DNA from: Alphaproteobacteria bacterium
GTDB lineage: Bacteria > Pseudomonadota > Alphaproteobacteria > CAAGCB01 > CAG-977
Direction: 5' to 3'
Assembly: GCA_017616015.1 (NCBI GenBank)
Contig: JAFZYY010000030.1
Span: 124,001 to 188,000 of the forward strand
DNA: 64,000 nt
Part shown: positions 1 through 64,000 of the stretch, piece after piece
How positions within the stretch are numbered: position 1 is the first letter of the stretch
Layout: every line of letters begins with the position of its first letter
Program-made: the position numbers and the translations under genes
Notes under the pieces: model-generated
Told to the model about the DNA's origin: nothing
What the model saw: the letters and a program-made list of their open reading frames with translations, nothing else
The model's database searches: none

Positions 1-1
1 T

Positions 2-304
2 ATCTTTTTTAAAAAGCTTGATAAACCCGGAGCCATAGGCTCTTTGGGCGTTCCTTTAACGGCAGGCAGAAGTCTGGCCGTCGATCCGGCTTATATTCCG
101 TTAGGCAGTTTTTTGTGGCTGCAGGCAGAGCATGATAAAACGCCTTTGAACCGTCTGATGACGGCGCAGGATACCGGCAGCGCGATTAAAGGCGTTATTC
201 GGGGGGATTTTTTCTGGGGAGCGGGAGAACAGGCTCTTAAAGAAGCAGGACGTATGCGCAGTCAGGGAACTTATTTTTTGTTATTACCGAAAAGAGAGTT
301 GTGA
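2..304 (+). CDS. mltA: Membrane-bound lytic murein transglycosylase A, C-terminal part (5' truncated)
   Basis: The frame is open from the first bases of the window and ends at a TGA, so only about the last 100 residues are present. They match the end of MltA: a GAIGSLGVPLTAGRSLAVD stretch, then IPLGSFLWL and a QDTGSAIKG segment. This is the 3D-type double-psi beta-barrel domain, whose aspartates (in AVD and QDTG) line the active site. MltA cleaves the MurNAc-GlcNAc bond of peptidoglycan and forms 1,6-anhydro-MurNAc, usually from the outer membrane. The N-terminal lipobox and most of the fold lie outside the window. An Smr gene follows shortly, a neighbourhood familiar from alphaproteobacteria. 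Confidence 0.9.
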   Translation: MFFKKLDKPGAIGSLGVPLTAGRSLAVDPAYIPLGSFLWLQAEHDKTPLNRLMTAQDTGSAIKGVIRGDFFWGAGEQALKEAGRMRSQGTYFLLLPKREL

Positions 305-305
305 A

Positions 306-803
306 ATGAATAAAATTCCCATACCACCGCCGACAAAGGAAGATATGGTTGTTTTCCAGGGATTGCAACGCGCGTTGGTTGAAAAAAAAGCTTTTATTAA
401 AGTCAATTTTAAAAAACTGAACAGGTTTAAATCCCCGTTTTTCAATCCGTGGGAAAACGTATTGCCGTTATTGACAATTTTAATTATTTCATTGCTTTTA
501 ATGATTTTCCGCAATCTGGTTATCGGGACAACGGCACTTTTGGTTATGTGTTTCGTATATGCGCTTTGCATGCCGTATTTTCTGGAACCGTTTATGCAAA
601 ATCGCGTCACGAAACGCATCGTTCCCAGAATAGAAAAATTCCTGATCGCTTGGAGATACGGCGGCATTTCGATTGTTTTAACGGCGGATCCCAAATATTT
701 TTGTCAGGCGCCTTTAGGTAGCTGGAAACAGTTCACCATTTCTTATTTTTCGGATCTGATTCCCGAAGAGCTGATGCCGAAGGAAGAAGAAAAAAATGCC
801 TGA
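306..803 (+). CDS. Small inner-membrane protein of unknown function
   Basis: 165 residues, not recognised. A cytoplasmic, lysine-rich N-terminus of about 50 residues precedes two close hydrophobic segments (roughly residues 53-70 and 72-92), a helical hairpin, followed by a soluble C-terminal part of about 70 residues. The start lies one base after the mltA stop with a GAGAG element upstream, and the end overlaps the next gene (Smr) by 8 bases, so the three look co-transcribed. It sits between mltA and smr, which are often direct neighbours in alphaproteobacteria. Location suggests an envelope role, but nothing in the sequence gives a biochemical function. Confidence 0.75.
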   Translation: MNKIPIPPPTKEDMVVFQGLQRALVEKKAFIKVNFKKLNRFKSPFFNPWENVLPLLTILIISLLLMIFRNLVIGTTALLVMCFVYALCMPYFLEPFMQNRVTKRIVPRIEKFLIAWRYGGISIVLTADPKYFCQAPLGSWKQFTISYFSDLIPEELMPKEEEKNA

Positions 804-1317
804 GGATAACGACGATCAGGCTTTGTGGAAAGCGGTGACGGAAACCGTCAGACCTCTGAATTCCAAAATACCGGCGAAAAAAGCCGAACACGTTTCTTTG
901 CGCAAAAAATTGACGATTGACGTTCGTCCGTCCCGTCACAGTCCCGATTTTGATTATGCGATCTGCGATCCGCTGACGGAAGGCGATTTTCACGCGATGG
1001 ATAAAAAGACGGGACAGCGCTTTAAATCCGGCGCGATGCAAATAGATGCCAAACTGGATTTACACGGATACACATTGGACAAGGCTTTTGAAGTGTTGAA
1101 AAATTTCATTTATGACCAAAGCCGCCGGAATTCCCGCTGTCTTCTTGTGATTACGGGAAAGGGCGGCTTGTTGGGGCGCGGCGTTTTAAAAGCCGAAATG
1201 CCCGCCTGGATAAATTCGGCGGAAATCCGCAGTTTGGTTTTGTCCTATACGACGGCTCGGCCGAAGGACGGCGGCGACGGCGCTTTTTATATCCTTTTAA
1301 AACGGAACAGAACGTGA
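796..1317 (+). CDS. Smr domain protein (MutS2 C-terminal-like nuclease fold)
   Basis: 173 residues with a disordered, basic N-terminus of about 80 residues and a C-terminal Smr domain. The two hallmark motifs are visible: LDLHG at 87-91 and TGKG at 120-123, followed by the glycine-rich GGDGAFYILL strand. Stand-alone Smr proteins are associated with nicking or RNA endonuclease activity on structured nucleic acids. The cellular role of this alphaproteobacterial type (COG2840) is not settled. A GGAAG element precedes the ATG. The gene overlaps the upstream membrane protein by 8 bases and is followed 40 bases later by mnmE. Confidence 0.9.
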   Translation: MPEDNDDQALWKAVTETVRPLNSKIPAKKAEHVSLRKKLTIDVRPSRHSPDFDYAICDPLTEGDFHAMDKKTGQRFKSGAMQIDAKLDLHGYTLDKAFEVLKNFIYDQSRRNSRCLLVITGKGGLLGRGVLKAEMPAWINSAEIRSLVLSYTTARPKDGGDGAFYILLKRNRT

Positions 1318-1357
1318 TAAGACAGCCTCAACAAAAGTTTTAAGGGACACATATACG

Positions 1358-2665
1358 ATGAACGCGACGATTTTTGCACCGGCGACAGCTTTAGGAAAAG
1401 CGGGCGTGGCTATTGTGCGCGTTTCAGGTTTGCAGGCTTTGCAAGCCGTTCATCTGATGACGCCTATTCAAAATCCCGTTCCGAGAAAAGCAACCCTGAC
1501 GGAAATCCGTACGCTTGACGGCGTTCAGATTGACGAGGCTTTGGTGCTTTATTTTCCGGCGCCGAACAGTTTTACCGGCGAAGACGTTGTCGAGTTTCAG
1601 ACGCACGGCGGACGGGCGATTACGGCGATATTGCTTGCCGAACTGGCCAAGATAGAAGGCTTCAGACCGGCCGATCGCGGCGAATTCACCAGACGCGCGG
1701 TCGAAAACGGCAAGATGGATCTGACCGCAGCAGAAGGATTGGCTGATCTGGTCGACGCCGAAACGGAACAGCAACGGCGGCAGGCTTTGCGTCAGATGAA
1801 CGGAGCTTTGGCAAAGATTTACGAACGCTGGCACGGCGAACTGATGCACGTTCTGGCGTGGATGGAAGCGTATATCGACTTTCCGGAAGAGGAAATTCCC
1901 GAAAGCGTTTCCGCCGAAGTCCGCGGAAAAATCACTTCTTTGAAAGAGGAAATCGAAAAACACTTAAATGACGGCAGACGCGGGGAGAGACTGCGCGACG
2001 GACTTCAAATAGCGATTATCGGCGCGCCGAACGCGGGCAAATCCAGTTTGATGAACCGTCTGGCGCAGCGCGACGTGGCAATCGTATCTTCCACGGCGGG
2101 AACAACGCGCGATGTGATTGAAGTCCGTTTGGACATTAACGGTTATCCGGTTATTGTGGCGGATACGGCCGGTTTGCGCGATACGGCGGAGGAAATCGAA
2201 GCCGAAGGCGTGCGCCGCGCCAAAGCCAGAGCGGAGGAGGCCGACCTTGTGTTATGGCTGACGGACGCGAATGAAACAAAAGACGAAACGGAAATAAAAG
2301 GACTCGATCCTGAAAAAATCATTTCGATCATGAACAAAGCCGATCAGGTTTCGGCTCAAAACGACGGAAATTTCTGGATTTCCGCCAAGACGGGGCAGGG
2401 ACTTGACGCTTTGCTGACGAAAATCGGAAAATATGTTGAAGAAAAGCTTTCAATGCGCGAAGAGCCGTCTTTAACACGATTGCGCCACCGTAAAGCGTTG
2501 GAAGAATGTGTCGGATTTTTAAATTCCTCTTTAAATGCGCCCGAAATAGAGTTAATGACAGAAGACCTGCGCATGGCGATGCGTTCTTTGGGAAAGATCA
2601 CAGGTCAGGTGCAAGTGGAAGAATTGCTTGATGTTATTTTTAAAGACTTTTGCATAGGAAAATGA
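1358..2665 (+). CDS. mnmE: tRNA modification GTPase MnmE
   Basis: 435 residues, near the usual family length. With MnmG it installs the aminomethyl or carboxymethylaminomethyl group at C5 of the wobble uridine (U34) of certain tRNAs. The N-terminal tetrahydrofolate-binding domain is followed by an inserted G domain: G1 GAPNAGKSS at 222-230, G2 GTTRD at 248-252, G3 DTAG at 269-272, G4 NKAD at 326-329 and SAKTG (G5). The protein ends in FCIGK with the conserved cysteine (C432). Its TGA overlaps the mnmG start, which argues for translational coupling. Start ATG chosen for the conserved N-terminus [21 protein letters not shown]. Confidence 0.97.
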
Positions 2666-4527
2666 TGACGAATACATTTGATGTGATTGTTGTCGGCGGC
2701 GGTCACGCCGGGTGCGAAGCGGCAGCGGCGGCGGCGCGCATGGGCGCTAAAACGGCGTTATTGACGCATAAAATCTCAACGCTCGGGGAAATGTCGTGCA
2801 ATCCGGCCATCGGCGGTTTGGGCAAAGGTCATCTGGTGCGCGAAATCGACGCCTTGGACGGCGTAATGGGACGCGTTGCCGATAAAGCGGGGATTCAATT
2901 TCGTATGCTGAACAGTTCGAAAGGCCCCGCCGTTCAGGGATTGAGAACGCAGGCGGACAGAAAGCTGTACCGGCAGGCCATGCAGGCGGAATTGCTGAAT
3001 TACGAAAATCTGACGGTCATTGAAACCGCCGTCGAGGGATTAACATATTGTGAAAACCCGCTGAAAATAACGGGTGTTATCACCGCCGATGGTACGCAAT
3101 ACGCGGCGGGAGCCGTTATTCTGACGGCCGGGACGTTTTTACACGGGCTGATGCATGTCGGGGAAACAAAGACAGTCGGCGGCCGTGTCGGCGAAATTTC
3201 CTGCGAACACTTGTCCGATTTTCTTATCCGTTTAGGGTTAAGGGTAGGGCGGCTGAAAACGGGAACACCGGCCAGACTGGACGGCAAAACGATCAATTAC
3301 GATATTATTCAGCGGCAGGAAGGCGATCCCGTCCCCGAGCCGTTTTCATTTCTGGACGAGAAAATCACGACGCCGCAAATTGCTTGCTATATCACGGCGA
3401 CGAACACGAAAACGCACGAGATTATTCGCGCCAATATGCACCGCGCGCCGTTGTTTTCGGGACAAATCAAGGGAGTCGGCCCCCGTTACTGCCCGAGTAT
3501 CGAAGATAAACTTGTCAAATTCGCCGACAGGGATTCTCATCACGTTTTTCTTGAGCCGGAAGGGCTTGACGACGACACGGTTTATCCGAACGGGATTTCC
3601 ACGTCTTTACCCGCCGACGTGCAGGACGCGATGATTCATACGATTAAAGGCTTGGAAAACGTACGAATTATCCGCCCGGGATACGCGATCGAATACGATT
3701 ATGTCGATCCGTTGGAAATGCGGACGACTTTGGAAACGAAAAAAGTTTCCGGCCTGTTTATCGCCGGACAGTTGAACGGCACGACGGGATACGAGGAAGC
3801 CGCCGCTTTGGGACTTTTGGCAGGCATCAACGCCGCTTTGAAGGCAAGCGGTTCGGAAAAGGAATTTACGTTGGACAGAGCTGACGCTTATTTGGGCGTG
3901 ATGATCGACGACCTGACGACCAAAGGGGTGGACGAACCTTACCGCATGTTCACTTCGCGCGCGGAATACAGGCTTTTGTTGCGCTCCGACAACGCGGATA
4001 TGCGTCTGACGCCGAAAGGTATCGACATCGGTTGCGTCGGCGCAAAGCGGCAAAAAGCCTTTGAAGAAAAGGCCGAAGCGTTAAAAATCGCGCGCGAAAA
4101 GCTGAATGCTGTCGGCGGGACACCCGGGGAATTGTCTAAACTGGGATTTGAAGTCAATAAGGACGGTTCGCACCGTAACGGGTTTGATTTGCTGGCTTAC
4201 GAACAAATCAACTGGGAAAAGCTGTCCGACGTGTGGCCTGAATTGAAAAACACGCGCGCCGATGTCGTTGAGCAGCTGGAAATCGAAGCAAGATACCGCG
4301 GCTATCTGCAACGGCAGGAAGCGGACATCGCCGCTTTCCGCAAAGACGAGGCGTTAAAGATTCCGAAAAACATCGATTATAAGAAAATCGGCGGCCTGTC
4401 AAACGAAGTGATCATGAAACTGTCAAAGGTTCGTCCCGAAACGTTGGGCGCGGCGTCGCGCATTTCAGGCGTCACGCCGGCGGCGGTAACGGCAGTTTTA
4501 GGCTATATCAAATCCTCAAAAGCCTGA
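2662..4527 (+). CDS. mnmG: tRNA uridine-5-carboxymethylaminomethyl modification enzyme MnmG (GidA)
   Basis: 621 residues from the ATG at 2662 (2665 is an equally possible second ATG); an AGGAAA element lies just upstream. FAD- and NADH-dependent partner of MnmE in U34 modification. The dinucleotide-binding loop [10 protein letters not shown] begins at residue 12. Family blocks [32 protein letters not shown] and [10 protein letters not shown] are all present, and the C-terminal helical domain that contacts MnmE and tRNA is complete. The start overlaps the mnmE stop (ATGA). In many alphaproteobacteria rsmG-parA-parB follow; here the next gene is a convergent S41 hydrolase, so that linkage is broken. 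Confidence 0.97.
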
Positions 4528-4537
4528 TAAATTTCGG

Positions 4538-6118
4538 TTATGAATAACTCTTATCGTCTTTTAAAGAGCGAATATTGCTTATCTGAGACTTTTTGTTATC
4601 GTTTTCAAAGTCTTTCAGTGCTCTGATTGTCGGCGTTTTACTTGCCGGCGCGGTTTCCCGAAACTGATTTATGGAATTCGTTAACCCTTTCTTTTGCGAC
4701 TTTGTTTCTTCCGCGACGGATTCTTTGCCTTTTACCTCGGGAATCTTAGCGGCGGCAGGAACGATTATTTTATCGAATCTTTCCGCTTTTCCGGGATATA
4801 GGGCGTTATAAGCGTTTCGAACATCTTCCACGCTCATCAGATTGGTATTTATCGCCCGGATAAACATGAAATCGTTGAACGCTAACCTGTCGTCACGATT
4901 GTTTGCCATCTGCGGCGGCGTATAGGAGTCCAGCTTTTCCTGAGCTTTCGCGGTAATTTCTTCCAGATGGCCGAGTGTATAAGCTAAAGCGTCCTGTCCT
5001 TCGGTTTTTATATCAACAGGGTATCCTGTCTTTTCGTAAGAATCTTTTTTTGTTTCTTCCGTTTTTCTGGGATAAGCATGCCCCGTAGCGATTTTGACGC
5101 CGTAGCCGAATTGGTTACGGGGACTTTCGCCGCTGATTTCCGAATGACAGCCGGCCGTATTTTCACCGACAACCGTCAAACCGGGGTGACCATTCAGATA
5201 TTGACGCAAACTTTCGCCGGCGGAAGCAGTTTCTCTGTTGGTTAATAATACGATCGGTTTTCTGAAGCCGCCTTTTGCAAACGGCGGGAATTCCTGTTCG
5301 TGACCGCTATAATCGACAGCAGTTATCATTTCGTCGGTATATTTATGTTCTTTTAACCGCTGATTATATTCTTCCCGGGTCATTTCTCCGTTCACCAAGC
5401 GTAAGAAATCGTTTTCCGGCGTATCCCGATAGGCCATTTTTTCAAAGTGAGCGACTTCGTTTCCGTATAACATTTGTCCGATCAGTTCATAAGGGATTGT
5501 CGGGCCGCCCGGATTGCTACGGACATCAATAACTAAAGAACCGCACTTTTCAGTGCCGTCTTCATTAAATAAAGCGTCACGGACTTCTTTTTGCAATTTC
5601 AGCCAGTCTCCCGGTTCGGCAGATCCGAGATCTCTGATAGCGAGAATTGTAGATTTTCCATCTTCGGATTGTTTTATTTCCCAAAGCTTTTCTTCGGGAC
5701 AGCTGTTTTCGCCGACGCTTACTTTCTTGGGTTGGCGAGGTATTAAATTACCTTTTCCGGGGGATACTTTTAAATGTTCGTCAGGCAGAATTTGTAAGGC
5801 TTCATCAACCAGATTATAGAATCCTTTTTCCTGCTCTTGTCCTTCTTCTCCTTTTGTTTTCAGTTTCTTAGGTCCTGAAATACCGTTATAAAGGTCTGCT
5901 ATTTTCTGTTCGAATTTTTCGATGGTTTCTTTATCCCATGTCTTATAGCCCGGGTGTCCGCGCGAAATCAGTCGGGCTATTTTTTCCAATTCCCGGCGCT
6001 GTTCATCGGCAGATATCAGCATATCGCCGTTAACATCTTGAATCTGTTCAACGGAAGGTGATAAGGAGCTGAGATCACATCTGGCGGCAATTTCTTCGAA
6101 CGATAATTTTTCGGACAT
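4538..6118 (-). CDS. S41-family (C-terminal processing protease-like) hydrolase, no signal peptide
   Basis: 526 residues. The core (about 150-390) shows S41 blocks: LVIDVRSNPGG ending at 205 and NRETASAGE at 294-302, where S299 aligns with the S41 nucleophile, then VGENTAG. The lysine that completes the CtpA dyad after this block is absent (CHSE follows), so a Ser-His type mechanism, as in some S41 members, is possible. No PDZ domain, signal peptide or membrane segment is seen. Residues 28-39 read DVNGDMLISADE, resembling an EF-hand calcium loop. The C-terminal tail carries a degenerate repeat (IRALKDFENDN, IRSLKDDKS). RBS AAGGGGA upstream. The substrate is unknown and the absence of an export signal is odd for this family. 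Confidence 0.8.
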   Translation of the reverse strand: MSEKLSFEEIAARCDLSSLSPSVEQIQDVNGDMLISADEQRRELEKIARLISRGHPGYKTWDKETIEKFEQKIADLYNGISGPKKLKTKGEEGQEQEKGFYNLVDEALQILPDEHLKVSPGKGNLIPRQPKKVSVGENSCPEEKLWEIKQSEDGKSTILAIRDLGSAEPGDWLKLQKEVRDALFNEDGTEKCGSLVIDVRSNPGGPTIPYELIGQMLYGNEVAHFEKMAYRDTPENDFLRLVNGEMTREEYNQRLKEHKYTDEMITAVDYSGHEQEFPPFAKGGFRKPIVLLTNRETASAGESLRQYLNGHPGLTVVGENTAGCHSEISGESPRNQFGYGVKIATGHAYPRKTEETKKDSYEKTGYPVDIKTEGQDALAYTLGHLEEITAKAQEKLDSYTPPQMANNRDDRLAFNDFMFIRAINTNLMSVEDVRNAYNALYPGKAERFDKIIVPAAAKIPEVKGKESVAEETKSQKKGLTNSINQFRETAPASKTPTIRALKDFENDNKKSQISNIRSLKDDKSYS

Positions 6119-6154
6119 ATAATTTCCCCTTGTTTAGGCAAACCAACAAGAGGC

Positions 6155-6183
6155 AGTTTATCAAAAATTCGCCTGAACGTCAA
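6155..6183 (-). promoter_or_regulatory. Candidate sigma70-type promoter for the S41 gene
   Basis: On the minus strand TTGACG (6183-6178) and TAAACT (6160-6155) are separated by 17 bases, close to TTGACA-N17-TATAAT. They lie about 40 bases upstream of the ATG at 6118. Prediction from sequence only. Confidence 0.55.
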
Positions 6184-6211
6184 AGTCCAACAGTATTTTT
6201 TTAATTACGTT

Positions 6212-7450
6212 TTAATGACACATAAAGTGTTTGATTTGCGCGTTAATAAAATTCCGAAGCCATTCCAGATCTTCTTTGGATAATCCGCGGCCGATATGTG
6301 CCGTCAGACCGTCCGCGCCGATAACCAGCGTATATTTTAAATCATAACTGCTTTGAAAGACGTAAATATATTCCAACTCTTTGGGTCTGATCAAAAAACC
6401 GATTGACGGGAAAAACAGCCATTTCGATTTAATGCGGATTCCTTGCGAGGAGATAATGACTCTTTTGCGTCTGAGAAATAAAGCAAGAGGAATGACAACA
6501 AATAAAATCAGTCCTACAAACAGCAGAGGAATATAAGACAACGGCAAATGGAAAATAAAACTGAAAAACAGAATGCAGAAAAACGCGCTGAAACACATAA
6601 TCCCCGAAAACAATGAAAAAGCGCTGTCCCGAATTTGCGGATCTATCTGACAGCTTTCGGCATCTTCAACGATTTTGAAAGAACGGGGAATCTTATATAA
6701 ATTCTGATCCGATATAGCGACTTTTCCTTCCGAAATTAAGTCCGGCAGGCTTTTTTGTATATCCTGCGGTTCGATTTCGATAATGCCGTCCGCGGTATTG
6801 AAAACGGCCGGTTTTTGAAGCTGTCTTGCCAAATCTTCCCATTTTTGAGAAATATTTTCGCCGTTTTTCGTAATGTAAAGCGGAATGGTTTTTGTTTCGT
6901 TCGGGTGCTGCAAATCAATAATGTGCTGTGTGAAAGAGGTCAGTCCCAGAACATTGACGATACGGGTTCTGTAGCGCACGCCGATATATTCGTTTAAAGA
7001 ATCGGCTATTCGTTTGCTGTGTTCGAACGGTTTTTGAATAACAACGGCGGCAAATTTGTGACCGATAAAATAATCACGGCCGTAAAACAGCAGAAGCACG
7101 CGCGTTATGATCAGGAAAAGTCCCAACGCAACGAACAACCATGCCGCGGAAAAAGAGCTTGAAACGACGGTATCGGCGGACAAAAGGGCGTCTTTTGCGA
7201 ACAAAGAATCGTCAACGGCTCCGAAATCGCTTAAAAATCCCAGAGCAATTAATGCGATACCCAACAGGATACCGATGTAGATATTGCGTCTGGAAATACG
7301 GTCTTTTGCCTGAGTCGGACGGATGGAAACATCAAAATCAAAAAAAGAAGCCAACGGACGCAAGCGTCTCGTTTCAATCTTTTCATCACTGACAGACAGA
7401 CTTTCCAGGTCGTCTAAGTCTGAGTTTTCCAACAATTCGTTTTGAACCAT
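6212..7450 (-). CDS. Polytopic membrane protein of unknown function
   Basis: 412 residues, not recognised. An acidic N-terminal stretch (about 1-50) is followed by two hydrophobic segments (about 53-72 and 100-122), a soluble region of about 140 residues, a second hydrophobic pair (about 277-322) and a C-terminal soluble part of about 85 residues rich in beta-type sequence (VIISSQGIRIKSKW, then IYVFQSS, LVIGADGLTAHIGRG). The C-terminal part recalls small PH-like domains attached to bacterial membrane proteins, but this is only an impression. It is divergent from the diguanylate cyclase gene, with which it shares the 7451-7563 intergenic region. Confidence 0.75.
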   Translation of the reverse strand: MVQNELLENSDLDDLESLSVSDEKIETRRLRPLASFFDFDVSIRPTQAKDRISRRNIYIGILLGIALIALGFLSDFGAVDDSLFAKDALLSADTVVSSSFSAAWLFVALGLFLIITRVLLLFYGRDYFIGHKFAAVVIQKPFEHSKRIADSLNEYIGVRYRTRIVNVLGLTSFTQHIIDLQHPNETKTIPLYITKNGENISQKWEDLARQLQKPAVFNTADGIIEIEPQDIQKSLPDLISEGKVAISDQNLYKIPRSFKIVEDAESCQIDPQIRDSAFSLFSGIMCFSAFFCILFFSFIFHLPLSYIPLLFVGLILFVVIPLALFLRRKRVIISSQGIRIKSKWLFFPSIGFLIRPKELEYIYVFQSSYDLKYTLVIGADGLTAHIGRGLSKEDLEWLRNFINAQIKHFMCH

Positions 7451-7497
7451 ACCGTTCCTCGAAACAATGTTTTTTTTCAGTTATGACAAATTCGGCT

Positions 7498-7525
7498 TTG
7501 CTCTGCAAGAGCAATATACTATAAA
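7498..7525 (+). promoter_or_regulatory. Candidate promoter with embedded palindrome upstream of the diguanylate cyclase gene
   Basis: TTGCTC (7498-7503) and TATAAA (7520-7525) are 16 bases apart. The first element is part of a perfect inverted repeat, TTGCTCT-GCA-AGAGCAA (7498-7514), occupying the -35 region and half of the spacer, the position of a repressor operator. No regulator is encoded next to it. Confidence 0.4.
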
Positions 7526-7563
7526 TAGGAAAGGAAAAGAATATTTTTTCGCATGGATATTAT

Positions 7564-9879
7564 ATGGAAACGAATTTTGCATCAACAGCCGGCCTGATAC
7601 CGATGGCTCTCAGTTTAATCGGTGTATTGGCAGCGTTGCATTATTTAAAGGGAATGGCAGATTTTTCCACAGCCATTAAGTTTATTTTTTTCGGTTTTCT
7701 TTTTATCCTTTTATCAAAAATTTTAGTTTTAGCTGTCGGCTCCATATCAACGGAATACTATTATTTTGGTTCTTTGTTGTTGCATTTGTGGTCGGCAATC
7801 TTTTTAACGGCCGGCGCTTTTGGTATTAAAGGCAGCAAATTTTTCAGCCGGACGATAGTTATTTTTTCCTGTTTACTTGCGGCTGTCTGGAGCTGGTACG
7901 TCGTTATCATTACGCGCGACGGATCGTCCATGACGTTTTCTTTGGCGGCATCGGTAGCCGGGTATGGTTTTCTGGCGGCTTCTCTGTGGCGCAGAAAGAC
8001 GCTACGCAATTCGCTTGGTTTTGTTATTACGGGGTGGTTCAGCGTTTTTTTGGCGTTATATAATTTGCTGACGTTGATGTCCTGGGGACAAAGCCTGCTG
8101 TCAACGGCGTTTGAGACATTTCTGTATATAGCGATTATGTGCGGTTGGGTTCTGATTTCCAACAATCTGATGGCGCATCAGTTTGACATGCTGGAACAGG
8201 AAGCCGAAGAAAGCAAGGAACGTCTGCGCTTAATGATTCAAATGTCGCCGTTCCCGATTATTATTTCCCGTTTGAAAGACGACCAGTTAATGCTGATTAA
8301 CAATAAAGCCGGCACTTTGTTCGGGCTGGACGTTAAACACCCGGGTAATTTCAAAACTGTTGATTATTTTGCCGATCCGTCCAAAAGAACGGAATTGCTC
8401 GCAAAGTTGGAAAAAAATCCGGTTGTTGACGATTTCGAATTTTTGGTCAAACCGCGCAGAGGCGAGCCGTTCTGGCTTTTGCTGTCGGCGCGCGTTATCG
8501 ATTTCGAATATGAAATAGCTTTGTATATGGCGTTCCAGGATATTACGGATCGCAAGAAGAAAGAACTGCAACTGTTTGATCAGGCGACGAAAGATCCTCT
8601 GACCAAATGTTATAACCGTCGTCAGTTTGAAGAATTGGCCAAGAATGAAATTCAGCGTTCGCGTCGCTACGATCACCCCTTCTGCCTGTTTATGATTGAC
8701 GCGGATCACTTTAAGAACGTCAACGATACGCACGGGCACGCCGTCGGTGACTTGGTATTGCAGGCTTTGGCGGATTGCTGCCGCAGAACTTTGCGGGAAT
8801 CCGACATTATCGCTCGTTTCGGCGGCGAAGAATTTGTTATTTTGTTGCCGGAAGTAACGATTGAAAACGCGCATCGGGTAACCGAACGGTTAAGAATCAA
8901 TATTTCAAAATTGGTTGTGAAAAACGAACAGAACGAAGATGTCCGGTTTACCGTCAGTATCGGTTTGGTTTCTTCGACAATCACGGACGATATTCCGGAA
9001 ATGCTGAAAATGGCGGACGAATCGTTGTACGTTGCCAAAGAAAACGGCAGAAACAGAGTCGTCGTGTATGAAGAAAACGGCCCGAATAAGGATTTGCCTC
9101 CTCCCGAAGGCGAAGATATTGAAAAAGCCAAAGAAGAGCCTCTGTTTTACTTTACGCCTTCCGGCGGCACGCCGACTGCTAAGAATAATGCGCCGAACGC
9201 GTTTAACGAGCCGGATTTGGATAACGATGACGATGATTTATTCGTTCCGTCAAACAAACCGGTTGCTCCGCCGATAGCGTTAAACACATCAATACAGGAC
9301 GAAGACGCGATTTTCAGCAATGAGTTTCCGTCAATTGATCCGGAATTTTTAAAAGACGATACGCATGAAGCGCCTGTAAACGACGAAGAAAAACCGTTGC
9401 CTTTGTCGGAAGATTTGGAACCGGATTTGGAAGACGAACCGATTCCGACAGAACCGCCTCATGCGGAAGAGCCGTTGCCGCCTTCTTTTGAAGAAGAACA
9501 AAAAGAGCCGCCTTTGGTTGATGATTTTGAACCTCCTTTACCGGAATCTGAGAATGATTTGCCGCTTCCGCCGGAGGGCGATGAATTTTCAGGAGAGCTT
9601 CCGCCGATGCCTGAAGTTCCTGACAATTTGTCTTTTTCTCAGGAAGACTCTGAATTTGAAATAAAAGGCGCACCTCCGCCCTTGCCGGTGACGATGCCTC
9701 CGCCGCCGATGCAAAAAAAGCCGGTGGTTCCGATTGTTAAAATGCCTCTTGTGAAAAAGATGCCGATAAAGATGCCGGCCGGAATGGTCAAGATGCCCAA
9801 AATGCCGGGAGTTGTCCGCGTTAAAATTCCCAAGGCGATACAGCAGGGGAACGCGCCTGTTCCGCCTAAACCGGAATAA
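7564..9879 (+). CDS. Membrane-anchored PAS-GGDEF diguanylate cyclase with a long Pro/acidic and Lys-Met-Pro tail
   Basis: 771 residues. About six or seven hydrophobic segments fill the first 200 residues, followed by a short linker, a PAS domain (about 215-335, starting near MSPFPIIISRL and ending in FQDITDRK) and a GGDEF domain (about 340-500). The active-site signature is GGEEF at 420-424, with an RxxD product-inhibition site (RESD, 411-414) exactly five residues before it, so it should make cyclic di-GMP from GTP under feedback control. The last 265 or so residues are unusual: a Glu/Asp/Pro-rich stretch to about 715, then a basic segment dominated by Lys-Met-Pro units and ending PVPPKPE. 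No EAL domain is present. The start has only a weak ribosome binding site. An intrinsic terminator follows directly. Confidence 0.9.
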   Translation: METNFASTAGLIPMALSLIGVLAALHYLKGMADFSTAIKFIFFGFLFILLSKILVLAVGSISTEYYYFGSLLLHLWSAIFLTAGAFGIKGSKFFSRTIVIFSCLLAAVWSWYVVIITRDGSSMTFSLAASVAGYGFLAASLWRRKTLRNSLGFVITGWFSVFLALYNLLTLMSWGQSLLSTAFETFLYIAIMCGWVLISNNLMAHQFDMLEQEAEESKERLRLMIQMSPFPIIISRLKDDQLMLINNKAGTLFGLDVKHPGNFKTVDYFADPSKRTELLAKLEKNPVVDDFEFLVKPRRGEPFWLLLSARVIDFEYEIALYMAFQDITDRKKKELQLFDQATKDPLTKCYNRRQFEELAKNEIQRSRRYDHPFCLFMIDADHFKNVNDTHGHAVGDLVLQALADCCRRTLRESDIIARFGGEEFVILLPEVTIENAHRVTERLRINISKLVVKNEQNEDVRFTVSIGLVSSTITDDIPEMLKMADESLYVAKENGRNRVVVYEENGPNKDLPPPEGEDIEKAKEEPLFYFTPSGGTPTAKNNAPNAFNEPDLDNDDDDLFVPSNKPVAPPIALNTSIQDEDAIFSNEFPSIDPEFLKDDTHEAPVNDEEKPLPLSEDLEPDLEDEPIPTEPPHAEEPLPPSFEEEQKEPPLVDDFEPPLPESENDLPLPPEGDEFSGELPPMPEVPDNLSFSQEDSEFEIKGAPPPLPVTMPPPPMQKKPVVPIVKMPLVKKMPIKMPAGMVKMPKMPGVVRVKIPKAIQQGNAPVPPKPE

Positions 9880-9880
9880 A

Positions 9881-9918
9881 AAAACAGCAAGGTTTCAATA
9901 CCTTGCTGTTTTAATTTT
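9881..9918. terminator. Bidirectional intrinsic terminator between the diguanylate cyclase gene and gmk
   Basis: A perfect 12-base stem (AAAACAGCAAGG with CCTTGCTGTTTT) and an 8-base loop, with T-rich or A-rich flanks on both sides, lies in the gap between two convergent genes. Confidence 0.85.
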
Positions 9919-9926
9919 TAAAGAGA

Positions 9927-10565
9927 TCAAACCGTTTGCGAACGCATGGCGTTGACAAAGCCGGCCAATCCGCTTTGCCGCTGACGCTTCAGACGTTCGG
10001 CCTGAATAATAGAGCGGACATTTTTAACGCTTTCTTCAAAGTCGATGTTGACGATCACATAATCGTATTCGTTCCAGTGACTCATTTCCGCGGCGGCGGT
10101 GGCCATGCGCTGACGGACAACTTCTTCCGTATCCTGAGCGCGTGAAAATAAACGGCGTTCCAATTCCGCCATTGACGGCGGCAAAACAAAAACGCTAACC
10201 AGATCTTCGCGGGCGTTTTCAGCGATTTGCTGTGTGCCCTGCCATTCAATGTCAAACAAGATATCTTTTCCGTCTTCCAAAGCTTTTCTGACGGGTTCGC
10301 GGGGCGTGCCGTAGCAATTATTGCAAAATTCGGCGTGTTCCAAAAACTCGTTGCGTTGAACCATGCCTTCAAAAGCGGGTTTATCAACGAAAAAATAGTC
10401 TTTTCCGTTAACTTCTCCGGGACGGGGTTGCCGGGTCGTTACAGAAACGGAAAGGGACATATTTTCTTCGGTTTCCAAAATACGGCGGGCAATCGCCGTT
10501 TTTCCGGCGCCGGACGGCGAAGATAAAACCAACATAAAGCCTCTGCGTTTAATGGAATTTGACAT
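9927..10565 (-). CDS. gmk: Guanylate kinase
   Basis: 212 residues. Phosphorylates GMP to GDP with ATP, an essential nucleotide step that also supplies GTP for the cyclic di-GMP enzyme next door. The P-loop SSPSGAGKT is at 15-23, followed by SVSVTTRQPRPGEVNGKDYFF, which contains the GMP-binding residues, and the EFLEHAEFCNNCYGTP block. An AGGAG element lies 9 bases before the ATG. It follows yicC on the same strand, a conserved bacterial pairing (yicC-gmk). Confidence 0.97.
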   Translation of the reverse strand: MSNSIKRRGFMLVLSSPSGAGKTAIARRILETEENMSLSVSVTTRQPRPGEVNGKDYFFVDKPAFEGMVQRNEFLEHAEFCNNCYGTPREPVRKALEDGKDILFDIEWQGTQQIAENAREDLVSVFVLPPSMAELERRLFSRAQDTEEVVRQRMATAAAEMSHWNEYDYVIVNIDFEESVKNVRSIIQAERLKRQRQSGLAGFVNAMRSQTV

Positions 10566-10577
10566 TTTGACACACTC

Positions 10578-11450
10578 CTATTCGATATTTTGAATCTGTT
10601 CTCTGAGCTGATCGATGACGGTTTTTAAAGCCATGCCGGTTCGCGTCAGTTCTATATCCATGGATTTGGAACAAAGCGTATTGGCTTCGCGATTGAATTC
10701 CTGGCACAAAAAATCCAGTTTTCTGCCGACGGGCTCTTTTTCCGCGAACAATTCGCGCGCCGTATGTACATGAGCGCTCAAACGATCCAATTCTTCGCGA
10801 ACATCGGCGCGCAGCATATAAGCCGTAACTTCCTGCATAAACCGTTCTTCGGATAAATCTGTTTCTTTTTTAATCAGATCAAGATTTTCTTTCAGTTTTT
10901 CTTTGATTTTTTCGGGTTGAGCGGCGGCCTGTTCGCGTGCTTTGGCGACTAAAGCTTCAATCTGATCGACCTGTTCGTTTAAGTTAACGGCGATTTTGGC
11001 GCCTTCCGCCAGGCGGGCTTTTTTTAGCGCTTCGGCCGCGCTTTCCAGAGAAGATATGAACAAAGCGGTCAATTCCGAACGTTCAGTCTGCGTATTCTGG
11101 TTCATTTCGGCGACGCCGCGCACGTTCATCAATCCGTCAATTCGCGCCGGCTGTAAGGAAGGGTGCTGTTTTTGAAGTTGTTCGGACAAAGCGCAAAGTT
11201 CTTCCAGAAAAGCGTAATTGACCTGAGGTTTCTGGTTCGCAGGATCAAAAGTTATATCCAGCGAAACGGAAAAACTGCCTCGAGTAAAAAAAGAACGCAG
11301 ACATTCGCGGATTTTCTGCTCCAGATCTTCATATCCCTGCGGATAACGGCAACGGATATCCAATCCTTTGTTATTGACGCTACGTAGCGTCCAGGTCCAT
11401 TCGGTGCCCTGTTTTCCCGAAAAAGAACCAAATCCCGTCATACTTTCCAT
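10578..11450 (-). CDS. yicC: YicC family endoribonuclease-like protein
   Basis: 290 residues, typical length. Starts with the family signature MTGFG after MES, contains NNKGLDIRCRYPQGYE and ends with the conserved helical DUF1732-type region (DREELDRLSAHV-like block, KLDFLCQEFNREANTLCSKS). E. coli YicC is reported to act in RNA turnover as an endoribonuclease. The gene sits directly upstream of gmk with a 12-base gap, so the two should be one transcript. Confidence 0.93.
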   Translation of the reverse strand: MESMTGFGSFSGKQGTEWTWTLRSVNNKGLDIRCRYPQGYEDLEQKIRECLRSFFTRGSFSVSLDITFDPANQKPQVNYAFLEELCALSEQLQKQHPSLQPARIDGLMNVRGVAEMNQNTQTERSELTALFISSLESAAEALKKARLAEGAKIAVNLNEQVDQIEALVAKAREQAAAQPEKIKEKLKENLDLIKKETDLSEERFMQEVTAYMLRADVREELDRLSAHVHTARELFAEKEPVGRKLDFLCQEFNREANTLCSKSMDIELTRTGMALKTVIDQLREQIQNIE

Positions 11451-11521
11451 GTTGAAGCCTCTTTATTTATTAAACTGTCTGCATTACCATACATAAAAGT
11501 CATTAAAACGGGAATTTAAAA

Positions 11522-12289
11522 ATGAAAAATCCGCAACATATTTTGATTACGGGCGCTTCCAGCGGAATAGGGGAGGCTTTGGCGTTATCTTACGCTCAAA
11601 AAGGCGTGACGCTGTTTTTATGCGCTCAGAATACGGAACGATTAGGCGACGTCGCACAACGTTGCCGTGAAAAACAGGCGGAGGTTTTTGCGGAAAAGAT
11701 TGACGTGACGAATACGGCCGAAATGGAAAATTGGATTGACCGCTGTGATAAAATTGCGGAACTGGATTTGGTAATTGCCAATGCCGGCGTTTCCGCAGGT
11801 CCCGGAAAAACCGGAGAATCCGCAGAAATGACGCGCAAGATTTTTGCCGTTAACATCGGCGGCGTTTTAAATACCGTTTTACCCGCTTTGGAAAAGATGA
11901 AACCGCGTCGCGCGGGACAAATTGCCATGTTAAGCTCTTTGGCGGGATACAGAGGACTTCCTTCCGCACCGGCCTATTCCGGATCTAAAAACGCCGTTCG
12001 CGCCTGGGGCGAAGCTCTGCGCGGTCATTTAAAACCGCAGGGTATAGAAGTCAATGTGATTTGCCCCGGGTTTGTTGTTTCTCGGATTACCGCTAAAAAC
12101 AAGTTTCCGATGCCATTTCTGATGCCTGCGGAACAAGCGGCGTCGATTATTGTCGAAGGTCTGAAAAAAAACAAAGGACGGATTACGTTTCCGCCTCTGT
12201 TGGCTTTCAGCGCGTGGCTGATGAGCTGTTTGCCGGCCTGTGTTGCCGAATTCGTTTTAACGAAACTGCCGAATAAAGGATCCGATTAA
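11522..12289 (+). CDS. Short-chain dehydrogenase/reductase (SDR), substrate unknown
   Basis: 255 residues of classical SDR form. The NAD(P) loop TGASSGIG is at 10-17, NAG at 87-89, the catalytic serine around 138-139, and the YxxxK pair is Y152 and K156 (AYSGSKNAV). The C-terminal part has a hydrophobic segment (PPLLAFSAWLMSCLPACVA), as in SDRs that act on lipids or at membranes. The substrate cannot be told from sequence. It is divergent from yicC and overlaps the end of the next, convergent gene by 4 bases. Confidence 0.88.
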   Translation: MKNPQHILITGASSGIGEALALSYAQKGVTLFLCAQNTERLGDVAQRCREKQAEVFAEKIDVTNTAEMENWIDRCDKIAELDLVIANAGVSAGPGKTGESAEMTRKIFAVNIGGVLNTVLPALEKMKPRRAGQIAMLSSLAGYRGLPSAPAYSGSKNAVRAWGEALRGHLKPQGIEVNVICPGFVVSRITAKNKFPMPFLMPAEQAASIIVEGLKKNKGRITFPPLLAFSAWLMSCLPACVAEFVLTKLPNKGSD

Positions 12290-12741
12290 TCCAACAGCCG
12301 TCCCCACGGGAAAACGCGGCGTAACTCTTTATAATCGTCGCTCATTTGAGTAAAGGCCTGATTGACCTCGTTTCCGAAAACATCGAAATCGATTCGATCT
12401 TCGACTTCGAAATCGTCCAAAAGGGATAATAATAAATATTCGGCAAAGATGCGCGCTGCGGACGCTTTCGGGATAAAGCCGAATATTTTAAATTCGGAAA
12501 GCAAAATCTGTTTGTAATCTTTTAAATTTTCAAGAGATTTTAATTTATTCGCCAAAAGCGGATCCAAATCTTTTCTGACATGCAATGCCGTATCGACCAT
12601 CGCGTTGACGCGTAAAGATCGTTCTTCTTCTTCCGAAAGGGAAACGTCATTTTCCTTTTCCATCAAATCAATCAACGTTTCTTCGTACATATCGATGAAT
12701 TCCTGACGAATCGGATCATTGACGGGAGTTTGTTTTTTCAT
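12286..12741 (-). CDS. Hypothetical acidic helical protein
   Basis: 151 residues, not recognised. Strongly acidic and predicted helical throughout, with no signal peptide or membrane segment. There is a run of acidic residues around 44-61 (LSEEEERSL) and a conserved-looking aromatic end (VFPWGRLLD). Start ATG is preceded by AAAGGT. It ends inside the last codons of the convergent SDR gene. The next gene on the same strand begins outside a 66-base gap, so operon membership is uncertain. Confidence 0.65.
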   Translation of the reverse strand: MKKQTPVNDPIRQEFIDMYEETLIDLMEKENDVSLSEEEERSLRVNAMVDTALHVRKDLDPLLANKLKSLENLKDYKQILLSEFKIFGFIPKASAARIFAEYLLLSLLDDFEVEDRIDFDVFGNEVNQAFTQMSDDYKELRRVFPWGRLLD

Positions 12742-12807
12742 GGTTCACCTTTAAAGAGAATAGAAAAAGCATAACGCTTTCAGAAGAATATACAAAGCTA
12801 AAAAAAA

Positions 12808-13341
12808 CTATTCGTTGGAACCGGCCGGCTGCCGACAAAGGCGATTAATCGCTTCCATCGCGTTGTTAAACCCTTTGGCGGAAAAAACGTCGTATGTTTC
12901 AACACCCTCGATCGTCAATCCCCGAACAGTAACACGCACGGCTTTGTTCATGGCTCTGGCTATTTCTTCGTCGGTTTTTAAGTTTTTGGCCCAGGCGGTA
13001 TCTTCGTTTGTGAACAGGTTTGCTTTAACGTTTCCGACGCGGAATTGCACTTCGGAACGGGGCATGTAAGTATAACCGGCAATAACGGTCAGTACATCGT
13101 ACAGTTTTTCATTCGGACGGTGAGATATAATCAGAAACACGTCGCCGCGCCGCGTATATTCTCCGGTTGATTTCATCGGCATTGAGGAAACAAAACAAAC
13201 TTTATCTTTTTTATCATTAAAAATATAAGCGTTCCAATCGTCAAAAACGCCGATATGCTCGACTTTTTTCGAATCAATCAGATTCTGAGCGTTGCAGGGA
13301 ACGGAAAACAGCGCTAAAAAAAGCAAAAGAAAATTTTTCAT
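12808..13341 (-). CDS. Periplasmic IalB-like (invasion-associated locus B family) protein
   Basis: 177 residues. A clear Sec signal peptide (MKNFLLLFLALFSVPCNAQ, cleavage near residue 18-19) precedes a domain with the features of alphaproteobacterial IalB-related proteins: F-DDW-AYIF, a KVCFVSS segment, TRRGDVFLIISHRP, a central GYTYM strand, WAKNL, KAVRVTVRGLTIEG and a final GFNNAMEAINRLC with paired cysteines. The biochemical role of this family is not well defined; Bartonella IalB was linked to erythrocyte invasion, while homologues are common in free-living species. Family assignment is from pattern memory only. Confidence 0.7.
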   Translation of the reverse strand: MKNFLLLFLALFSVPCNAQNLIDSKKVEHIGVFDDWNAYIFNDKKDKVCFVSSMPMKSTGEYTRRGDVFLIISHRPNEKLYDVLTVIAGYTYMPRSEVQFRVGNVKANLFTNEDTAWAKNLKTDEEIARAMNKAVRVTVRGLTIEGVETYDVFSAKGFNNAMEAINRLCRQPAGSNE

Positions 13342-13355
13342 GCCGGACAGTCCTT

Positions 13356-13991
13356 TTATTTATTCAAGATACCTGTAATCTTATTCAAATTCGGCTTAAC
13401 AAATAATGAAGCGTATTGCTGAATCCAAAAATCAACGACATTTTTGCGGCAAGACTCCGGATTCAGATTTTCCGAAATGTTTTGCGCTTCGGGAGCCAAT
13501 AATGCTCTTGAAGAAAAACGTTCGGGTATTTTAGATCTGATGTCTTCGGAACAACAGATGATTTTTTTGCTGTCGGTCAGCATTAAAGAAGAGTAATGAG
13601 AAATCTTTTCCGCGGATTGAAGAGACGTTATGAAAGGAATGCGGTTCATTTTAGCCGTATTTCCCCAACATAAAAGAGAAAGAAGATCCGGACAATGCAC
13701 AAGATCGATTTTATGCGAGTTAAAGTAGAAAAACGAAGGCAGAGCCGAACGAATCAGCTTGTATAAAACAACCAAATAAAAATCATAAAGGCCGATCGGA
13801 GACAAAAAAGCGACTTCTTCATAAGACAGTTTGGCTTTTTTTAAAGCGTCCGCCGTTTTTCCCGGCTGATCGACGGTAATCAGCAAATCAATGGCGCGCG
13901 ATTTTTGCAACCACACCAGTTTTTCGATAAAAGCCGGTGTGCTTTCGGAAAAGCTTTTTTCCATAAAGGGATAAAGAACGGTCAATCTCAT
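13356..13991 (-). CDS. Glycosyltransferase-4-like N-terminal domain protein, apparently lacking the C-terminal domain
   Basis: 211 residues. The start (MRLTVLYPFMEKSFSEST) and the DLVHCPDLLSLLCWGNTAKMNRIPFITSLQSAE region look like the N-terminal acceptor-side Rossmann half of a GT-B, GT4-type glycosyltransferase, with SKKIICCSEDIRSKIPERF where such enzymes enter the linker. The sugar-nucleotide-binding C-terminal half with its E-x7-E motif is missing; the protein stops about 50 residues later. It could be a truncated remnant or a half-size protein of another role. It lies 4 bases downstream of rsmB and is probably co-transcribed with it. Confidence 0.6.
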   Translation of the reverse strand: MRLTVLYPFMEKSFSESTPAFIEKLVWLQKSRAIDLLITVDQPGKTADALKKAKLSYEEVAFLSPIGLYDFYLVVLYKLIRSALPSFFYFNSHKIDLVHCPDLLSLLCWGNTAKMNRIPFITSLQSAEKISHYSSLMLTDSKKIICCSEDIRSKIPERFSSRALLAPEAQNISENLNPESCRKNVVDFWIQQYASLFVKPNLNKITGILNK

Positions 13992-13995
13992 TTTT

Positions 13996-15315
13996 TCATT
14001 CCTTTTTTCTTAATCTGGCGGCGTAAAATCCGTCGCACCCGCCGGTTTCTTCATAAAAGAAAGGCAGGATCAGCATATCGCCCTCTTTTGTAATCATTTC
14101 TTCGGGGATTTCGTCAGCGCTTAACGCAACGCGTTCAACCAATCCCGATTGAACGGCGTCATTAATCATTAAACGTCCCTCTTCGGGTAAAACGGAGCAG
14201 ACGCAGTAAACCATTTCCCCGCCGTCAGCCATCATTTGAACGGCCGTCTCCAACAGCTGTTTTTGCGCGGCGCACAAACGGGCTATATCTTCGGCGGTTC
14301 GGTGCCAGATAACGTCGGGGTGACGTCTTAAAGTGCCGGTTGCAGAGCAGGGGGCGTCAAGCAAAACAATATCAAATTTTTTATTTTCATGGTGTTCGTC
14401 CCACCATTTGCGCACATCGGCGCATACCGTTTCGGCTTGGAAATTCAAGCGATCCAGATTTTCTTTTAGTCGTTTGATTCTGTTTTCCGAAATATCAATG
14501 GCGGTCACCTGCGCGCCGGCCATGATAAGTTGCGCTGTTTTTCCGCCCGGAGCGGCGCAGATGTCAATCGCTTTTTTTCCTGAAACGGAACGGAATAATC
14601 GCGCGGGTAAAGACGCGGAAAGATCCTGAATCCACCAAGCACCCGTTTCATAGCCGGGAAGCGAAGGAACGGAAGCCTGCTTTTCGCGCCGTAAAGAACC
14701 GGCCGGCATAATTTTCGCTTCCAGTTTTTCCGCCCAAATTTCCGGATCCTTTTTAACCGTGAAATCCAAAGGAGCTTCGCGCAATCCGGCTTCGGCTATT
14801 TTTTGCGCGGTTTCAGAACCGTATTCTTTGCTCCATTTATCAAACAGCCACGCGGGAATATTCGATGTTGCCGGATTTTGTTTTTCGGCGATTGTTTTTC
14901 CTTCTTTTGCAATCCGGCGCAGAACGGCGTTGGCCAATCCCGTAAAACCGCTGTATTTGCGATGGTTTTTAATTAAAGAAACGCCTGTCGAAACGGCCGC
15001 GTGAGCCGGTGTGTCCAAAAAAACAAGCTGAGCCGTTCCGATTCTGAGCACGTCCTGAACATAAGCCGCTTTATCGGCCAGCGGTTTTTTTAAAAAACGG
15101 GAGATAATATCGTCGATTTGTCCCAGCCGCCGCAGCGTCAAAGTAACCAGCAAACGAATGAAAGTCCGGTCTCTGTTTTCCAGAGGTTGTTTTTTTTCCT
15201 GACGTTCCATCTGAAAAGAATATTCTTCTTCCAATCCTTTACCGTTTCTGAGAACGGCATTGAAGATACCGACAGCCAAAGAACGTGTTAAAAGATCAGG
15301 GCTGTTCATCGGCAT
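13996..15315 (-). CDS. rsmB: 16S rRNA (cytosine-967-C5)-methyltransferase RsmB-like
   Basis: 439 residues. The N-terminal NusB-like helical domain (about 1-145) and C-terminal SAM-dependent methyltransferase domain are both present. SAM-binding block AIDICAAPGGKTAQL, then LLDAPCSATGTLRRHPD with the motif IV cysteine and YCVCSVLPEEG with the motif VI cysteine, the two-cysteine arrangement of RNA m5C methyltransferases. The start ATG has an AAAAAGGAAAAG element and overlaps the end of the upstream membrane protein gene by 20 bases, so coupling is likely. The very N-terminus could begin at the internal ATG two codons later. Confidence 0.92.
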   Translation of the reverse strand: MPMNSPDLLTRSLAVGIFNAVLRNGKGLEEEYSFQMERQEKKQPLENRDRTFIRLLVTLTLRRLGQIDDIISRFLKKPLADKAAYVQDVLRIGTAQLVFLDTPAHAAVSTGVSLIKNHRKYSGFTGLANAVLRRIAKEGKTIAEKQNPATSNIPAWLFDKWSKEYGSETAQKIAEAGLREAPLDFTVKKDPEIWAEKLEAKIMPAGSLRREKQASVPSLPGYETGAWWIQDLSASLPARLFRSVSGKKAIDICAAPGGKTAQLIMAGAQVTAIDISENRIKRLKENLDRLNFQAETVCADVRKWWDEHHENKKFDIVLLDAPCSATGTLRRHPDVIWHRTAEDIARLCAAQKQLLETAVQMMADGGEMVYCVCSVLPEEGRLMINDAVQSGLVERVALSADEIPEEMITKEGDMLILPFFYEETGGCDGFYAARLRKKE

Positions 15316-16507
15316 CTTTTCCTTTTTCGGGTTCTTTTTCCGGCTCTTTTTCGGATTCTTTTTCTTCCGCTTTTTCTTTTTTGGCCGCTGATTTTTTAGA
15401 GTATATCTCTTTTAAGTCGGAAACGGCTTGCGATGTTCCGGATATTCCTATCTGAGCCGTTTTTTTAGCGCCTTTGAGAAGCTCGAATAAACCTGAATTG
15501 ATGGAAATCGGATTCATGATGTTCATATACATTTTGAGATATAACAGGATTGCCAAAACAACAAATTGAATTTGCAGATTCAGATAAACAATAAAGAAAA
15601 CCAATCCGTCCATCAGAAAATTATAATGCATGACAACACGGACAACGTCTCGTTTAAGATTTGATTTTTCCTTCAGATTTTCAAAAAAGAACAAAGGTCT
15701 TTTTTCTTTTTGCCCCAGATTTGTGAGAAAATGGAAAATGACGACAATCAATTCAAAAAAGATATAGCTGCCCATCAGCAGACTTATTCCCCAAAAACCG
15801 AGGGGTATCGTAAAGAAAATAAGTCCCGTCAGTAACAGACAAAAGAAATTTCGCAGGATTCGGTTCAGAGGCAGTTCACATTGGAAGATGCAATAGAAAG
15901 GCGCCAACATCAGCATTAAAGGAAGCAGCAGACCGTTAACCTGGAATAAAGGAATAAGAGTTGCAGGCAGAAAGGCGTAAAAAAGCAAAGAAGCAAATCC
16001 GATATGCAAAGACTGAATAACGATTATTCCTTCAAAGCGATTGGCCAATATGCAGAAAAATTTATAAATAACAAACCATGCCATGCCGATCAGAAGCTGA
16101 TTAACAAACGCGGGAAAATCAGTACGGATAAAAGAGGCGCTTTCGGGCAGAAGGAAAACAAAGCCTGTAATGCCGGCTAATTCCAACAGACTGTTTAAAA
16201 CAATTAACGCTTTTATTTTTTCAGGGATTAAGCCGATGATTCCGAATAAAACGGTCAGTCCTAAAAAATAAAGAAAATCGGATTTAAAAAACCATTCTTT
16301 TTCAGAAGAAAAATAGAATAAAGCAATAAAACCGACTAACAGACTTAAAGCCTGAATAAGGTAAGCCTGTTTTAAAGAAAAAGAGATCGGAGCTTCGTAC
16401 ACTGTTTCAAAAAAAGAGGCTTTACTGGATAAAAAGTAACCGTACAGCGCAACAATATTCAAAAACAACAGGCATGCCAGAAAAATAAAATAAGAACCGG
16501 TTGTCAT
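15296..16507 (-). CDS. Multi-spanning membrane protein with charged C-terminal tail, unknown function
   Basis: 403 residues with about ten hydrophobic segments from the N-terminus to about residue 345, then a cytoplasmic tail of about 55 residues that becomes a Lys/Glu repeat (EKEPEKEPEKGK and similar). No catalytic motif was recognised. Acidic residues in the membrane region (for example in PEKIKALIVLN and SLLELAG) recall antiporter-like proteins, but the evidence is too weak to assign a family. It overlaps rsmB by 20 bases and so is probably transcribed with it. The tail is low complexity and may mediate membrane or protein contacts. Confidence 0.75.
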   Translation of the reverse strand: MTTGSYFIFLACLLFLNIVALYGYFLSSKASFFETVYEAPISFSLKQAYLIQALSLLVGFIALFYFSSEKEWFFKSDFLYFLGLTVLFGIIGLIPEKIKALIVLNSLLELAGITGFVFLLPESASFIRTDFPAFVNQLLIGMAWFVIYKFFCILANRFEGIIVIQSLHIGFASLLFYAFLPATLIPLFQVNGLLLPLMLMLAPFYCIFQCELPLNRILRNFFCLLLTGLIFFTIPLGFWGISLLMGSYIFFELIVVIFHFLTNLGQKEKRPLFFFENLKEKSNLKRDVVRVVMHYNFLMDGLVFFIVYLNLQIQFVVLAILLYLKMYMNIMNPISINSGLFELLKGAKKTAQIGISGTSQAVSDLKEIYSKKSAAKKEKAEEKESEKEPEKEPEKGKDADEQP

Positions 16508-16547
16508 AAATGTCTCCGTTTTTTAATTATCCGCAGAGAAAGCGACT

Positions 16548-17051
16548 CTACAGTTTGCAAAGATAGCATAGTATACAGCAATTTTCTTTTGTTTTGGCAA
16601 TATATTCTGTTCTTTCGTTAAAAAAAGAAAACCCCGCTTTTTCAAAAGCGTTTAAAGAAGCGCGATTGTTTTTGCGAATATCGGCCGTTAAAGCAAAAAC
16701 ATTTTTGGATTTCATATCGTTTTGCAAAGCGATTAAAGCTTCCGTTCCTATGCCTTCGCCGCGCCGGTCGGGATCGATGTTGATCATCACTTCGACAATC
16801 GTTTGATTCGGATATTCCTGCAAAGATGCCGGTTCAAAATGAATAAATCCGACCGGCTCGTTTCCTTCAATGACAAAGACGGGATCAAACGGCGGGTGTT
16901 CGAAATAACCGGCATTATATTCCAACCAAAAGGAATCCCAGCTTTTCGGCAGGGCAATGTAAGACGAAGCGATCGTTTTGGCATCGTTGCGCCAGGAAAA
17001 AGCGATGCGGGCATCTTCTTTGTTATTTCGGCAGGGTTTCAGAGTAACCAT
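16548..17051 (-). CDS. GNAT family N-acetyltransferase
   Basis: 167 residues with the GNAT fold: PVFVIEGNEPVGFIHFE as the beta-strand pair, VEVMINIDPDRRGEGIGTEALIAL carrying the acetyl-CoA pyrophosphate loop (RRGEGIG), and a later FALTADIRKNNRASLNAFEKAGF block. It resembles enzymes that acetylate amino sugars or protein N-termini (RimJ-like layout), but the acceptor cannot be inferred. The final CCILCYLCKL is cysteine-rich. It is divergent from the small membrane protein gene that starts at 17112. Confidence 0.87.
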   Translation of the reverse strand: MVTLKPCRNNKEDARIAFSWRNDAKTIASSYIALPKSWDSFWLEYNAGYFEHPPFDPVFVIEGNEPVGFIHFEPASLQEYPNQTIVEVMINIDPDRRGEGIGTEALIALQNDMKSKNVFALTADIRKNNRASLNAFEKAGFSFFNERTEYIAKTKENCCILCYLCKL

Positions 17052-17080
17052 TGTTCTTACCTGTTCTTTTGTGCTAGAAT
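17051..17080 (+). promoter_or_regulatory. Candidate promoter for the small membrane protein gene
   Basis: TTGTTC (17051-17056) and TAGAAT (17075-17080) with an 18-base spacer, ending 31 bases before the ATG at 17112. Modest match. Confidence 0.35.
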
Positions 17081-17111
17081 CCAGTTTAAAAGATTAAAGG
17101 AAATAAGCAAT

Positions 17112-17372
17112 ATGTTCAGAATGTTGTACAGCGTTCTTTTGCCGTTTTTATCACCGTTTATAGTCTATTGGATATATCGGCGCGTAAAAAAAATACGCCG
17201 GAAAGACTATCCTCTTCAGATGCTGATAGCCGCCGGACTGGCATTGGTTTTAATCTTTTTATTTATTTTTTCCGTGCCGGACAAAGCGCCGGCAAACAGC
17301 GCGTACACAGCGCCAAAGTTTGAAAACGGGCACATCGTGCCGGCCTCTTTGGGACAAAAGAACGCTAAATAA
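17112..17372 (+). CDS. Small two-segment membrane protein (DUF6111-like?)
   Basis: 86 residues. Two hydrophobic segments (about 2-20 and 39-57) flank a strongly basic loop (RRVKKIRRKDY), followed by a short proline-rich end. The ATG at 17112 is chosen because AAAGG lies about 11 bases upstream and the hydrophobic N-terminus begins there; a longer in-frame reading exists but runs antisense through the acetyltransferase gene. The layout recalls the small alphaproteobacterial membrane proteins grouped as DUF6111, named here from memory with low certainty. Function unknown. Its stop lies 3 bases from the convergent end of dnaB. Confidence 0.7.
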   Translation: MFRMLYSVLLPFLSPFIVYWIYRRVKKIRRKDYPLQMLIAAGLALVLIFLFIFSVPDKAPANSAYTAPKFENGHIVPASLGQKNAK

Positions 17373-17375
17373 TAC

Positions 17376-18833
17376 TTAAGATTCCTGACTGATCCAGTCG
17401 CCGAAACGGGTGAACTGGCCTTCGAAAGAAAGTTCGATTGTACCTAAAGAACCGTGACGCTGTTTTGCGATAATCAATTCGGCTTTCTTTTCCAGATCGA
17501 CCAGGGACTTTTCCCATTTGCGCATGCGATCGTTAAATTTATCGTCAGCTTCGTTTTGCTTCTGAACAGGCATATTGCTTTTCAGGTAATAATGTTCCCG
17601 GAAAACAAACATAACGATGTCCGCGTCCTGCTCGATAGAACCGGAGTCGCGCAAATCGGAAAGAAGAGGACGTTTATCTTCGCGCTGTTCCACCGCGCGG
17701 TTCAGCTGAGAAAGAACCAGAACGGGAACGTTCAGGTCTTTAGCCATGATTTTCAATAAACGCGTCGTTTCCGTCAATCCGCGCACCATATCGCCTTTAT
17801 AAGCGGAATTTGACATGTCAATCAGTTGCAGATAGTCAATGATGACCAATCCCAAGCCTTTAGTGCTGTCCCGTTTCAACCGCCGGCATCTGTTGTGAAT
17901 GGCGGCGACGGTCAGTCCCGGAGTATCATCGACATACAGCGGAACTTTTTCCAAATCGCCGGCGAAAGTAGCGATACGACGATATTCGTCTTCGGTGATT
18001 TTGCCGCTGCGCAGTTTTTCGGAGGAAATCTGCGTTTCCATGGACAGAATACGCGCCGCCAGCTGGGACGAAGACATTTCCAGAGAAAAGAAAGCGACTC
18101 CGCGGCGTTCTTTGACATCATTCATAAAGCGCTGCGCCGTGTTGAAAGCCAGACAGGTGGCAAAAGCCGTTTTTCCCATACCGGGGCGACCGGCCAGAAT
18201 GATCAAATCGGAGTTATGCAGTCCGCTCATTTTCTTGTCAAGATCGCGGAATCCCGTCGGCGCTCCGGAAATTCCGTCGGGATTTTTTCTGGCTTCGGCG
18301 ACTTCCGACATGACTTCGCTTAAAGCGTCGCCGAATTGTTTCGGGCCGCCGTCGACTTGTCCTTCCGTTCCCAATTCGTACAACTTATGTTCCGCTTGCG
18401 ACATTTGAATCGCCGCGTCATTGTCCAAATTGACAGCATAAGCGTCGTTGACAATGTCCGTGCCGATATTAATCAACTGCCGGCGCAGATAGCGGTCGAA
18501 AATCAGCTTGCCGTAATCTTCAACGTTAATGATTGTGGCGGCGGTGGCAGCCAGATCCATCAGATATTTGACGCCGCCGACTTCGTCCAATACGCCGTCG
18601 TTTGCCAGGTATCCTTTTAAAGTGACGGGATCGGCCGTGTGTCCGCGGGAATGCAACGTCGTAATCGCCTGATAAATGGCAGCGTGAACCGGGCTGGCGA
18701 AATGAAAGGGCTTTAAAAATTCGGATACTTTTTCCAAAGCGTGATTGTTTGCCAGAATAGCGCCCAACAAGGCTTGTTCGGCTTCAATGTTGCGCGGGGG
18801 CAGACGGGCGGGAATTTCTTCGGGAGAAGTCAT
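17376..18833 (-). CDS. dnaB: Replicative DNA helicase DnaB
   Basis: 485 residues, standard length, no intein. The N-terminal helical domain (about 1-150, PRNIEAEQALLGAIL) binds primase and the helicase loader. The RecA-like domain has Walker A GRPGMGKT at 215-222, VIIDYLQLI as Walker B, a SQLNR block, and RDSGSIEQDADIVMFVFRE near the end. It unwinds DNA 5'-3' ahead of the replisome. It follows rpsF-rpsR-rplI on the same strand, a classic alphaproteobacterial and gammaproteobacterial order, but the 83-base gap holds a GC-rich hairpin that may reduce readthrough. Confidence 0.97.
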   Translation of the reverse strand: MTSPEEIPARLPPRNIEAEQALLGAILANNHALEKVSEFLKPFHFASPVHAAIYQAITTLHSRGHTADPVTLKGYLANDGVLDEVGGVKYLMDLAATAATIINVEDYGKLIFDRYLRRQLINIGTDIVNDAYAVNLDNDAAIQMSQAEHKLYELGTEGQVDGGPKQFGDALSEVMSEVAEARKNPDGISGAPTGFRDLDKKMSGLHNSDLIILAGRPGMGKTAFATCLAFNTAQRFMNDVKERRGVAFFSLEMSSSQLAARILSMETQISSEKLRSGKITEDEYRRIATFAGDLEKVPLYVDDTPGLTVAAIHNRCRRLKRDSTKGLGLVIIDYLQLIDMSNSAYKGDMVRGLTETTRLLKIMAKDLNVPVLVLSQLNRAVEQREDKRPLLSDLRDSGSIEQDADIVMFVFREHYYLKSNMPVQKQNEADDKFNDRMRKWEKSLVDLEKKAELIIAKQRHGSLGTIELSFEGQFTRFGDWISQES

Positions 18834-18862
18834 AAAAAGTATCCTTGAATTGATAAAATGAC

Positions 18863-18892
18863 GGCGGGAGGTTTATTTGAAATCCCCCCGCC
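18863..18892 (-). terminator. GC-rich hairpin between rplI and dnaB (possible terminator or attenuator)
   Basis: A nine-pair stem (GGCGGGGGG with CCTCCCGCC, one G-T pair) and a 12-base loop follow the rplI stop. The 3' flank is only GTCATTTT on the minus strand, a poor U tract, so partial termination or mRNA processing is more likely than full termination. Confidence 0.45.
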
Positions 18893-18916
18893 CTCGTTTT
18901 GTGGCAGTCTAAAGAT

Positions 18917-19459
18917 TTAAGCTTCGGCCGCGACCGCTTCTTCAACGACGGCAACTTCCGCGGCGGCCTTTGCGGCGGCTTTGGCAGCGGCTTTAGCGTT
19001 GCGTTCGGCTTCTTCGGCGGAACGGGCGACCATGACGTTGACCATACGGCTGACGTCGGGGTGCAGAATGATGCGGATATCAAAAGAGCCGATTTCTTTC
19101 AGCGGTTGATCCAGAACGACCTGACGGCGTTCAATGGAATAACCGGCTTCGCGAATCGCGTCACGAATGTCGCGACCCGTCACAGATCCGTACAGCTGAC
19201 CGGTTTCGGCGGCTTGACGGACGATGACCAGCTTCAGACCTTCCATTTTGGCGGAGATCTGTTCGGCTTCTTCCTTACGCTTCAGATTGGCGGCTTCCAG
19301 CTGAACCTTGCGGGATTCAAACAAAGCCAGATTTTCTTTGTTTGAACGCAAAGCTTTGGCCTGCGGCAACAGGTAATTGCGGGCAAACCCCGGTTTCACC
19401 TTAACGATATCGCCCATCTGACCGAGCTTTTCAATGCGTTCCAGCAAAATAACTTCCAT
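18917..19459 (-). CDS. rplI: 50S ribosomal protein L9
   Basis: 180 residues. The N-terminal rRNA-binding domain is standard ([32 protein letters not shown]), joined by the long helix to the C-terminal domain. The protein is about 30 residues longer than the common 148-150 form because of an Ala/Glu/Lys/Val-rich tail made of [10 protein letters not shown]-like units and ending AVAAEA, a type of extension common in alphaproteobacterial L9. It is the third gene of the rpsF-rpsR-rplI transcript. Confidence 0.97.
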
Positions 19460-19474
19460 AATCCTTCTCCTTCC

Positions 19475-19711
19475 TTAGTCCATGACATAAGGCAGCAGAC
19501 CCAGAAAACGGGCGCGCTTGATCGCCTTGGCCAATTCGCGCTGTTTCTTGACGGAAACGGCGGTGATACGGCTGGGAACGATTTTGCCGCGTTCGGAAAT
19601 GAAGCGCTGCAACAACTTAATATCTTTATAATCAATCTTCGGGGCGTCCTTGGCCGCGAACGGACAAGCCTTGCGGCGGCGGAAGAACGGACGACGTGCT
19701 ACTGTAGGCAT
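19475..19711 (-). CDS. rpsR: 30S ribosomal protein S18
   Basis: 78 residues. RRKACPF at the N-terminus, [28 protein letters not shown] and [21 protein letters not shown] match S18, which pairs with S6 in the platform of the small subunit. Its start codon overlaps the rpsF stop by one base, so translation of the S6:S18 pair is coupled. Confidence 0.97.
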
Positions 19712-20106
19712 TAGAATTCCTCGCTTTCATCTTCAATATCAAATTTATCGTCGAATTTTCTGGCGCGGCTCTTAATGTCTTTACCTTTGTAAGACATCAT
19801 AGCGGACGGGCCTTCTTCCAATTCGTCAACGCGGACGGACAGATAGCGAACCACGTCTTCGTCGAAACGCATCTGGCGTTCCATTTCCATGATCGCTTTT
19901 GCCGGAGCGTCGATATTGAACAGGACATAGTGTCCTTTGCGGTTTTTCTTCATGCGGTAAGCCAGAGAACGCAATCCCCAGTTTTCCTTTTTTGTCACTT
20001 TGCCGCCGTTGGCCGTGATCACGCCTTCAAAGCGTTCGATCAGCGCGTCAACCTGAGAAGCGGCAATATCCTGACGTGCGATAAACACGTTTTCATATAA
20101 AGCCAT
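19711..20106 (-). CDS. rpsF: 30S ribosomal protein S6
   Basis: 131 residues. [15 protein letters not shown] and the [27 protein letters not shown] block are typical S6; [17 protein letters not shown] follows and the C-terminus is acidic. First gene of the operon; AAAGGAG lies upstream of the ATG. The 5' leader carries a hairpin with a bulged CCG that matches the known S6:S18 binding motif, so the operon is probably autoregulated by its first two products. Confidence 0.97.
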
Positions 20107-20149
20107 TTAAAAATCTCCTTTTGGCTTCTCTCAACTTCAAAAACACGAA

Positions 20150-20204
20150 CGATCCCCCATGGATCGCCGCCTTGAAGCATAGCCGGTCCGTTATGCCGGC
20201 AAGG
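20150..20204 (-). ncRNA. Putative S6:S18-binding leader of the rpsF mRNA (rpsF leader motif)
   Basis: Read on the minus strand, 20204-20170 forms CCTTG, a bulged CCG, GCATA, a 10-base loop, TATGC, TT and CAAGG: two helices flanking a CCG bulge. That is the arrangement described for the rpsF leader, which mimics 16S rRNA helix 22 and binds the S6:S18 complex. A second hairpin (CGATCC-ATGGG-GGATCG, 20166-20150) follows before the ribosome binding site. It lies between the promoter at 20221-20249 and the rpsF ATG. Inference from base pairing by eye. Confidence 0.65.
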
Positions 20205-20220
20205 AGTAAACGGAAGCTGA

Positions 20221-20249
20221 ACTATACGCAATCTTTATCTTAAATGCAA
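20221..20249 (-). promoter_or_regulatory. Promoter of the rpsF-rpsR-rplI operon
   Basis: On the minus strand TTGCAT (20249-20244) and TATAGT (20226-20221) are 17 bases apart. Transcription would begin near 20213, just before the structured leader. Confidence 0.7.
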
Positions 20250-20265
20250 GAAAATGATTCCAAGA

Positions 20266-20293
20266 TTGACAAAACCGATACTTTATTTTAAAT
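20266..20293 (+). promoter_or_regulatory. Candidate promoter for argG-argH
   Basis: A perfect -35 TTGACA (20266-20271) with a weaker TTAAAT at 20288-20293 (16-base spacer). It is divergent from the rpsF promoter. No ARG-box-like palindrome was noticed. Confidence 0.5.
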
Positions 20294-20335
20294 CGGAAGC
20301 CCTAAGTTAATTTTTTTCAGAAGGACTATTATAAA

Positions 20336-21565
20336 ATGAGCAAACCCAGAGTCGTTTTGGCCTATTCCGGCGGATTGGACACATCGGTCATTTTAAGATG
20401 GCTGATTAACAAGGGCTTTGACGTCATTACCTATACGGCGGACGTCGGACAGGACGATGATTTTAAAGCGATTGAGCAAAAAGCGCTGAAATGCGGCGCA
20501 ATCAAGGCTTATGTGCTTGACCTGAAACGCGAATTCGTTACGGATTATATCTATCCCAGCTTTAAAGCCGCGGCGATTTACGAAGATCGCTATTTGCTGG
20601 GCACTTCGATTGCGCGTCCCGTCATCATCAAGCACCATGTCCGCATCGCGGCCGAAGAGGGCGCGGAATACATCGCTCACGGCGCAACAGGCAAAGGAAA
20701 CGACCAGGTTCGCTTTGAATTGGGAGCTTATGCGTTAAATCCGGCGATCAAGATCATTTCTCCGTGGAAGGATCCCGAATTCCTGAACGAATTCCAGGGT
20801 CGTCCCGATATGCTGGCCTATGCCGAAAAATACGGCATCGAAATCAAAAAGCACGCGGGCAAGGCGTACAGCGAGGACGACAACCTGCTGCACATCAGCC
20901 ACGAATCCGGCATTTTGGAAGATCCGAACACCGAATGCCCGCAGAGCGTCTATTCCAAGTCCGTTTCCCCGCAGGAAGCACCGGACAAGACGACAAAAAT
21001 CGCTCTGTCCTTTGAAAAAGGCATTCCCGTGAAACTGGAAAACCTGTCCGACGGCACGGTTGTGACGGATCCTTTGGATTTGTTTGTGTATTTGGACAAA
21101 CTGGGTAGCGAAAACGGCATCGGACGGTTGGATATGGTTGAAAACCGTTTCGTCGGCATCAAGTCCCGCGGTGTCTATGAAACGCCGGGGGGAACGATTT
21201 TGCACGCGGCGCATATCGACCTGATGGGGTTGTGCGTCGACCGCGAAGTCTACCGTCTGAACCAGCAGTTCGGCATCAAAATCGCCGATTTGATTTACAA
21301 CGGTTTCTGGTTCTCGCCGGAAATGGAAGTGCTGATGAAGTCGGTCGATGTCTGCCAGCAGAACGTCAACGGCCGCGTCGTTGTCGAATTGTATAAAGGC
21401 AACGTCTATCCGGTGGCGCGGTACAGCGAAACGACTCCGTACGACGCGAACATCGCTTCCATGGACGTTCACGGCGGATTCAACCAGATGGATTCCTGGG
21501 GCTTTATCAAGATCAACTCCGTTCGTCTGACGGGCGACTACAGAATGAAGCACCGGAAAAAATGA
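20336..21565 (+). CDS. argG: Argininosuccinate synthase
   Basis: 409 residues. Joins citrulline and aspartate with ATP in arginine synthesis. The ATP pyrophosphatase PP-loop [10 protein letters not shown] lies at the N-terminus; [14 protein letters not shown] and [12 protein letters not shown] are conserved family blocks. AGAAGGA precedes the ATG. It overlaps argH by 4 bases, so the last two arginine-pathway enzymes are made together. Confidence 0.97.
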
Positions 21566-22935
21566 GCAAAGTCAATCAAATGTGGGGCGGGCGTTTTGAC
21601 CTGCCCCCGTCTGAGTTAATGCAGGAAATCAACGCTTCCCTGCCGTATGACAGGCGCTTGTACGCGCAGGACATACGCGGCTCTAAAGCGCACGCGGCGA
21701 TGCTGGCGAAGCAGGGAATACTGACTTCCGAAGAAGAAAAGAAAATACAGGAAGGGCTGTCTTTAATTCTGAAAGAAATTGAAGACGGCCGTTTTGATTT
21801 TCGCCGCGAACTCGAGGACATTCACATGGCCGTCGAAGCCCGGCTGAAAGAATTGATCGGCGACGCGGGCGGAAAACTGCACACGGCGAGGTCGCGCAAC
21901 GATCAGGTTGCCGTCGACATGAAATTGTTCGTGCGCGAAGAATGCGAAAAAGCCGTCGCTTTATTAAAAGATTTGCGCCGCGTGTTGAAAAAGCGGGCAC
22001 AGGAAAACGTCGAAACGATCATGCCCGGCTTTACGCATTTGCAGGTGGCTCAGCCGATTTCTTTCGGGTTTTACCTGCACGCTTATTACGAAATGTTCGG
22101 CCGCGACATCAAACGCTTTGAAAACGCTTTTGACGTGATGGGTGAATGTCCGCTCGGGGCGGCGGCTCTGGCCGGAACACCGTACGACACGAACCGTTTC
22201 TTTACAGCTGAACAATTAGGTTTTAAAGCGCCGACAAAAAACGCTCTGGACAGCGTTTCCGACCGCGATTTCGTTTTGGAATACTTGTCCTGCGCGTCGA
22301 TTTGCGCGATGCATTTATCCCGTCTGGCAGAAGAAATGGTCGTCTTTTCCTCTCAGCCGTTCGGGTTCGTCAAAATGCCGCAGGAATACACCTCCGGCAG
22401 TTCGATCATGCCGCAAAAATGCAATCCCGACGCCGCCGAGCTGATGCGCGCGAAAACGGGACGGATTTACGGCAGTCTGACAACGCTTCTGACCGTGATG
22501 AAAGGGCTTCCTCTGGCGTATTCCAAGGATATGCAGGAAGATAAGGAAGCTCTGTTTGACGCGTGCGACACGCTGGTTTTGGAATTGAAAGTGATGACGG
22601 CGGTCGTCGAGGGACTGACGGTTCGTGCCGACAATATGCGCAAGGCGCTGGAAAACGGGTTTCCGACGGCGACCGATTTGGCCGATTGGCTGGTGAAAAA
22701 AGCGAACATTCCGTTCCGTGAGGCGCATCACATCACGGGAACGATCGTGAAGTTCGCCGAACAAAACGGGTTGCGGCTGATGGACGTTCCGCTCAAGGAA
22801 ATGCAAAAAGTTTGCCCGCAAATCACGCAGGACGTTTACGCCGTCCTGAATGTCGAATCATCTTTAAATGCCCGAAAAAGTTATGGCGGCACGGCGCCGG
22901 ATCAGCTTCGTCAGCGGCTTTCGGAAGAAGTTTAG
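21562..22935 (+). CDS. argH: Argininosuccinate lyase
   Basis: 457 residues. Splits argininosuccinate into arginine and fumarate. Shows WGGRF near the N-terminus, [22 protein letters not shown], and the fumarase-superfamily signature [12 protein letters not shown] with the catalytic serine loop; the variable position before NPD is cysteine here, where lysine or arginine is more usual. The start overlaps the argG stop. A TAG stop and AT-rich sequence follow with no clear terminator hairpin. Confidence 0.97.
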
Positions 22936-23030
22936 CGAAAAAATAGAGAAAATTTTGTCAAAAAAAGCTTTTCCTTTTGAAAAAGTTTTTATATGATAGA
23001 AGAAAATGATTTTTTTCGAATGGTGACGTA

Positions 23031-23921
23031 ATGGTTGAAATGGTTGGTAGCGGTGTTGAATTCAAGGGAATGTCCGTGAATCGGGGCACATGGGAAGCGT
23101 TTTTGTCCGCGACGACACACGGCGTTATCAGCGTTAAGGAACGCCTGAAACAGAAAAAGGACAAAGTCGTTCAGGCCGTTCCGGTTTTGAAAAAAATAAG
23201 CGACAGATGGCATGCATTTAATTCCAAAATGGAAGCAAAACACGGACAGGTCTATACCAAAATCCGCGACAGTGCCAAAAACATTACGCGTACCGTTTTA
23301 GCCGTTGAACTGTTCGGTTTACCGGGCGCCCTTGGCATGTGCGCTTATAAAACCTGCGAAAAGGCGATGTCCATATTAGAGCCGGCTCAAAAGGCGAAAG
23401 AACGCGGCGAAACAGATAACATTTTGGATTATATAAAGAAAAATAAAGAAGAAAGCCGTTTCACGGCGGTGTCGGGCGCCATCAGTATTTGCTCCGCAGC
23501 TTGTGATGTGGCGGGCGCTCCGGCAGTTAAAGGCGCTGTCCGCGTCGGAAAAGCGTCATGGCTGATCACGCCGGAAGTCAAGCAATTGGCCAAAACAATC
23601 GGAAAATGGATACGCGGCGAAGAGTCTTTCGTTGAAGTCCGGCGCGATGCGGCCGTGTTAGGCATTACGTTCGGGACATACTTTATTTCCAGCGTTCCGA
23701 TGACACATGGTTCCGGCAAGCCTCAGGAAACGGAAGAATCCAAAAAGGAAAAAGAAAAACAGGCTCAAAAGACGGAACAAAACGTCAAAAAAGTCAAATC
23801 TGCTTTGAGTAAAGGGCAGGAATATGCCGATCAGGTGCGGGATTTGATTAACAAAGGCATCGGAAATCCGGGCGGTATGACAACGATTTATGATATAAAG
23901 AATAAAAAAGAGGGACGCTGA
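23031..23921 (+). CDS. Orphan protein with central hydrophobic stretches, unknown function
   Basis: 296 residues, not recognised. The N-terminus is basic and helical (KERLKQKKDKVVQA), the middle has two moderately hydrophobic regions (about 90-110, VELFGLPGALGMCAY, and 145-170, AVSGAISICSAACDVAGAPAV) that could be amphipathic or membrane-inserting, followed by a Lys/Glu/Gln-rich coiled stretch (about 235-265). No signal peptide. The ribosome binding site is weak. It stands alone between argH and a strong terminator, and no conserved neighbour hints at its role. Confidence 0.65.
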   Translation: MVEMVGSGVEFKGMSVNRGTWEAFLSATTHGVISVKERLKQKKDKVVQAVPVLKKISDRWHAFNSKMEAKHGQVYTKIRDSAKNITRTVLAVELFGLPGALGMCAYKTCEKAMSILEPAQKAKERGETDNILDYIKKNKEESRFTAVSGAISICSAACDVAGAPAVKGAVRVGKASWLITPEVKQLAKTIGKWIRGEESFVEVRRDAAVLGITFGTYFISSVPMTHGSGKPQETEESKKEKEKQAQKTEQNVKKVKSALSKGQEYADQVRDLINKGIGNPGGMTTIYDIKNKKEGR

Positions 23922-23936
23922 GCCCTCTTTTTTTTA
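23905..23936 (+). terminator. Intrinsic terminator after the orphan gene
   Basis: AAAGAGGG and CCCTCTTT form a stem around an 8-base loop containing the stop codon, followed by a run of eight or more T. Confidence 0.85.
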
Positions 23937-23937
23937 T

Positions 23938-23965
23938 TTGTTTTCTTTTATTGATTCCCTATACT
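23938..23965 (+). promoter_or_regulatory. Candidate promoter for the gene at 23994
   Basis: TTGTTT (23938-23943) and TATACT (23960-23965) with a 16-base spacer, starting directly after the preceding terminator and 28 bases before the ATG. Confidence 0.5.
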
Positions 23966-23993
23966 GACAACGTTTTTTTAACGGAGAGCGGAC

Positions 23994-24698
23994 ATGGATT
24001 TTTCAGAAAAAAACGAACAGGAACTGATTGCCGAATATGCGGCGGCGAAGGAAGCAAACGATACGGCGACGATAACGGCTTTGCAGAATGAAGCATTTAC
24101 GCGTTTTACGGCGTATCTGGCAGGGGATTTGCCGATTGCGGAGGACGAATCTCCGCTGTTTTTCAGTTTTATCAGGACTTTTTCCAAAACGGACAATGTT
24201 GATTTGAACTTGTCGGCTAAAAAAGCGGAAGCAAAGATTACGCCGTTTTTAAAGGAGTTCGACAAAACGGTAGGACTTGACCGTTTAGCTGATTTGTCCG
24301 CCGAAAAAATCGAAGAAAACATTGCCGCTTTAGAGGATTTCGACACGATAGATCCTTTTGAAAAACAGGACGATAAGCTGATTTATCCGCAGTTTGAAAA
24401 AGCGCTGAAAGTGATTTCGGCCGTTGTTTTGACGGACGGGGATCAGCCGGCGGAACAACAGGAACAGGAATCGTTTAAAGAAACGATTGTCGAAACGGCA
24501 AAATTAAAAGCATATATGCGTCTGTGCGGCTACGGTGACGAACTGACGCAGGAACTGTATTTGGATCAGGTGCGGTTTGAAATGGAAAAAGCGTTGGTGA
24601 CACTGTTTATGATGGAACAGGCAACAGAACTGGTTCAAGATAAAACAGATGCTGAGGGCATTCAAAAAGCCTTTGATAAATTAGCGGAATCCCTTTAA
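23994..24698 (+). CDS. Hypothetical acidic cytoplasmic protein
   Basis: 234 residues, not recognised. Highly acidic, predicted almost entirely helical, with no cysteine clusters, signal or membrane segment. A GGAG element precedes the ATG. It has its own promoter and terminator and therefore appears to be a single-gene unit. It shares a general acidic helical character with the protein at 12286-12741, but no clear sequence similarity was seen by eye. Confidence 0.65.
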   Translation: MDFSEKNEQELIAEYAAAKEANDTATITALQNEAFTRFTAYLAGDLPIAEDESPLFFSFIRTFSKTDNVDLNLSAKKAEAKITPFLKEFDKTVGLDRLADLSAEKIEENIAALEDFDTIDPFEKQDDKLIYPQFEKALKVISAVVLTDGDQPAEQQEQESFKETIVETAKLKAYMRLCGYGDELTQELYLDQVRFEMEKALVTLFMMEQATELVQDKTDAEGIQKAFDKLAESL

Positions 24699-24728
24699 AA
24701 AAAGCCCCGTGTTTTCGGGGCTTTTTTA
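24697..24728. terminator. Intrinsic terminator, bidirectional
   Basis: AAAAGCCCCG and CGGGGCTTTT pair around a 6-base loop, with T runs on both strands, between the convergent genes ending at 24698 and 24732. Confidence 0.85.
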
Positions 24729-24731
24729 TTG

Positions 24732-25430
24732 TCACCATAACATATCCATTTCTTCCGGGCTCGGCTCTTTTGCCGGAGGTTTTGTTGTAATCGCCGAGGT
24801 TTCATCTTTGGCTGGAGCCGGTTTTTGTTTCCGCGGTTTTTCGACGGTTCTTTCTCTGACCGGCGTGTTCGGTGCCGACCACTTCTTTTCCTGTTTATAC
24901 AAGCGGCTGTTCGGGTTATAGATCAGCGACGCGGCCTCCTCGATGGCGCTCGCCAAAGCGAAATAATACGCATCTGATACCATGAAATAAGTGTCCGAAG
25001 CAAATACCAAAGGAAGAAGAAGCCAGCCATAATATTCCCGTTCTTTTACACGGACGTTCGATAATGAAATCGTTTTTCCTTCGGAAACGTCTGTTAAAGA
25101 AAACGGAATCGAATTTTCATGTGTCGACCATGTCGGCAAAATCCAAAATGTCAGTCCTGAAAGGAAAAATGCCCCGATGCCGTCCATTTCAGGTTGAAAT
25201 GTTTCGCCTTTAACGATGAAATCGGCGGCCTGCTTGGAAGAAGCGGTCAGAAAATACTGCCGCATCACTTTTTGGACAGGTTTTGATACCCGTGCGTTTT
25301 CATTGGGAATATACAGCTTTGCCTTTTCGGTCGGTTCAATCACATCATAATGCGGATATTTTGTTAAATCGGTAGCGCTGACACACCCTGACAACAATAA
25401 AACGGCAAAAACAAGGATCTTCTTCATCAT
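24732..25430 (-). CDS. Paralogous lipoprotein, third copy of the tandem family
   Basis: 232 residues. Lipoprotein signal with lipobox LLSGC (C16); V follows, so outer-membrane sorting is expected by the Lol rule. Family core: TKYPHYDVIEP near the N-terminus, a strand with ADFIVKGETF, a hydrophobic GLTFWILPTW, SLSNVRVKEREYYGWLLLPLVFASD, then AIEEAASLIYNPNSRLYK. The same blocks occur in the next two genes. The tail is Pro/Lys-rich and ends EEMDMLW. RBS AAAGGA. Last gene of the five-gene lipoprotein cluster, closed by a terminator. No known domain recognised. Confidence 0.8.
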   Translation of the reverse strand: MMKKILVFAVLLLSGCVSATDLTKYPHYDVIEPTEKAKLYIPNENARVSKPVQKVMRQYFLTASSKQAADFIVKGETFQPEMDGIGAFFLSGLTFWILPTWSTHENSIPFSLTDVSEGKTISLSNVRVKEREYYGWLLLPLVFASDTYFMVSDAYYFALASAIEEAASLIYNPNSRLYKQEKKWSAPNTPVRERTVEKPRKQKPAPAKDETSAITTKPPAKEPSPEEMDMLW

Positions 25431-25441
25431 TTATTCCTTTC

Positions 25442-26125
25442 CTACCAGGCGGCGTCCATGTCTTCGGGCGTTGCCGGCGCAACCGGAGCGGAAACGGACG
25501 CGGCGGGATTATCTTGTGCCGGCTCTTCGGCAACGGGGGCGCCCCATTTCTTTTGCATTGTTTTTTGATATAGCTTGCTGTTTTCGTTATAAACCAGCGA
25601 AGCTGCTTCTTCTATTGCGTTGGCTGTCGCTTTGAAAGACGAATTATCGTCCATGAAATACACGTCGGAAGAAAAAATCGTCGGCAACAAAAGCCAGCCG
25701 CCTATCATTCTGCTGGTCGTGTTCACGTCCGACAGGAAAACCGTTTTTTCGGTTTTCGTCCGCGTCAAAGTGTAGGAATAACTGTATTCGGCTTTTGCCC
25801 AACTGGGAATAATGCCGCCGGAAAGAACGGTAAGAAGCAATGCCGTGGAAGTCAGGCCGCTTGAATTATCCTTCCATTGCGTCTGTTTTAAAATAAAGTC
25901 GGCGTGGCGTTCGTCGGATTTAATGAAATATTTCTGCCAGGCCTGCTTAACGATCGGGGAATTCAATATCTCCTGATACCATTTATCCAGATAATTATCC
26001 GGCTTGGCGATAAACAAGCTGGCTTTGGCCTGAGGCACGGTGACGTTGTAGCGCGGATATTTCGTCAGGTCGCTGGCACAGCCGGATAACAATAAAACGG
26101 CAAAAAACAAAAGCTTTTTCATCAT
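25442..26125 (-). CDS. Paralogous lipoprotein, second copy of the tandem family
   Basis: 227 residues. Signal MKKLLFFAVLLLSGC with the lipobox cysteine at 16. Core blocks parallel the neighbours: TKYPRYNVTVPQAKASLFI, a YFIKSDERHADFILKQTQW segment, GGIIPSWAKAEYSYSYTLTR, FLSDVNTTSRMIGGWLLLPTIFSSD and AIEEAASLVYNENSKLYQ. The tail is Ala/Pro-rich and ends EDMDAAW. Its start overlaps the stop of the first copy by 4 bases, and 11 bases separate it from the third copy. Function unknown. Confidence 0.8.
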   Translation of the reverse strand: MMKKLLFFAVLLLSGCASDLTKYPRYNVTVPQAKASLFIAKPDNYLDKWYQEILNSPIVKQAWQKYFIKSDERHADFILKQTQWKDNSSGLTSTALLLTVLSGGIIPSWAKAEYSYSYTLTRTKTEKTVFLSDVNTTSRMIGGWLLLPTIFSSDVYFMDDNSSFKATANAIEEAASLVYNENSKLYQKTMQKKWGAPVAEEPAQDNPAASVSAPVAPATPEDMDAAW

Positions 26126-26751
26126 TTATTCCTTTCTTCCTGAGGCGCGTCCATATCTTCTGGCGCCGGCGTAGCCGGAGCGCTCCGATTTTTCTGCGTA
26201 TTTTGGTACAGTCTGCTGTCCGGATTATAAATCAGCGAAGCGGCTTCTTCGATCGCGGAAGCCATCGCCGGCGCGCGCGACAAAGTGTTCGCGCCGTCCA
26301 TTCTTACGCCGGGGAAAAAGATTGCGGGCATCAGCAGCCAGCCGACGTAGAGCCTTGATTGTCCCTGGACGTCGGACAAAAAGGACGTCTCCCCGTTTTC
26401 CTGCCGCGTCAGAGAATAGGAAAAAGTACAGCTCTGCTTTCCCCAGGTCGGAATAATGCCGATGGTTCCCACCGTTAAATAAGCCCACCCGCCCGTAGAG
26501 CAATCTTTCTGCCAGGACGTTTCTTTTAAAATAAAATCCGCTTCTTTTAAGTCGGATTCGATGAAATACTTTTGTCGAATCTGTTGAACCGAAGCGAAAT
26601 CCAGAGGATTGTTACCCCAACTGCCGGGATACGTTTCGATTGCCAGAGAGACTTTTTCCCGCGGTGTTTGCACGTCGTATCTTTTGGCAACGGTGATTTC
26701 CGTCGCGCAGCCGGACAATAAAATAACGGCAAATATTAAAAGCTTTTTCAT
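26122..26751 (-). CDS. Paralogous lipoprotein, first copy of the tandem family
   Basis: 209 residues from the ATG at 26751, chosen because the lipoprotein signal (MKKLLIFAVILLSGC, C15) starts there and the upstream gene ends 4 bases before. Core blocks: KRYDVQTPREKVSLAIE, YFIESDLKEADFILKETSW, GTIGIIPTWGKQSCTFSYSLTR, FLSDVQGQSRLYVGWLLMPAIFFPG and AIEEAASLIYNPDSRLYQ. The end is EDMDAPQEERNK, where the two other copies end with a tryptophan shortly after EDMD or EEMD. Start overlaps nothing; stop overlaps the next start by 4 bases. Outer-membrane lipoprotein of unknown role. Confidence 0.8.
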   Translation of the reverse strand: MKKLLIFAVILLSGCATEITVAKRYDVQTPREKVSLAIETYPGSWGNNPLDFASVQQIRQKYFIESDLKEADFILKETSWQKDCSTGGWAYLTVGTIGIIPTWGKQSCTFSYSLTRQENGETSFLSDVQGQSRLYVGWLLMPAIFFPGVRMDGANTLSRAPAMASAIEEAASLIYNPDSRLYQNTQKNRSAPATPAPEDMDAPQEERNK

Positions 26752-26755
26752 TCCT

Positions 26756-28276
26756 TTACTCCGTTGGCAGATTGATGTCCACAAGCGTGTTCTGATCGGT
26801 TTTAACGGTGAATTGATCGGAATAAACCGTCACATCGCCGTTTCGGATTTCAACCGTGTATTTTCCCGCAGGCAAGGACAGTGTTTGTAGCCAGATCGCG
26901 TCGGGTAGCAGGCTCCAATATCTTAAATCCGGTTTTTCGGACGCCTGAATCGCCGCGTGTTCCGCCGCCAAAGTCCCCGCGCCGGCTCCTAATGCGAATA
27001 AATCACCCCAGCCGTCGCCGAACTGTTGATTCCCTAATTCTCTGGCTGCTTTTTGCGCCGCGTAGGCGCCAACGACCGCCAGAGCGTATTTTGTTCCCAT
27101 GCGCGCCAGCTTTTTGTTCACCAAGGCGGGATAGCGCTCGATATATTCCTGACACGCGATTTCCGATACCGGATTGATTAAAGCCATTTTGCCTTGCGTG
27201 AAGACTTTGCCGGACGATTCTTTGAGGACGAAATTGTATTCGGAATCGACCTGCGGGCATTCGATGTTCGGCATCGGTACGGTAATCAGCCCGTTTGCCA
27301 GAAACAACCCCAGCATCACGTTCATATCGGCTCGCGATACGGCCGCCGCCGCTGCTAAAATCGCGGGGTCAAGCTTGAATTTCGGTTCGGACGCAAAGCG
27401 TTCCCCGACCAATCCCGTTTTTAAAACGATGGTCGTATTCTGATCACTGTTTGCCCGTTGCGCCAAATCGCGCAGCTCTTTTGTGTAAGAAGTAGATTTC
27501 AGATAAGTCGCCGTCATTTCCGCCGCTGTTTTTTTCGGCAGGTTTCTGTATTCGCGCACATACGGAATCCAGTTGACGTTGTAGGCCGGATACATCGCGT
27601 AATTGCGCGTCAGATACATCGGCACCTGTTTAAATAATTTATCAGCGATCTGTTTGTCCGATGACGTGCCGATTGCGCGGTGAATCAGCCCGCCCCAGAT
27701 TTTTGCCGCCATATCCTGTTTGAACACGGCTTTTCCCGCATTGGAATGCGCCATATCGCTCAGAAAAGAATCCCATTCGACGATCGTCGCGCGCGCCGCG
27801 TATAAATGCTTGCGTCGTTCTTCGGAGGACAGTATTCTTTTCGGCGTTTTTTCGTCGATTTCTTCGTAAAATCCCTGCTGATAGAGCATATAATGACATA
27901 ACGACTGATAGAATCGAATTAAAGACTGTTCATAGCGTTCGCCGGGATAGTCGGTCATCGAATCCCCGAAAATCTGGGCGCCGGCCGTTTTGGAAACGCT
28001 GACCGTGAACATTTGTTTAGCGATGTCGGCCGCGCGGTCGAAATGCTTTAATGCCTGATAATAATGCCCTTGCATATAGTGTAGGGAACCGCGCTCGGCC
28101 TCACGCACGAAGCGGTCGGATTTGGACGACATATAGTCTTTGCCGAAAACCGTTTCCGAAGCAATATCAAATCGCCCGTTACGGACGTTGGTCAGCATTT
28201 CTCTGCGAATATCGATGTCGGAAGAACACCCTGAAAGAACCAGCAATACGGCGGGCAAAATCTTTTTCAGCTTCAT
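26756..28276 (-). CDS. Large outer-membrane lipoprotein, COG3014-like, with TPR-like N-terminal region
   Basis: 506 residues from the ATG at 28276, supported by GGAGG 8 bases upstream and by a lipoprotein signal (LVLSGC, C17, then SS). After the signal comes a helical region with an ERGSLHYMQGHYYQALKHFDRA tetratricopeptide-like unit, DYPGERYEQSLIRFYQSL, a middle part around AKMALINP, a hydrophobic Ala/Gly-rich stretch (ALAVVGAYAAQKAAREL) and a C-terminal strand domain with LPDAIWLQTLSLPAGKYTVEI. This order resembles the uncharacterised lipoprotein family COG3014, recalled from memory. It lies between the ankyrin lipoprotein and three small lipoproteins, all on one strand. Confidence 0.72.
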   Translation of the reverse strand: MKLKKILPAVLLVLSGCSSDIDIRREMLTNVRNGRFDIASETVFGKDYMSSKSDRFVREAERGSLHYMQGHYYQALKHFDRAADIAKQMFTVSVSKTAGAQIFGDSMTDYPGERYEQSLIRFYQSLCHYMLYQQGFYEEIDEKTPKRILSSEERRKHLYAARATIVEWDSFLSDMAHSNAGKAVFKQDMAAKIWGGLIHRAIGTSSDKQIADKLFKQVPMYLTRNYAMYPAYNVNWIPYVREYRNLPKKTAAEMTATYLKSTSYTKELRDLAQRANSDQNTTIVLKTGLVGERFASEPKFKLDPAILAAAAAVSRADMNVMLGLFLANGLITVPMPNIECPQVDSEYNFVLKESSGKVFTQGKMALINPVSEIACQEYIERYPALVNKKLARMGTKYALAVVGAYAAQKAARELGNQQFGDGWGDLFALGAGAGTLAAEHAAIQASEKPDLRYWSLLPDAIWLQTLSLPAGKYTVEIRNGDVTVYSDQFTVKTDQNTLVDINLPTE

Positions 28277-28277
28277 T

Positions 28278-29408
28278 TCAGTTTCCTCCGCAGGCGTTAC
28301 CGGTGTATTGCGCCAGAATGACAAGGCCGTTTTCGATCATAAAGCTTGTCTGGCAGAAATTTTTATATTGAGGTTTGGCCGGTTCCGTCAAAAGCCCGCC
28401 CGTAAAGCTGTCCCCGTAAACCAATCGCGCCAAAGACGAACCCGTTTCCGAAGCGACATGATGCGAATAACCGTAGAAATATTCATTGACATATTCGCTG
28501 ATCGCACGGCTTTTAAACGCTTTGCCCCATGTTTTTTCCAACGCCGCCAACGGAGCGCCGGACCACGAATTGATACGGTTTTGATAGCTTTCTTTGATAT
28601 TGCAAAGAGCCTGCCTGCCAAACAGAATTTTTGTTTTTTTCAGTTGATCAATAACGGTAGTGTAAATCGATGTTTCCCACAATTCCTGCCGTTTGACGAG
28701 TTTTTGCAAAACACTTTCGCAGGCGTTATCCCGCGCGTTTAAATCAAATAAAGGTATCAGTGCATTGATGATATCTGTGTTTTTATTTTTGGAAACGGCG
28801 ATCATCAAAGCGTTTTCGCCGTTTTCATTGACGGCTTTTTTATCGGCGCCGGCGTTAATCAGCTTTAAAACGATTTCAGGATTTTTATTTGATTCGGCTG
28901 CAATCAGCAAAGGCGTCCGGCCGTTGACGGGGTCTTCCTTGTATGTGTCGTTTATTTTTGCTCCCGCTTTCAGCAAAACCTCTATTATTTGCGGGTTTTT
29001 GACGCGCCGCGCCGCCGTTAAAATGGGGGAAATACCGGATTTGTTGCGATGGTTGACGTCGGCTTTCATTCTTAACAGCCGGTTGACAACGTCTAAACGG
29101 GCATCCTCTTTTTGCAACTCGATCATCAGCGCCGTGTTGCCGGCTTCGTTTTCGGCGTTAATGTTTAAAGATTTGGAAATCAGAAATTCGACGGCTTTTT
29201 GATCGGGGTTTTTCCAAACGGCGTACATCAGCGCCGTGCGTCCCGCATCGTCCGCCGATTCAGAAGAAAACCCGCGCTCGAAAGCGTTTTGAACGACGGA
29301 CAATCCCTGATTGGAAAAAACATCTATTCTCTTTTTATCCAAAGGCTTGGCCGAAGAACAAGCTCCCAATGCCATCAGCAACGGCAAAAGGAAATAAATT
29401 CTTTTCAT
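28278..29408 (-). CDS. Ankyrin-repeat lipoprotein
   Basis: 376 residues from the ATG at 29408 (AAAGGGG upstream). Lipoprotein signal ending LGACSS, lipobox cysteine C17. About five ankyrin repeats follow (about 35-230), seen as GRTALMYAVWKNPDQKAVEFLI, GNTALMIELQKEDARLDVVNRLL, GISPILTAARRVKNPQIIEVLL, GRTPLLIAAESNKNPEIVLKLI and GENALMIAVSKNKNTDIINALI. The C-terminal 140 residues are not ankyrin and contain several cysteines. First gene of the five-gene cluster, and a surface or periplasmic protein-binding scaffold is the likely role. The last base lies one base from the next start. Confidence 0.85.
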   Translation of the reverse strand: MKRIYFLLPLLMALGACSSAKPLDKKRIDVFSNQGLSVVQNAFERGFSSESADDAGRTALMYAVWKNPDQKAVEFLISKSLNINAENEAGNTALMIELQKEDARLDVVNRLLRMKADVNHRNKSGISPILTAARRVKNPQIIEVLLKAGAKINDTYKEDPVNGRTPLLIAAESNKNPEIVLKLINAGADKKAVNENGENALMIAVSKNKNTDIINALIPLFDLNARDNACESVLQKLVKRQELWETSIYTTVIDQLKKTKILFGRQALCNIKESYQNRINSWSGAPLAALEKTWGKAFKSRAISEYVNEYFYGYSHHVASETGSSLARLVYGDSFTGGLLTEPAKPQYKNFCQTSFMIENGLVILAQYTGNACGGN

Positions 29409-29463
29409 CAAAAACCCCTTTAAACGAAATATTTTGAACAGGATTTTATCAGAAAAGAATCTA

Positions 29464-29491
29464 CAAAAAAAGAGGGCTTTTCAGCCCTCTT
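29464..29491 (-). terminator. Intrinsic terminator of htpG
   Basis: On the minus strand GAGGGCT, loop GAAA, AGCCCTC followed by seven T, 5 to 30 bases after the htpG stop. It separates htpG from the ankyrin lipoprotein operon that starts about 60 bases further on. Confidence 0.8.
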
Positions 29492-29496
29492 CTTTC

Positions 29497-31356
29497 TTAC
29501 TCGACCGCGCTCATCATAAAGTCCGTCACGCGTTGCGAAAACGCCGCGGGATCGTTGATCGGTTCGCCTTCGATGATTTTCGCTTGGTCGAACAGAACCT
29601 GCACCAACGCTTTGTTCGTGTCGCCCGTGTCGCCTGCCGCGACTTTTGCTGCCAGTTTCTTAATCAGCGGGTGGCGCGGGTTGATGTCGAAATAGCGGTT
29701 GCTGACATACAAAGACGGCTGATTGTGCTGACGCATCAGGCGTTCCAGATGAATGGACGCTTCGCCGTCGCCCGTCGACAGCGCGACGGGGCTTTTCGTC
29801 AGACGTTCCGTTGTTCGAACTTCCTTGACTTCGTCGCCGACGATTTCTTTCATAAACTTTTTTAACGCTTCCAGTTCCTTTTCATCGGCTTTTTCGATTT
29901 TGTCGGATTGGTCGGTGATTAACAGCGTTTCAAGCTCCTGCGCGCCGGCGTTGACGGATTTGATCGGTTTTTCCTTATATTGCGTCAAGTTCTGCGGCCA
30001 GAATTCGTCGATCGGATCGGTCAGGAGCAGCACTTCGATTCCACGGGAAGCAAAGCCTTCCAACTGCGGATTGTTGCGCAAAACGCCCAGATTGTCGCCC
30101 GTAATGTAGTAAATGCTCTTCTGTCCGTCCTTCATACGGGAAATGTAATCCGCCAACGTCGTCAGGCCGTCACCGTTTGTCGAATAGAACCGGCAAAGTT
30201 CGGCGATTTCCTCACGGTTCGAGAAATCTTCGAAAATGCCTTCTTTCAAAACCGCGCCGAAAGCGTCCCAGAACGTCAGATATTCCTTTTCGTTTTCACT
30301 GCGTTTTTTCAGCTCGTTCAGAATACGGCGGACGACACCCGTTTTAATCTTGGCCAACACGGGCGTTTTTTGTAACATTTCACGTGAAACATTTAACGGA
30401 AGTTCTTTCGTATCAATGACGCCCTGCACGAAACGCAGGTAATTCGGCAACATATCCGGAACCTGATCGGTAATGAAAACGCGGTTGATATACAGCTTGA
30501 TTTGAGCGTTGCGGTTGGGCTGGAAGATGTCGAACGGCGTCTTGGTCGGAATATACATCAGGGCGGTGTACTCGATCGTGCCTTCCGCCTTGTAGTGCAG
30601 AATGTCCCACGGATCGTCGAACGCGTGGGAAATGTGGCGGTAGAAGTCTTTGTACTGCGCTTCGGTGATGTCGGCTTTATTGCGCGTCCACAAAGCGCTC
30701 GCCAGATTGATCGTTTCCGTTTCGCCCATATAGTGCATGATGACGGGGAAGGATATGTGGTCGGAGAATTGCCGGACGATACGGCGGACTTCGGATGCTT
30801 CGGCATAGCTGTAAGAGGCTTCTTTCAGATACAGCGTGATTTTCGTGCCGCGGGCGACGTCCTTTTCTTCCGTAATCGTAAAGGAGCCTTTGCCGTTGGA
30901 CGTCCACAGCCAGCCTTCTTCCTCGCCGGCTTTGCGGGAGCGGACTTCGACCTTTTCGGCGACCATGAACGCCGAATAGAAACCGACGCCGAATTGTCCG
31001 ATGATCGTCGCGTCTTTTTGTTTGTCGCCTGTCAGATTGTTCAGAAACTCGGCAGAACCGGAACGCCCGATTGAGCCCAAGTCTTTAATCAAGTCCTGCT
31101 TGTTCATGCCGATACCGTTATCGGAAATCGTCAGCGTGTGTGCGTCCTTGTCGGGCGTGATATGAATTTGGAATTCCCCGTCCCCTTTGGCGATGTCCGG
31201 CTTCATAATCGCGGCGTAGCGCAGTTTGTCGCACGCGTCCGAAGCGTTTGACACCAATTCGCGCAGGAAAATGTCCGTGTCCGAATAAAGGGCGTTGACG
31301 ACGATATCCAAAACCTTGCCGACTTCGGCTTGAAATTGCATTTTTTCTTCTGACAT
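29497..31356 (-). CDS. htpG: Molecular chaperone HtpG (Hsp90 family)
   Basis: 619 residues, standard length. GHKL ATPase blocks: RELVSNASDACDKLR (metal-binding glutamate and ADP-contacting asparagine), ISDNGIGM, and IGQFGVGFYSAFMVA (lid glycine loop). Middle and C-terminal dimerisation domains are complete. ATP-driven cytosolic chaperone. The upstream region carries an RpoH-like element with the same geometry as that of dnaK in this window, so heat-shock control is likely. Confidence 0.97.
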   Translation of the reverse strand: MSEEKMQFQAEVGKVLDIVVNALYSDTDIFLRELVSNASDACDKLRYAAIMKPDIAKGDGEFQIHITPDKDAHTLTISDNGIGMNKQDLIKDLGSIGRSGSAEFLNNLTGDKQKDATIIGQFGVGFYSAFMVAEKVEVRSRKAGEEEGWLWTSNGKGSFTITEEKDVARGTKITLYLKEASYSYAEASEVRRIVRQFSDHISFPVIMHYMGETETINLASALWTRNKADITEAQYKDFYRHISHAFDDPWDILHYKAEGTIEYTALMYIPTKTPFDIFQPNRNAQIKLYINRVFITDQVPDMLPNYLRFVQGVIDTKELPLNVSREMLQKTPVLAKIKTGVVRRILNELKKRSENEKEYLTFWDAFGAVLKEGIFEDFSNREEIAELCRFYSTNGDGLTTLADYISRMKDGQKSIYYITGDNLGVLRNNPQLEGFASRGIEVLLLTDPIDEFWPQNLTQYKEKPIKSVNAGAQELETLLITDQSDKIEKADEKELEALKKFMKEIVGDEVKEVRTTERLTKSPVALSTGDGEASIHLERLMRQHNQPSLYVSNRYFDINPRHPLIKKLAAKVAAGDTGDTNKALVQVLFDQAKIIEGEPINDPAAFSQRVTDFMMSAVE

Positions 31357-31380
31357 AGTATAACCTCCCGTAAACGAAGT

Positions 31381-31412
31381 CTTAATTAGGTTCTTATACG
31401 GCAGATTTCAAC
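31381..31412 (-). promoter_or_regulatory. RpoH-type heat-shock promoter candidate of htpG
   Basis: On the minus strand GTTGAAA (GTTG at 31412-31409), an 18-base spacer and CCTAATTAAG (31390-31381). This is near the alphaproteobacterial sigma32 consensus CTTG-N17/18-CYTATnTnnG, with one deviation in each box. Confidence 0.55.
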
Positions 31413-31436
31413 CCTTTTGAAGAAAGATTTTTTATC

Positions 31437-33965
31437 GTGGCGGATTCTGTGATAACGGCGGTGCTGGGGCCCACAAACACGGGCAAGACGTATCTGGCGA
31501 TCGAAAAGATGATGACGCATAAAAGCGCCATGATCGGTTTTCCGTTGCGCCTGCTCGCGCGCGAGAATTACGATAAAATCATCCGCATCAAAGGCGAAAG
31601 GAATGTCGCTCTGATTACGGGGGAGGAGAAAATCCTGCCCGACAATCCGTCCTATTACGTCTGCACGGTCGAAGCGATGCCTTTGGAACAACCCGTCGAC
31701 TTTCTGGCGGTTGACGAGATTCAAATGGCGGCGGACGTCGAGCGCGGGCACATTTTTACGGACAGACTGCTTTACGCCAGAGGGAAAAGGGAAACGATGT
31801 TTCTTGGCGCCGAAACGATCAAGCCGCTGATAAAGCAGCTGATTCCCGAAATCACGATTGAAACGCGGCCGAGATTTTCAAAGCTGACTTATACGGGTAT
31901 CAAGAAAATCACCCGTTTGCCCGCGCGCTCGGCGATTATCGGTTTTTCCGTGCAGGACGTTTACGCTCTGGCGGAACTGATCCGGCGGCAGAAAGGCGGC
32001 GCGGCGGTCGTGATGGGCGCTTTAAGCCCCCGTACCCGCAACGCGCAGGTCGATATGTTCCAATCGGGCGAAGTCGATTATCTGGTCGCGACGGACGCGA
32101 TCGGCATGGGCTTGAACATGGACATCGGACACGTTTGCTTTACGTCTTTAAGAAAATTCGACGGGCAGAGAATGCGGGCGCTTTCGGCGGCGGAACTGGC
32201 TCAAATCGCGGGACGGGCGGGGCGGTACATGACGGACGGCACGTTCGGCGCGGCGGCGGAAGCGTCGGCAATGACGCAGGACGTAATCGACAGAATCGAG
32301 GAACACCGCTTTGAAAATCTGGTAAATTTGTTCTGGCGCAATCACGATTTGAAAACAACTTCTCTGGACGCTTTGATTTACAGTTTAAACGTCCGGCCGG
32401 CTCAAACGGGCTTAATTACGGCCAGAAAAGCCGAAGATCAGCAAGTTTTGGAAGTGTTGATGCAGGATTCGGGCATTGAAAAGCTCGCAAATCACCCGTC
32501 CCGCGTGAAGCTGTTATGGGAAATCTGCCAAATCCCCGACTTCCGCAAAGTTTCCCCGCAGGCGCACGCGAAACTGGCGGGACAGCTGTTCCGCATGATA
32601 TTGGACAAGGGAAAAATCGAGCAGGATTGGTTCGCAAAACAAGTCAAAACGCTGGATAATACGAACGGTGATATCGATGTTGTCACGGGACGTATTGCAG
32701 GAATCAGAATTTGGACGTATATTGCGCAAAGAAAAGAATGGATCGACCGGTCGTCGTACTGGCGGGACATGACAAGGGCTGTCGAGGACAGGCTTTCGGA
32801 CGCTTTGCATCAGAAGCTTTCTCAGCGGTTCGTGGATAAACGCACATCTGTTTTGGTTAAGGGTATGAAAACACAAGTGGATTTAGAAGCTCAAATCGGC
32901 GAGGACGGCTCCGTTTCCGTCGAAGGACAAACTATCGGAAAACTGGAAGGCCTGCGCTTTATGCCGGACACCGGAAACGGCAAGTTCGCCGACCGCGTGT
33001 TGATAAACGCGGCGGACAAGGCTTTGCAGACGGAATTCCAAACCAGAATCGCGGAAATCCTCGATCCCGAAAAGGACGATCTGACGCTTGAAAACGACGC
33101 GCGGATTTTATGGAAAGGCCAAAACCTCGGCAAAGTCGTCAAAGGCCGCGACATTCTGCACCCCGCCGTTTCTCTGACCGTGCAGGAAAACATTGATTCT
33201 TCATACGTTGAGCAGTTGAGAACCCGTCTGAACGGCTGGTTGGAAGTTTACCTGAACAATAAAATCCTGCCGTTGTTCAAAGCGCTGCGGACGATCGACG
33301 AAGAGGGCGCTTCGGGTTCCGTGCGCGGCATTCTGTATCAGGCGGCTGACCAGTTGGGAACGATTAAGCGCGAAAAAGTGTTGGAACTGGTCAAAAACCT
33401 GACCGAAGCGGACAAGAAGATTCTGGCTAAAACGGGCGTGCGTATGGGGTACGAATACATCTTCTTCCCGATGCTGTTAAAGCCTGCAGCTCAACGCGTC
33501 TGCGCTTTGCTGTGGAAGATTTGGAACGAAAAGACGCAATATACGACCGGCTTTGCGATTGACGGCAAGATGTCTTTCGCCGTTGAAAAAGGGATTCCTT
33601 GGGTTCTGTATCTGGTTCAGGGCTATGTGCTGGCCGGAACGCGCGCCATTCGTGTTGATGTAATGGAAAGATTTACATCAAAACTGCGCGAAGTCACCCG
33701 TCAGGACAAGGGAAAGCCGCAGGTTTTGCCTTTGGAACTGTTGTCGATTGCGGGGTTGAAGCGCGACGAAGCAGCGGAAGTGTTCGGCTTTTTGGGCTTT
33801 AACGTGACAAAGGAAACGCAGACGGTCACGGTCGGCGAAGAAACAAAAGAAACAGAAACGCTGATGATTCAACCGAAATTCAAAAAGCACAAAAAGGCGC
33901 CAAAAGAGGAAAAAATCGACGAAACCTCTCCGTTTGCGGCTTTGGCGGCGTTAAAGAAAAAATAA
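31437..33965 (+). CDS. SUV3-like ATP-dependent RNA helicase
   Basis: 842 residues. Resembles the mitochondrial degradosome helicase SUV3 and its alphaproteobacterial homologues. Motif I GPTNTGKT at 11-18, motif II DEIQ at 93-96 (in place of DExH), GALSPRTRNAQVDMF, VATDAIGMGLNMD and motif VI QIAGRAGR. A long C-terminal region (about 350-842) follows, ending in a Lys-rich tail. The start is GTG, and the next gene begins within its stop codon (TAATG). Likely role in RNA turnover or ribosome-linked RNA remodelling, inferred from the family. Confidence 0.9.
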   Translation: MADSVITAVLGPTNTGKTYLAIEKMMTHKSAMIGFPLRLLARENYDKIIRIKGERNVALITGEEKILPDNPSYYVCTVEAMPLEQPVDFLAVDEIQMAADVERGHIFTDRLLYARGKRETMFLGAETIKPLIKQLIPEITIETRPRFSKLTYTGIKKITRLPARSAIIGFSVQDVYALAELIRRQKGGAAVVMGALSPRTRNAQVDMFQSGEVDYLVATDAIGMGLNMDIGHVCFTSLRKFDGQRMRALSAAELAQIAGRAGRYMTDGTFGAAAEASAMTQDVIDRIEEHRFENLVNLFWRNHDLKTTSLDALIYSLNVRPAQTGLITARKAEDQQVLEVLMQDSGIEKLANHPSRVKLLWEICQIPDFRKVSPQAHAKLAGQLFRMILDKGKIEQDWFAKQVKTLDNTNGDIDVVTGRIAGIRIWTYIAQRKEWIDRSSYWRDMTRAVEDRLSDALHQKLSQRFVDKRTSVLVKGMKTQVDLEAQIGEDGSVSVEGQTIGKLEGLRFMPDTGNGKFADRVLINAADKALQTEFQTRIAEILDPEKDDLTLENDARILWKGQNLGKVVKGRDILHPAVSLTVQENIDSSYVEQLRTRLNGWLEVYLNNKILPLFKALRTIDEEGASGSVRGILYQAADQLGTIKREKVLELVKNLTEADKKILAKTGVRMGYEYIFFPMLLKPAAQRVCALLWKIWNEKTQYTTGFAIDGKMSFAVEKGIPWVLYLVQGYVLAGTRAIRVDVMERFTSKLREVTRQDKGKPQVLPLELLSIAGLKRDEAAEVFGFLGFNVTKETQTVTVGEETKETETLMIQPKFKKHKKAPKEEKIDETSPFAALAALKKK

Positions 33966-34339
33966 TGGCGGATTCCCAAAGAATCGACAAGTGGCTGTAT
34001 TTCACGCGCTTTGCGAAAACGCGCACAACCGCGCAGGAATTGATCGAGGGCGGACACATTACCGTCAACGGCGAAAAAGTCCTGAAATGCAGTCGCGACA
34101 TCAAAATTGGCGACGAATTAACGATTTTGCGTGGCACGATGCGGTTTTTCGTCCGCGTGACGGGCTTTGTCGAAAAACGCGTCGGCGCGCCGGTAGCACA
34201 AACGCTTTACGAGCAGACGAAAGAGCCGGAAAACCTCGCCCCGCCGCCGAAAAAAGCGTTCGAATACCGCGCCGCCGGCTCCGGCCGCCCGACCAAACGC
34301 GATAGGCGGGCGTTGAATAGGTTAAAGGGGAAGTTTTAA
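33965..34339 (+). CDS. S4-domain RNA-binding protein (HslR-like)
   Basis: 124 residues. The first 60 residues are an S4 alpha-L motif domain: RIDKWLYFTRFAKTRTTAQELIEGGHITVNGEKVLK, then IKIGDELTI. The C-terminal part is basic and disordered (RAAGSGRPTKRDRRALNRLKG). HslR (Hsp15) in other bacteria binds free 50S subunits carrying nascent chains. The start overlaps the SUV3 stop by one base (TAATG), the standard alphaproteobacterial pairing. Confidence 0.92.
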   Translation: MADSQRIDKWLYFTRFAKTRTTAQELIEGGHITVNGEKVLKCSRDIKIGDELTILRGTMRFFVRVTGFVEKRVGAPVAQTLYEQTKEPENLAPPPKKAFEYRAAGSGRPTKRDRRALNRLKGKF

Positions 34340-34345
34340 AAGGAA

Positions 34346-34969
34346 TTATCTCAATCCACTTATCTCTTTTTGCAGGTTTTCGAGGAATCTGCCCGCGTGG
34401 GCGCCGTCCATCTGTGCGTGATGAAACTGAAAGGAAACCGGCAGAGTGTAGCGGAAAAATCTTTTTCTGTATCTGCCCCAGAACAAAAACGGGTTGTTGT
34501 AGACGCCGCTGTTCATGCCGACGATGCCGTCTATTTCCGTATCAATGATTGCCGATGTCCCGATGACCATGCTGTCGGCGCACAAATCGATCCCATTGCA
34601 GCTTTCGGCGACTTGTGTTGTGTTTTTCAGGTAATCCCGGTTGAATGTTTCCAAATCTCCGGAATACGGAATATCGCAGGAATTGATTTCTCCGCTTTTG
34701 TTTTTAACAATCGTATTGACGGCGATTGTGCCATATTGCATCAGCTTGTCGCCGACCGGAAGCATGTAGAATTCTTTGATGTCCGCGGCGGCTTTTCCGA
34801 TGCAGTAATTAAGAAGCATATTGAATTTCAGGTGCTTCTTTTCGTTGATTTTAACCAAATTCGTCACGTCCAGCGTTTTAAAAAATGTCACCATCGGATT
34901 CGGCGCGTTCAGCCAAAGCTTAAACGCCATAGCTCTGGAGGTTTTTTGAGGATCGATTTCCTTTGCCAT
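34346..34969 (-). CDS. CAT-fold acyltransferase (chloramphenicol acetyltransferase family)
   Basis: 207 residues. The C-terminal catalytic motif HHAQMDG (H183-H184, D188) matches the HHxxxDG of trimeric chloramphenicol acetyltransferases; NPFLFWGRYR and the FNMLLNYCIGKAA block also fit. Family members in gut bacteria often acetylate unknown hydroxyl substrates, so drug resistance should not be assumed. The phenylalanine-rich pocket typical of CatA was not checked. It forms a minus-strand pair with the downstream-overlapping DUF3795-like gene (one-base overlap) and separates the S4 gene from ferredoxin. Confidence 0.82.
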   Translation of the reverse strand: MAKEIDPQKTSRAMAFKLWLNAPNPMVTFFKTLDVTNLVKINEKKHLKFNMLLNYCIGKAAADIKEFYMLPVGDKLMQYGTIAVNTIVKNKSGEINSCDIPYSGDLETFNRDYLKNTTQVAESCNGIDLCADSMVIGTSAIIDTEIDGIVGMNSGVYNNPFLFWGRYRKRFFRYTLPVSFQFHHAQMDGAHAGRFLENLQKEISGLR

Positions 34970-35307
34970 TATTCAGCCTTCTTCAGATTGTTTAAAGCTT
35001 CGGGGTTGTTTGAAACGATTGCGCCGACAGTCTGACATTTTTCCATAGCCGGACAATCTCCGCACGTTTCAACGCCTTTTTTCAAAGCGCATTGACGAAT
35101 GGCGCAAAGGCTTTCGCAATAAACCGTTTTGACGCCGTTTGCGCGGCAGCCATGACAGTTAATCTGTTCGGGCAGAATGGTGATATGGTTTAATTCCGAC
35201 CATAGTTTTGCCGTTTTTTCGCGCAGAGCCTGATCGTTATTGACCGTCGCCAGATACGCGTCGCACTTTTCGCAATCCAATCCGCAGTAAGCTATTTTGT
35301 TTTTCAT
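34969..35307 (-). CDS. Cysteine-rich DUF3795-like protein
   Basis: 112 residues with 11 cysteines: CGLDCEKC at the N-terminus, then CHGCRANG, CESLCAIRQCALKKGVETCGDCPAMEKC. This pattern matches the small DUF3795 family common in anaerobes. A metal-binding or redox role is plausible. No known catalytic residue set. It overlaps the CAT-fold gene by one base and should be transcribed with it, as the first gene. Confidence 0.8.
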   Translation of the reverse strand: MKNKIAYCGLDCEKCDAYLATVNNDQALREKTAKLWSELNHITILPEQINCHGCRANGVKTVYCESLCAIRQCALKKGVETCGDCPAMEKCQTVGAIVSNNPEALNNLKKAE

Positions 35308-35386
35308 GATTATATCCTTTTTTGTAATATTAATCTTCAGATATAAATCCGATAAGCATAAATTTCATTCTTTCGACGATTAAATG

Positions 35387-35414
35387 TTGAAAATCCGCAA
35401 AAACCGTTTATATT
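35387..35414 (+). promoter_or_regulatory. Candidate promoter for the ferredoxin gene
   Basis: TTGAAA (35387-35392) and TATATT (35409-35414) with a 16-base spacer, ending 36 bases before the ATG. Confidence 0.6.
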
Positions 35415-35450
35415 TTTTCAAGTCATACAATTTTTTCAAGGAGATTTAAT

Positions 35451-35678
35451 ATGCCTTCAGTCGTTAATGATTCCTGCGTCAAGTGCCTGACCTGTCTCGA
35501 AGCCTGCCCGGTCGGCGCGATTATCGAAACGGATACGCAGGTTGTTGTCAATCCGGACACCTGCATTGATTGCGGCGTTTGCATTTCCGAATGCCCGCAG
35601 GGCGCAATCGCTTCCGACAGCGACGCCGATGAAAAATGGGTGAAGTTCAACGCTGAAAAAGCGGCTGCTGCCGGCTAA
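35451..35678 (+). CDS. 2[4Fe-4S] ferredoxin
   Basis: 75 residues. Two complete cluster motifs: C9-x2-C12-x2-C15-x3-C19-P and C38-x2-C41-x2-C44-x3-C48-P. Both have the clostridial 8Fe pattern. The 7Fe FdxA of aerobic alphaproteobacteria, usually found after SUV3 and the S4 gene, has a longer first motif with a 3Fe site, so this is a different type. Low-potential electron carrier. AAGGAG upstream of the ATG; single-gene unit closed by a strong terminator. Confidence 0.95.
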   Translation: MPSVVNDSCVKCLTCLEACPVGAIIETDTQVVVNPDTCIDCGVCISECPQGAIASDSDADEKWVKFNAEKAAAAG

Positions 35679-35700
35679 GCGTTTCTTTCAAGCAATTTTA

Positions 35701-35734
35701 AACGCCCTCCGAAACATCGGAGGGCGTTTTTTGT
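35701..35734. terminator. Strong intrinsic terminator after ferredoxin
   Basis: A 12-base perfect stem (AACGCCCTCCGA with TCGGAGGGCGTT) around a 4-base loop, followed by a T run. It also lies just after the convergent gene ending at 35746. Confidence 0.9.
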
Positions 35735-35745
35735 TGACCGACGAC

Positions 35746-36597
35746 TTAAATTGCCAAATCGGTCACACTTTTTTGAGTTGCGCCGTACTGAGCGACTTTT
35801 TTCGCCGCTTCGTACGCGTCAAGCTGACGCGTCATCGCTTCGGGGAACCATGAAGCCGCGGCGGAAACCGTTTCCGAAGATGTGTTCGGCAGGTTGGGAC
35901 GTTTATATCCGAAGCCTTCCGAGCTGACCTGTGAACGAATGGCTTCAGGATCAATGACGGGTTTTTTCGCCAGCGACGTGTTTGTTTCGTTAACAGCTTT
36001 TATTTTCGCCTGCTGCTTCATTTCTTCAATACGCAACTGTTTGGCCTGTTCCGATGCGCTGGCGGCCAGCGGCAGATTTTCGCCGAATTTCGTTTCATTG
36101 TTTCTGTAACGGGCGGCAGTGTTCATCGGAAACACTTTGGCGTTTTCAGGCGCTTTCAGGATCTTAGCCGTCTGACGGGCTTCGCGCGCTTTGGCTTTTT
36201 CTTCGGACATGTTGTAAGGGGATTCTTTACCGATAAGAGCCCCCGTTTTTTTTGAAAAAGTCGTGCGTTCCAGCTGCTCATTCAATCTTGTTCCCGGCTT
36301 TGAAACGGTGTCCGCGCTGACGACGAAAGGCGTTAAATCGACGACGTCAGCCAAAGCGGCCGGTATTTCCTGCACTTTTTGTTCCTGCGCGGTTAAAGGG
36401 ACGGGAGCTGCGACGGGCTTTTGCGCGGCAACGGTTTTTTCCGGTTCGGAAACGGCGGTTTCTTTCAATTGCTGCGCGAAAGACGGTTTGTTTGCCAAAC
36501 GCGGCGTTTCGGCTTTGACGGTTTGAACGGGCTCGGATTGGAAAGTAAAGCCGTCTTGCCAAACGGACAGATCAACGGTAAAATCCATGTTTAACAT
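35746..36597 (-). CDS. Low-complexity orphan protein, unknown function
   Basis: 283 residues from the ATG at 36597, preceded by GGGAGG 7 bases upstream. Nearly the whole sequence looks disordered and rich in Ala, Glu, Lys, Pro and Gln. Short ordered-looking pieces are DFTVDLSVWQDGFTF at the N-terminus, PSFAQQLKETAV (about 38-50), a basic helix around EKAKAREARQTAKIL and an EQAKQLRIEEMKQQAKIKA coiled segment, and ASWFPEAMTRQLDAYEAAKKV near the C-terminus. No signal peptide. It is divergent from the winged-helix regulator with a short shared upstream region. Confidence 0.6.
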   Translation of the reverse strand: MLNMDFTVDLSVWQDGFTFQSEPVQTVKAETPRLANKPSFAQQLKETAVSEPEKTVAAQKPVAAPVPLTAQEQKVQEIPAALADVVDLTPFVVSADTVSKPGTRLNEQLERTTFSKKTGALIGKESPYNMSEEKAKAREARQTAKILKAPENAKVFPMNTAARYRNNETKFGENLPLAASASEQAKQLRIEEMKQQAKIKAVNETNTSLAKKPVIDPEAIRSQVSSEGFGYKRPNLPNTSSETVSAAASWFPEAMTRQLDAYEAAKKVAQYGATQKSVTDLAI

Positions 36598-36662
36598 AAG
36601 CGCCTCCCTTTTTGAAATAAACAGATGCAATATTTATGCCAAACAGGTTAAAGGACAACATC

Positions 36663-37304
36663 ATGCGTCGGATTTTGATTTATTCTTTGCAGGAAAAACC
36701 GAGACAATCTTTGGCGGGCGAGCTTCGCGCGCTTGATATCGCCGAAGAAGTTGATGAAATCGCTTCTTTTGATGAAATAAAGACTTTAACGGAACAGGAA
36801 AGTTTTTCCGCTTTTATTATTGACGAACCGACGCCGGAACAAATCGGACAATTAGCGGAAATGCCCAATAAAGTTCCTGTTTTTTATCTGTCGGCGCAGT
36901 CTTTGGCGGTTGAAAAGGGGCAGTTTGTTCAAAAACCTTTCCGTTTATCCGTTTTTCTGCCGGCGTTGATAGCTTCGGTCGTTCAGTTTGAACAAAGCGA
37001 TCATGCTTCCGTTTTCTTAAACGGGTGGAAGTTTAATTTTGCGGGCAAAATTCTCAGCCGCGATGAGGAAGAAATCAGACTGACCGATAAAGAAGCCGCG
37101 TTATTGAATTATTTGCATGCAAAAACGGAAGCGGTCGATAAGGAAACGCTTTTGCGTGAAATCTGGGGATACGGCGAAGGCATCACCACGCATACGCTGG
37201 AAACGCATATTTATCGTTTGCGCCAGAAGCTGGAAACGACGGGCATTACATTTTCCGCGGCGAACGGCGACGGTTATCGGTTGGTTTGCGAAGAATCTAT
37301 TTAA
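36663..37304 (+). CDS. OmpR/PhoB-type winged-helix regulator with a degenerate receiver domain
   Basis: 213 residues from the ATG at 36663, with AAAGGA 7 bases upstream. The C-terminal DNA-binding domain (about 115-213) is a good OmpR-type winged helix: RLTDKEAALLNYLH, LLREIWGYGEGITTHTLETHIYRLRQKLE and the NGDGYRL hairpin. The N-terminal domain has a receiver-like outline with D54 in FIIDEPTP and K91 in VQKPF, but the acidic pair that binds magnesium after the first strand is absent (ILIYSLQEK). Phosphorylation may be lost, making it a constitutive or differently gated regulator. No histidine kinase is adjacent. Its end overlaps the convergent next gene by 8 bases. Confidence 0.85.
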   Translation: MRRILIYSLQEKPRQSLAGELRALDIAEEVDEIASFDEIKTLTEQESFSAFIIDEPTPEQIGQLAEMPNKVPVFYLSAQSLAVEKGQFVQKPFRLSVFLPALIASVVQFEQSDHASVFLNGWKFNFAGKILSRDEEEIRLTDKEAALLNYLHAKTEAVDKETLLREIWGYGEGITTHTLETHIYRLRQKLETTGITFSAANGDGYRLVCEESI

Positions 37305-39324
37305 TGTAATTATCACGCATTTTGCGCAGACGCTTGGCTTTTTCGGTCGGTGTTTCGTCCATGTCGCGATCGCGGATACGGACTTTCAACGCGTCAAAAG
37401 CGTCGCCGATCGGAATGAAACCGTCGCGGCTGTCAATTAAGCTTTTGCCGGCATGAGCCAATCCGATCGCGTTGCCGCTTTCGTCCACCAGAATACCGCC
37501 CAAAGTGACACTTTGAACGTTTGTATTCGTCAGAATGTCGACACCGGCATTGCTGAAACGGTAGCCCGCGACTTTACCGTGTTCCATGGCGCCTTCGTAC
37601 CCGCCGCGCATCGGTGTACCGATAGCGTAGAATTTCTCGCCGACTTCCGGCAAGTCAAGCCGCAAAGGAATGGGCCAGTTGTATTTGTCGAATTCGGCGG
37701 GCGGCATATACAGCAACGCAACGTCTTTATCTTTGCTGACGCGCAGAACCATGGAGGGAACGACGCGTCCGTCCAGAAATTCCGTTTTGACATAGGTTGT
37801 CTTTTTCGCGATTTCATAATTGGTCAGAACCAAAGACGGAGAAATCACCAGACCGGAACCGACTTCTTCTTCGTTCGTTACGGCGACGACGCTGGAACGG
37901 ATACGGTAGATACGGGCGGGCGACAAATAACGGAACGGCTTTTGGTTGTCAATCGTGATCCAACCGTCCACGGGCGAAACGGCGAATCCGAATTTATTCT
38001 TTTCTTTTTCCAGATCTCCGGGCAAAGCGTATTCTTCCAAAAATCTTCCCAGAGGAGCCGATTGCAGGACGTGTCCCCAGACACCTTTGGACAAAGGCTG
38101 TTCCGTTAACAGACGGGCAAAAACGCCGCTACCGTCTCCTTTTTCTCCTAATCCGCGGCCGAAAAGCCCGTTGTCGTTTTGATCTGATAATCCTCGTCCG
38201 TTTAGTCCGGCACCCATAGAGTCTTCGATGTTTTGTTCGTTCTTTTTCCCTTGTGCCAACGGAACGCCGGCCAGTTCTTTCTGTAAAGCTTTTAAACGTT
38301 CCAGTTCTTCCGGTGTTAAAGTTTCTCCGGCGGCCAGACGACGCTCCAAATCCTGTAGGCTGTGCAGATCTCCGTCCCCTTTATCCAAATCATCGTCAAA
38401 AGGACGTTCCAGCGCGCCCATTTTTTCCAGTTCGCTCAGCACGCGTTCGCGTTCGCGTTCAATGTAAAAAACGGTTCTTTTACGACGATAGGAAGATTGC
38501 AGGATTTTGTATTTTTTATGTTCGTTTGCCAATAAATAGAACTCTTCCTGTGCTTTTCGCAGTTCTTCGGGGTCCGGAATGGTACGCATCGTTTCCAAAA
38601 AGCCCGGCATACCGATCAGACGGATTAAAGCGTCGGCAAAAGCTTTTTCAATCAGGCGCACTTCGCCGTCGCGGACGGGCGTTTGAATCTCCGCATAGCC
38701 GCGCGTTGTGTCTTCCCAATAAAGCTTGCGATTGAAAGGCGTCATGACGCGCCAAAGCACTTTAATTTCAGAAGATCCGCTACGCAACTGAGAATACGTT
38801 CTGGTGCGCCAGTCGTATTGATCGCAAACATTAATGAATAAATCTTTGATTTCCGCGGTAATGACATATCCCGGTAGCAAATCGGGTCTTTCCGCGCTGA
38901 TGGAATACGGAAAATAGGGGTTGTCTTTACGCACGATGACGGGAAACAGCTCGTTCAATTCTTCAAAGAAAACGTTGTCGAATTTCATATCGCGGCGCAT
39001 GGCGCGTCCTTCGTTCAAAACGACGTTCTTTTCGGCTCTTTTGCAGCCAAACAGCTTGAAGTTATATTGTCCGATGTCTTTGCCCCACTCTTCTACCGTT
39101 CTGTTACGGTTGATTTTAAAATCAACGTATTCCAGTTTAATCGGAGCCAGTTTCGGATCAAAAGTAAAGAACTGTTCTTCCGTTTCCGTCGTTGCGTCGC
39201 CGTAAACGGAAGTTGCATGCTCTCCGTCAATGACGACGGTTGTTTTTTCAATGGCGAAAACAGCCGCAGGTATCTGAGATATGCAGAAAATCAACGCAAA
39301 TAAGAAAAAGTGTTTTAATTTCAT
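37297..39324 (-). CDS. Secreted trypsin-fold protein with inactive catalytic site and novel N-terminal region
   Basis: 675 residues. Sec signal peptide (about 1-24, ending AVFA). Residues about 25-245 form an unrecognised mixed domain (FFEELNELFPVIV, PGYVITAEIKDLFINV, EIKVLWRVMTPFNRKLYWEDTTRGYAE). A Glu/Arg-rich helical linker (about 250-350) and a Gly-rich stretch lead to a chymotrypsin-like domain (about 465-645). In that domain LTNYE places E504 where the catalytic histidine should be, D534 (KDKDVALL) keeps the aspartate position, and TLGGIL puts L608 in place of the nucleophilic serine of GNSGGPL. It is therefore predicted to be a pseudoprotease. RBS AAAGG. Role unknown, perhaps protein binding in the periplasm. 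Confidence 0.82.
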   Translation of the reverse strand: MKLKHFFLFALIFCISQIPAAVFAIEKTTVVIDGEHATSVYGDATTETEEQFFTFDPKLAPIKLEYVDFKINRNRTVEEWGKDIGQYNFKLFGCKRAEKNVVLNEGRAMRRDMKFDNVFFEELNELFPVIVRKDNPYFPYSISAERPDLLPGYVITAEIKDLFINVCDQYDWRTRTYSQLRSGSSEIKVLWRVMTPFNRKLYWEDTTRGYAEIQTPVRDGEVRLIEKAFADALIRLIGMPGFLETMRTIPDPEELRKAQEEFYLLANEHKKYKILQSSYRRKRTVFYIERERERVLSELEKMGALERPFDDDLDKGDGDLHSLQDLERRLAAGETLTPEELERLKALQKELAGVPLAQGKKNEQNIEDSMGAGLNGRGLSDQNDNGLFGRGLGEKGDGSGVFARLLTEQPLSKGVWGHVLQSAPLGRFLEEYALPGDLEKEKNKFGFAVSPVDGWITIDNQKPFRYLSPARIYRIRSSVVAVTNEEEVGSGLVISPSLVLTNYEIAKKTTYVKTEFLDGRVVPSMVLRVSKDKDVALLYMPPAEFDKYNWPIPLRLDLPEVGEKFYAIGTPMRGGYEGAMEHGKVAGYRFSNAGVDILTNTNVQSVTLGGILVDESGNAIGLAHAGKSLIDSRDGFIPIGDAFDALKVRIRDRDMDETPTEKAKRLRKMRDNYIK

Positions 39325-39406
39325 CAGATACCTTTATTATTGACTCAGTCTATTCTACATAATCAGAAAAAAATTAAAAAAGGTTTAGTTTTTAAAGGAA
39401 TTTATC

Positions 39407-40129
39407 ATGTATTTGCTGCCGGCGATAGATTTAAAAGAAGGGCGCTGCGTCCGTCTGAAGCAGGGGGATATGGCTCAATCAACGATTTTTAACGATTCTC
39501 CCGCAAATCAGGCCGGAATGTTTGCGAAAGAGGGTGCCGAATGGATTCATGTCGTCGATTTGGACGGCGCTTTTGCCGGAAAGCCGGTTAATACGGCGGC
39601 CGTGGAAAGCATTCTGAAGGCGGCCGATGTCAAAATCGAACTGGGCGGCGGTATACGATCGATCGAAACGATCCGGTTGTGGCTGGAAAAGGGAGTCGCG
39701 CGCGTTATCTTGGGGACGGCCGCTTTGCGCGATCCCGAACTGGTAAAAACGGCCTGCCGCGAGTTTCCGGACAGAATAGCCGTCGGCATCGACGCAAAAG
39801 ACGGTTTTGTCGCCGTGGAAGGCTGGGCGGAAACTTCGGCAATCAAAGACGTTGACCTTGCGAAGCGGTTTGAATCAGCGGGCGTCAGCGCGATCATTTA
39901 TACGAATGTGGCGCGGGACGGCGTACTACAGGGGCCCGATCTGGATTCGACTTTAAATTTGGCCAATTCTGTTTCGATACCTGTGATTGTGTCAGGCGGC
40001 GTTTCTTCTCTGGACGACATCAAAGCCTGCCGTAAAGCCGGCGTTTTTGAAGGCGTCATCGCCGGCCGGGCAATCTATGAAGGGCGTTTTACGGTATCGG
40101 AAGCAATATCTGTGTTGAAAGGCGAATAA
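39407..40129 (+). CDS. hisA: Phosphoribosylformimino-5-aminoimidazole carboxamide ribotide isomerase
   Basis: 240 residues. TIM-barrel isomerase of histidine synthesis. [18 protein letters not shown] with catalytic D8, [23 protein letters not shown], and [13 protein letters not shown] carrying the second catalytic aspartate. The stop is immediately followed by the hisE start. hisF, which normally lies between them in alphaproteobacteria, is not here. AAAGGA lies upstream of the ATG. Confidence 0.96.
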
Positions 40130-40453
40130 ATGACAGCGGAAGTATTAGAACGGTTGTTTCTCACCATTGAAAGCCGCAGAGGGGCGAATCCGCAAACTTC
40201 GTACACGGCGAAGCTGTTTTCCAAAGGAACGCCGCGGATTGCGCAGAAAGTCGGCGAAGAAGCGGTTGAAACGGTGATTGCCGCAGTTGCAAAAGATAAG
40301 GAACACGTCATTTCGGAAAGCGCCGATCTGCTTTATCATTTGTGCGTTTTATGGGCGGACGCGGGCGTTCGTCCCGAAGATGTTTTTCAAACATTGGAAA
40401 AAAGAGAGGGCGTTTCCGGCATTGCGGAAAAAAACGCCAGACCGAAGGAGTAA
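40130..40453 (+). CDS. hisE: Phosphoribosyl-ATP pyrophosphatase
   Basis: 107 residues, all-helical MazG-like family. Converts PR-ATP to PR-AMP in histidine synthesis. SYTAKLFSKGTPRIAQKVGEEAVETVIAAV holds the EExxE-type metal site (GEEAVE with a further ESADLLYHL block). Starts directly at the hisA stop (TAAATG). The end lies 4 bases before the HIT gene start. Confidence 0.95.
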   Translation: MTAEVLERLFLTIESRRGANPQTSYTAKLFSKGTPRIAQKVGEEAVETVIAAVAKDKEHVISESADLLYHLCVLWADAGVRPEDVFQTLEKREGVSGIAEKNARPKE

Positions 40454-40457
40454 AAGA

Positions 40458-40808
40458 ATGAAAGTTTATGATGAAAACAATGTTTTTGCCAAAATGCTGA
40501 AGGGAGATATTCCCGTCAACAAGATTTACGAGGACGATTATGCGATCGCTTTCGCGGACATTCACCCGAAAGCGCCGGTGCATCTGCTGGTGATTCCGAA
40601 GGGCGCTTACATCGATTTTTCCGATTTCACCGCGAAAGCGCCGGCAGAAGAAATAACAGGCTTTTTCAAAGCGGTCGGCAAGGTTGCCGAAAAACAGGGC
40701 TTGGTTGAAAACGGCTACCGTCTGGTGATGAACACGGGGCGCGACGGCGGACAGGAAGTTCCGCATCTGCACGTTCATATTCTGGCCGGTAAAAAGCTGG
40801 CGTTTTAA
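40458..40808 (+). CDS. HIT family nucleotide-binding hydrolase (HinT-like)
   Basis: 116 residues from the ATG at 40458, with AAGGAG 7 bases upstream and overlapping the hisE stop region. FAKMLKGDIPVNKIYEDD, DIHPKAPVHLLVIPK and the histidine triad HLHVHIL (H103, H105, H107) are typical of HinT, which hydrolyses purine nucleoside phosphoramidates. Third gene of the hisA-hisE-HIT unit; hisE-HIT is a common alphaproteobacterial pairing. Confidence 0.96.
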   Translation: MKVYDENNVFAKMLKGDIPVNKIYEDDYAIAFADIHPKAPVHLLVIPKGAYIDFSDFTAKAPAEEITGFFKAVGKVAEKQGLVENGYRLVMNTGRDGGQEVPHLHVHILAGKKLAF

Positions 40809-40811
40809 AAC

Positions 40812-40842
40812 AAAAACTCCCCTTGAAAAAGGGGAGTTTTTA
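40812..40842. terminator. Bidirectional intrinsic terminator
   Basis: AAAACTCCCC and GGGGAGTTTT form a 10-base stem around an 8-base loop, with A and T runs on both sides, between convergent genes. Confidence 0.88.
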
Positions 40843-40855
40843 ATATCAGAGCGTT

Positions 40856-41641
40856 TTATTCTTTTTCAAAAACGCTTTTCGGCTGTTGGCAAATCGGGCA
40901 GACGTAATCGTCCGGCAGTTCTTCAAACGGTATCTCACCGTCGTAAACATAGCCGCAAACAGAGCAAACCCATTTTTCCGCAGTCGGTTTAGCGGCGGGT
41001 TTTTCTTCAACCTTTTCAAATTCTTCGGGGCCGACGCCGCAGACGGGGCAGACGTAATCCGCCGGCAATTCGTCGCCTTCGTATTCGTAACCGCAAACTT
41101 TGCATACCCATTTTGTCATCTTTTTTTCTCCTGTTTCGTTTGTGATTGAACATTTTCCGGATTGGAAAGCCTCCATGACTTTAGGCTTCCATGTTTCCTG
41201 ATAAGTTGTATAGCTTAACGCTTTTTCATCGCCGTCAACGGCTTCGACGACATCGCAGAAAAACAGCGTATGCGTCGAAAGCTCTTTGACTTCGGTGACG
41301 CGGCAGCGCAGATAAGCCGCCGCATGATCCAAAACCGGCAGACCGTTTATAAAATGATGAGGCACTTTTTCCCATTTTTCGGCGGTGCGGCAGGATTGAA
41401 AGCCGAAATTGCCGATGATAAACGGATCCGTCGTTTCAGATAAAACGGACAGAGTGAATTCTTTTGTTTCCCTGATGCATTCGTTGGTTCTGGTGCATTT
41501 GTTGGAAGAAATCACCAAAGCTGGCGGTTCGACGGTCGTTTGCATGACCGCGTCAACGACACAGCCGCCGAATTTGTCTCCGTTTTTAACACCAATGACG
41601 TAAAGGCCGTAGGTGAGTTTGAAAAAAGCTTTTGTATCCAT
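40856..41641 (-). CDS. Flavin reductase domain protein with two C-terminal rubredoxin domains
   Basis: 261 residues. The first 165 or so residues form a flavin reductase-like FMN-binding barrel ([42 protein letters not shown]). Two rubredoxin modules follow: C180, C183, C198, C201 with a short 14-residue loop, and C226, C229, C248, C251 with 18. The layout extends the high-molecular-weight rubredoxin (Hrb) of anaerobes, where it passes electrons from NADH to flavodiiron proteins for oxygen or NO reduction. That role is inferred. A stand-alone rubredoxin or flavodiiron gene is not present in the window. Confidence 0.9.
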
Positions 41642-41742
41642 AAAGAGTTTCCTAATAAAAAACGTTGCATAAGCTTACTTCATCTGCGGCGTGAATACAA
41701 TCGGCAACAGCAGTCATATTAATCGGCAAATAGTTTTATGGC

Positions 41743-42264
41743 CTAAAATTCCAATCGCAGTTTTAACAACATCATATCTGCGCGGAAAGAAGATTCTTCC
41801 TGAAACTTTTTGATGTTTTTTGAAGACTGCAGGTGTCTGCCTTCAATTCCAAGATTTACGCCGAACAATCCGAATTCTACGCCAATCATACCCTGATATA
41901 CCGGAGTCGACTTTTTTCGTACGGAAGCATATCCGCCGCCGGCGCCGACATACAGTCCCAGCAGAGGAATCTGCGCGTAAACGTTAGCCGCGGCACCGCC
42001 GGTTATCATGTGATCGTTAATGTCTTTCATTCTGCTTTTGCTGTATAAGCCTTCGATTTCAAGGCGTACGGGAACAACCGGAAAAGCATATCCGACGGCG
42101 CCTGACAACAGTGTCGACGGTTTGTATTTGTACCGAATATCCTGATAAGTCGTTTTGCTGTCATTATGAAAATTCAGTCCGATTCCGCCGGAAAGATATA
42201 TTCCGGCCTGCGCGGTTGCCGAAGCGAATAAAAAACAAACCAGAGCCAGAAGATATTTTTTCAT
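41743..42264 (-). CDS. Small outer-membrane beta-barrel protein
   Basis: 173 residues. Signal peptide ending SATAQA (about residue 20). The mature part alternates polar and hydrophobic residues in about eight strands (IYLSGGIGLNF, TLLSGAVGYAF, VRLEIEGLYSKSR, LLGLYVGAGGGYASV, MIGVEFGLFGVNLGIEG) and ends MLLKLRLEF, with the C-terminal phenylalanine used for insertion by BamA. It resembles OmpA- or Ail-type eight-stranded barrels. It lies downstream of dapB with a 30-base gap. Confidence 0.82.
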   Translation of the reverse strand: MKKYLLALVCFLFASATAQAGIYLSGGIGLNFHNDSKTTYQDIRYKYKPSTLLSGAVGYAFPVVPVRLEIEGLYSKSRMKDINDHMITGGAAANVYAQIPLLGLYVGAGGGYASVRKKSTPVYQGMIGVEFGLFGVNLGIEGRHLQSSKNIKKFQEESSFRADMMLLKLRLEF

Positions 42265-42294
42265 GAAAAAGCCCCCGTTTTGCAGAAAGAGTTT

Positions 42295-43095
42295 TCAGTT
42301 TAATTCCAAAACATCGGACATTGTATATAAATTTTTTTCTTTTCCCTGTCCCCATAAAGCGGCGCGGATTGCGCCGTCGGCGAAGATTTCGCGGGAAGAC
42401 GCTTTATGCGTCAGTTCGATACGTTCGCCGGATCCGGCAAAGACAACGGTATGGTCGCCGACAACGTCTCCGCCGCGCAAAGCTGCAAAGCCGATTTCGC
42501 CTGTCGGGCGAATGCCCGTGTTGCCGTGACGTTCGTAACGAGCCGTGTCGGACAGAGAAACCTGTCGTCCTTCGGCGGCGGCTTTTCCCAAGCCCAGCGC
42601 CGTTCCCGACGGAGCGTCCGCTTTATTGCGATGATGCATTTCGACGATTTCGATGTCGTAAGACGGATCTAAAATTGCGGCGGCTTTTTTGACCAGAGAA
42701 AACAGCAGATTAACGCCGATGCTCATATTCGGAGAAGCAACAATCACCGTTTTTTCGGCGCACTTCTTTAGAAAATCCATTTGTTCCGCTGTCAGACCGG
42801 TTGTGCCGGTGACCAGAATTTTTCCTGTTTCGGCGGCGATTTTAGCGTGTTCAACCGTTGCGGCGGGGGCTGTAAAGTCAATTACGGCATCGCTGACTTC
42901 AAACAATTCGAACGGATAGGCCGTTACGGTCAGATTCAGCGGGCGCATACCGATAATTTCACCGATGTCGCGTCCGATAAAACCGCTTTCCCGACGTTCA
43001 GAACCGCCGGCCAGTTCACAGTCTTTATTGACTAAAATGCGGTTGAGCAACATTTTGCCCATTCTGCCCGCGCAGCCCGTCACGCCTATTTTCAT
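42295..43095 (-). CDS. dapB: 4-hydroxy-tetrahydrodipicolinate reductase
   Basis: 266 residues. NAD(P)-binding loop GVTGCAGRMGKML at the N-terminus, DFTAPAAT, GTTGLT and the substrate block EMHHRNKADAPSGTA. It makes tetrahydrodipicolinate for lysine and meso-DAP, the peptidoglycan building block. It is placed directly after dnaJ, the usual alphaproteobacterial order dnaK-dnaJ-dapB. Confidence 0.97.
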   Translation of the reverse strand: MKIGVTGCAGRMGKMLLNRILVNKDCELAGGSERRESGFIGRDIGEIIGMRPLNLTVTAYPFELFEVSDAVIDFTAPAATVEHAKIAAETGKILVTGTTGLTAEQMDFLKKCAEKTVIVASPNMSIGVNLLFSLVKKAAAILDPSYDIEIVEMHHRNKADAPSGTALGLGKAAAEGRQVSLSDTARYERHGNTGIRPTGEIGFAALRGGDVVGDHTVVFAGSGERIELTHKASSREIFADGAIRAALWGQGKEKNLYTMSDVLELN

Positions 43096-43122
43096 TCTGA
43101 TAATCCTTTCCTGTTTATGCGG

Positions 43123-44277
43123 TTATTTCAGCAAATCTTTGAGTTTTTCAAAGAATCCGTTGGATTCAGGACTGCTTTCTTTACTTTCTTCTTCAAACTG
43201 TTTCAGCAGTTCTTTTTGTTTCGGCGTCAATTTTGTCGGTGTTTCGACTTTAAAGCGCACGAACAGATCGCCCAATCCCTTGCTTTGCAGGACGGACATG
43301 CCTTTTTTGCGCAGGCGGACTTCATCTCCGGACTGTGTTCCCGCGCTGATTGTCACTTTTTCCTTTGTGCCGTCAATGCAGGGGATTTCGATTGTGCCGC
43401 CCAAAGCCGCCGTTACCATTGAAACGGGAATGTCGCAATACAAATCCGTTGCTTCGCGTTTAAACAAAGCATGCGGCTTGACGTGAACAAAAATGTACAA
43501 ATCGCCTGCCGGTCCGCCGTTCATGCCGGCTTCGCCCTGTCCGGCCAGACGCATTCTGTTTTCGGAATCGATGCCGGCGGGAATATTGACTTCCAGCACT
43601 TTTTTCTGAGAAACTTTGCCGGTTCCCTTGCATTTTTTGCAGGGGTTTTTAATGACTTTTCCCGTGCCGTGACAGGTCGGACACATTCTTTCTTCAATGA
43701 AAAAGCCGGATTGCCGGCGTATACGCCCCGTGCCGTGGCACATATCGCACGTTTCCGCTTTTGAGCCTTTTTCGGCGCCCGTTCCGTCGCATTCGTCACA
43801 TTTTACGGCCGTCTGGATTTCAATTTCTTTTTTCAGACCGGTGTATGCTTCTTCAAGGGAAATTTCCAAGTCGTAGCGAATATCCGCGCCGCGCTGCCCT
43901 TGTTGGGACGTTCTGCCGCGTCCGCCGGCGGCCGCTCCCATGAATTCGCTGAAAATGTCGTCAAAGATGCCGCCGAATCCGCTTGCGCCTCCGCCGAATC
44001 CGAAGTTGAATCCGCCGAACCCGCCGCCGAATCCCGCTCCGCCGCCGCCTTGCGCGAACGCCGCGTGGCCGTACTGGTCATAAGCGGCGCGTTTCTGGCC
44101 GTCTTTTAGAATCTCATAAGCTTCCGTCACTTCCTTGAATTTCAGTTCGGCTTCTTTATCGCCGGGATTGCGGTCGGGGTGGTATTTCATTGCCAAAGAG
44201 CGATACGCTTTTTTGATTTCGACATCGGAAGCGTTTTTCGTTACCCCTAAAAGCTCATAATAATCTTGTTTAGCCAT
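43123..44277 (-). CDS. dnaJ: Chaperone DnaJ
   Basis: 384 residues, all domains present: J domain (about 1-70, HPD at 33-35), Gly/Phe-rich linker (about 75-125), and four CxxCxGxG zinc repeats ([32 protein letters not shown]), then the C-terminal client-binding domains. Co-chaperone that stimulates DnaK ATPase. The 82-base gap to dnaK holds a terminator-like hairpin, so dnaJ may have lower or separate transcription. Confidence 0.97.
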
Positions 44278-44304
44278 ATTTATAAAAGCCTTATCCTAAG
44301 TACG

Positions 44305-44342
44305 CAAAAACCGTCCGGAGGGGGATTTTCCTCTCCGAACGG
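44305..44342 (-). terminator. Terminator-like hairpin between dnaK and dnaJ
   Basis: On the minus strand CCGTTCGGAGAGG and CCTCCGGACGG pair in a long GC-rich stem with minor mismatches, followed by five T. Its position would limit readthrough from dnaK into dnaJ. Confidence 0.7.
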
Positions 44343-44359
44343 CTATATATCAGAAAAGA

Positions 44360-46273
44360 TTAGTCTTTTTTAACTTCTTCAAAATCAGCATCAACAACGC
44401 CCTCTTCGGGTTTTGTTTCCGCGGAAGCAGAGGCGTCGGCGCCGGGTTGCGGTCCGGCCGCGCCGGCTTGCTGCGCTTTATACAACGCTTCGCCGATTTT
44501 CATGGAAGACTGCATCAACGCGTCGGATTTAGCGTTAATTGTTGCAACGTCGCCAGATTCCAAAACGTCCTGCAAAGCTTTTATATCGGCTTCGACGCGT
44601 TCTTTGTCGGCGGCGGAAACTTTATCGCCCAGATCTTTGAGGTTCTTTTCCGTCGTGTGAATCAGCGTTTCAGCCTTGTTTTTGGCTTCAACGGCTTCTT
44701 TTTTCTTCTTGTCTTCGGAAGCGTGAGCTTCAGCGTCTTTGACCATCTTGTCAATATCGGCGTCGCTCAATCCGCCGGAAGACTGAATGCGAATGGTTTG
44801 CTCTTTGCCTGTCGCTTTGTCTTTAGCGGAAACATTCACGATACCGTTCGCGTCAATATCGAAAGTGACTTCGATTTGCGGCATACCGCGCGGAGCGGCC
44901 GGAATGCCGACCAGGTCAAACTGGCCGAGCAGCTTGTTATCCGCAGTCATTTCGCGTTCGCCCTGGAACACGCGGATCGTCACGGCTGTTTGTCCGTCTT
45001 CAGCGGTCGAGAAGACCTGAGATTTGCGTGTCGGGATCGTCGTGTTGCGGTCGATCAGGCGGGTGAACACGCCGCCCAGCGTTTCAATGCCCAAAGACAG
45101 CGGAGTAACGTCCAGTAACAGAACGTCTTTGACGTCGCCTTTCAGCACGCCACCCTGAATCGCCGCACCCAGAGCGACGACTTCGTCGGGGTTGACACCT
45201 TTGTGCGGTTCGCGGCCGAAGAATTCTTTGACGATTTCCTGAACCTTGGGCATACGGGTCATGCCGCCGACCAAGATGACTTCATCAATGTCGGACGCTT
45301 TCAGGCCCGCGTCTTTCAGCGCTTTTTCGCACGGAATTTTTGTGCGTTCCAACAAATCCTCGACCAGAGATTCCATTTTCGCGCGCGTCAGTTTGACGTT
45401 CAGGTGTTTCGGGCCTGACGCGTCCGCCGTGATGAACGGCAGGTTGATTTCGGTCTGTTGCGCGGAAGACAATTCAATCTTGGCTTTTTCGGCGCCTTCT
45501 TTCAGACGTTGCAAAGCCAGTTTGTCCTGACGCAGATCGATGCCTTGTTCTTTCTGGAATTCGTCGGCCAGATAGTTGATGATGCGCGCGTCAAAGTCTT
45601 CGCCGCCCAGGAATGTATCGCCGTTAGTGGATTTCACTTCGAAAACGCCGTCGCCGATTTCCAGAATGGACACGTCGAACGTGCCGCCGCCCAGGTCGTA
45701 CACAACGATTGTGCCGCTGGCTTTCTTGTCCAAACCGTAAGCCAGAGCGGCCGCGGTCGGTTCGTTAATGATACGCAGAACTTCCAAGCCGGCGATTTTG
45801 CCCGCGTCTTTGGTCGCCTGACGTTGGGAGTCATCAAAGTAAGCCGGAACCGTAATGACGGCTTGCGTAACGGGTTCGCCCAAATAGGCTTCGGCATCTT
45901 CTTTCAGTTTCTGCAAAATAAAAGCCGAAACCTGACTGGGAGCATATTTTTTATCATACGCTTCTACCCAAGCATCGCCGTTTTCGCCGGAAATAATATG
46001 ATACGGCACTAACGTTTTTGCTTTTTCAACCTGCTTATCCGTAAAGCGACGGCCGATCAAACGCTTAATCGCGAAGAACGTTCCTTCCGGATTGGTAACA
46101 GCCTGACGTTTGGCCGACTGACCGACCAACTTTTCATCGCCTTGTGTGAAAGCAACCATTGACGGGGTTGTACGGGCGCCTTCCGCATTTTCGATGACGC
46201 GGGCGTCCTTGCCGTCCATAATGGCAAAACAGGAATTTGTCGTTCCTAAGTCAATACCTATAACTTTTCCCAT
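44360..46273 (-). CDS. dnaK: Chaperone DnaK (Hsp70)
   Basis: 637 residues. Nucleotide-binding domain with [35 protein letters not shown] and [20 protein letters not shown]. The hydrophobic linker [15 protein letters not shown] leads to the peptide-binding domain, and the lid ends in the characteristic [18 protein letters not shown] lies upstream of the ATG. An RpoH-type promoter is visible 55-85 bases upstream. Confidence 0.98.
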
Positions 46274-46327
46274 AAAAAAGACCTCTTTTCATTTTAAATT
46301 TTGCCGGTTTAGGCATTTTGTCGCTGT

Positions 46328-46358
46328 CTATATAGGCGACGCGTTTCGGTTTCGCAAG
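46328..46358 (-). promoter_or_regulatory. RpoH-type heat-shock promoter of dnaK
   Basis: On the minus strand CTTGCGAAA (CTTG at 46358-46355), an 18-base spacer and CCTATATAG (46336-46328). It fits the alphaproteobacterial sigma32 consensus CTTG-N17/18-CYTATnT. The htpG candidate has the same spacing. Confidence 0.7.
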
Positions 46359-46450
46359 CGGTGAATGCGATTTTTTTATAAAAATTTTGTTTTTTTTTGC
46401 TGTGTCGGCTATGATTCGGCATGAAAGTTCTTTACTGCGAGGCGCCGGAA

Positions 46451-47377
46451 ATGAATAAAAAAGCGCGATATATTCTGATATTTGTTTTTATTGCGGCGAT
46501 AACAGGCGCCGGTGTTTATTTTGTTTTCGGCAATGATTTGCCGTCTGTGCGCGAAACACCGGACGGCGTTTTTGTTTCGGCGGCAAAAACGGCTCAAATT
46601 CAGAATTATTTTAAGCGGGCAGGATATAACATGCTGCCTCATTTGACCGAAAAAAAGCCTGTGCCGCGGATTTTCGTTCGATCCGTTCCGAAAGACTTTA
46701 ATAAAGAAAAGTTTGACGAAGAGCGTCCGGCTTTGTTTTACGAAATGCTTTTGCCCGTCATTTTGAAAGCAAATGAAACCGTCGCGGCGGAACGCGAACA
46801 AATAATGACGCTGAAGGCGGAATTTGACGAAAAGGGCGATTTAACGTCGGAATCTATGGATAAACTGGAACAATGGGTGACGCGTTATGATGTGAAGCCT
46901 TCCGATGACATAGGGACATTGTTCAGCGCATTGATCGAGCGGGTTGATATGGTTTCTCCGACGCTATTGTTGGCGATGGCGGCAGAGGATTCAGGATTCG
47001 GAACCAGTCGTTACGCCCGGGAATACAATGCGATTTTTAATCAGCGCGACTGGGACGGAAACGGCGCTGTGCCTGACGAGCCGCAGAAAGAAGGTCCGCA
47101 GTATCGCATTAAAGTGTTTCCGTCTTTGTATGAAGCTGTTTTAAGCCAGATTCACTATATAAACACGAACGGTTATTTGGGAAATTACAGATTGGCGCGC
47201 GCCGGATACAGACGGACACATAACCAAATTAGGGGGTCTTCCGTCGCCTATTTATTAATAAATTTCCCCTATAAACATATAAAATATCCTGATATTATCA
47301 GTTATCTGATTTCGCAATATAAATTAGCGCCGTTGGATCTTTTGTCTTTGGTTCCGATAGCTTCGGCGGAAAAATGA
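46451..47377 (+). CDS. Bax-like glucosaminidase domain protein
   Basis: 308 residues from the ATG at 46451, where the basic N-terminus and signal anchor (KKARYILIFVFIAAITGAGVYFVFG) begin; an in-frame ATG 30 bases earlier lacks a ribosome binding site. The C-terminal catalytic part (about 145-300) matches the Bax / GH73 family: SPTLLLAMAAEDSGFGTSRYAREYNAIFNQRDW, where E179 is the likely acid, then HYINTNGYLGNYRLARAGYR. Predicted to cleave the GlcNAc-MurNAc linkage of peptidoglycan in the periplasm. It lies 16 bases upstream of mlaE on the same strand. Confidence 0.85.
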   Translation: MNKKARYILIFVFIAAITGAGVYFVFGNDLPSVRETPDGVFVSAAKTAQIQNYFKRAGYNMLPHLTEKKPVPRIFVRSVPKDFNKEKFDEERPALFYEMLLPVILKANETVAAEREQIMTLKAEFDEKGDLTSESMDKLEQWVTRYDVKPSDDIGTLFSALIERVDMVSPTLLLAMAAEDSGFGTSRYAREYNAIFNQRDWDGNGAVPDEPQKEGPQYRIKVFPSLYEAVLSQIHYINTNGYLGNYRLARAGYRRTHNQIRGSSVAYLLINFPYKHIKYPDIISYLISQYKLAPLDLLSLVPIASAEK

Positions 47378-47393
47378 TTTTTTGAGATTTTGA

Positions 47394-48518
47394 ATGCAGG
47401 CTGTTGTTACATTAGATGTCAGACAAGATTTTTCGGCCGAACTGAATTTTTCAGGCGAATGGTTGATCGGCAACATTATAAAAAATCGGGACACTATTAT
47501 CGCTGCTTTGGAAAAGCCGGATTTTAAAAGGCTTGTTTTTAACGGGAAGCAAATTACGCGGTGGGACAGCCAACTGACGGCTTTTTTGGCGCATTTGATA
47601 GAAGTATGCCGGAAAAACAAAATCGATTTTGCGCTGAATGATTTTCCGGCGGGCGTCGATTCTTTGCTGAATTTGGCTTTTGCCGTTCCGATGCATCAGG
47701 AAGTTACCAAAACGGCGAGACAAATTTCTTTTTTGGAAGAATTAGGAAAAATTGTTTTGGATTTTTGGGAAAAAACAAAAGACGTTTGTTTGTTTTTGCA
47801 TCGTGTTAACGCTTCTTTTGCCCGCTTTTTCTCACATAAAGCTGTCGTGCGAAAAAAAGATTTGCTGCTTGAAATACAGCGTGCCGGCGCCGAAGCGTTC
47901 GGAATTGTTTCCCTGATTTGTTTTTTGGTCGGATTGATTTTGGCTTTTGTCGGTTCAATTCAACTTAAACTGTTCGGCGCTCAAATTTATGTGTCCAGTT
48001 TGGTCGCGATTTCTATTACCCGCGTGATGGGCGCGATTATGGCCGGCGTGATCATGGCTGGCCGGACAGGTGCTTCTTACGCGGCCACGCTCGGTTCCAT
48101 GCAGGTAAACGAAGAAGTGGACGCTTTAAAAACGATGGGAATTTCTCCGTTTGATTTTTTGGTGCTACCCAGAGCGCTGGCGTTGTCACTGATGATGCCG
48201 TTGTTGGTTGTTTACGCGGATCTGATGGGGATATTGGGCGGCGCTTTCGTCGGTCTTTTTATGTTGGGACTGTCTCCGGAAGATTATATTCGCATGACGA
48301 TGAAAGCGCTGCTGATGCGAAATATTATTATCGGTATCGTTCACGGAGCGGTTTACGGCGTTATTATCGCTATATGCGGGTGTTATCAGGGAATGAACTG
48401 CGGCCGGAACGCTTCCGCCGTCGGGGCGGCGACGACATCTTCCGTCGTGTATTCAATTGTCTGGATGACGATAGCGACCGCTGTTCTGACGTTTATTTTC
48501 AGCGTGTGCGGAGTGTAA
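47394..48518 (+). CDS. mlaE: MlaE-type phospholipid ABC transporter permease with N-terminal STAS-like domain
   Basis: 374 residues. The first 105 or so residues form a STAS-like domain (AELNFSGEWLIGNIIKN, LVFNGKQITRWDSQLTAFLAHLIEVC), commonly fused to MlaE in alphaproteobacteria, in place of separate MlaB. The permease domain (about 130-374) has VSSLVAISITRVMGAIMAGVIMAGRTGASYAATLG and EEVDALKTMGISP, the MlaE signature. First of a four-gene lipid transport set with mlaF, mlaD and an auxiliary lipoprotein. Maintains outer-membrane asymmetry or phospholipid traffic by family. Confidence 0.94.
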   Translation: MQAVVTLDVRQDFSAELNFSGEWLIGNIIKNRDTIIAALEKPDFKRLVFNGKQITRWDSQLTAFLAHLIEVCRKNKIDFALNDFPAGVDSLLNLAFAVPMHQEVTKTARQISFLEELGKIVLDFWEKTKDVCLFLHRVNASFARFFSHKAVVRKKDLLLEIQRAGAEAFGIVSLICFLVGLILAFVGSIQLKLFGAQIYVSSLVAISITRVMGAIMAGVIMAGRTGASYAATLGSMQVNEEVDALKTMGISPFDFLVLPRALALSLMMPLLVVYADLMGILGGAFVGLFMLGLSPEDYIRMTMKALLMRNIIIGIVHGAVYGVIIAICGCYQGMNCGRNASAVGAATTSSVVYSIVWMTIATAVLTFIFSVCGV

Positions 48519-48519
48519 A

Positions 48520-49275
48520 ATGGCCGAACCTTTTCTGGAAATCGAAAATTTTACGGTTGCATACGGTGAGAATGTCATCATGCATGACGTCAGCTTTACC
48601 GTGAATAAAGAAGACGTTTTTATCATTATGGGCGGCAGTGGCTGCGGAAAAAGCACGCTTTTATCCGTTTTGACGGGGTTAAAACAACCGGTTAAGGGGT
48701 CGGAAAAATTCGTCGACAAACCGTTTTGGGGAAACGGCGCGACGAAAGCGGATCGCGATATTCTGATGCGAAAAGCCGGCATTTTGTATCAAAGCGGGGC
48801 GCTGTGGTCTTCAATGACGCTGGCGGAAAACATAGCGATGCCTTTGGAGCAGTATACGACTCTTTGCGCGTCGGAGATTAAAGACATTGTCGCTTTAAAA
48901 CTGGATTTGGTCGGTTTGGGCGGATTCCAAAACTTTTATCCGGCGGAAATCAGCGGCGGCATGAAAAAAAGGGCGGGGCTGGCGCGTGCGCTGGCGCTGG
49001 ATCCGGAAGTCGTATTTTTTGACGAGCCGTCCGCGGGGTTGGATCCGATCAGTTCCAAAAATCTGGACGATTTGATTTTGCAAATCAAAGAAAATATGCA
49101 TACGACAATTGTTATGGTGACGCATGAATTGCCTTCGATTTTTGCAATCGGAACAAATTCGATTTATTTGGACGCTCAGTCAAAAACGATAATAGCGCGG
49201 GGCGATCCTAAAGAATTGCTGCGAAATCCGCCCAATCAGATTTTGGCGCATTTTCTAACACGCGGAGAAAAATAA
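48520..49275 (+). CDS. mlaF: MlaF-type phospholipid ABC transporter ATP-binding protein
   Basis: 251 residues. Walker A GGSGCGKST at 38-46, ABC signature ISGGMKKRAGLARALA, Walker B VVFFDEPSAGLDP and an MVTHEL H-loop. It powers the MlaE permease. The start lies one base after the mlaE stop. The short C-terminal extension of typical MlaF is present. Confidence 0.96.
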   Translation: MAEPFLEIENFTVAYGENVIMHDVSFTVNKEDVFIIMGGSGCGKSTLLSVLTGLKQPVKGSEKFVDKPFWGNGATKADRDILMRKAGILYQSGALWSSMTLAENIAMPLEQYTTLCASEIKDIVALKLDLVGLGGFQNFYPAEISGGMKKRAGLARALALDPEVVFFDEPSAGLDPISSKNLDDLILQIKENMHTTIVMVTHELPSIFAIGTNSIYLDAQSKTIIARGDPKELLRNPPNQILAHFLTRGEK

Positions 49276-49285
49276 GGAAAACGGC

Positions 49286-50116
49286 ATGGTTCAGAAACAA
49301 GCAAATCCGAAATTAATAGGCTCTTTTATTTTAGCGGCGTTTTTTATTTTTATCGCTGTTTTTTTGCTGACAAATCGGGAGCGTTTTTTTTCACGTTCAA
49401 TCAAATATGTTTTGTATTTCCAAGGATCAATCAAAGGCTTGAACGTCGGATCACAAGTTGTTTTTAACGGAGTTCCGATCGGGCGGGTGATCGGCATTTC
49501 CCTGATTACGAATATGCAAACGATGGAAATTCAGACACCGGTTTATATTGAAACGAATCAGAACAGTTTTATCGTAACGAATACAAGCGGGCGTTCCAAA
49601 GAAGCCGTTCAGGAATTTACGGATAAAATGATCGCGAAGGGCTTGCGGGCGAAATTGGTCAACCAGAGTTTTCTGACAGGGCAAATGATAGTGGCTATGG
49701 GCTTTTATCCCGATACGCCGGTGATTTTGCAGAAGCATAATCCGAAAATGGTTGAAATTCCGACTTTGCCGTCAACCGGCGAAGAACTGCTGCAAACATT
49801 TCAAAAACTGCCGTTGCAGGAAACATTGGAAAATCTGAATCGTTTGTTGGTGGAGACAAATAAACTGATCGCTTTTATAAGCGAAGATTCGCCGGAAATG
49901 ATGAAAAATGTTTTATCCATGACGTCTTCTTTGTCTTCTGCCGCCAGCAAAGCGGAAAAAGCTCTGGGATCTTTTGATGAAGACTCCAGAACAATGATGG
50001 ATTTAAACAAAATGCTCAGGGATTTCAGCTCTGCGGCTCAGTCTTTGCGCAACTGGTCGGATTATTTGGAACGTCACCCCGAAGCGCTGTTAAGAGGAAA
50101 AGGAGGTTCCCGATGA
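49286..50116 (+). CDS. mlaD: MlaD-type MCE domain protein
   Basis: 276 residues. One N-terminal membrane anchor (about 12-30, GSFILAAFFIFIAVFLLTN) and a single MCE domain (about 40-125: FQGSIKGLNVGSQVVFNGVPIGRVIGISL). The rest is a helical region that could line a lipid channel in a hexamer. It carries phospholipids across the periplasm in the Mla system. Its end overlaps the next gene start by 4 bases. Confidence 0.93.
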   Translation: MVQKQANPKLIGSFILAAFFIFIAVFLLTNRERFFSRSIKYVLYFQGSIKGLNVGSQVVFNGVPIGRVIGISLITNMQTMEIQTPVYIETNQNSFIVTNTSGRSKEAVQEFTDKMIAKGLRAKLVNQSFLTGQMIVAMGFYPDTPVILQKHNPKMVEIPTLPSTGEELLQTFQKLPLQETLENLNRLLVETNKLIAFISEDSPEMMKNVLSMTSSLSSAASKAEKALGSFDEDSRTMMDLNKMLRDFSSAAQSLRNWSDYLERHPEALLRGKGGSR

Positions 50117-50709
50117 AAAAACATATAGGCGTGCTGTTGATTTCTCTTTTTGTCGGCGCGTGCGGATTTTCGCGGCCGTCAACGTTTTATGTGTTGGACA
50201 GCGGCTCTCTTCCGCCCGAAAGCGTTACATTGAAAAACGCCGATCGGATTTTAATCGGAATCGAGCCCGTTTTTATTCCCAATTATCTGGACAAGCCGCA
50301 AATCATTATCCGGCAGCCGGATTCCGTTACATTGACGGCGTCGGAATTTAATCGTTGGGCGGAACAGCTTTCCGATGTGTTTCCGCGTGTTTTGGCCAAT
50401 TCGATTTCCGAATACATGGGCTATCCGGCGGCCAAGCAAATTAATCTGAACAGAGATTTGTTTCCGTATCGCCTGTTTATTGAAGTGTTGCGGTTTGACG
50501 CGGCTTTTAAAAAAGAAGCCGTGTTAGATACATGGTGGACAATCATGACAAATTCTGGCAATGTAGTGTACAGAACGCGATCAACTTTGGTTGAACCGGT
50601 CGGCGACAGTTATGACAGTGTTGTTCTGAGCGAACAAAAGCTTTTGAAAGAACTGGGACGGACGATTGCCAAATTTGCGCAGGAAAACATAAAAAAAGGA
50701 CAAAAATAA
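50113..50709 (+). CDS. ABC-type transport auxiliary lipoprotein (PqiC-like)
   Basis: 198 residues. Lipoprotein signal ending VGACGFS (C17), then RPSTFYVLD and the PFAM ABC_trans_aux-type pattern: VFIPNYLDKPQIIIRQPDSVTLTASEFNRWAEQLSDVFPRVLANSIS and a C-terminal VYRTRSTLVEPVGDSYDSVVLSEQKLLKELGRTIAKF. Such lipoproteins cap MCE transporters at the outer membrane. Overlaps mlaD by 4 bases; the next gene starts at its stop. Confidence 0.9.
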   Translation: MKKHIGVLLISLFVGACGFSRPSTFYVLDSGSLPPESVTLKNADRILIGIEPVFIPNYLDKPQIIIRQPDSVTLTASEFNRWAEQLSDVFPRVLANSISEYMGYPAAKQINLNRDLFPYRLFIEVLRFDAAFKKEAVLDTWWTIMTNSGNVVYRTRSTLVEPVGDSYDSVVLSEQKLLKELGRTIAKFAQENIKKGQK

Positions 50710-51672
50710 ATGTCTGAAATGAATCAGGATTTTAGCCGTTCAATCCCCATAAGTGAATCGGACAATTTAAAACAAAATTTGGAACCGCCGTTTAAAATCG
50801 TCGGTGATAAAAACACTCAGCTTCGCATAACGGAGATGATTAACCAGATCGTTGAATCCGAGACGGGGCGCAAGACATTGGAGATTGCCAGCAAAGCGGG
50901 ATATACACTTGGCATGGAATTCAGTCCCGGTTGTAACGGCGGGTGCAATAAGGAAAAAAAACATATTGTTTTAAATCCTTTAACCGAAGATTTGGTATTG
51001 ATCGGTGTTTTGGTTCATGAAAGTCGGCACGCCGGCCAGTTTGAACGGGGCGAATACGATGCCAGTGATGACAGACGGCCGCGCAACGAGACGATTAAAA
51101 CGAATGTAATGCGTACCCGCGCGGTTGAGGCCGATGCTCAGGCAACGGCGATACAGGTTCTGGGTGAATTGATGGAAAAGGGCAATCACGAACCGTTGCT
51201 CGCTTTTTGCCGTCAGCCGGATAATCATGCGATCGGAAAAGCTTTTGAACATGCATTGTGGGAAGAAAACGCTTTGGAAAACGGCGCGGCCAGAACGGCG
51301 GCTTTTCTGGCTTGGTATGAAAACGAACCCGTTAAAAAGGCGTATGACGAAGCTTATCAGGTCGAAATGATGGAACGCCGTGAAGCGCGCGGAGATCATA
51401 AAACGGATACTTACGCGACATCTCAATCTGCCGCGCAAATTGTCAAAGAGCTTTGCCTGAATAATGACGGCAGTTGTTATTTTTCGGCGGATCCGAAGAT
51501 ATTGGAAAGCGGTCATTATACAGAGATTCATTGGGAAACGGCCAAGAAAATAGGCGATTTAATTTCGCGTGCGCCGGCGGCGAAGAAAACCGTTGAAAAC
51601 TTCAATCAACCGCAAAAAGACACAGTTTCCTTTAATATGGCGCGAGCCGCTTTAGACCGGTCGGGACGCTGA
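50710..51672 (+). CDS. HExxH-motif protein, putative metallopeptidase (DUF6782-like)
   Basis: 320 residues, cytosolic in appearance. Zinc-site motif H103-E-S-R-H107 (LIGVLVHESRHAGQFE) with E140 (RAVEADAQAT) 33 residues later, a gluzincin-like spacing. A cysteine pair CNGGCN (75-79) precedes. It resembles the putative metallopeptidase family DUF6782, recalled from memory. It begins at the stop of the auxiliary lipoprotein, so it looks like the last gene of the Mla operon although it has no export signal. Substrate unknown. A strong terminator follows. Confidence 0.72.
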   Translation: MSEMNQDFSRSIPISESDNLKQNLEPPFKIVGDKNTQLRITEMINQIVESETGRKTLEIASKAGYTLGMEFSPGCNGGCNKEKKHIVLNPLTEDLVLIGVLVHESRHAGQFERGEYDASDDRRPRNETIKTNVMRTRAVEADAQATAIQVLGELMEKGNHEPLLAFCRQPDNHAIGKAFEHALWEENALENGAARTAAFLAWYENEPVKKAYDEAYQVEMMERREARGDHKTDTYATSQSAAQIVKELCLNNDGSCYFSADPKILESGHYTEIHWETAKKIGDLISRAPAAKKTVENFNQPQKDTVSFNMARAALDRSGR

Positions 51673-51680
51673 TTAAATCA

Positions 51681-51708
51681 AAAAGGCCGTTTTCAAACGG
51701 CCTTTTTT
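51681..51708. terminator. Bidirectional intrinsic terminator after the Mla operon
   Basis: AAAAGGCCGTTT and AAACGGCCTTTT form a stem of about 11 pairs with T runs on both strands, between convergent genes. Confidence 0.88.
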
Positions 51709-51716
51709 GTAAGCGG

Positions 51717-51935
51717 TTATTTTAAGCAAACATGCCGCGGTTCGTCTTCGTCGGAAGACAGTTGACGCAATGTTTCGCAGTATTCGCACCAATCGTCCAT
51801 AGCGTTGGTCAGCAACTGTTCGATGAAAGCGTTTAAACCGACGCCGGTTTCATCGGCCTGTTTTTCCAAAAAAGAATAAAGCGGCGCGTCTATTTTTAAA
51901 GAAAGCTTCTTTTGAGTTGGAAATGCGGCTGTCAT
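51717..51935 (-). CDS. Small ribbon-helix-helix protein
   Basis: 72 residues. KKLSLKIDAPLYSFLEKQADETGVGLNAFIEQLLTNAM is a standard ribbon-helix-helix strand and helix pair, followed by an acidic, cysteine-containing tail (WCEYC, HVCLK). Such proteins are antitoxin-like or autoregulatory repressors, but no toxin gene lies next to it, and the neighbours are a terminator and a penicillin-binding protein gene. Probably a stand-alone regulator. Confidence 0.75.
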   Translation of the reverse strand: MTAAFPTQKKLSLKIDAPLYSFLEKQADETGVGLNAFIEQLLTNAMDDWCEYCETLRQLSSDEDEPRHVCLK

Positions 51936-52032
51936 AACATTCGTCCTTGAATTAACCAGGTTTTAAGTTCTTCAGACCTATGGTTTAATTCTGTTCTAAG
52001 TTTGTTAACAAATAGTAACTCCATATTATCAG

Positions 52033-53910
52033 ATGACCAAAAAGACAGGACGCCAGAACAAAAAAAGCAAAAAATCCGCCGAGTCGAAGAAAAAACCCAA
52101 AAAGCAGGAAAAAAAGCGGATTTTAAAAGGAATCGATCAATTTCGTTTGCTCTGGTCCCGATTCTATTTGAATAGAATCGGGATAGGCGCGGCGATTGTT
52201 CTTTTTTTATACATCGGATATTGCGCGTTGACTCTGCCCGATATAGAGAAAGCCGTGAAAGCGACGCGTGCCCCTCAAATCACGATTTTAGCTTCTGACG
52301 GAACGGAAATAGGGTCTTATGGCGCGCAATACGGCAGTCCGGTCGAGTTAAAACGATTGCCCGAGTATGTGCCTCAAGCCGTGATTGCGACGGAAGACAG
52401 GCGTTTTTATTCTCATTTCGGTGTGGATATCCGCTCTGTTCTTCGGGCAATTACGGTTAATTTAGTGAAAGGAAGAAAAGCGCAGGGCGCCAGCACGCTG
52501 ACACAACAGGTGGCAAAGAATTTGTTTTTGTCTTCCGAAAAGACGTTGCGCCGCAAAGTGCAGGAATTGCTGCTTTCTTTCTGGCTGGAGCACAAACTGA
52601 CCAAAGATCAGATTTTAACAATTTATCTGAACCGCGTTTATTTCGGCGCCGGCACTTACGGAATAGAAGCGGCGGCTCAGAAGTACTACGGCGAGAGAGC
52701 GCGACGGTTAAGCCTGTATCAGGCGGCTGTTCTGGCCGGTCTTTTAAAGGCGCCGACCCGTTACAATCCTTTGACGCACCCCGAACAGGCGAATCAACGC
52801 GCCAGAGTGGTGCTGTCCAATATGGTGAAGGCCGGTTTCGTGTCGGCAAAGGAAGCTTTAAACGCTGCCGAAACGGGCGCCGTTGCCGGGAAAAAACGGG
52901 ATAAAGCCGTTTTCTATTTTACGGATTGGATTGCCGACGAAGCGGAAGCTTATTTAGGCAGAGTCAATCAGGACATTGTTATTAAGACAACGCTCGTTCC
53001 CGGAATGCAGACTGTTTTGGATCGGGAAATCAGGCAGACTTTGGATTCTGAAGAAGCAAAACTCAAAAAAGTGTCACAGGCGGCGGGTGTTGTTATGGAT
53101 AAAGACGGCGCCGTTTTAGCGATGAACGGCGGTAAAGATTATCGGCAAAGCCAATTTAACCGCGCGGTTGAAGCCAGACGCCAAATCGGTTCGGCAATCA
53201 AGCCGTTTGTTTACCTGACCGCTTTTGAAAAAGGGGCTTCGGCTCAGGATATGGTCGAAGATCAGCCCGTTTATCTGAACGGTTGGAATCCCAAAAATTT
53301 TAACAACAAATATTACGGCCGGATTTCTTTGCATAACGCTTTGGTTCATTCTGTCAACACGGTCGCGGTGGCGACGGCCGTTAAAACGGGTGTCCGGTCT
53401 GTTTTAAAAACAGCGCGCCGTTTCGGCATCGTCGGTTCCGACTGTGAAGCGAACGGCGCAATCGCTTTGGGCGTTTGTCAAACCAGATTGATTGACGCTG
53501 TTTCGGCTTATGCTTCTTTATTGAACGGCGGATTTGCCGTAACGCCGTATGGTATTGCTGAAATCGTCGGGAAAAACGGGGACGTCCTGTATTCCCGATC
53601 CGACGGCGGACGGGCGCGATTGGTTAATCCGCGCTATATTGCGGAATTGGATTCCGCTTTAATAGACGTTATTCAAAAAGGCACAGGGAAAAAAGCCAAT
53701 CCGACCGTATTGGCCAAAGGAAAAACGGGAACGACGCAAAATTATCGGGACGCGTGGTTTATCGGTTACACGCAAGACATTGCCGCCGGCATTTGGGTAG
53801 GCAACGATGATGAAACGCCGATGGATAAAGTGACCGGCGGTTCTTTCCCTGCGGAAATTTGGGGCAAAGTCGTGCACGATATTTCTTTGCCGCCGTTGGA
53901 AGAAGATTAA
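52033..53910 (+). CDS. mrcA: Class A penicillin-binding protein (PBP1A-like bifunctional transglycosylase/transpeptidase)
   Basis: 625 residues. A Lys-rich cytoplasmic N-terminus (about 1-35) and one membrane anchor (about 48-66) precede the GT51 domain (E121 in ATEDRRFYSHFG, then QGASTLTQQVAKNLF) and the transpeptidase domain: SxxK at S387-K390 (GSAIKP), SVN at 440-442 and KTG at 564-566. It polymerises and cross-links peptidoglycan. It is smaller than E. coli PBP1A because the OB insert is absent. Its stop overlaps the convergent lytic transglycosylase gene by 4 bases. Confidence 0.93.
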   Translation: MTKKTGRQNKKSKKSAESKKKPKKQEKKRILKGIDQFRLLWSRFYLNRIGIGAAIVLFLYIGYCALTLPDIEKAVKATRAPQITILASDGTEIGSYGAQYGSPVELKRLPEYVPQAVIATEDRRFYSHFGVDIRSVLRAITVNLVKGRKAQGASTLTQQVAKNLFLSSEKTLRRKVQELLLSFWLEHKLTKDQILTIYLNRVYFGAGTYGIEAAAQKYYGERARRLSLYQAAVLAGLLKAPTRYNPLTHPEQANQRARVVLSNMVKAGFVSAKEALNAAETGAVAGKKRDKAVFYFTDWIADEAEAYLGRVNQDIVIKTTLVPGMQTVLDREIRQTLDSEEAKLKKVSQAAGVVMDKDGAVLAMNGGKDYRQSQFNRAVEARRQIGSAIKPFVYLTAFEKGASAQDMVEDQPVYLNGWNPKNFNNKYYGRISLHNALVHSVNTVAVATAVKTGVRSVLKTARRFGIVGSDCEANGAIALGVCQTRLIDAVSAYASLLNGGFAVTPYGIAEIVGKNGDVLYSRSDGGRARLVNPRYIAELDSALIDVIQKGTGKKANPTVLAKGKTGTTQNYRDAWFIGYTQDIAAGIWVGNDDETPMDKVTGGSFPAEIWGKVVHDISLPPLEED

Positions 53911-55685
53911 TCGGGCTTATAAATCGGATAGCGTCCTGCCAGCACGTCGTCGATTGAAGAAAGGTCTTTTCCGAACAAACTGCGGTAAATCCAGTAATTT
54001 GCCGCGACTTTTTTAACAAAGCCGCGTGTTTCGCGTGAAGGAATGGCTTCGACGAACATTAGAGGATCATCTATAAAATCGTCCCTTTTTTGCCATTTTG
54101 CGGTATTGCGAGGACCGCAGTTATAAGATGCGATCATCATCAATAAATTCCCGTTGATAGCCGGATAATTCAGAAGAGTTTGTATTAATTCCTGTCCGAT
54201 CATCAGGTTGTAGGGGATTTTATGTAACCGGCTGAGCTGATAAGGCTGTTTTAACCGGCGAGCCATTAATCGGGCGGTCGCAGGCATTAACTGCATGACG
54301 CCGCGTGCGCCGGCTTTGCTGAACGCTTTGTTCTTAAAACACGATTCCTGACGCACAAAAGCGTAGACAAGGGATTTGTCCGTTTGCCAGCCGTTGGTCG
54401 GCGTCCAATTCGGATAGGGATAAAGAGCGTTGTCTCCGTCGGGAGTTTCCACTTCCCCGGATAAAGCGGCGAGGCGGACGCTTAAATCCGGATATTCAAC
54501 GACGGTGCCGGCATAAGCCAGTAATTGTTTGCGCAAACTCTTTTTTTCGGCGTAAAGCTTAATGAGTTCTTTTTCGGCAAATTCCATTTGTCCGATTTGC
54601 ACTAAAGCGATTGCGCGCCGTCCGGCGGGTTCGGCCAAAATAATCTCCATATCCGGTTTTCCCAAATCGGAACTTTTCCAGGAATGGTCAATCGGCCAAC
54701 CGAGTGCCCGCTGAGCTAAAATACCGTAGAACGAGTTCGGAGAAACCGCGGCCGCTTTGCGCAGATAAAAGGCAACGTCCTGATATTTTTCGGTTTTTAA
54801 CAAAGTGCGCGTTACCCAAAAAGCTGCCGCCGCCTGCTGTGTCGGAATGGCTTTGGGGTGTTCGACCAAAGTTCTAAAGGCTTTTTCCGCTTCTTCCCAT
54901 TTTTGCAGACGGAAAGCCGCCAGTCCGGCAACCCAAAACGCGGTCGGATTTCTTGTTTCGGCGCGTTTCATCGGTTCCTGAATTGTTTCCCAGGCTTTTT
55001 TGTCCTGTCGATCAATGAAATAAGCGAAAGCCAGCGCCGTTAAAGAATCGTCCCTGTCTTTTTGAGACAGATATTTTTTTACAAACTTGTCGTTTAAATG
55101 AAGCTTTGCAGCTAATGTTTTTCCTCTTCTGATTGCCGAAGAAAAATACATCATCGCCGTTCGGACGTTCTTTTTATATTCTTCGGGCACATAAGACGCG
55201 CGCTTGAAAAAAACAAGGTCTATCGGATCTGCTATTCTGATCGACGTACAGGATCCGGCCGCCATATGTGCCGCCGGATCGGAAGGCCGTTTGGAAGGCA
55301 GAGGCGCTTTTTTCTTTACGGCCAAATCATAAACGGATTCGGCGATCGGCAGTTCTGCATATTTTTTCAGCCAGGTTCCTAATTGCTTTTTTGTCGGTTG
55401 AGCTTCTTCCGCCAGGTAAATCTGCGCCAGAACATATCCTTTCAGAAGATCGTTTTGCACTGCTGCCAAAAGCGTTTCAGCCTGCTCAAAATCATTATTG
55501 TCCAGATGAGCAAAGATTTGTGTGTACAAATCCTTATCCGCGGGTTGCAAAACGTCGTCTGTCTTTGATGAAAGCGGCGGCGTTGTTTCCCGCGGAGAAA
55601 TCAAATTGATTTCCTCTGCTTTTGCCGTGAAAACGGCGAAAAGAAGAACAGCACGGAAAACCGTGTGAAAAAGCAGTCGAAACAC
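53907..55685 (-). CDS. slt: Slt-type soluble lytic transglycosylase
   Basis: 592 residues. Sec signal peptide (about 1-23) and a long helical U-domain of repeats (about 60-430), followed by a GH23 catalytic domain (about 440-570): FVRQESCFKNKAFSKAGARGVMQLMPATA, where the glutamate of RQES is the catalytic acid, and ASYNCGPRNTAKWQKR. It cleaves the glycan to 1,6-anhydro-MurNAc ends, which the Mpl/LdcA pair of this window can help recycle. Longer than a minimal MltE-type enzyme and close to Slt70 in layout. Confidence 0.93.
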   Translation of the reverse strand: MFRLLFHTVFRAVLLFAVFTAKAEEINLISPRETTPPLSSKTDDVLQPADKDLYTQIFAHLDNNDFEQAETLLAAVQNDLLKGYVLAQIYLAEEAQPTKKQLGTWLKKYAELPIAESVYDLAVKKKAPLPSKRPSDPAAHMAAGSCTSIRIADPIDLVFFKRASYVPEEYKKNVRTAMMYFSSAIRRGKTLAAKLHLNDKFVKKYLSQKDRDDSLTALAFAYFIDRQDKKAWETIQEPMKRAETRNPTAFWVAGLAAFRLQKWEEAEKAFRTLVEHPKAIPTQQAAAAFWVTRTLLKTEKYQDVAFYLRKAAAVSPNSFYGILAQRALGWPIDHSWKSSDLGKPDMEIILAEPAGRRAIALVQIGQMEFAEKELIKLYAEKKSLRKQLLAYAGTVVEYPDLSVRLAALSGEVETPDGDNALYPYPNWTPTNGWQTDKSLVYAFVRQESCFKNKAFSKAGARGVMQLMPATARLMARRLKQPYQLSRLHKIPYNLMIGQELIQTLLNYPAINGNLLMMIASYNCGPRNTAKWQKRDDFIDDPLMFVEAIPSRETRGFVKKVAANYWIYRSLFGKDLSSIDDVLAGRYPIYKPD

Positions 55686-55700
55686 TGGCGCAAGATCCGG

Positions 55701-56423
55701 TTATTTCACGACAAAATACGAATTACAATCTTTTCCGTTGACTGGTCCCAGCTTGCAGGATATGGCATTGAGCTCTGTCGGTTTCGAGACTTTCATTTCC
55801 GGACATTTGGAGTTATAAATGCCGGTTTTGCTGATAGCGGAAGCGCCGGCCGCAACACTCTCTACGGAAATTTGCGTATAAGCATTGCCAAGTTTATGTT
55901 TGATTTTCAAGTCCTTCAAATCCGTATCCGTACGGTTTTGAACAACAATCTCCCACTTACAGTATCTTGAATGTCCGCCTTCGTCTTTAAAGTTCGTCAT
56001 ATAAATCCAGATTTGTCCTTTGGGCGGCGGCGGGGGAGGAGTGGTTTCGGTTCCTTCGGCGCCTTCGCCGTTAGCGGCGCCGTTGTTCGCCTGCTGACCT
56101 TCCAAACTTTCAAAAGAGGGCAATTCATCGTCGGCATCTGCCGTAACCGGCTGACGCGGACGGAATGTCGGGGCTGTCTGAGGTTGCTGAGGCGCAGTAG
56201 CCTGAGAGGGCTTATTTACATACGAAGTTGTCGTTTTAGCCTGGGGCGCGGAACCGGTTGTCGATCTGGTCGGTTGCGCATATCCCTGCGTCGATCTGGT
56301 CGGTTGCGCGTATCCCTGTGTCGGTCTTGCCGTATAGCTGGATCTGTTCGTATACTGAGCGTCAGCCGTCGCGGCCAACCCTATAAAAACCATGGAAAGA
56401 AAAATTAAGCGATTTAAATGCAT
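55701..56423 (-). CDS. Secreted protein with a low-complexity repeat region, unknown function
   Basis: 240 residues. Signal peptide ending ATADAQ. Residues about 25-100 are a Thr/Pro/Gln/Ser-rich stretch including TQGYAQPTRS twice, then an acidic segment and a proline run (TTPPPPPPKG). The C-terminal 110 residues (GQIWIYMTNFKDEGGHSRYCKWEIVVQNRTDTDLKDLKIKHKLG, ending NSYFVVK) look like a beta-rich domain with three to five cysteines. Secreted or periplasmic. It is downstream of slt on the same strand with a 15-base gap, so it may be co-transcribed. Function unknown. Confidence 0.7.
   Translation of the reverse strand: MHLNRLIFLSMVFIGLAATADAQYTNRSSYTARPTQGYAQPTRSTQGYAQPTRSTTGSAPQAKTTTSYVNKPSQATAPQQPQTAPTFRPRQPVTADADDELPSFESLEGQQANNGAANGEGAEGTETTPPPPPPKGQIWIYMTNFKDEGGHSRYCKWEIVVQNRTDTDLKDLKIKHKLGNAYTQISVESVAAGASAISKTGIYNSKCPEMKVSKPTELNAISCKLGPVNGKDCNSYFVVK
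56261..56320. repeat. Two-copy 30-base tandem repeat inside the secreted protein gene
   Basis: Two 30-base units differ at only two positions (56261-56290 and 56291-56320) and encode the TQGYAQPTRS decapeptide repeat on the minus strand. A third, degenerate unit follows. It is a coding tandem repeat that could vary in copy number. Confidence 0.85.
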
Positions 56424-56529
56424 TTCGAACCCCGTTTTATTTAAAGAAAATAAATTAATTTAGTTTACCTTAAATTATATTTTTTTACAGTATAAAAAAA
56501 TATTTTATGCAAAAAATTGAGGAATCCTT

Positions 56530-57897
56530 ATGAAAAGATACTTTTTTTGCGGTATTGGCGGCAGCGGCATGAGCGCTTTGGCTCTGGCGTTGAAAAGCAA
56601 AGGGGCGCAGATTGACGGATCGGACAGAGCCCGCGATGCCGGAGCGTATGCCGATAAATTTGACGCTTTGGAAAAACAAGGTATTTGCTTGTTTCCGCAG
56701 GACGGCAGCGGGCTGAACGAACAAACGGACGCTTTGGTTGTTTCTTCCGCCGTGGAGGAAACAATACCCGATGTTGTCAAAGCCAGAGAATTCAATATTC
56801 CCGTTTATACCAGAGCGCGATTATTGGCGGAATTTTTACATGAACACAACGGAATAGCCGTCGGCGGCACCAGCGGCAAAACGACGACAACCGGCATGAT
56901 CGGTCATATTTTGAAAGAAGCGGGCGTCGATCCCAGCGTTATTAACGGCGGCGTAATGCTGAATTACGCGGATTCTTCGGGATTAGGAAACGTAATCGTG
57001 GGAAAGGGAACTTTTTGTGTTGTCGAAGCCGACGAAAGCGACGGCTCCATAGAGTTGTATCGTCCGGAAGTTTCAATCGTGACGTCGATTTCGTTGGATC
57101 ATAAACCTCTTGAAGAATTAAGAAAACTGTTCGGCGATTTTGTGGAAAGGGCTTCCGTCGGCGCCGTTTTAAACGCGGACAATCCGGACGCGATTGCTTT
57201 GAAAAGCAGAAATTCCAACGTGTTATCTTTTTCCGTACAGGGCGCGGACGCCGACTTAAAGGCGGAGGATATTACGCCGGAAAAAGAGGGTGTGCGATTT
57301 ACGTTGGACGGCGAGCAGATTTTCCTGCCGATGATCGGTCGGCATAACGCGGCAAACGCTCTGGCGGCGATTGCGGCGGTTGAAATGATAGGCGTAACGC
57401 GTTCTCAGGCGATTCAGGCGTTGGCGACGTTTAAAGGGATCCACAGACGTCTGGAAACAATCGGAGTGACTAAAAAAGGTATTACGGTTATTGACGACTT
57501 CGCGCACAATCCGGAAAAAATAGCGGCTTCTTTATCCGCTTTGAAGGAATATGACGGGCGCCTGATCGTTATTTTTCAGCCGCACGGGTTTAAACCGACA
57601 AAAATGCTGCGCGCCGGTATAGTCGAAGCTTTTGACCGCTTTCTCAGTCTTGACGATACGCTGATCATGCCGGAAATCTATTATGCCGGCGGAACGGCTC
57701 AAAAGGATATTTCTTCGGCGGATTTGATTAAAGATTTGGAAAAAACGGGCAAGCGCGTTCATTTCATTCCCAATCGCAAAAAAATACTCGCGTTAGTCAA
57801 AGGATTGGCGGTAAAAGGCGATAGAATTATCGTCATGGGCGCGCGTGACGAAACGCTGAGCGATTTTGCCCGGGATATTTATGAGGCTGTGTCATGA
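56530..57897 (+). CDS. mpl: Mpl/MurC-type Mur ligase (murein tripeptide ligase-like)
   Basis: 455 residues. Mur ligase layout: N-terminal Rossmann domain (FCGIGGSGMSALALAL), ATP loop GTSGKTTTTGM (serine where MurC and Mpl usually have histidine), DEADESDGSIELY-type block VVEADESDGS, SLDHKPLEELRKLFGDF, HNAANALAAIAAVEMIGV, and IDDFAHNPEKIAASLSAL. Mpl reattaches recovered L-Ala-gamma-D-Glu-meso-DAP tripeptide to UDP-MurNAc. The immediate downstream LD-carboxypeptidase, with a 4-base overlap, makes that tripeptide and supports Mpl over MurC. GAGGA lies upstream of the ATG. Confidence 0.8.
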   Translation: MKRYFFCGIGGSGMSALALALKSKGAQIDGSDRARDAGAYADKFDALEKQGICLFPQDGSGLNEQTDALVVSSAVEETIPDVVKAREFNIPVYTRARLLAEFLHEHNGIAVGGTSGKTTTTGMIGHILKEAGVDPSVINGGVMLNYADSSGLGNVIVGKGTFCVVEADESDGSIELYRPEVSIVTSISLDHKPLEELRKLFGDFVERASVGAVLNADNPDAIALKSRNSNVLSFSVQGADADLKAEDITPEKEGVRFTLDGEQIFLPMIGRHNAANALAAIAAVEMIGVTRSQAIQALATFKGIHRRLETIGVTKKGITVIDDFAHNPEKIAASLSALKEYDGRLIVIFQPHGFKPTKMLRAGIVEAFDRFLSLDDTLIMPEIYYAGGTAQKDISSADLIKDLEKTGKRVHFIPNRKKILALVKGLAVKGDRIIVMGARDETLSDFARDIYEAVS

Positions 57898-58772
57898 AAA
57901 CAATAGGGGTGTTGACGTCTTCCAGTTCCGTGCCGCGTCAGAATTTAATCGAAGGTATAGAATATTGGAAAAAGCAGGGATATGAGGTTAAGGAAGCGCC
58001 GCACTTATATGAAAAAAGGCGCTTTATAGCGGGCTCCGATGAAGAACGATCGGAAGATCTGCATGCTTTTTTTGCAGACGACCAAATCGATCTTATCATT
58101 GAAGCGGGCGGCGGCAACGGTTCCTCGCGTTTGTTGCGCAGACTCGATTATGATTTGATAGCCCGGCATAAAAAGCCTTTGATCGGATTAAGCGATACGA
58201 CGGCGCTTCAGCTGGCGCTGCTGGCAAAGGCGGACTTGATTTCCTTTACGGGATATTTGATGAAGCCCAGATTCGGCCGCGCGATCATTCCTTATACGGA
58301 ACAGTCTTTGCGGGATTGTCTGGCTGGACGGGATCAGGTCGTTTCGGGGCTTGAAACGGAATATCGGGGAAAAGCGATAGTCGGCCGTTTAATCGGCGGG
58401 TGCATGACTTTGGTTGCAAATCTGCTGGGAACGCCGTATTTCCCGGATTTGACGGGCAGCATTTTAATTTTGGAGGACGTTGCCGAAGAGCCGTACTCCG
58501 TTGACAGAATGCTGACTCATATGGAAAACGCCGGCGTTTTTGATCATGTGGCTGCCGTTGTCTTCGGCGTGTTTCGCGACTGCAAAGCAAAAGACCCCGC
58601 GGACGGAACGGTTGATGATGTTCTGAACGAATGGAAAAAACGCTTGGAAGTACCGGTTTTCTTAGGGCTTCCTTACGGACATCAGGCCGGTTCTCTTGTC
58701 TGGCCGATCGGAGGAACGGGAGTTTTGGAAGAAGATCGGCTAACCGTTCGGGGAGTGGATTTTAATGGTTGA
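57894..58772 (+). CDS. ldcA: LD-carboxypeptidase (S66 family)
   Basis: 292 residues. Catalytic triad visible: S100 (GLSDTT, the nucleophile elbow), E194 (LILEDVAEEPYSVDRM) and H263 (GLPYGHQAG). GGGNGSSRLLRRLDYDLIA precedes. It removes D-Ala from the tetrapeptide of muropeptides in the cytoplasm. The 4-base overlap with mpl makes them a recycling pair. The 3' end overlaps the next gene by 8 bases. Confidence 0.95.
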   Translation: MKTIGVLTSSSSVPRQNLIEGIEYWKKQGYEVKEAPHLYEKRRFIAGSDEERSEDLHAFFADDQIDLIIEAGGGNGSSRLLRRLDYDLIARHKKPLIGLSDTTALQLALLAKADLISFTGYLMKPRFGRAIIPYTEQSLRDCLAGRDQVVSGLETEYRGKAIVGRLIGGCMTLVANLLGTPYFPDLTGSILILEDVAEEPYSVDRMLTHMENAGVFDHVAAVVFGVFRDCKAKDPADGTVDDVLNEWKKRLEVPVFLGLPYGHQAGSLVWPIGGTGVLEEDRLTVRGVDFNG

Positions 58773-61062
58773 ATTGCTTGCTCCCGCGGGACAGATTGAA
58801 TCGGGCTACGCGGCTTTTTCTTACGGAGCGGACGCCGTTTATTTGGGACTGACGCGTTTTTCCGCCCGTGCCGAAGCCGAAAATTTCACGCCGGAAGCGC
58901 TTGTCGGATTTGTCCGTTACGCTCACACGTTAAAGAAAAAAGTTCTAATCGCTGTCAATACGGTTTTTTTTGACGACGAAAAAGCCGATTTGATAGAGAC
59001 TTTGCAAGATGTTCGTTCTGCCGGCGCGGACGGCGTGATCGTGCAGGATTTGGGAACGGCGCGATTGATTAAAAACTATTTTCCCGAATTGCGTCTGCAC
59101 GCCAGCACGCAGTTGGCCGTTCATAACCGTGACGGTGTCGAGGCTTTGCGGGATATGGGGTTTAAACGCGTCGTTCTGGCGCGGGAACTGACTTTAGACG
59201 AAATCAAAGACATCTGTCGTGTTCCCGGGATAGAAAAGGAAGTCTTTATTCACGGCGCGCTGTGTTACTGTTACAGCGGATTGTGTCTGTTTTCCTCCAT
59301 TTACGCGGGTCGAAGCGCGAACAGAGGCAAATGCGTTTATCCGTGCCGCGAAAGTTTTCATATAGACGGGCGGAATAAACATGTTTTTTCCATGAAAGAC
59401 CTGGCGCAAAACGAAAATGTTCTTTTGCTTGAACAAGCCGGCGTCACCGCTTTGAAAATCGAAGGGCGCAAAAAAAGCCCGCTGTACGTCGCGGCGGTCA
59501 CCGACTATTACCGCTCGATTCTTGACGGAGAGAAAAATAAAACCGTTTTACAGGAAAAACGCGACAAAATCAGTTGTATTTTCAGCCGTCCGACGACAGA
59601 GCTCTTTTTGAAAAATCGCAGAAATTTCAATGTGATAGATACAGATATTGTCGGTCATCGCGGTTTGATGTTAGGGACAATCAAGAATTGTAATAAGCGT
59701 GGTGACAACAGATTTGTTGATTTTAAAACGGCAGCGGCGGTCGGCCGATACGACGGAATCCAGATTGATTTGCCGAAAGAAGAGCGTCCGTTCGGTTTTT
59801 CTGCCGAAACTCTGCGCGTGAACGGTAAAAATGTATTTGAGGTCAAGGCGGGGCAAACGGTTGAAATCGCTTTGCCAGAAAACGCGCCGTTTATTCCTGT
59901 CGGCGCGACGGTTTACCTGTCGTCTTCCAATGCGGTTAAAAGCGCGTTTCCTTATACTAAACCTAGGGAAACGGAGCCATTTATCGGTAATATTGAAGTG
60001 ACGGTTAATGTTGACGGTCGTTTTGTCGCGGCGCATTCTGCGGGGCAGACTGTAAGCGTTGCCGGACAGTTTTCGGCGGCCAAATCCGTTGAAACGGCGG
60101 AAAACGCTGTCCGGAAAGCTTTTGAAAAGACGGGCGGGACGGGACTGGTTTTAAAATCTTTGGAAATCGAAAATCCGGATAAACTGTTTGTTCCGTTGTC
60201 TGTTTTAAACGAACTTCGCCGCGGCTTGTATGAACGGGTCGGAATAGAATTATCGCAAACCGCCGCAGAGCAAAAAGCGAAGGAAAAAGAAGATATTTTA
60301 AGTCGGGAGTCTGTTTCGGCGACATCGTCGGATTTAAAACCGTCATACAGCGTGAAAACCGACGATGAAGTTTTTTTCAAAACGCTGATTGAATCAGAAG
60401 ATTTACCTCTTGACGAAATCGTTTTTCTGCTCTCGCCGAAAACGGATTTAAGCCTGTTTGAACCAAAGAAAGCCGATAAAATTCGTTTTGCTTTGCCGGT
60501 TGTTGCCCGATCGTGGGAAATGCAGGCGCTGAAAGAAAAAATAAAGACGTTGACGTCAAAAGGATTCCGAAAATTTGAAACGGCCAATGTTTGGGGGCTG
60601 AACGCTTTAAAAAACAAGAGCGTCGATTTTTCATGCGATTGGCCGGTTTATGTCGCGAATCTGTCAGCGGCACGCGGCGTTTTGGAAACGGGAGCTTCTT
60701 CTTTCGTCGTATCTCCGGAAACGCCGGAACCGGAAACGCTGTTTAAAGCTTTTCCCGAACAGGCGACAGGCGTTATTTATCAGGATCCGCCGTTGTTTGT
60801 TTCCGAATCCTGCCCGTATGCGGCGTTGGAAAGCAAATGTCAGAATTGCGGCGGCAACCGTATAGAAGAATTGAAATCCCGTTACGGAACGTTTATTTCC
60901 GTCATGAAAAACTGCCGCCATTTTCTGTTGGGCGAACACCCGCGATTAAAAAAGCAGGAAATGCTTAAAGCCGGCGCGCGGCGTCTGCGTCTGGAGTTTT
61001 TATACCGGAATGAAAAGCCGGAACAACGAACGGATATATTGCGTCGGTTGATAAAAATGTAA
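58765..61062 (+). CDS. U32 family peptidase-like protein (RlhA-type)
   Basis: 765 residues. MVELLAPAGQIESGYAAFSYGADAVYLGL and the U32 signature GALCYCYSGLCLFSSIYAGRSANRGKCVYPCRE carry the clustered cysteines; ALKIEGRKKSPLYVAAV and a C-terminal DUF3656-like region with CPYAALESKCQNCGG follow. E. coli RlhA, the closest known type, makes 5-hydroxycytidine at 23S rRNA position 2501 and likely uses an Fe-S cluster. Others in the U32 family are ubiquinone hydroxylases. The 8-base overlap with ldcA links it to that transcript. RNA hydroxylation or a peptidase role cannot be decided here. Confidence 0.85.
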   Translation: MVELLAPAGQIESGYAAFSYGADAVYLGLTRFSARAEAENFTPEALVGFVRYAHTLKKKVLIAVNTVFFDDEKADLIETLQDVRSAGADGVIVQDLGTARLIKNYFPELRLHASTQLAVHNRDGVEALRDMGFKRVVLARELTLDEIKDICRVPGIEKEVFIHGALCYCYSGLCLFSSIYAGRSANRGKCVYPCRESFHIDGRNKHVFSMKDLAQNENVLLLEQAGVTALKIEGRKKSPLYVAAVTDYYRSILDGEKNKTVLQEKRDKISCIFSRPTTELFLKNRRNFNVIDTDIVGHRGLMLGTIKNCNKRGDNRFVDFKTAAAVGRYDGIQIDLPKEERPFGFSAETLRVNGKNVFEVKAGQTVEIALPENAPFIPVGATVYLSSSNAVKSAFPYTKPRETEPFIGNIEVTVNVDGRFVAAHSAGQTVSVAGQFSAAKSVETAENAVRKAFEKTGGTGLVLKSLEIENPDKLFVPLSVLNELRRGLYERVGIELSQTAAEQKAKEKEDILSRESVSATSSDLKPSYSVKTDDEVFFKTLIESEDLPLDEIVFLLSPKTDLSLFEPKKADKIRFALPVVARSWEMQALKEKIKTLTSKGFRKFETANVWGLNALKNKSVDFSCDWPVYVANLSAARGVLETGASSFVVSPETPEPETLFKAFPEQATGVIYQDPPLFVSESCPYAALESKCQNCGGNRIEELKSRYGTFISVMKNCRHFLLGEHPRLKKQEMLKAGARRLRLEFLYRNEKPEQRTDILRRLIKM

Positions 61063-61069
61063 GTTTTGT

Positions 61070-61098
61070 TTGAACTTCTTCGTATCTTGTTTTACAAT
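61070..61098 (+). promoter_or_regulatory. Candidate promoter for the small gene at 61156
   Basis: TTGAAC (61070-61075) and TACAAT (61093-61098) with a 17-base spacer, close to consensus, starting within 10 bases of the preceding stop. Confidence 0.65.
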
Positions 61099-61155
61099 GA
61101 TACCCTGTTTCAGCAGAAACAACCTGTTCAGATTTTAAGGAAGAGCGTGAGAAAA

Positions 61156-61398
61156 ATGCAAAAATCCCCGGTGCAACCCAATGATATTTTCCAAAAAGCC
61201 AGCGGTCTGTCTTCTAAATGGCTTGTAGAACGGATTATCGAATTTCCCGATTTGCCGTTGCATGTCCGTCTGAATGAACAGGGGGGGAATGAAAGAACCG
61301 TTACGGTCGCTTTGTCGGCTTTGCTGGATACGCGCCAGTGGAAACCGGTAAAAATTGCGGCGTTGGAGGAAAATCCCGCCGCGGAAAAAGAAGAATAA
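61156..61398 (+). CDS. Small hypothetical protein
   Basis: 80 residues from the ATG at 61156. A GTG at 61147 with AAGGAAG directly upstream is an alternative start that adds three residues. Reads QKASGLSSKWLVERIIEFPDLPLHVRLN, then a strand-rich part and an acidic tail ending EEN-AAEKEE. No family recognised, no membrane segment. It has its own predicted promoter and lies 3 bases from the convergent thpR, so transcripts of the two overlap. Confidence 0.55.
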   Translation: MQKSPVQPNDIFQKASGLSSKWLVERIIEFPDLPLHVRLNEQGGNERTVTVALSALLDTRQWKPVKIAALEENPAAEKEE

Positions 61399-61401
61399 CT
61401 T

Positions 61402-61956
61402 CTAATACCAATATCCGAATAAAGGATACTGCGCTTCGACGCGGTAATAAGATCCGTCTCCGTCGGAACGCGGGTGACTGGAAAAGAGCGTGAAGTGGTC
61501 GACGTGAAATTCGTCCGACCGGAACAGATTGTTATATTCCAGGAATTTGTGCACGTCTTCGACTGTGGAACCATTCAGCTTGGCCAATGTGGTATGCGCG
61601 TGGAATTTATGTTTATCGGGAGGCAGTCGGTTTCTGGAAACGATGCTTTCGATTTTATCATGCAGAAAGTCAAGCGCCTGATAATTGCAGACGCCCGCCC
61701 ATAAATGGCGCATTTGCATGCCGTTGGAAAAAAAGCCGACTTCCGCCATTTGCAGATCGAACGCAGGCGCGCGCATCTGCATAAAGCCGTCGTGCAGATC
61801 ATTGGCGACATCTTCGTCAATATTGCCGATAAAGCGTAACGTGATATGCAGATTATCGCGTTCCACCCATTTCGCGTTCGGCACGCCGCCGCGCAAAGAA
61901 TAAAGTTGGTCTTTGATTTTTTCGGGCAGCTCGATGCCGGCAAAAAGGCGTATCAT
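61402..61956 (-). CDS. thpR: RNA 2',3'-cyclic phosphodiesterase (2H family)
   Basis: 184 residues from the ATG at 61956, supported by AAGGA 9 bases upstream; a further in-frame ATG lies 27 bases earlier. MIRLFAGIELP is the typical N-terminus. The two HxTx motifs are HITL in NLHITLRFIG and HTTL in FHAHTTLAKL, forming the 2H phosphoesterase active site. It opens 2',3'-cyclic phosphates and can ligate RNA ends in vitro. No linked RNA gene. Confidence 0.93.
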   Translation of the reverse strand: MIRLFAGIELPEKIKDQLYSLRGGVPNAKWVERDNLHITLRFIGNIDEDVANDLHDGFMQMRAPAFDLQMAEVGFFSNGMQMRHLWAGVCNYQALDFLHDKIESIVSRNRLPPDKHKFHAHTTLAKLNGSTVEDVHKFLEYNNLFRSDEFHVDHFTLFSSHPRSDGDGSYYRVEAQYPLFGYWY

Positions 61957-61967
61957 GGGCTTAATCC

Positions 61968-61996
61968 TTGCTGTTTTTATCATCTGCCGCTATAGT
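61968..61996 (+). promoter_or_regulatory. Candidate promoter for the GT-C gene
   Basis: TTGCTG (61968-61973) and TATAGT (61991-61996) are separated by exactly 17 bases, 44 bases before the ATG at 62041. It overlaps the 5' region of the divergent thpR. Confidence 0.65.
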
Positions 61997-62040
61997 ATTA
62001 TACTTTTTTAAATAAAAGATTAATCCTCACCGGAGGGATA

Positions 62041-63459
62041 ATGCGAAAAATAACATATCGGCAAGTTAACGGGATATTGTTTCTGATTAGCTTGGTATTC
62101 TTTCTTTTTCTGAACAGCCATTCTTTGTTATATCTTGATGAGATGGCGACAATGCTGAAAATGCGTATGTCCTTTGATGAAATGATGCGCTTTTTATTGA
62201 CGCAGGATGTTCATCTGCCGGTTTATTTCATTTTGTTAAAAAGCTGGTTGTCTGTTTTCGGCGTTTCCGTTTTTGCCGCCAGATGTTTTTCGTATCTCGG
62301 ATTGTTGGCGTGCGCTTTCGGCGGCGGCGCGTTGGTTAAAAAGCTCTACGGCGAAAAAGCGGGAGTATGGTTTACGGCGCTGTTTTTGTTTATGCCGGTA
62401 TCTTTTTGGTTTGCCAGAACGATACGCATGTATGCTTGGGCGTGCTTTTTTTGCACGATGGCGTTTTTAACGGCGCAGTCCGCTTTGTTAAAAGGGGAAA
62501 GAAAAGATTTCATTCTTTATGTCGTTTACGCCTTTCTGGGAGCGTGGACGCATTATTACGCTTCCCTGACATGCGCGTTGATCGCTGTCGCCTATTTGGT
62601 TTTGTCGTTTAAAAAAGATAAAGAGATCTTTAAAAAGTTCTTTTTGGCAAACTCTGTTCTGTTTTTGATTGTATGTCCGCAGGTATATATTTTTTTGCAT
62701 CAAAAAACTATTGTGGCGACGGTATGGCAGAACATGCAGTTTGCGCTGGATGCATATCGTACGTTTTTTTCCGATTTCAGTCATTCTCGGACGTTGGAAA
62801 AAGGGGCTTTTTTTATAACAAGCGGTCTTTGGATTGTTTGCGCGCAGTTTTTGATGAAAGAAAAAAACGGCGATCGGCAAGTTGTCTTAACCGGTTTGTT
62901 TATGGCTTTCGGGGTTTATTATCTGACCTTTATAATATCGTTCTTATATCATCCGATTTTAATAGATCGTTATTTAACGGTAGCTTTAGGCGGTCTTTTC
63001 CTTGCTTTTACTCTCGGCATCGTCAGTGATAAAAGAAATGAAATCATTTTCGGTGTGTTGATTGCCGCGGCGTTTTTTGTGACAGCCGATTTTTGTAGAA
63101 CAATAGTTTCGCAAAGCGTTCAGCCTGCATTTGTCGAAGCAGTGAAGAAAAACGTTACGGCAAACGACGTTATTGTTGCGAATGATTGGCGCGGTCGTTT
63201 CTTATTATATTATTTTTTTCCGGGATACGATATACGAACCGTTGCTAAAGGAAGCGACAATATATTTATGTCAAAATTAAAAGTGATTGATGAAAAAGAT
63301 ATTTTTGAATTAGCATCGAAAAAAAACGTTTTTTTTGTTGGTAATGACGATTTTTGTCAGCAAACGCAAGATATCTTCGTAAACACATGGGATAGGTATC
63401 TGCAAACGTTTTTAGGTTTAAAGAAAGCGATAAGTTGTGATGAAAAAACTGTGCCATAG
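62041..63459 (+). CDS. GT-C superfamily membrane glycosyltransferase (GT39/ArnT-like)
   Basis: 472 residues with about ten to twelve hydrophobic segments. GGAGGG lies directly before the ATG. The first periplasmic loop carries the D33-E34 acidic pair (LLYLDEMATM) expected for the lipid-linked sugar site of GT39/ArnT/PMT-like enzymes, followed by TQDVHLPVYFILLKSWLSVFG. It uses a polyprenyl-phosphate sugar donor on the periplasmic side; acceptor unknown. The next gene starts 20 bases before its stop. Confidence 0.85.
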   Translation: MRKITYRQVNGILFLISLVFFLFLNSHSLLYLDEMATMLKMRMSFDEMMRFLLTQDVHLPVYFILLKSWLSVFGVSVFAARCFSYLGLLACAFGGGALVKKLYGEKAGVWFTALFLFMPVSFWFARTIRMYAWACFFCTMAFLTAQSALLKGERKDFILYVVYAFLGAWTHYYASLTCALIAVAYLVLSFKKDKEIFKKFFLANSVLFLIVCPQVYIFLHQKTIVATVWQNMQFALDAYRTFFSDFSHSRTLEKGAFFITSGLWIVCAQFLMKEKNGDRQVVLTGLFMAFGVYYLTFIISFLYHPILIDRYLTVALGGLFLAFTLGIVSDKRNEIIFGVLIAAAFFVTADFCRTIVSQSVQPAFVEAVKKNVTANDVIVANDWRGRFLLYYFFPGYDIRTVAKGSDNIFMSKLKVIDEKDIFELASKKNVFFVGNDDFCQQTQDIFVNTWDRYLQTFLGLKKAISCDEKTVP

Positions 63460-64000
63460 CGCTTCTCTTTTTTTTCTCTGTTTGATGATAGGCGCGGCTG
63501 TCGGTGCTTTTTGCCATTTTGAGTTTAACTGGGACTTTCTGAATTATCATTTTTACAATCCCTGGGCGTTTTTAAACGGTCGGCTGAATTATGATGTCGT
63601 TCCAGCGTCGGTGAATACTTTTTTCAATCCTTTACCGGATTTGCCACTGTACTTTTTAATCAGGAATTTTAATCATTTTCCCGCGTTTATTTATGGCGTG
63701 CAGGGGCTGTGGTTCGGCGTTCTGCTGTTTGTTTTTATTAAACTGTCCCGATTGCTTTTTTATCGGGATACAAAAACGGATTATGCAAAAACGATTTTAG
63801 CGGCGGCTTTGGCGTCTACGGGACAGGCGACTTTTTTTCAAATCGGAGCCAGCACGAACGAAATCCCGGTGGCGGCGTTTGCAATGACGTCTTTTTATTT
63901 CTTAATCAAATGGATTTTGAACGGCGATCTGCAAAATTGGAAGAAGTTTCTGTTCCTCGGCATTTTTTTCGGAATCGGTCTGGGGCTGAAACCGACGATA
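63440..64000 (+). CDS. Polytopic membrane protein, GT-C-like, 3' truncated by window end
   Basis: 187 residues present from the ATG at 63440, which overlaps the stop of the upstream gene (20 bases), open at the window edge. Hydrophobic N-terminal segment (about 8-25), then FNWDFLNYHFYNPWAFLNGRLNYDVV, a tryptophan-rich loop like those of GT87/DUF2029-type GT-C proteins, and PLPDLPLYFLI, followed by at least four more hydrophobic segments. Likely a glycosyltransferase working together with the upstream GT39-like gene. Family assignment is tentative because the C-terminal half is missing. Confidence 0.7.
   Translation, partial: MKKLCHSASLFFLCLMIGAAVGAFCHFEFNWDFLNYHFYNPWAFLNGRLNYDVVPASVNTFFNPLPDLPLYFLIRNFNHFPAFIYGVQGLWFGVLLFVFIKLSRLLFYRDTKTDYAKTILAAALASTGQATFFQIGASTNEIPVAAFAMTSFYFLIKWILNGDLQNWKKFLFLGIFFGIGLGLKPTI

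Follow-up and report, generated by a model that had tools for sequence, protein, structure and literature searches.

The five lipoprotein genes at positions 24732-29408 of the window, which is the whole 64,000-nucleotide stretch of DNA that was analysed, may well form an accessory envelope module of lipoproteins, a partner-swapped variant of the COG3014-LpoB-LPP20 type, a reading that we put forward tentatively. Specifically, the operon combines a large TPR-type lipoprotein (Big) with an ankyrin-repeat lipoprotein (Ank) and three small lipoproteins of one rare family (S1, S2 and S3), and LpoB and LPP20 partners are absent from it by Pfam and NCBIfam. The reading is suggested by a Big paralogue that is encoded with LpoB elsewhere in the same genome, by the synteny of Big with LpoB in relatives, by the fold matches of modelled S2, by the hydrophobic inserts and the tail of the S proteins, and by a gene fusion in a distant genome; what the products would do is thereby judged from homology, synteny and modelled folds.

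A compact operon in a variable spot

All five genes lie on the minus strand and point in one direction. Ank (28278-29408, with its ATG at 29408) encodes an ankyrin-repeat lipoprotein of 376 aa with the lipobox LGAC-S and is followed by Big (26756-28276), a COG3014-type TPR lipoprotein of 506 aa with the lipobox LSGC-S, and then by the small lipoprotein genes S1 (26122-26751; 209 aa; LSGC-A), S2 (25442-26125; 227 aa from the first ATG; LSGC-A) and S3 (24732-25430; 232 aa; LSGC-V). The gaps are +1 base between Ank and Big, +4 between Big and S1, -4 between S1 and S2, where the S2 ATG at 26125 overlaps the S1 TGA by 4 bases, and +11 between S2 and S3. Because the +2 residue is never Asp in any of the five lipoboxes, outer-membrane sorting of the products is suggested, and we propose that each of the five would receive a lipid anchor and be targeted to that membrane. 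Gene calls and lipoboxes in this way confirm the first-pass annotation, which had described five co-directional lipoprotein genes with gaps of -4 to +11 bases and non-Asp +2 residues.

The strong terminator that had been placed at the end of the operon is likewise borne out: an intrinsic terminator at 24698-24727 folds with -18 kcal/mol (z -5.4; 0 shuffles matched it) and, being symmetrical and located between S3 and a convergent 234-aa gene, is assigned to neither strand and common to both. Upstream of the operon, htpG has a terminator-like stem-loop of its own at 29470-29491 (no strand assigned), and Ank is therefore probably the first gene of the transcription unit; scoring for a sigma-70-like promoter upstream of Ank found none. 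The base composition of the operon is near that of the neighbouring DNA.

Beside argH, on the other side of the shared terminator, lie a 296-aa gene (X296, 23031-23921, plus strand) and the 234-aa gene (X234, 23994-24698, plus strand), both without family assignment. They are conserved in G003, G004 and G005, with their order reversed in G003 and G005, and G004 has an additional paralogue of X296.

The five-gene order was found in the window genome only, with the component genes scattered elsewhere, so that the conserved order anticipated in relatives by the first-pass annotation did not hold. In the sister genome G005, the gap beside htpG is empty, with argH, X234 and X296 followed by the terminator alone and then htpG, and the same gap contains different small ORFs in G004 and G003; the operon therefore occupies a variable spot. 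The S family itself occurs in three of the 12 family genomes, namely the window genome (G000), G004 (one copy) and G007 (two copies). A fourth, more distant genome, G049, has it too, and no relatives were found in the remaining genomes of the class (385 genomes) or in plasmids or viral contigs. Those relatives that come from named records belong to MAGs of Alphaproteobacteria, including one from roe-deer rumen. In G004, the single S gene (L066:6071-6646) lies near a rubrerythrin-type gene and is accompanied by neither Ank nor Big; its lipobox cysteine is gone (LLSGG) and the first helices are missing, as if the gene were decaying. A phage or plasmid origin of the operon was considered and rejected, given the lack of S relatives in plasmids and viral contigs and given that PHROGs matched ankyrins and signal peptides only.

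Big and its LpoB-linked relatives

Big is the second, diverged copy of its kind in the 2.09-Mb genome of a gut-type alphaproteobacterium. The other copy lies on another contig (C32) in the order rnpA-yidD-yidC-engB-Big-203-aa lipoprotein-LPP20-LpoB, and the two are about 37% identical. Aligned with 15 relatives, the window protein shows 27-40% identity and keeps the invariant columns. LpoB stands beside Big in 12 of 15 alphaproteobacterial loci, the C32 copy included and usually with LPP20 as well, and the three loci without LpoB are contig ends; the gene order around Big is either that of C32 or reordered. Since LpoB also adjoins Big in nine of ten more distant Pseudomonadota loci found by a Big profile search, Big represents a widespread LpoB-partnering type of TPR lipoprotein. 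A scan of named genomes for Big alone gave no matches. The sister genome G003 has a second Big of its own (L028:5748-9263), which keeps the 203-aa, LPP20 and LpoB partners.

The name COG3014 for Big, which follows customary annotation and the first-pass annotation, is retained because the relatives adjoin LpoB; a matching model was found in neither Pfam nor NCBIfam. The description of Big as a large COG3014-like lipoprotein of TPR type is supported to that extent. In its AF2 model (pLDDT 86.5, pTM 0.86), an N-terminal TPR-like solenoid precedes a C-terminal beta domain that includes a long hairpin of helices. The best structural matches are TPR proteins with Z 10-12.6, values that are ordinary for helical repeats, and the match to TPR sequence models falls under the Pfam cut-off.

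A recent duplication of the C32 copy is weakly rejected (p-AU 0.027), which weakly favours an old divergence of the window Big over a fresh duplicate. Long branches in the tree blur its exact placement; it joins the G008 and G080 copies, which share an insertion, and this join may be an artefact.

By architecture and LpoB-adjacent synteny, the likely counterparts of Big are Cj0089 and HP0018 (PMC11394524, PMC3100323). The earlier statement that none of the products has a recognised function was therefore too strong, given that deletion of HP0018 causes hypervesiculation; its loss also leaves cells less helical, and MltD and AmiA are possible partners (PMC11394524). In C. jejuni, cj0089, cj0090 and cj0091 are co-transcribed (PMC3100323). 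The window operon shares with this operon, and with those in which HP0018 and HP1457 homologues occur in enterohepatic helicobacters, a TPR lipoprotein of ~50 kDa and small lipoproteins in one tight unit, but LpoB and LPP20 are missing from it, and it has the paralogues S1-S3 instead, with Ank and its C-terminal WG-x-P domain encoded upstream. Counting against the partner-swapped module is that Cj0089, to which Big probably corresponds, was recovered in the inner-membrane fraction (PMC3100323).

The S family and its modelled fold

As judged from their sequences, S1, S2 and S3 are true paralogues with pairwise identities of 45-52% (S1 and S2 52%, S1 and S3 45%), in agreement with the first-pass annotation. 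They have no convincing match among Pfam or NCBIfam models, which includes the Pfam families of TraT and CsgG. With signal peptides removed, profile comparison gave 0.9% probability for LpoB (PF13036), for which Pfam and NCBIfam matches were also absent, and 0.4% for LPP20 (PF02169), again without a Pfam match. The idea that the S proteins are diverged LpoB, which an 88% profile match had raised, was discarded when that match disappeared on removal of the signal peptides. S1-S3 thus show no relatedness in sequence to LpoB or LPP20 and may not do the job of LpoB, which counts against the partner-swapped module.

The AF2 model of S2 (pLDDT 71, pTM 0.65) has a predicted alpha/beta fold that resembles LptE (Z 8.4, the best; rmsd 5.2 over 126 residues), TraT (Z 7.4; rmsd 5.2 over 138), CsgG (Z 7.0; rmsd 4.4 over 133) and FlgT (Z 6.7; rmsd 4.0 over 125). 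Such values would permit a shared fold without establishing kinship, and Z 7-8 at rmsd ~5 may reflect a common arrangement alone, which again speaks against the preferred reading. The resemblance to the LptE/TraT/CsgG/PelC/FlgT type of lipoprotein concerns the predicted core of S2, which carries hydrophobic inserts; in the S family these are located around residues 88-109 and 136-152, placed between strands and ahead of the final helix. The S family differs from that type in lacking a sequence match, in having a disordered tail with a conserved end and in comprising three tandem paralogues.

This tail, predicted to be disordered in S2, ends in EDMDAAW in S2 and EEMDMLW in S3, and the end D/E-M-D-x-x-W recurs in one G007 copy; the final tryptophan is missing in S1, a further point against the partner-swapped module. 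Across the 12 family genomes, D-M-D-x-x-W followed by a stop is a coding tail of S genes only. Two pattern matches outside the family were set aside: the one in G004 has in-frame stops and is not a coding tail, and the one in G005 reads TGG-TGG with no stop and no ORF of at least 100 aa.

The fold bears on what else the operon could be. One alternative, which we consider unlikely, is an accessory defence island in which S1-S3 are TraT-type lipoproteins that act in surface exclusion or block phages or conjugation, while Ank and Big help in their assembly. Foldseek ranks TraT first for the S2 model (E 2e-4), the distribution is patchy and the insertion site variable, and homologues of TraT whose function is unknown are also encoded on chromosomes (PMC11733297). 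Against this, LptE, CsgG and PelC match S2 about as well, so that the fold is unspecific, the Pfam family of TraT is not matched, relatives in plasmids and viral contigs were not found, and a COG3014-type partner is indicative of envelope biology.

It is similarly doubtful that the small lipoproteins are exposed, diversified by duplication and presented by Ank and TPR scaffolds for surface adhesion, as the first-pass annotation had proposed. The S2 model also resembles the HpaA adhesin, and mutants of Cj0091 are less adherent (PMC3100323). Known adhesin domains are absent from the operon products, however, and Cj0091, whose surface exposure was not demonstrated (PMC3100323), is LpoB-like and hence exactly the member missing from the window operon; with this as the sole adhesion datum in a related operon, the proposal is left unsupported. 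The outer-membrane assembly role suggested alongside it is likewise unsupported. Just as unlikely as the two alternatives above is a duplicated operon that is decaying or neutral and has no dedicated function: its occurrence in one genome and the degenerate S gene of G004 speak for it, and five intact frames with lipoboxes kept, tight spacing and an own terminator speak against it.

Ank, a candidate complex and its meaning

Ank has about five ankyrin repeats at residues ~50-230, after the signal and lipobox, and their match to Pfam Ank_2 (PF12796; E 3e-30; 104.9 bits against a cut-off of 27.3) substantiates the ankyrin-repeat lipoprotein of the first-pass annotation. Ankyrin-repeat stretches are abundant in the window genome (21 matches genome-wide), with equal or higher numbers in G007, G010 and G017. 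Residues ~268-376 form a separate C-terminal domain with the pattern G...L...WG and then C..F...G......G..C (WG-x-P...C...F), which scores 2e-15 against a profile built without Ank. Several other alphaproteobacteria encode this domain by itself, as a small lipoprotein; in Ank it is fused behind ankyrin repeats. Such small lipoproteins with WG-x-P...C...F...G...C (L105-L128) make up one protein family, without a name or a Pfam model, that is spread over several families of Alphaproteobacteria. None of 13 members of the C-terminal-domain family matched BamE/SmpA in Pfam, and no more than a weak WG-x-P similarity to 4h0a/4ifa emerged when PDB sequences were searched; a BamE/BLIP-like fold is a guess. 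In G049, the C-terminal stretch of the S homologue matches the WG-x-P domain (domain E 1.3e-4 with the profile without Ank), a modest match given that a signal-peptide decoy reached 0.004 in the profile search. This fusion links the S and Ank parts.

The available data are compatible with a model in which S1-S3 would assemble at the membrane, perhaps into a mixed ring, by means of their hydrophobic inserts and alpha/beta bodies, and in which their disordered tails with the acidic-aromatic end could dock onto the TPR groove of Big or onto the Ank repeats. Big would then serve as adaptor for the membrane-associated S proteins and Ank as a further adaptor, and the complex may stabilise or regulate the organisation of outer membrane and peptidoglycan, as proposed for HP0018. 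A bolder version, which we regard as distinctly improbable, holds that S1-S3 make up a novel hetero-oligomeric lipoprotein ring in the outer membrane, anchored to the TPR/ankyrin scaffold by a C-terminal acidic-aromatic peptide code. If true, this would be the periplasmic equivalent of peptide docking onto TPR proteins, in a module whose LpoB had given way to a new family of partners.

COG3014-type TPR lipoproteins accompany LpoB across Pseudomonadota. The short conserved tail peptide of the S proteins and the fusion-supported link between the S and WG-x-P parts provide two handles on the system. Taken together, the occurrence of an LpoB-less Big beside other lipoproteins suggests that Big is an adaptor with exchangeable partners and not a fixed part of PBP1B activation.
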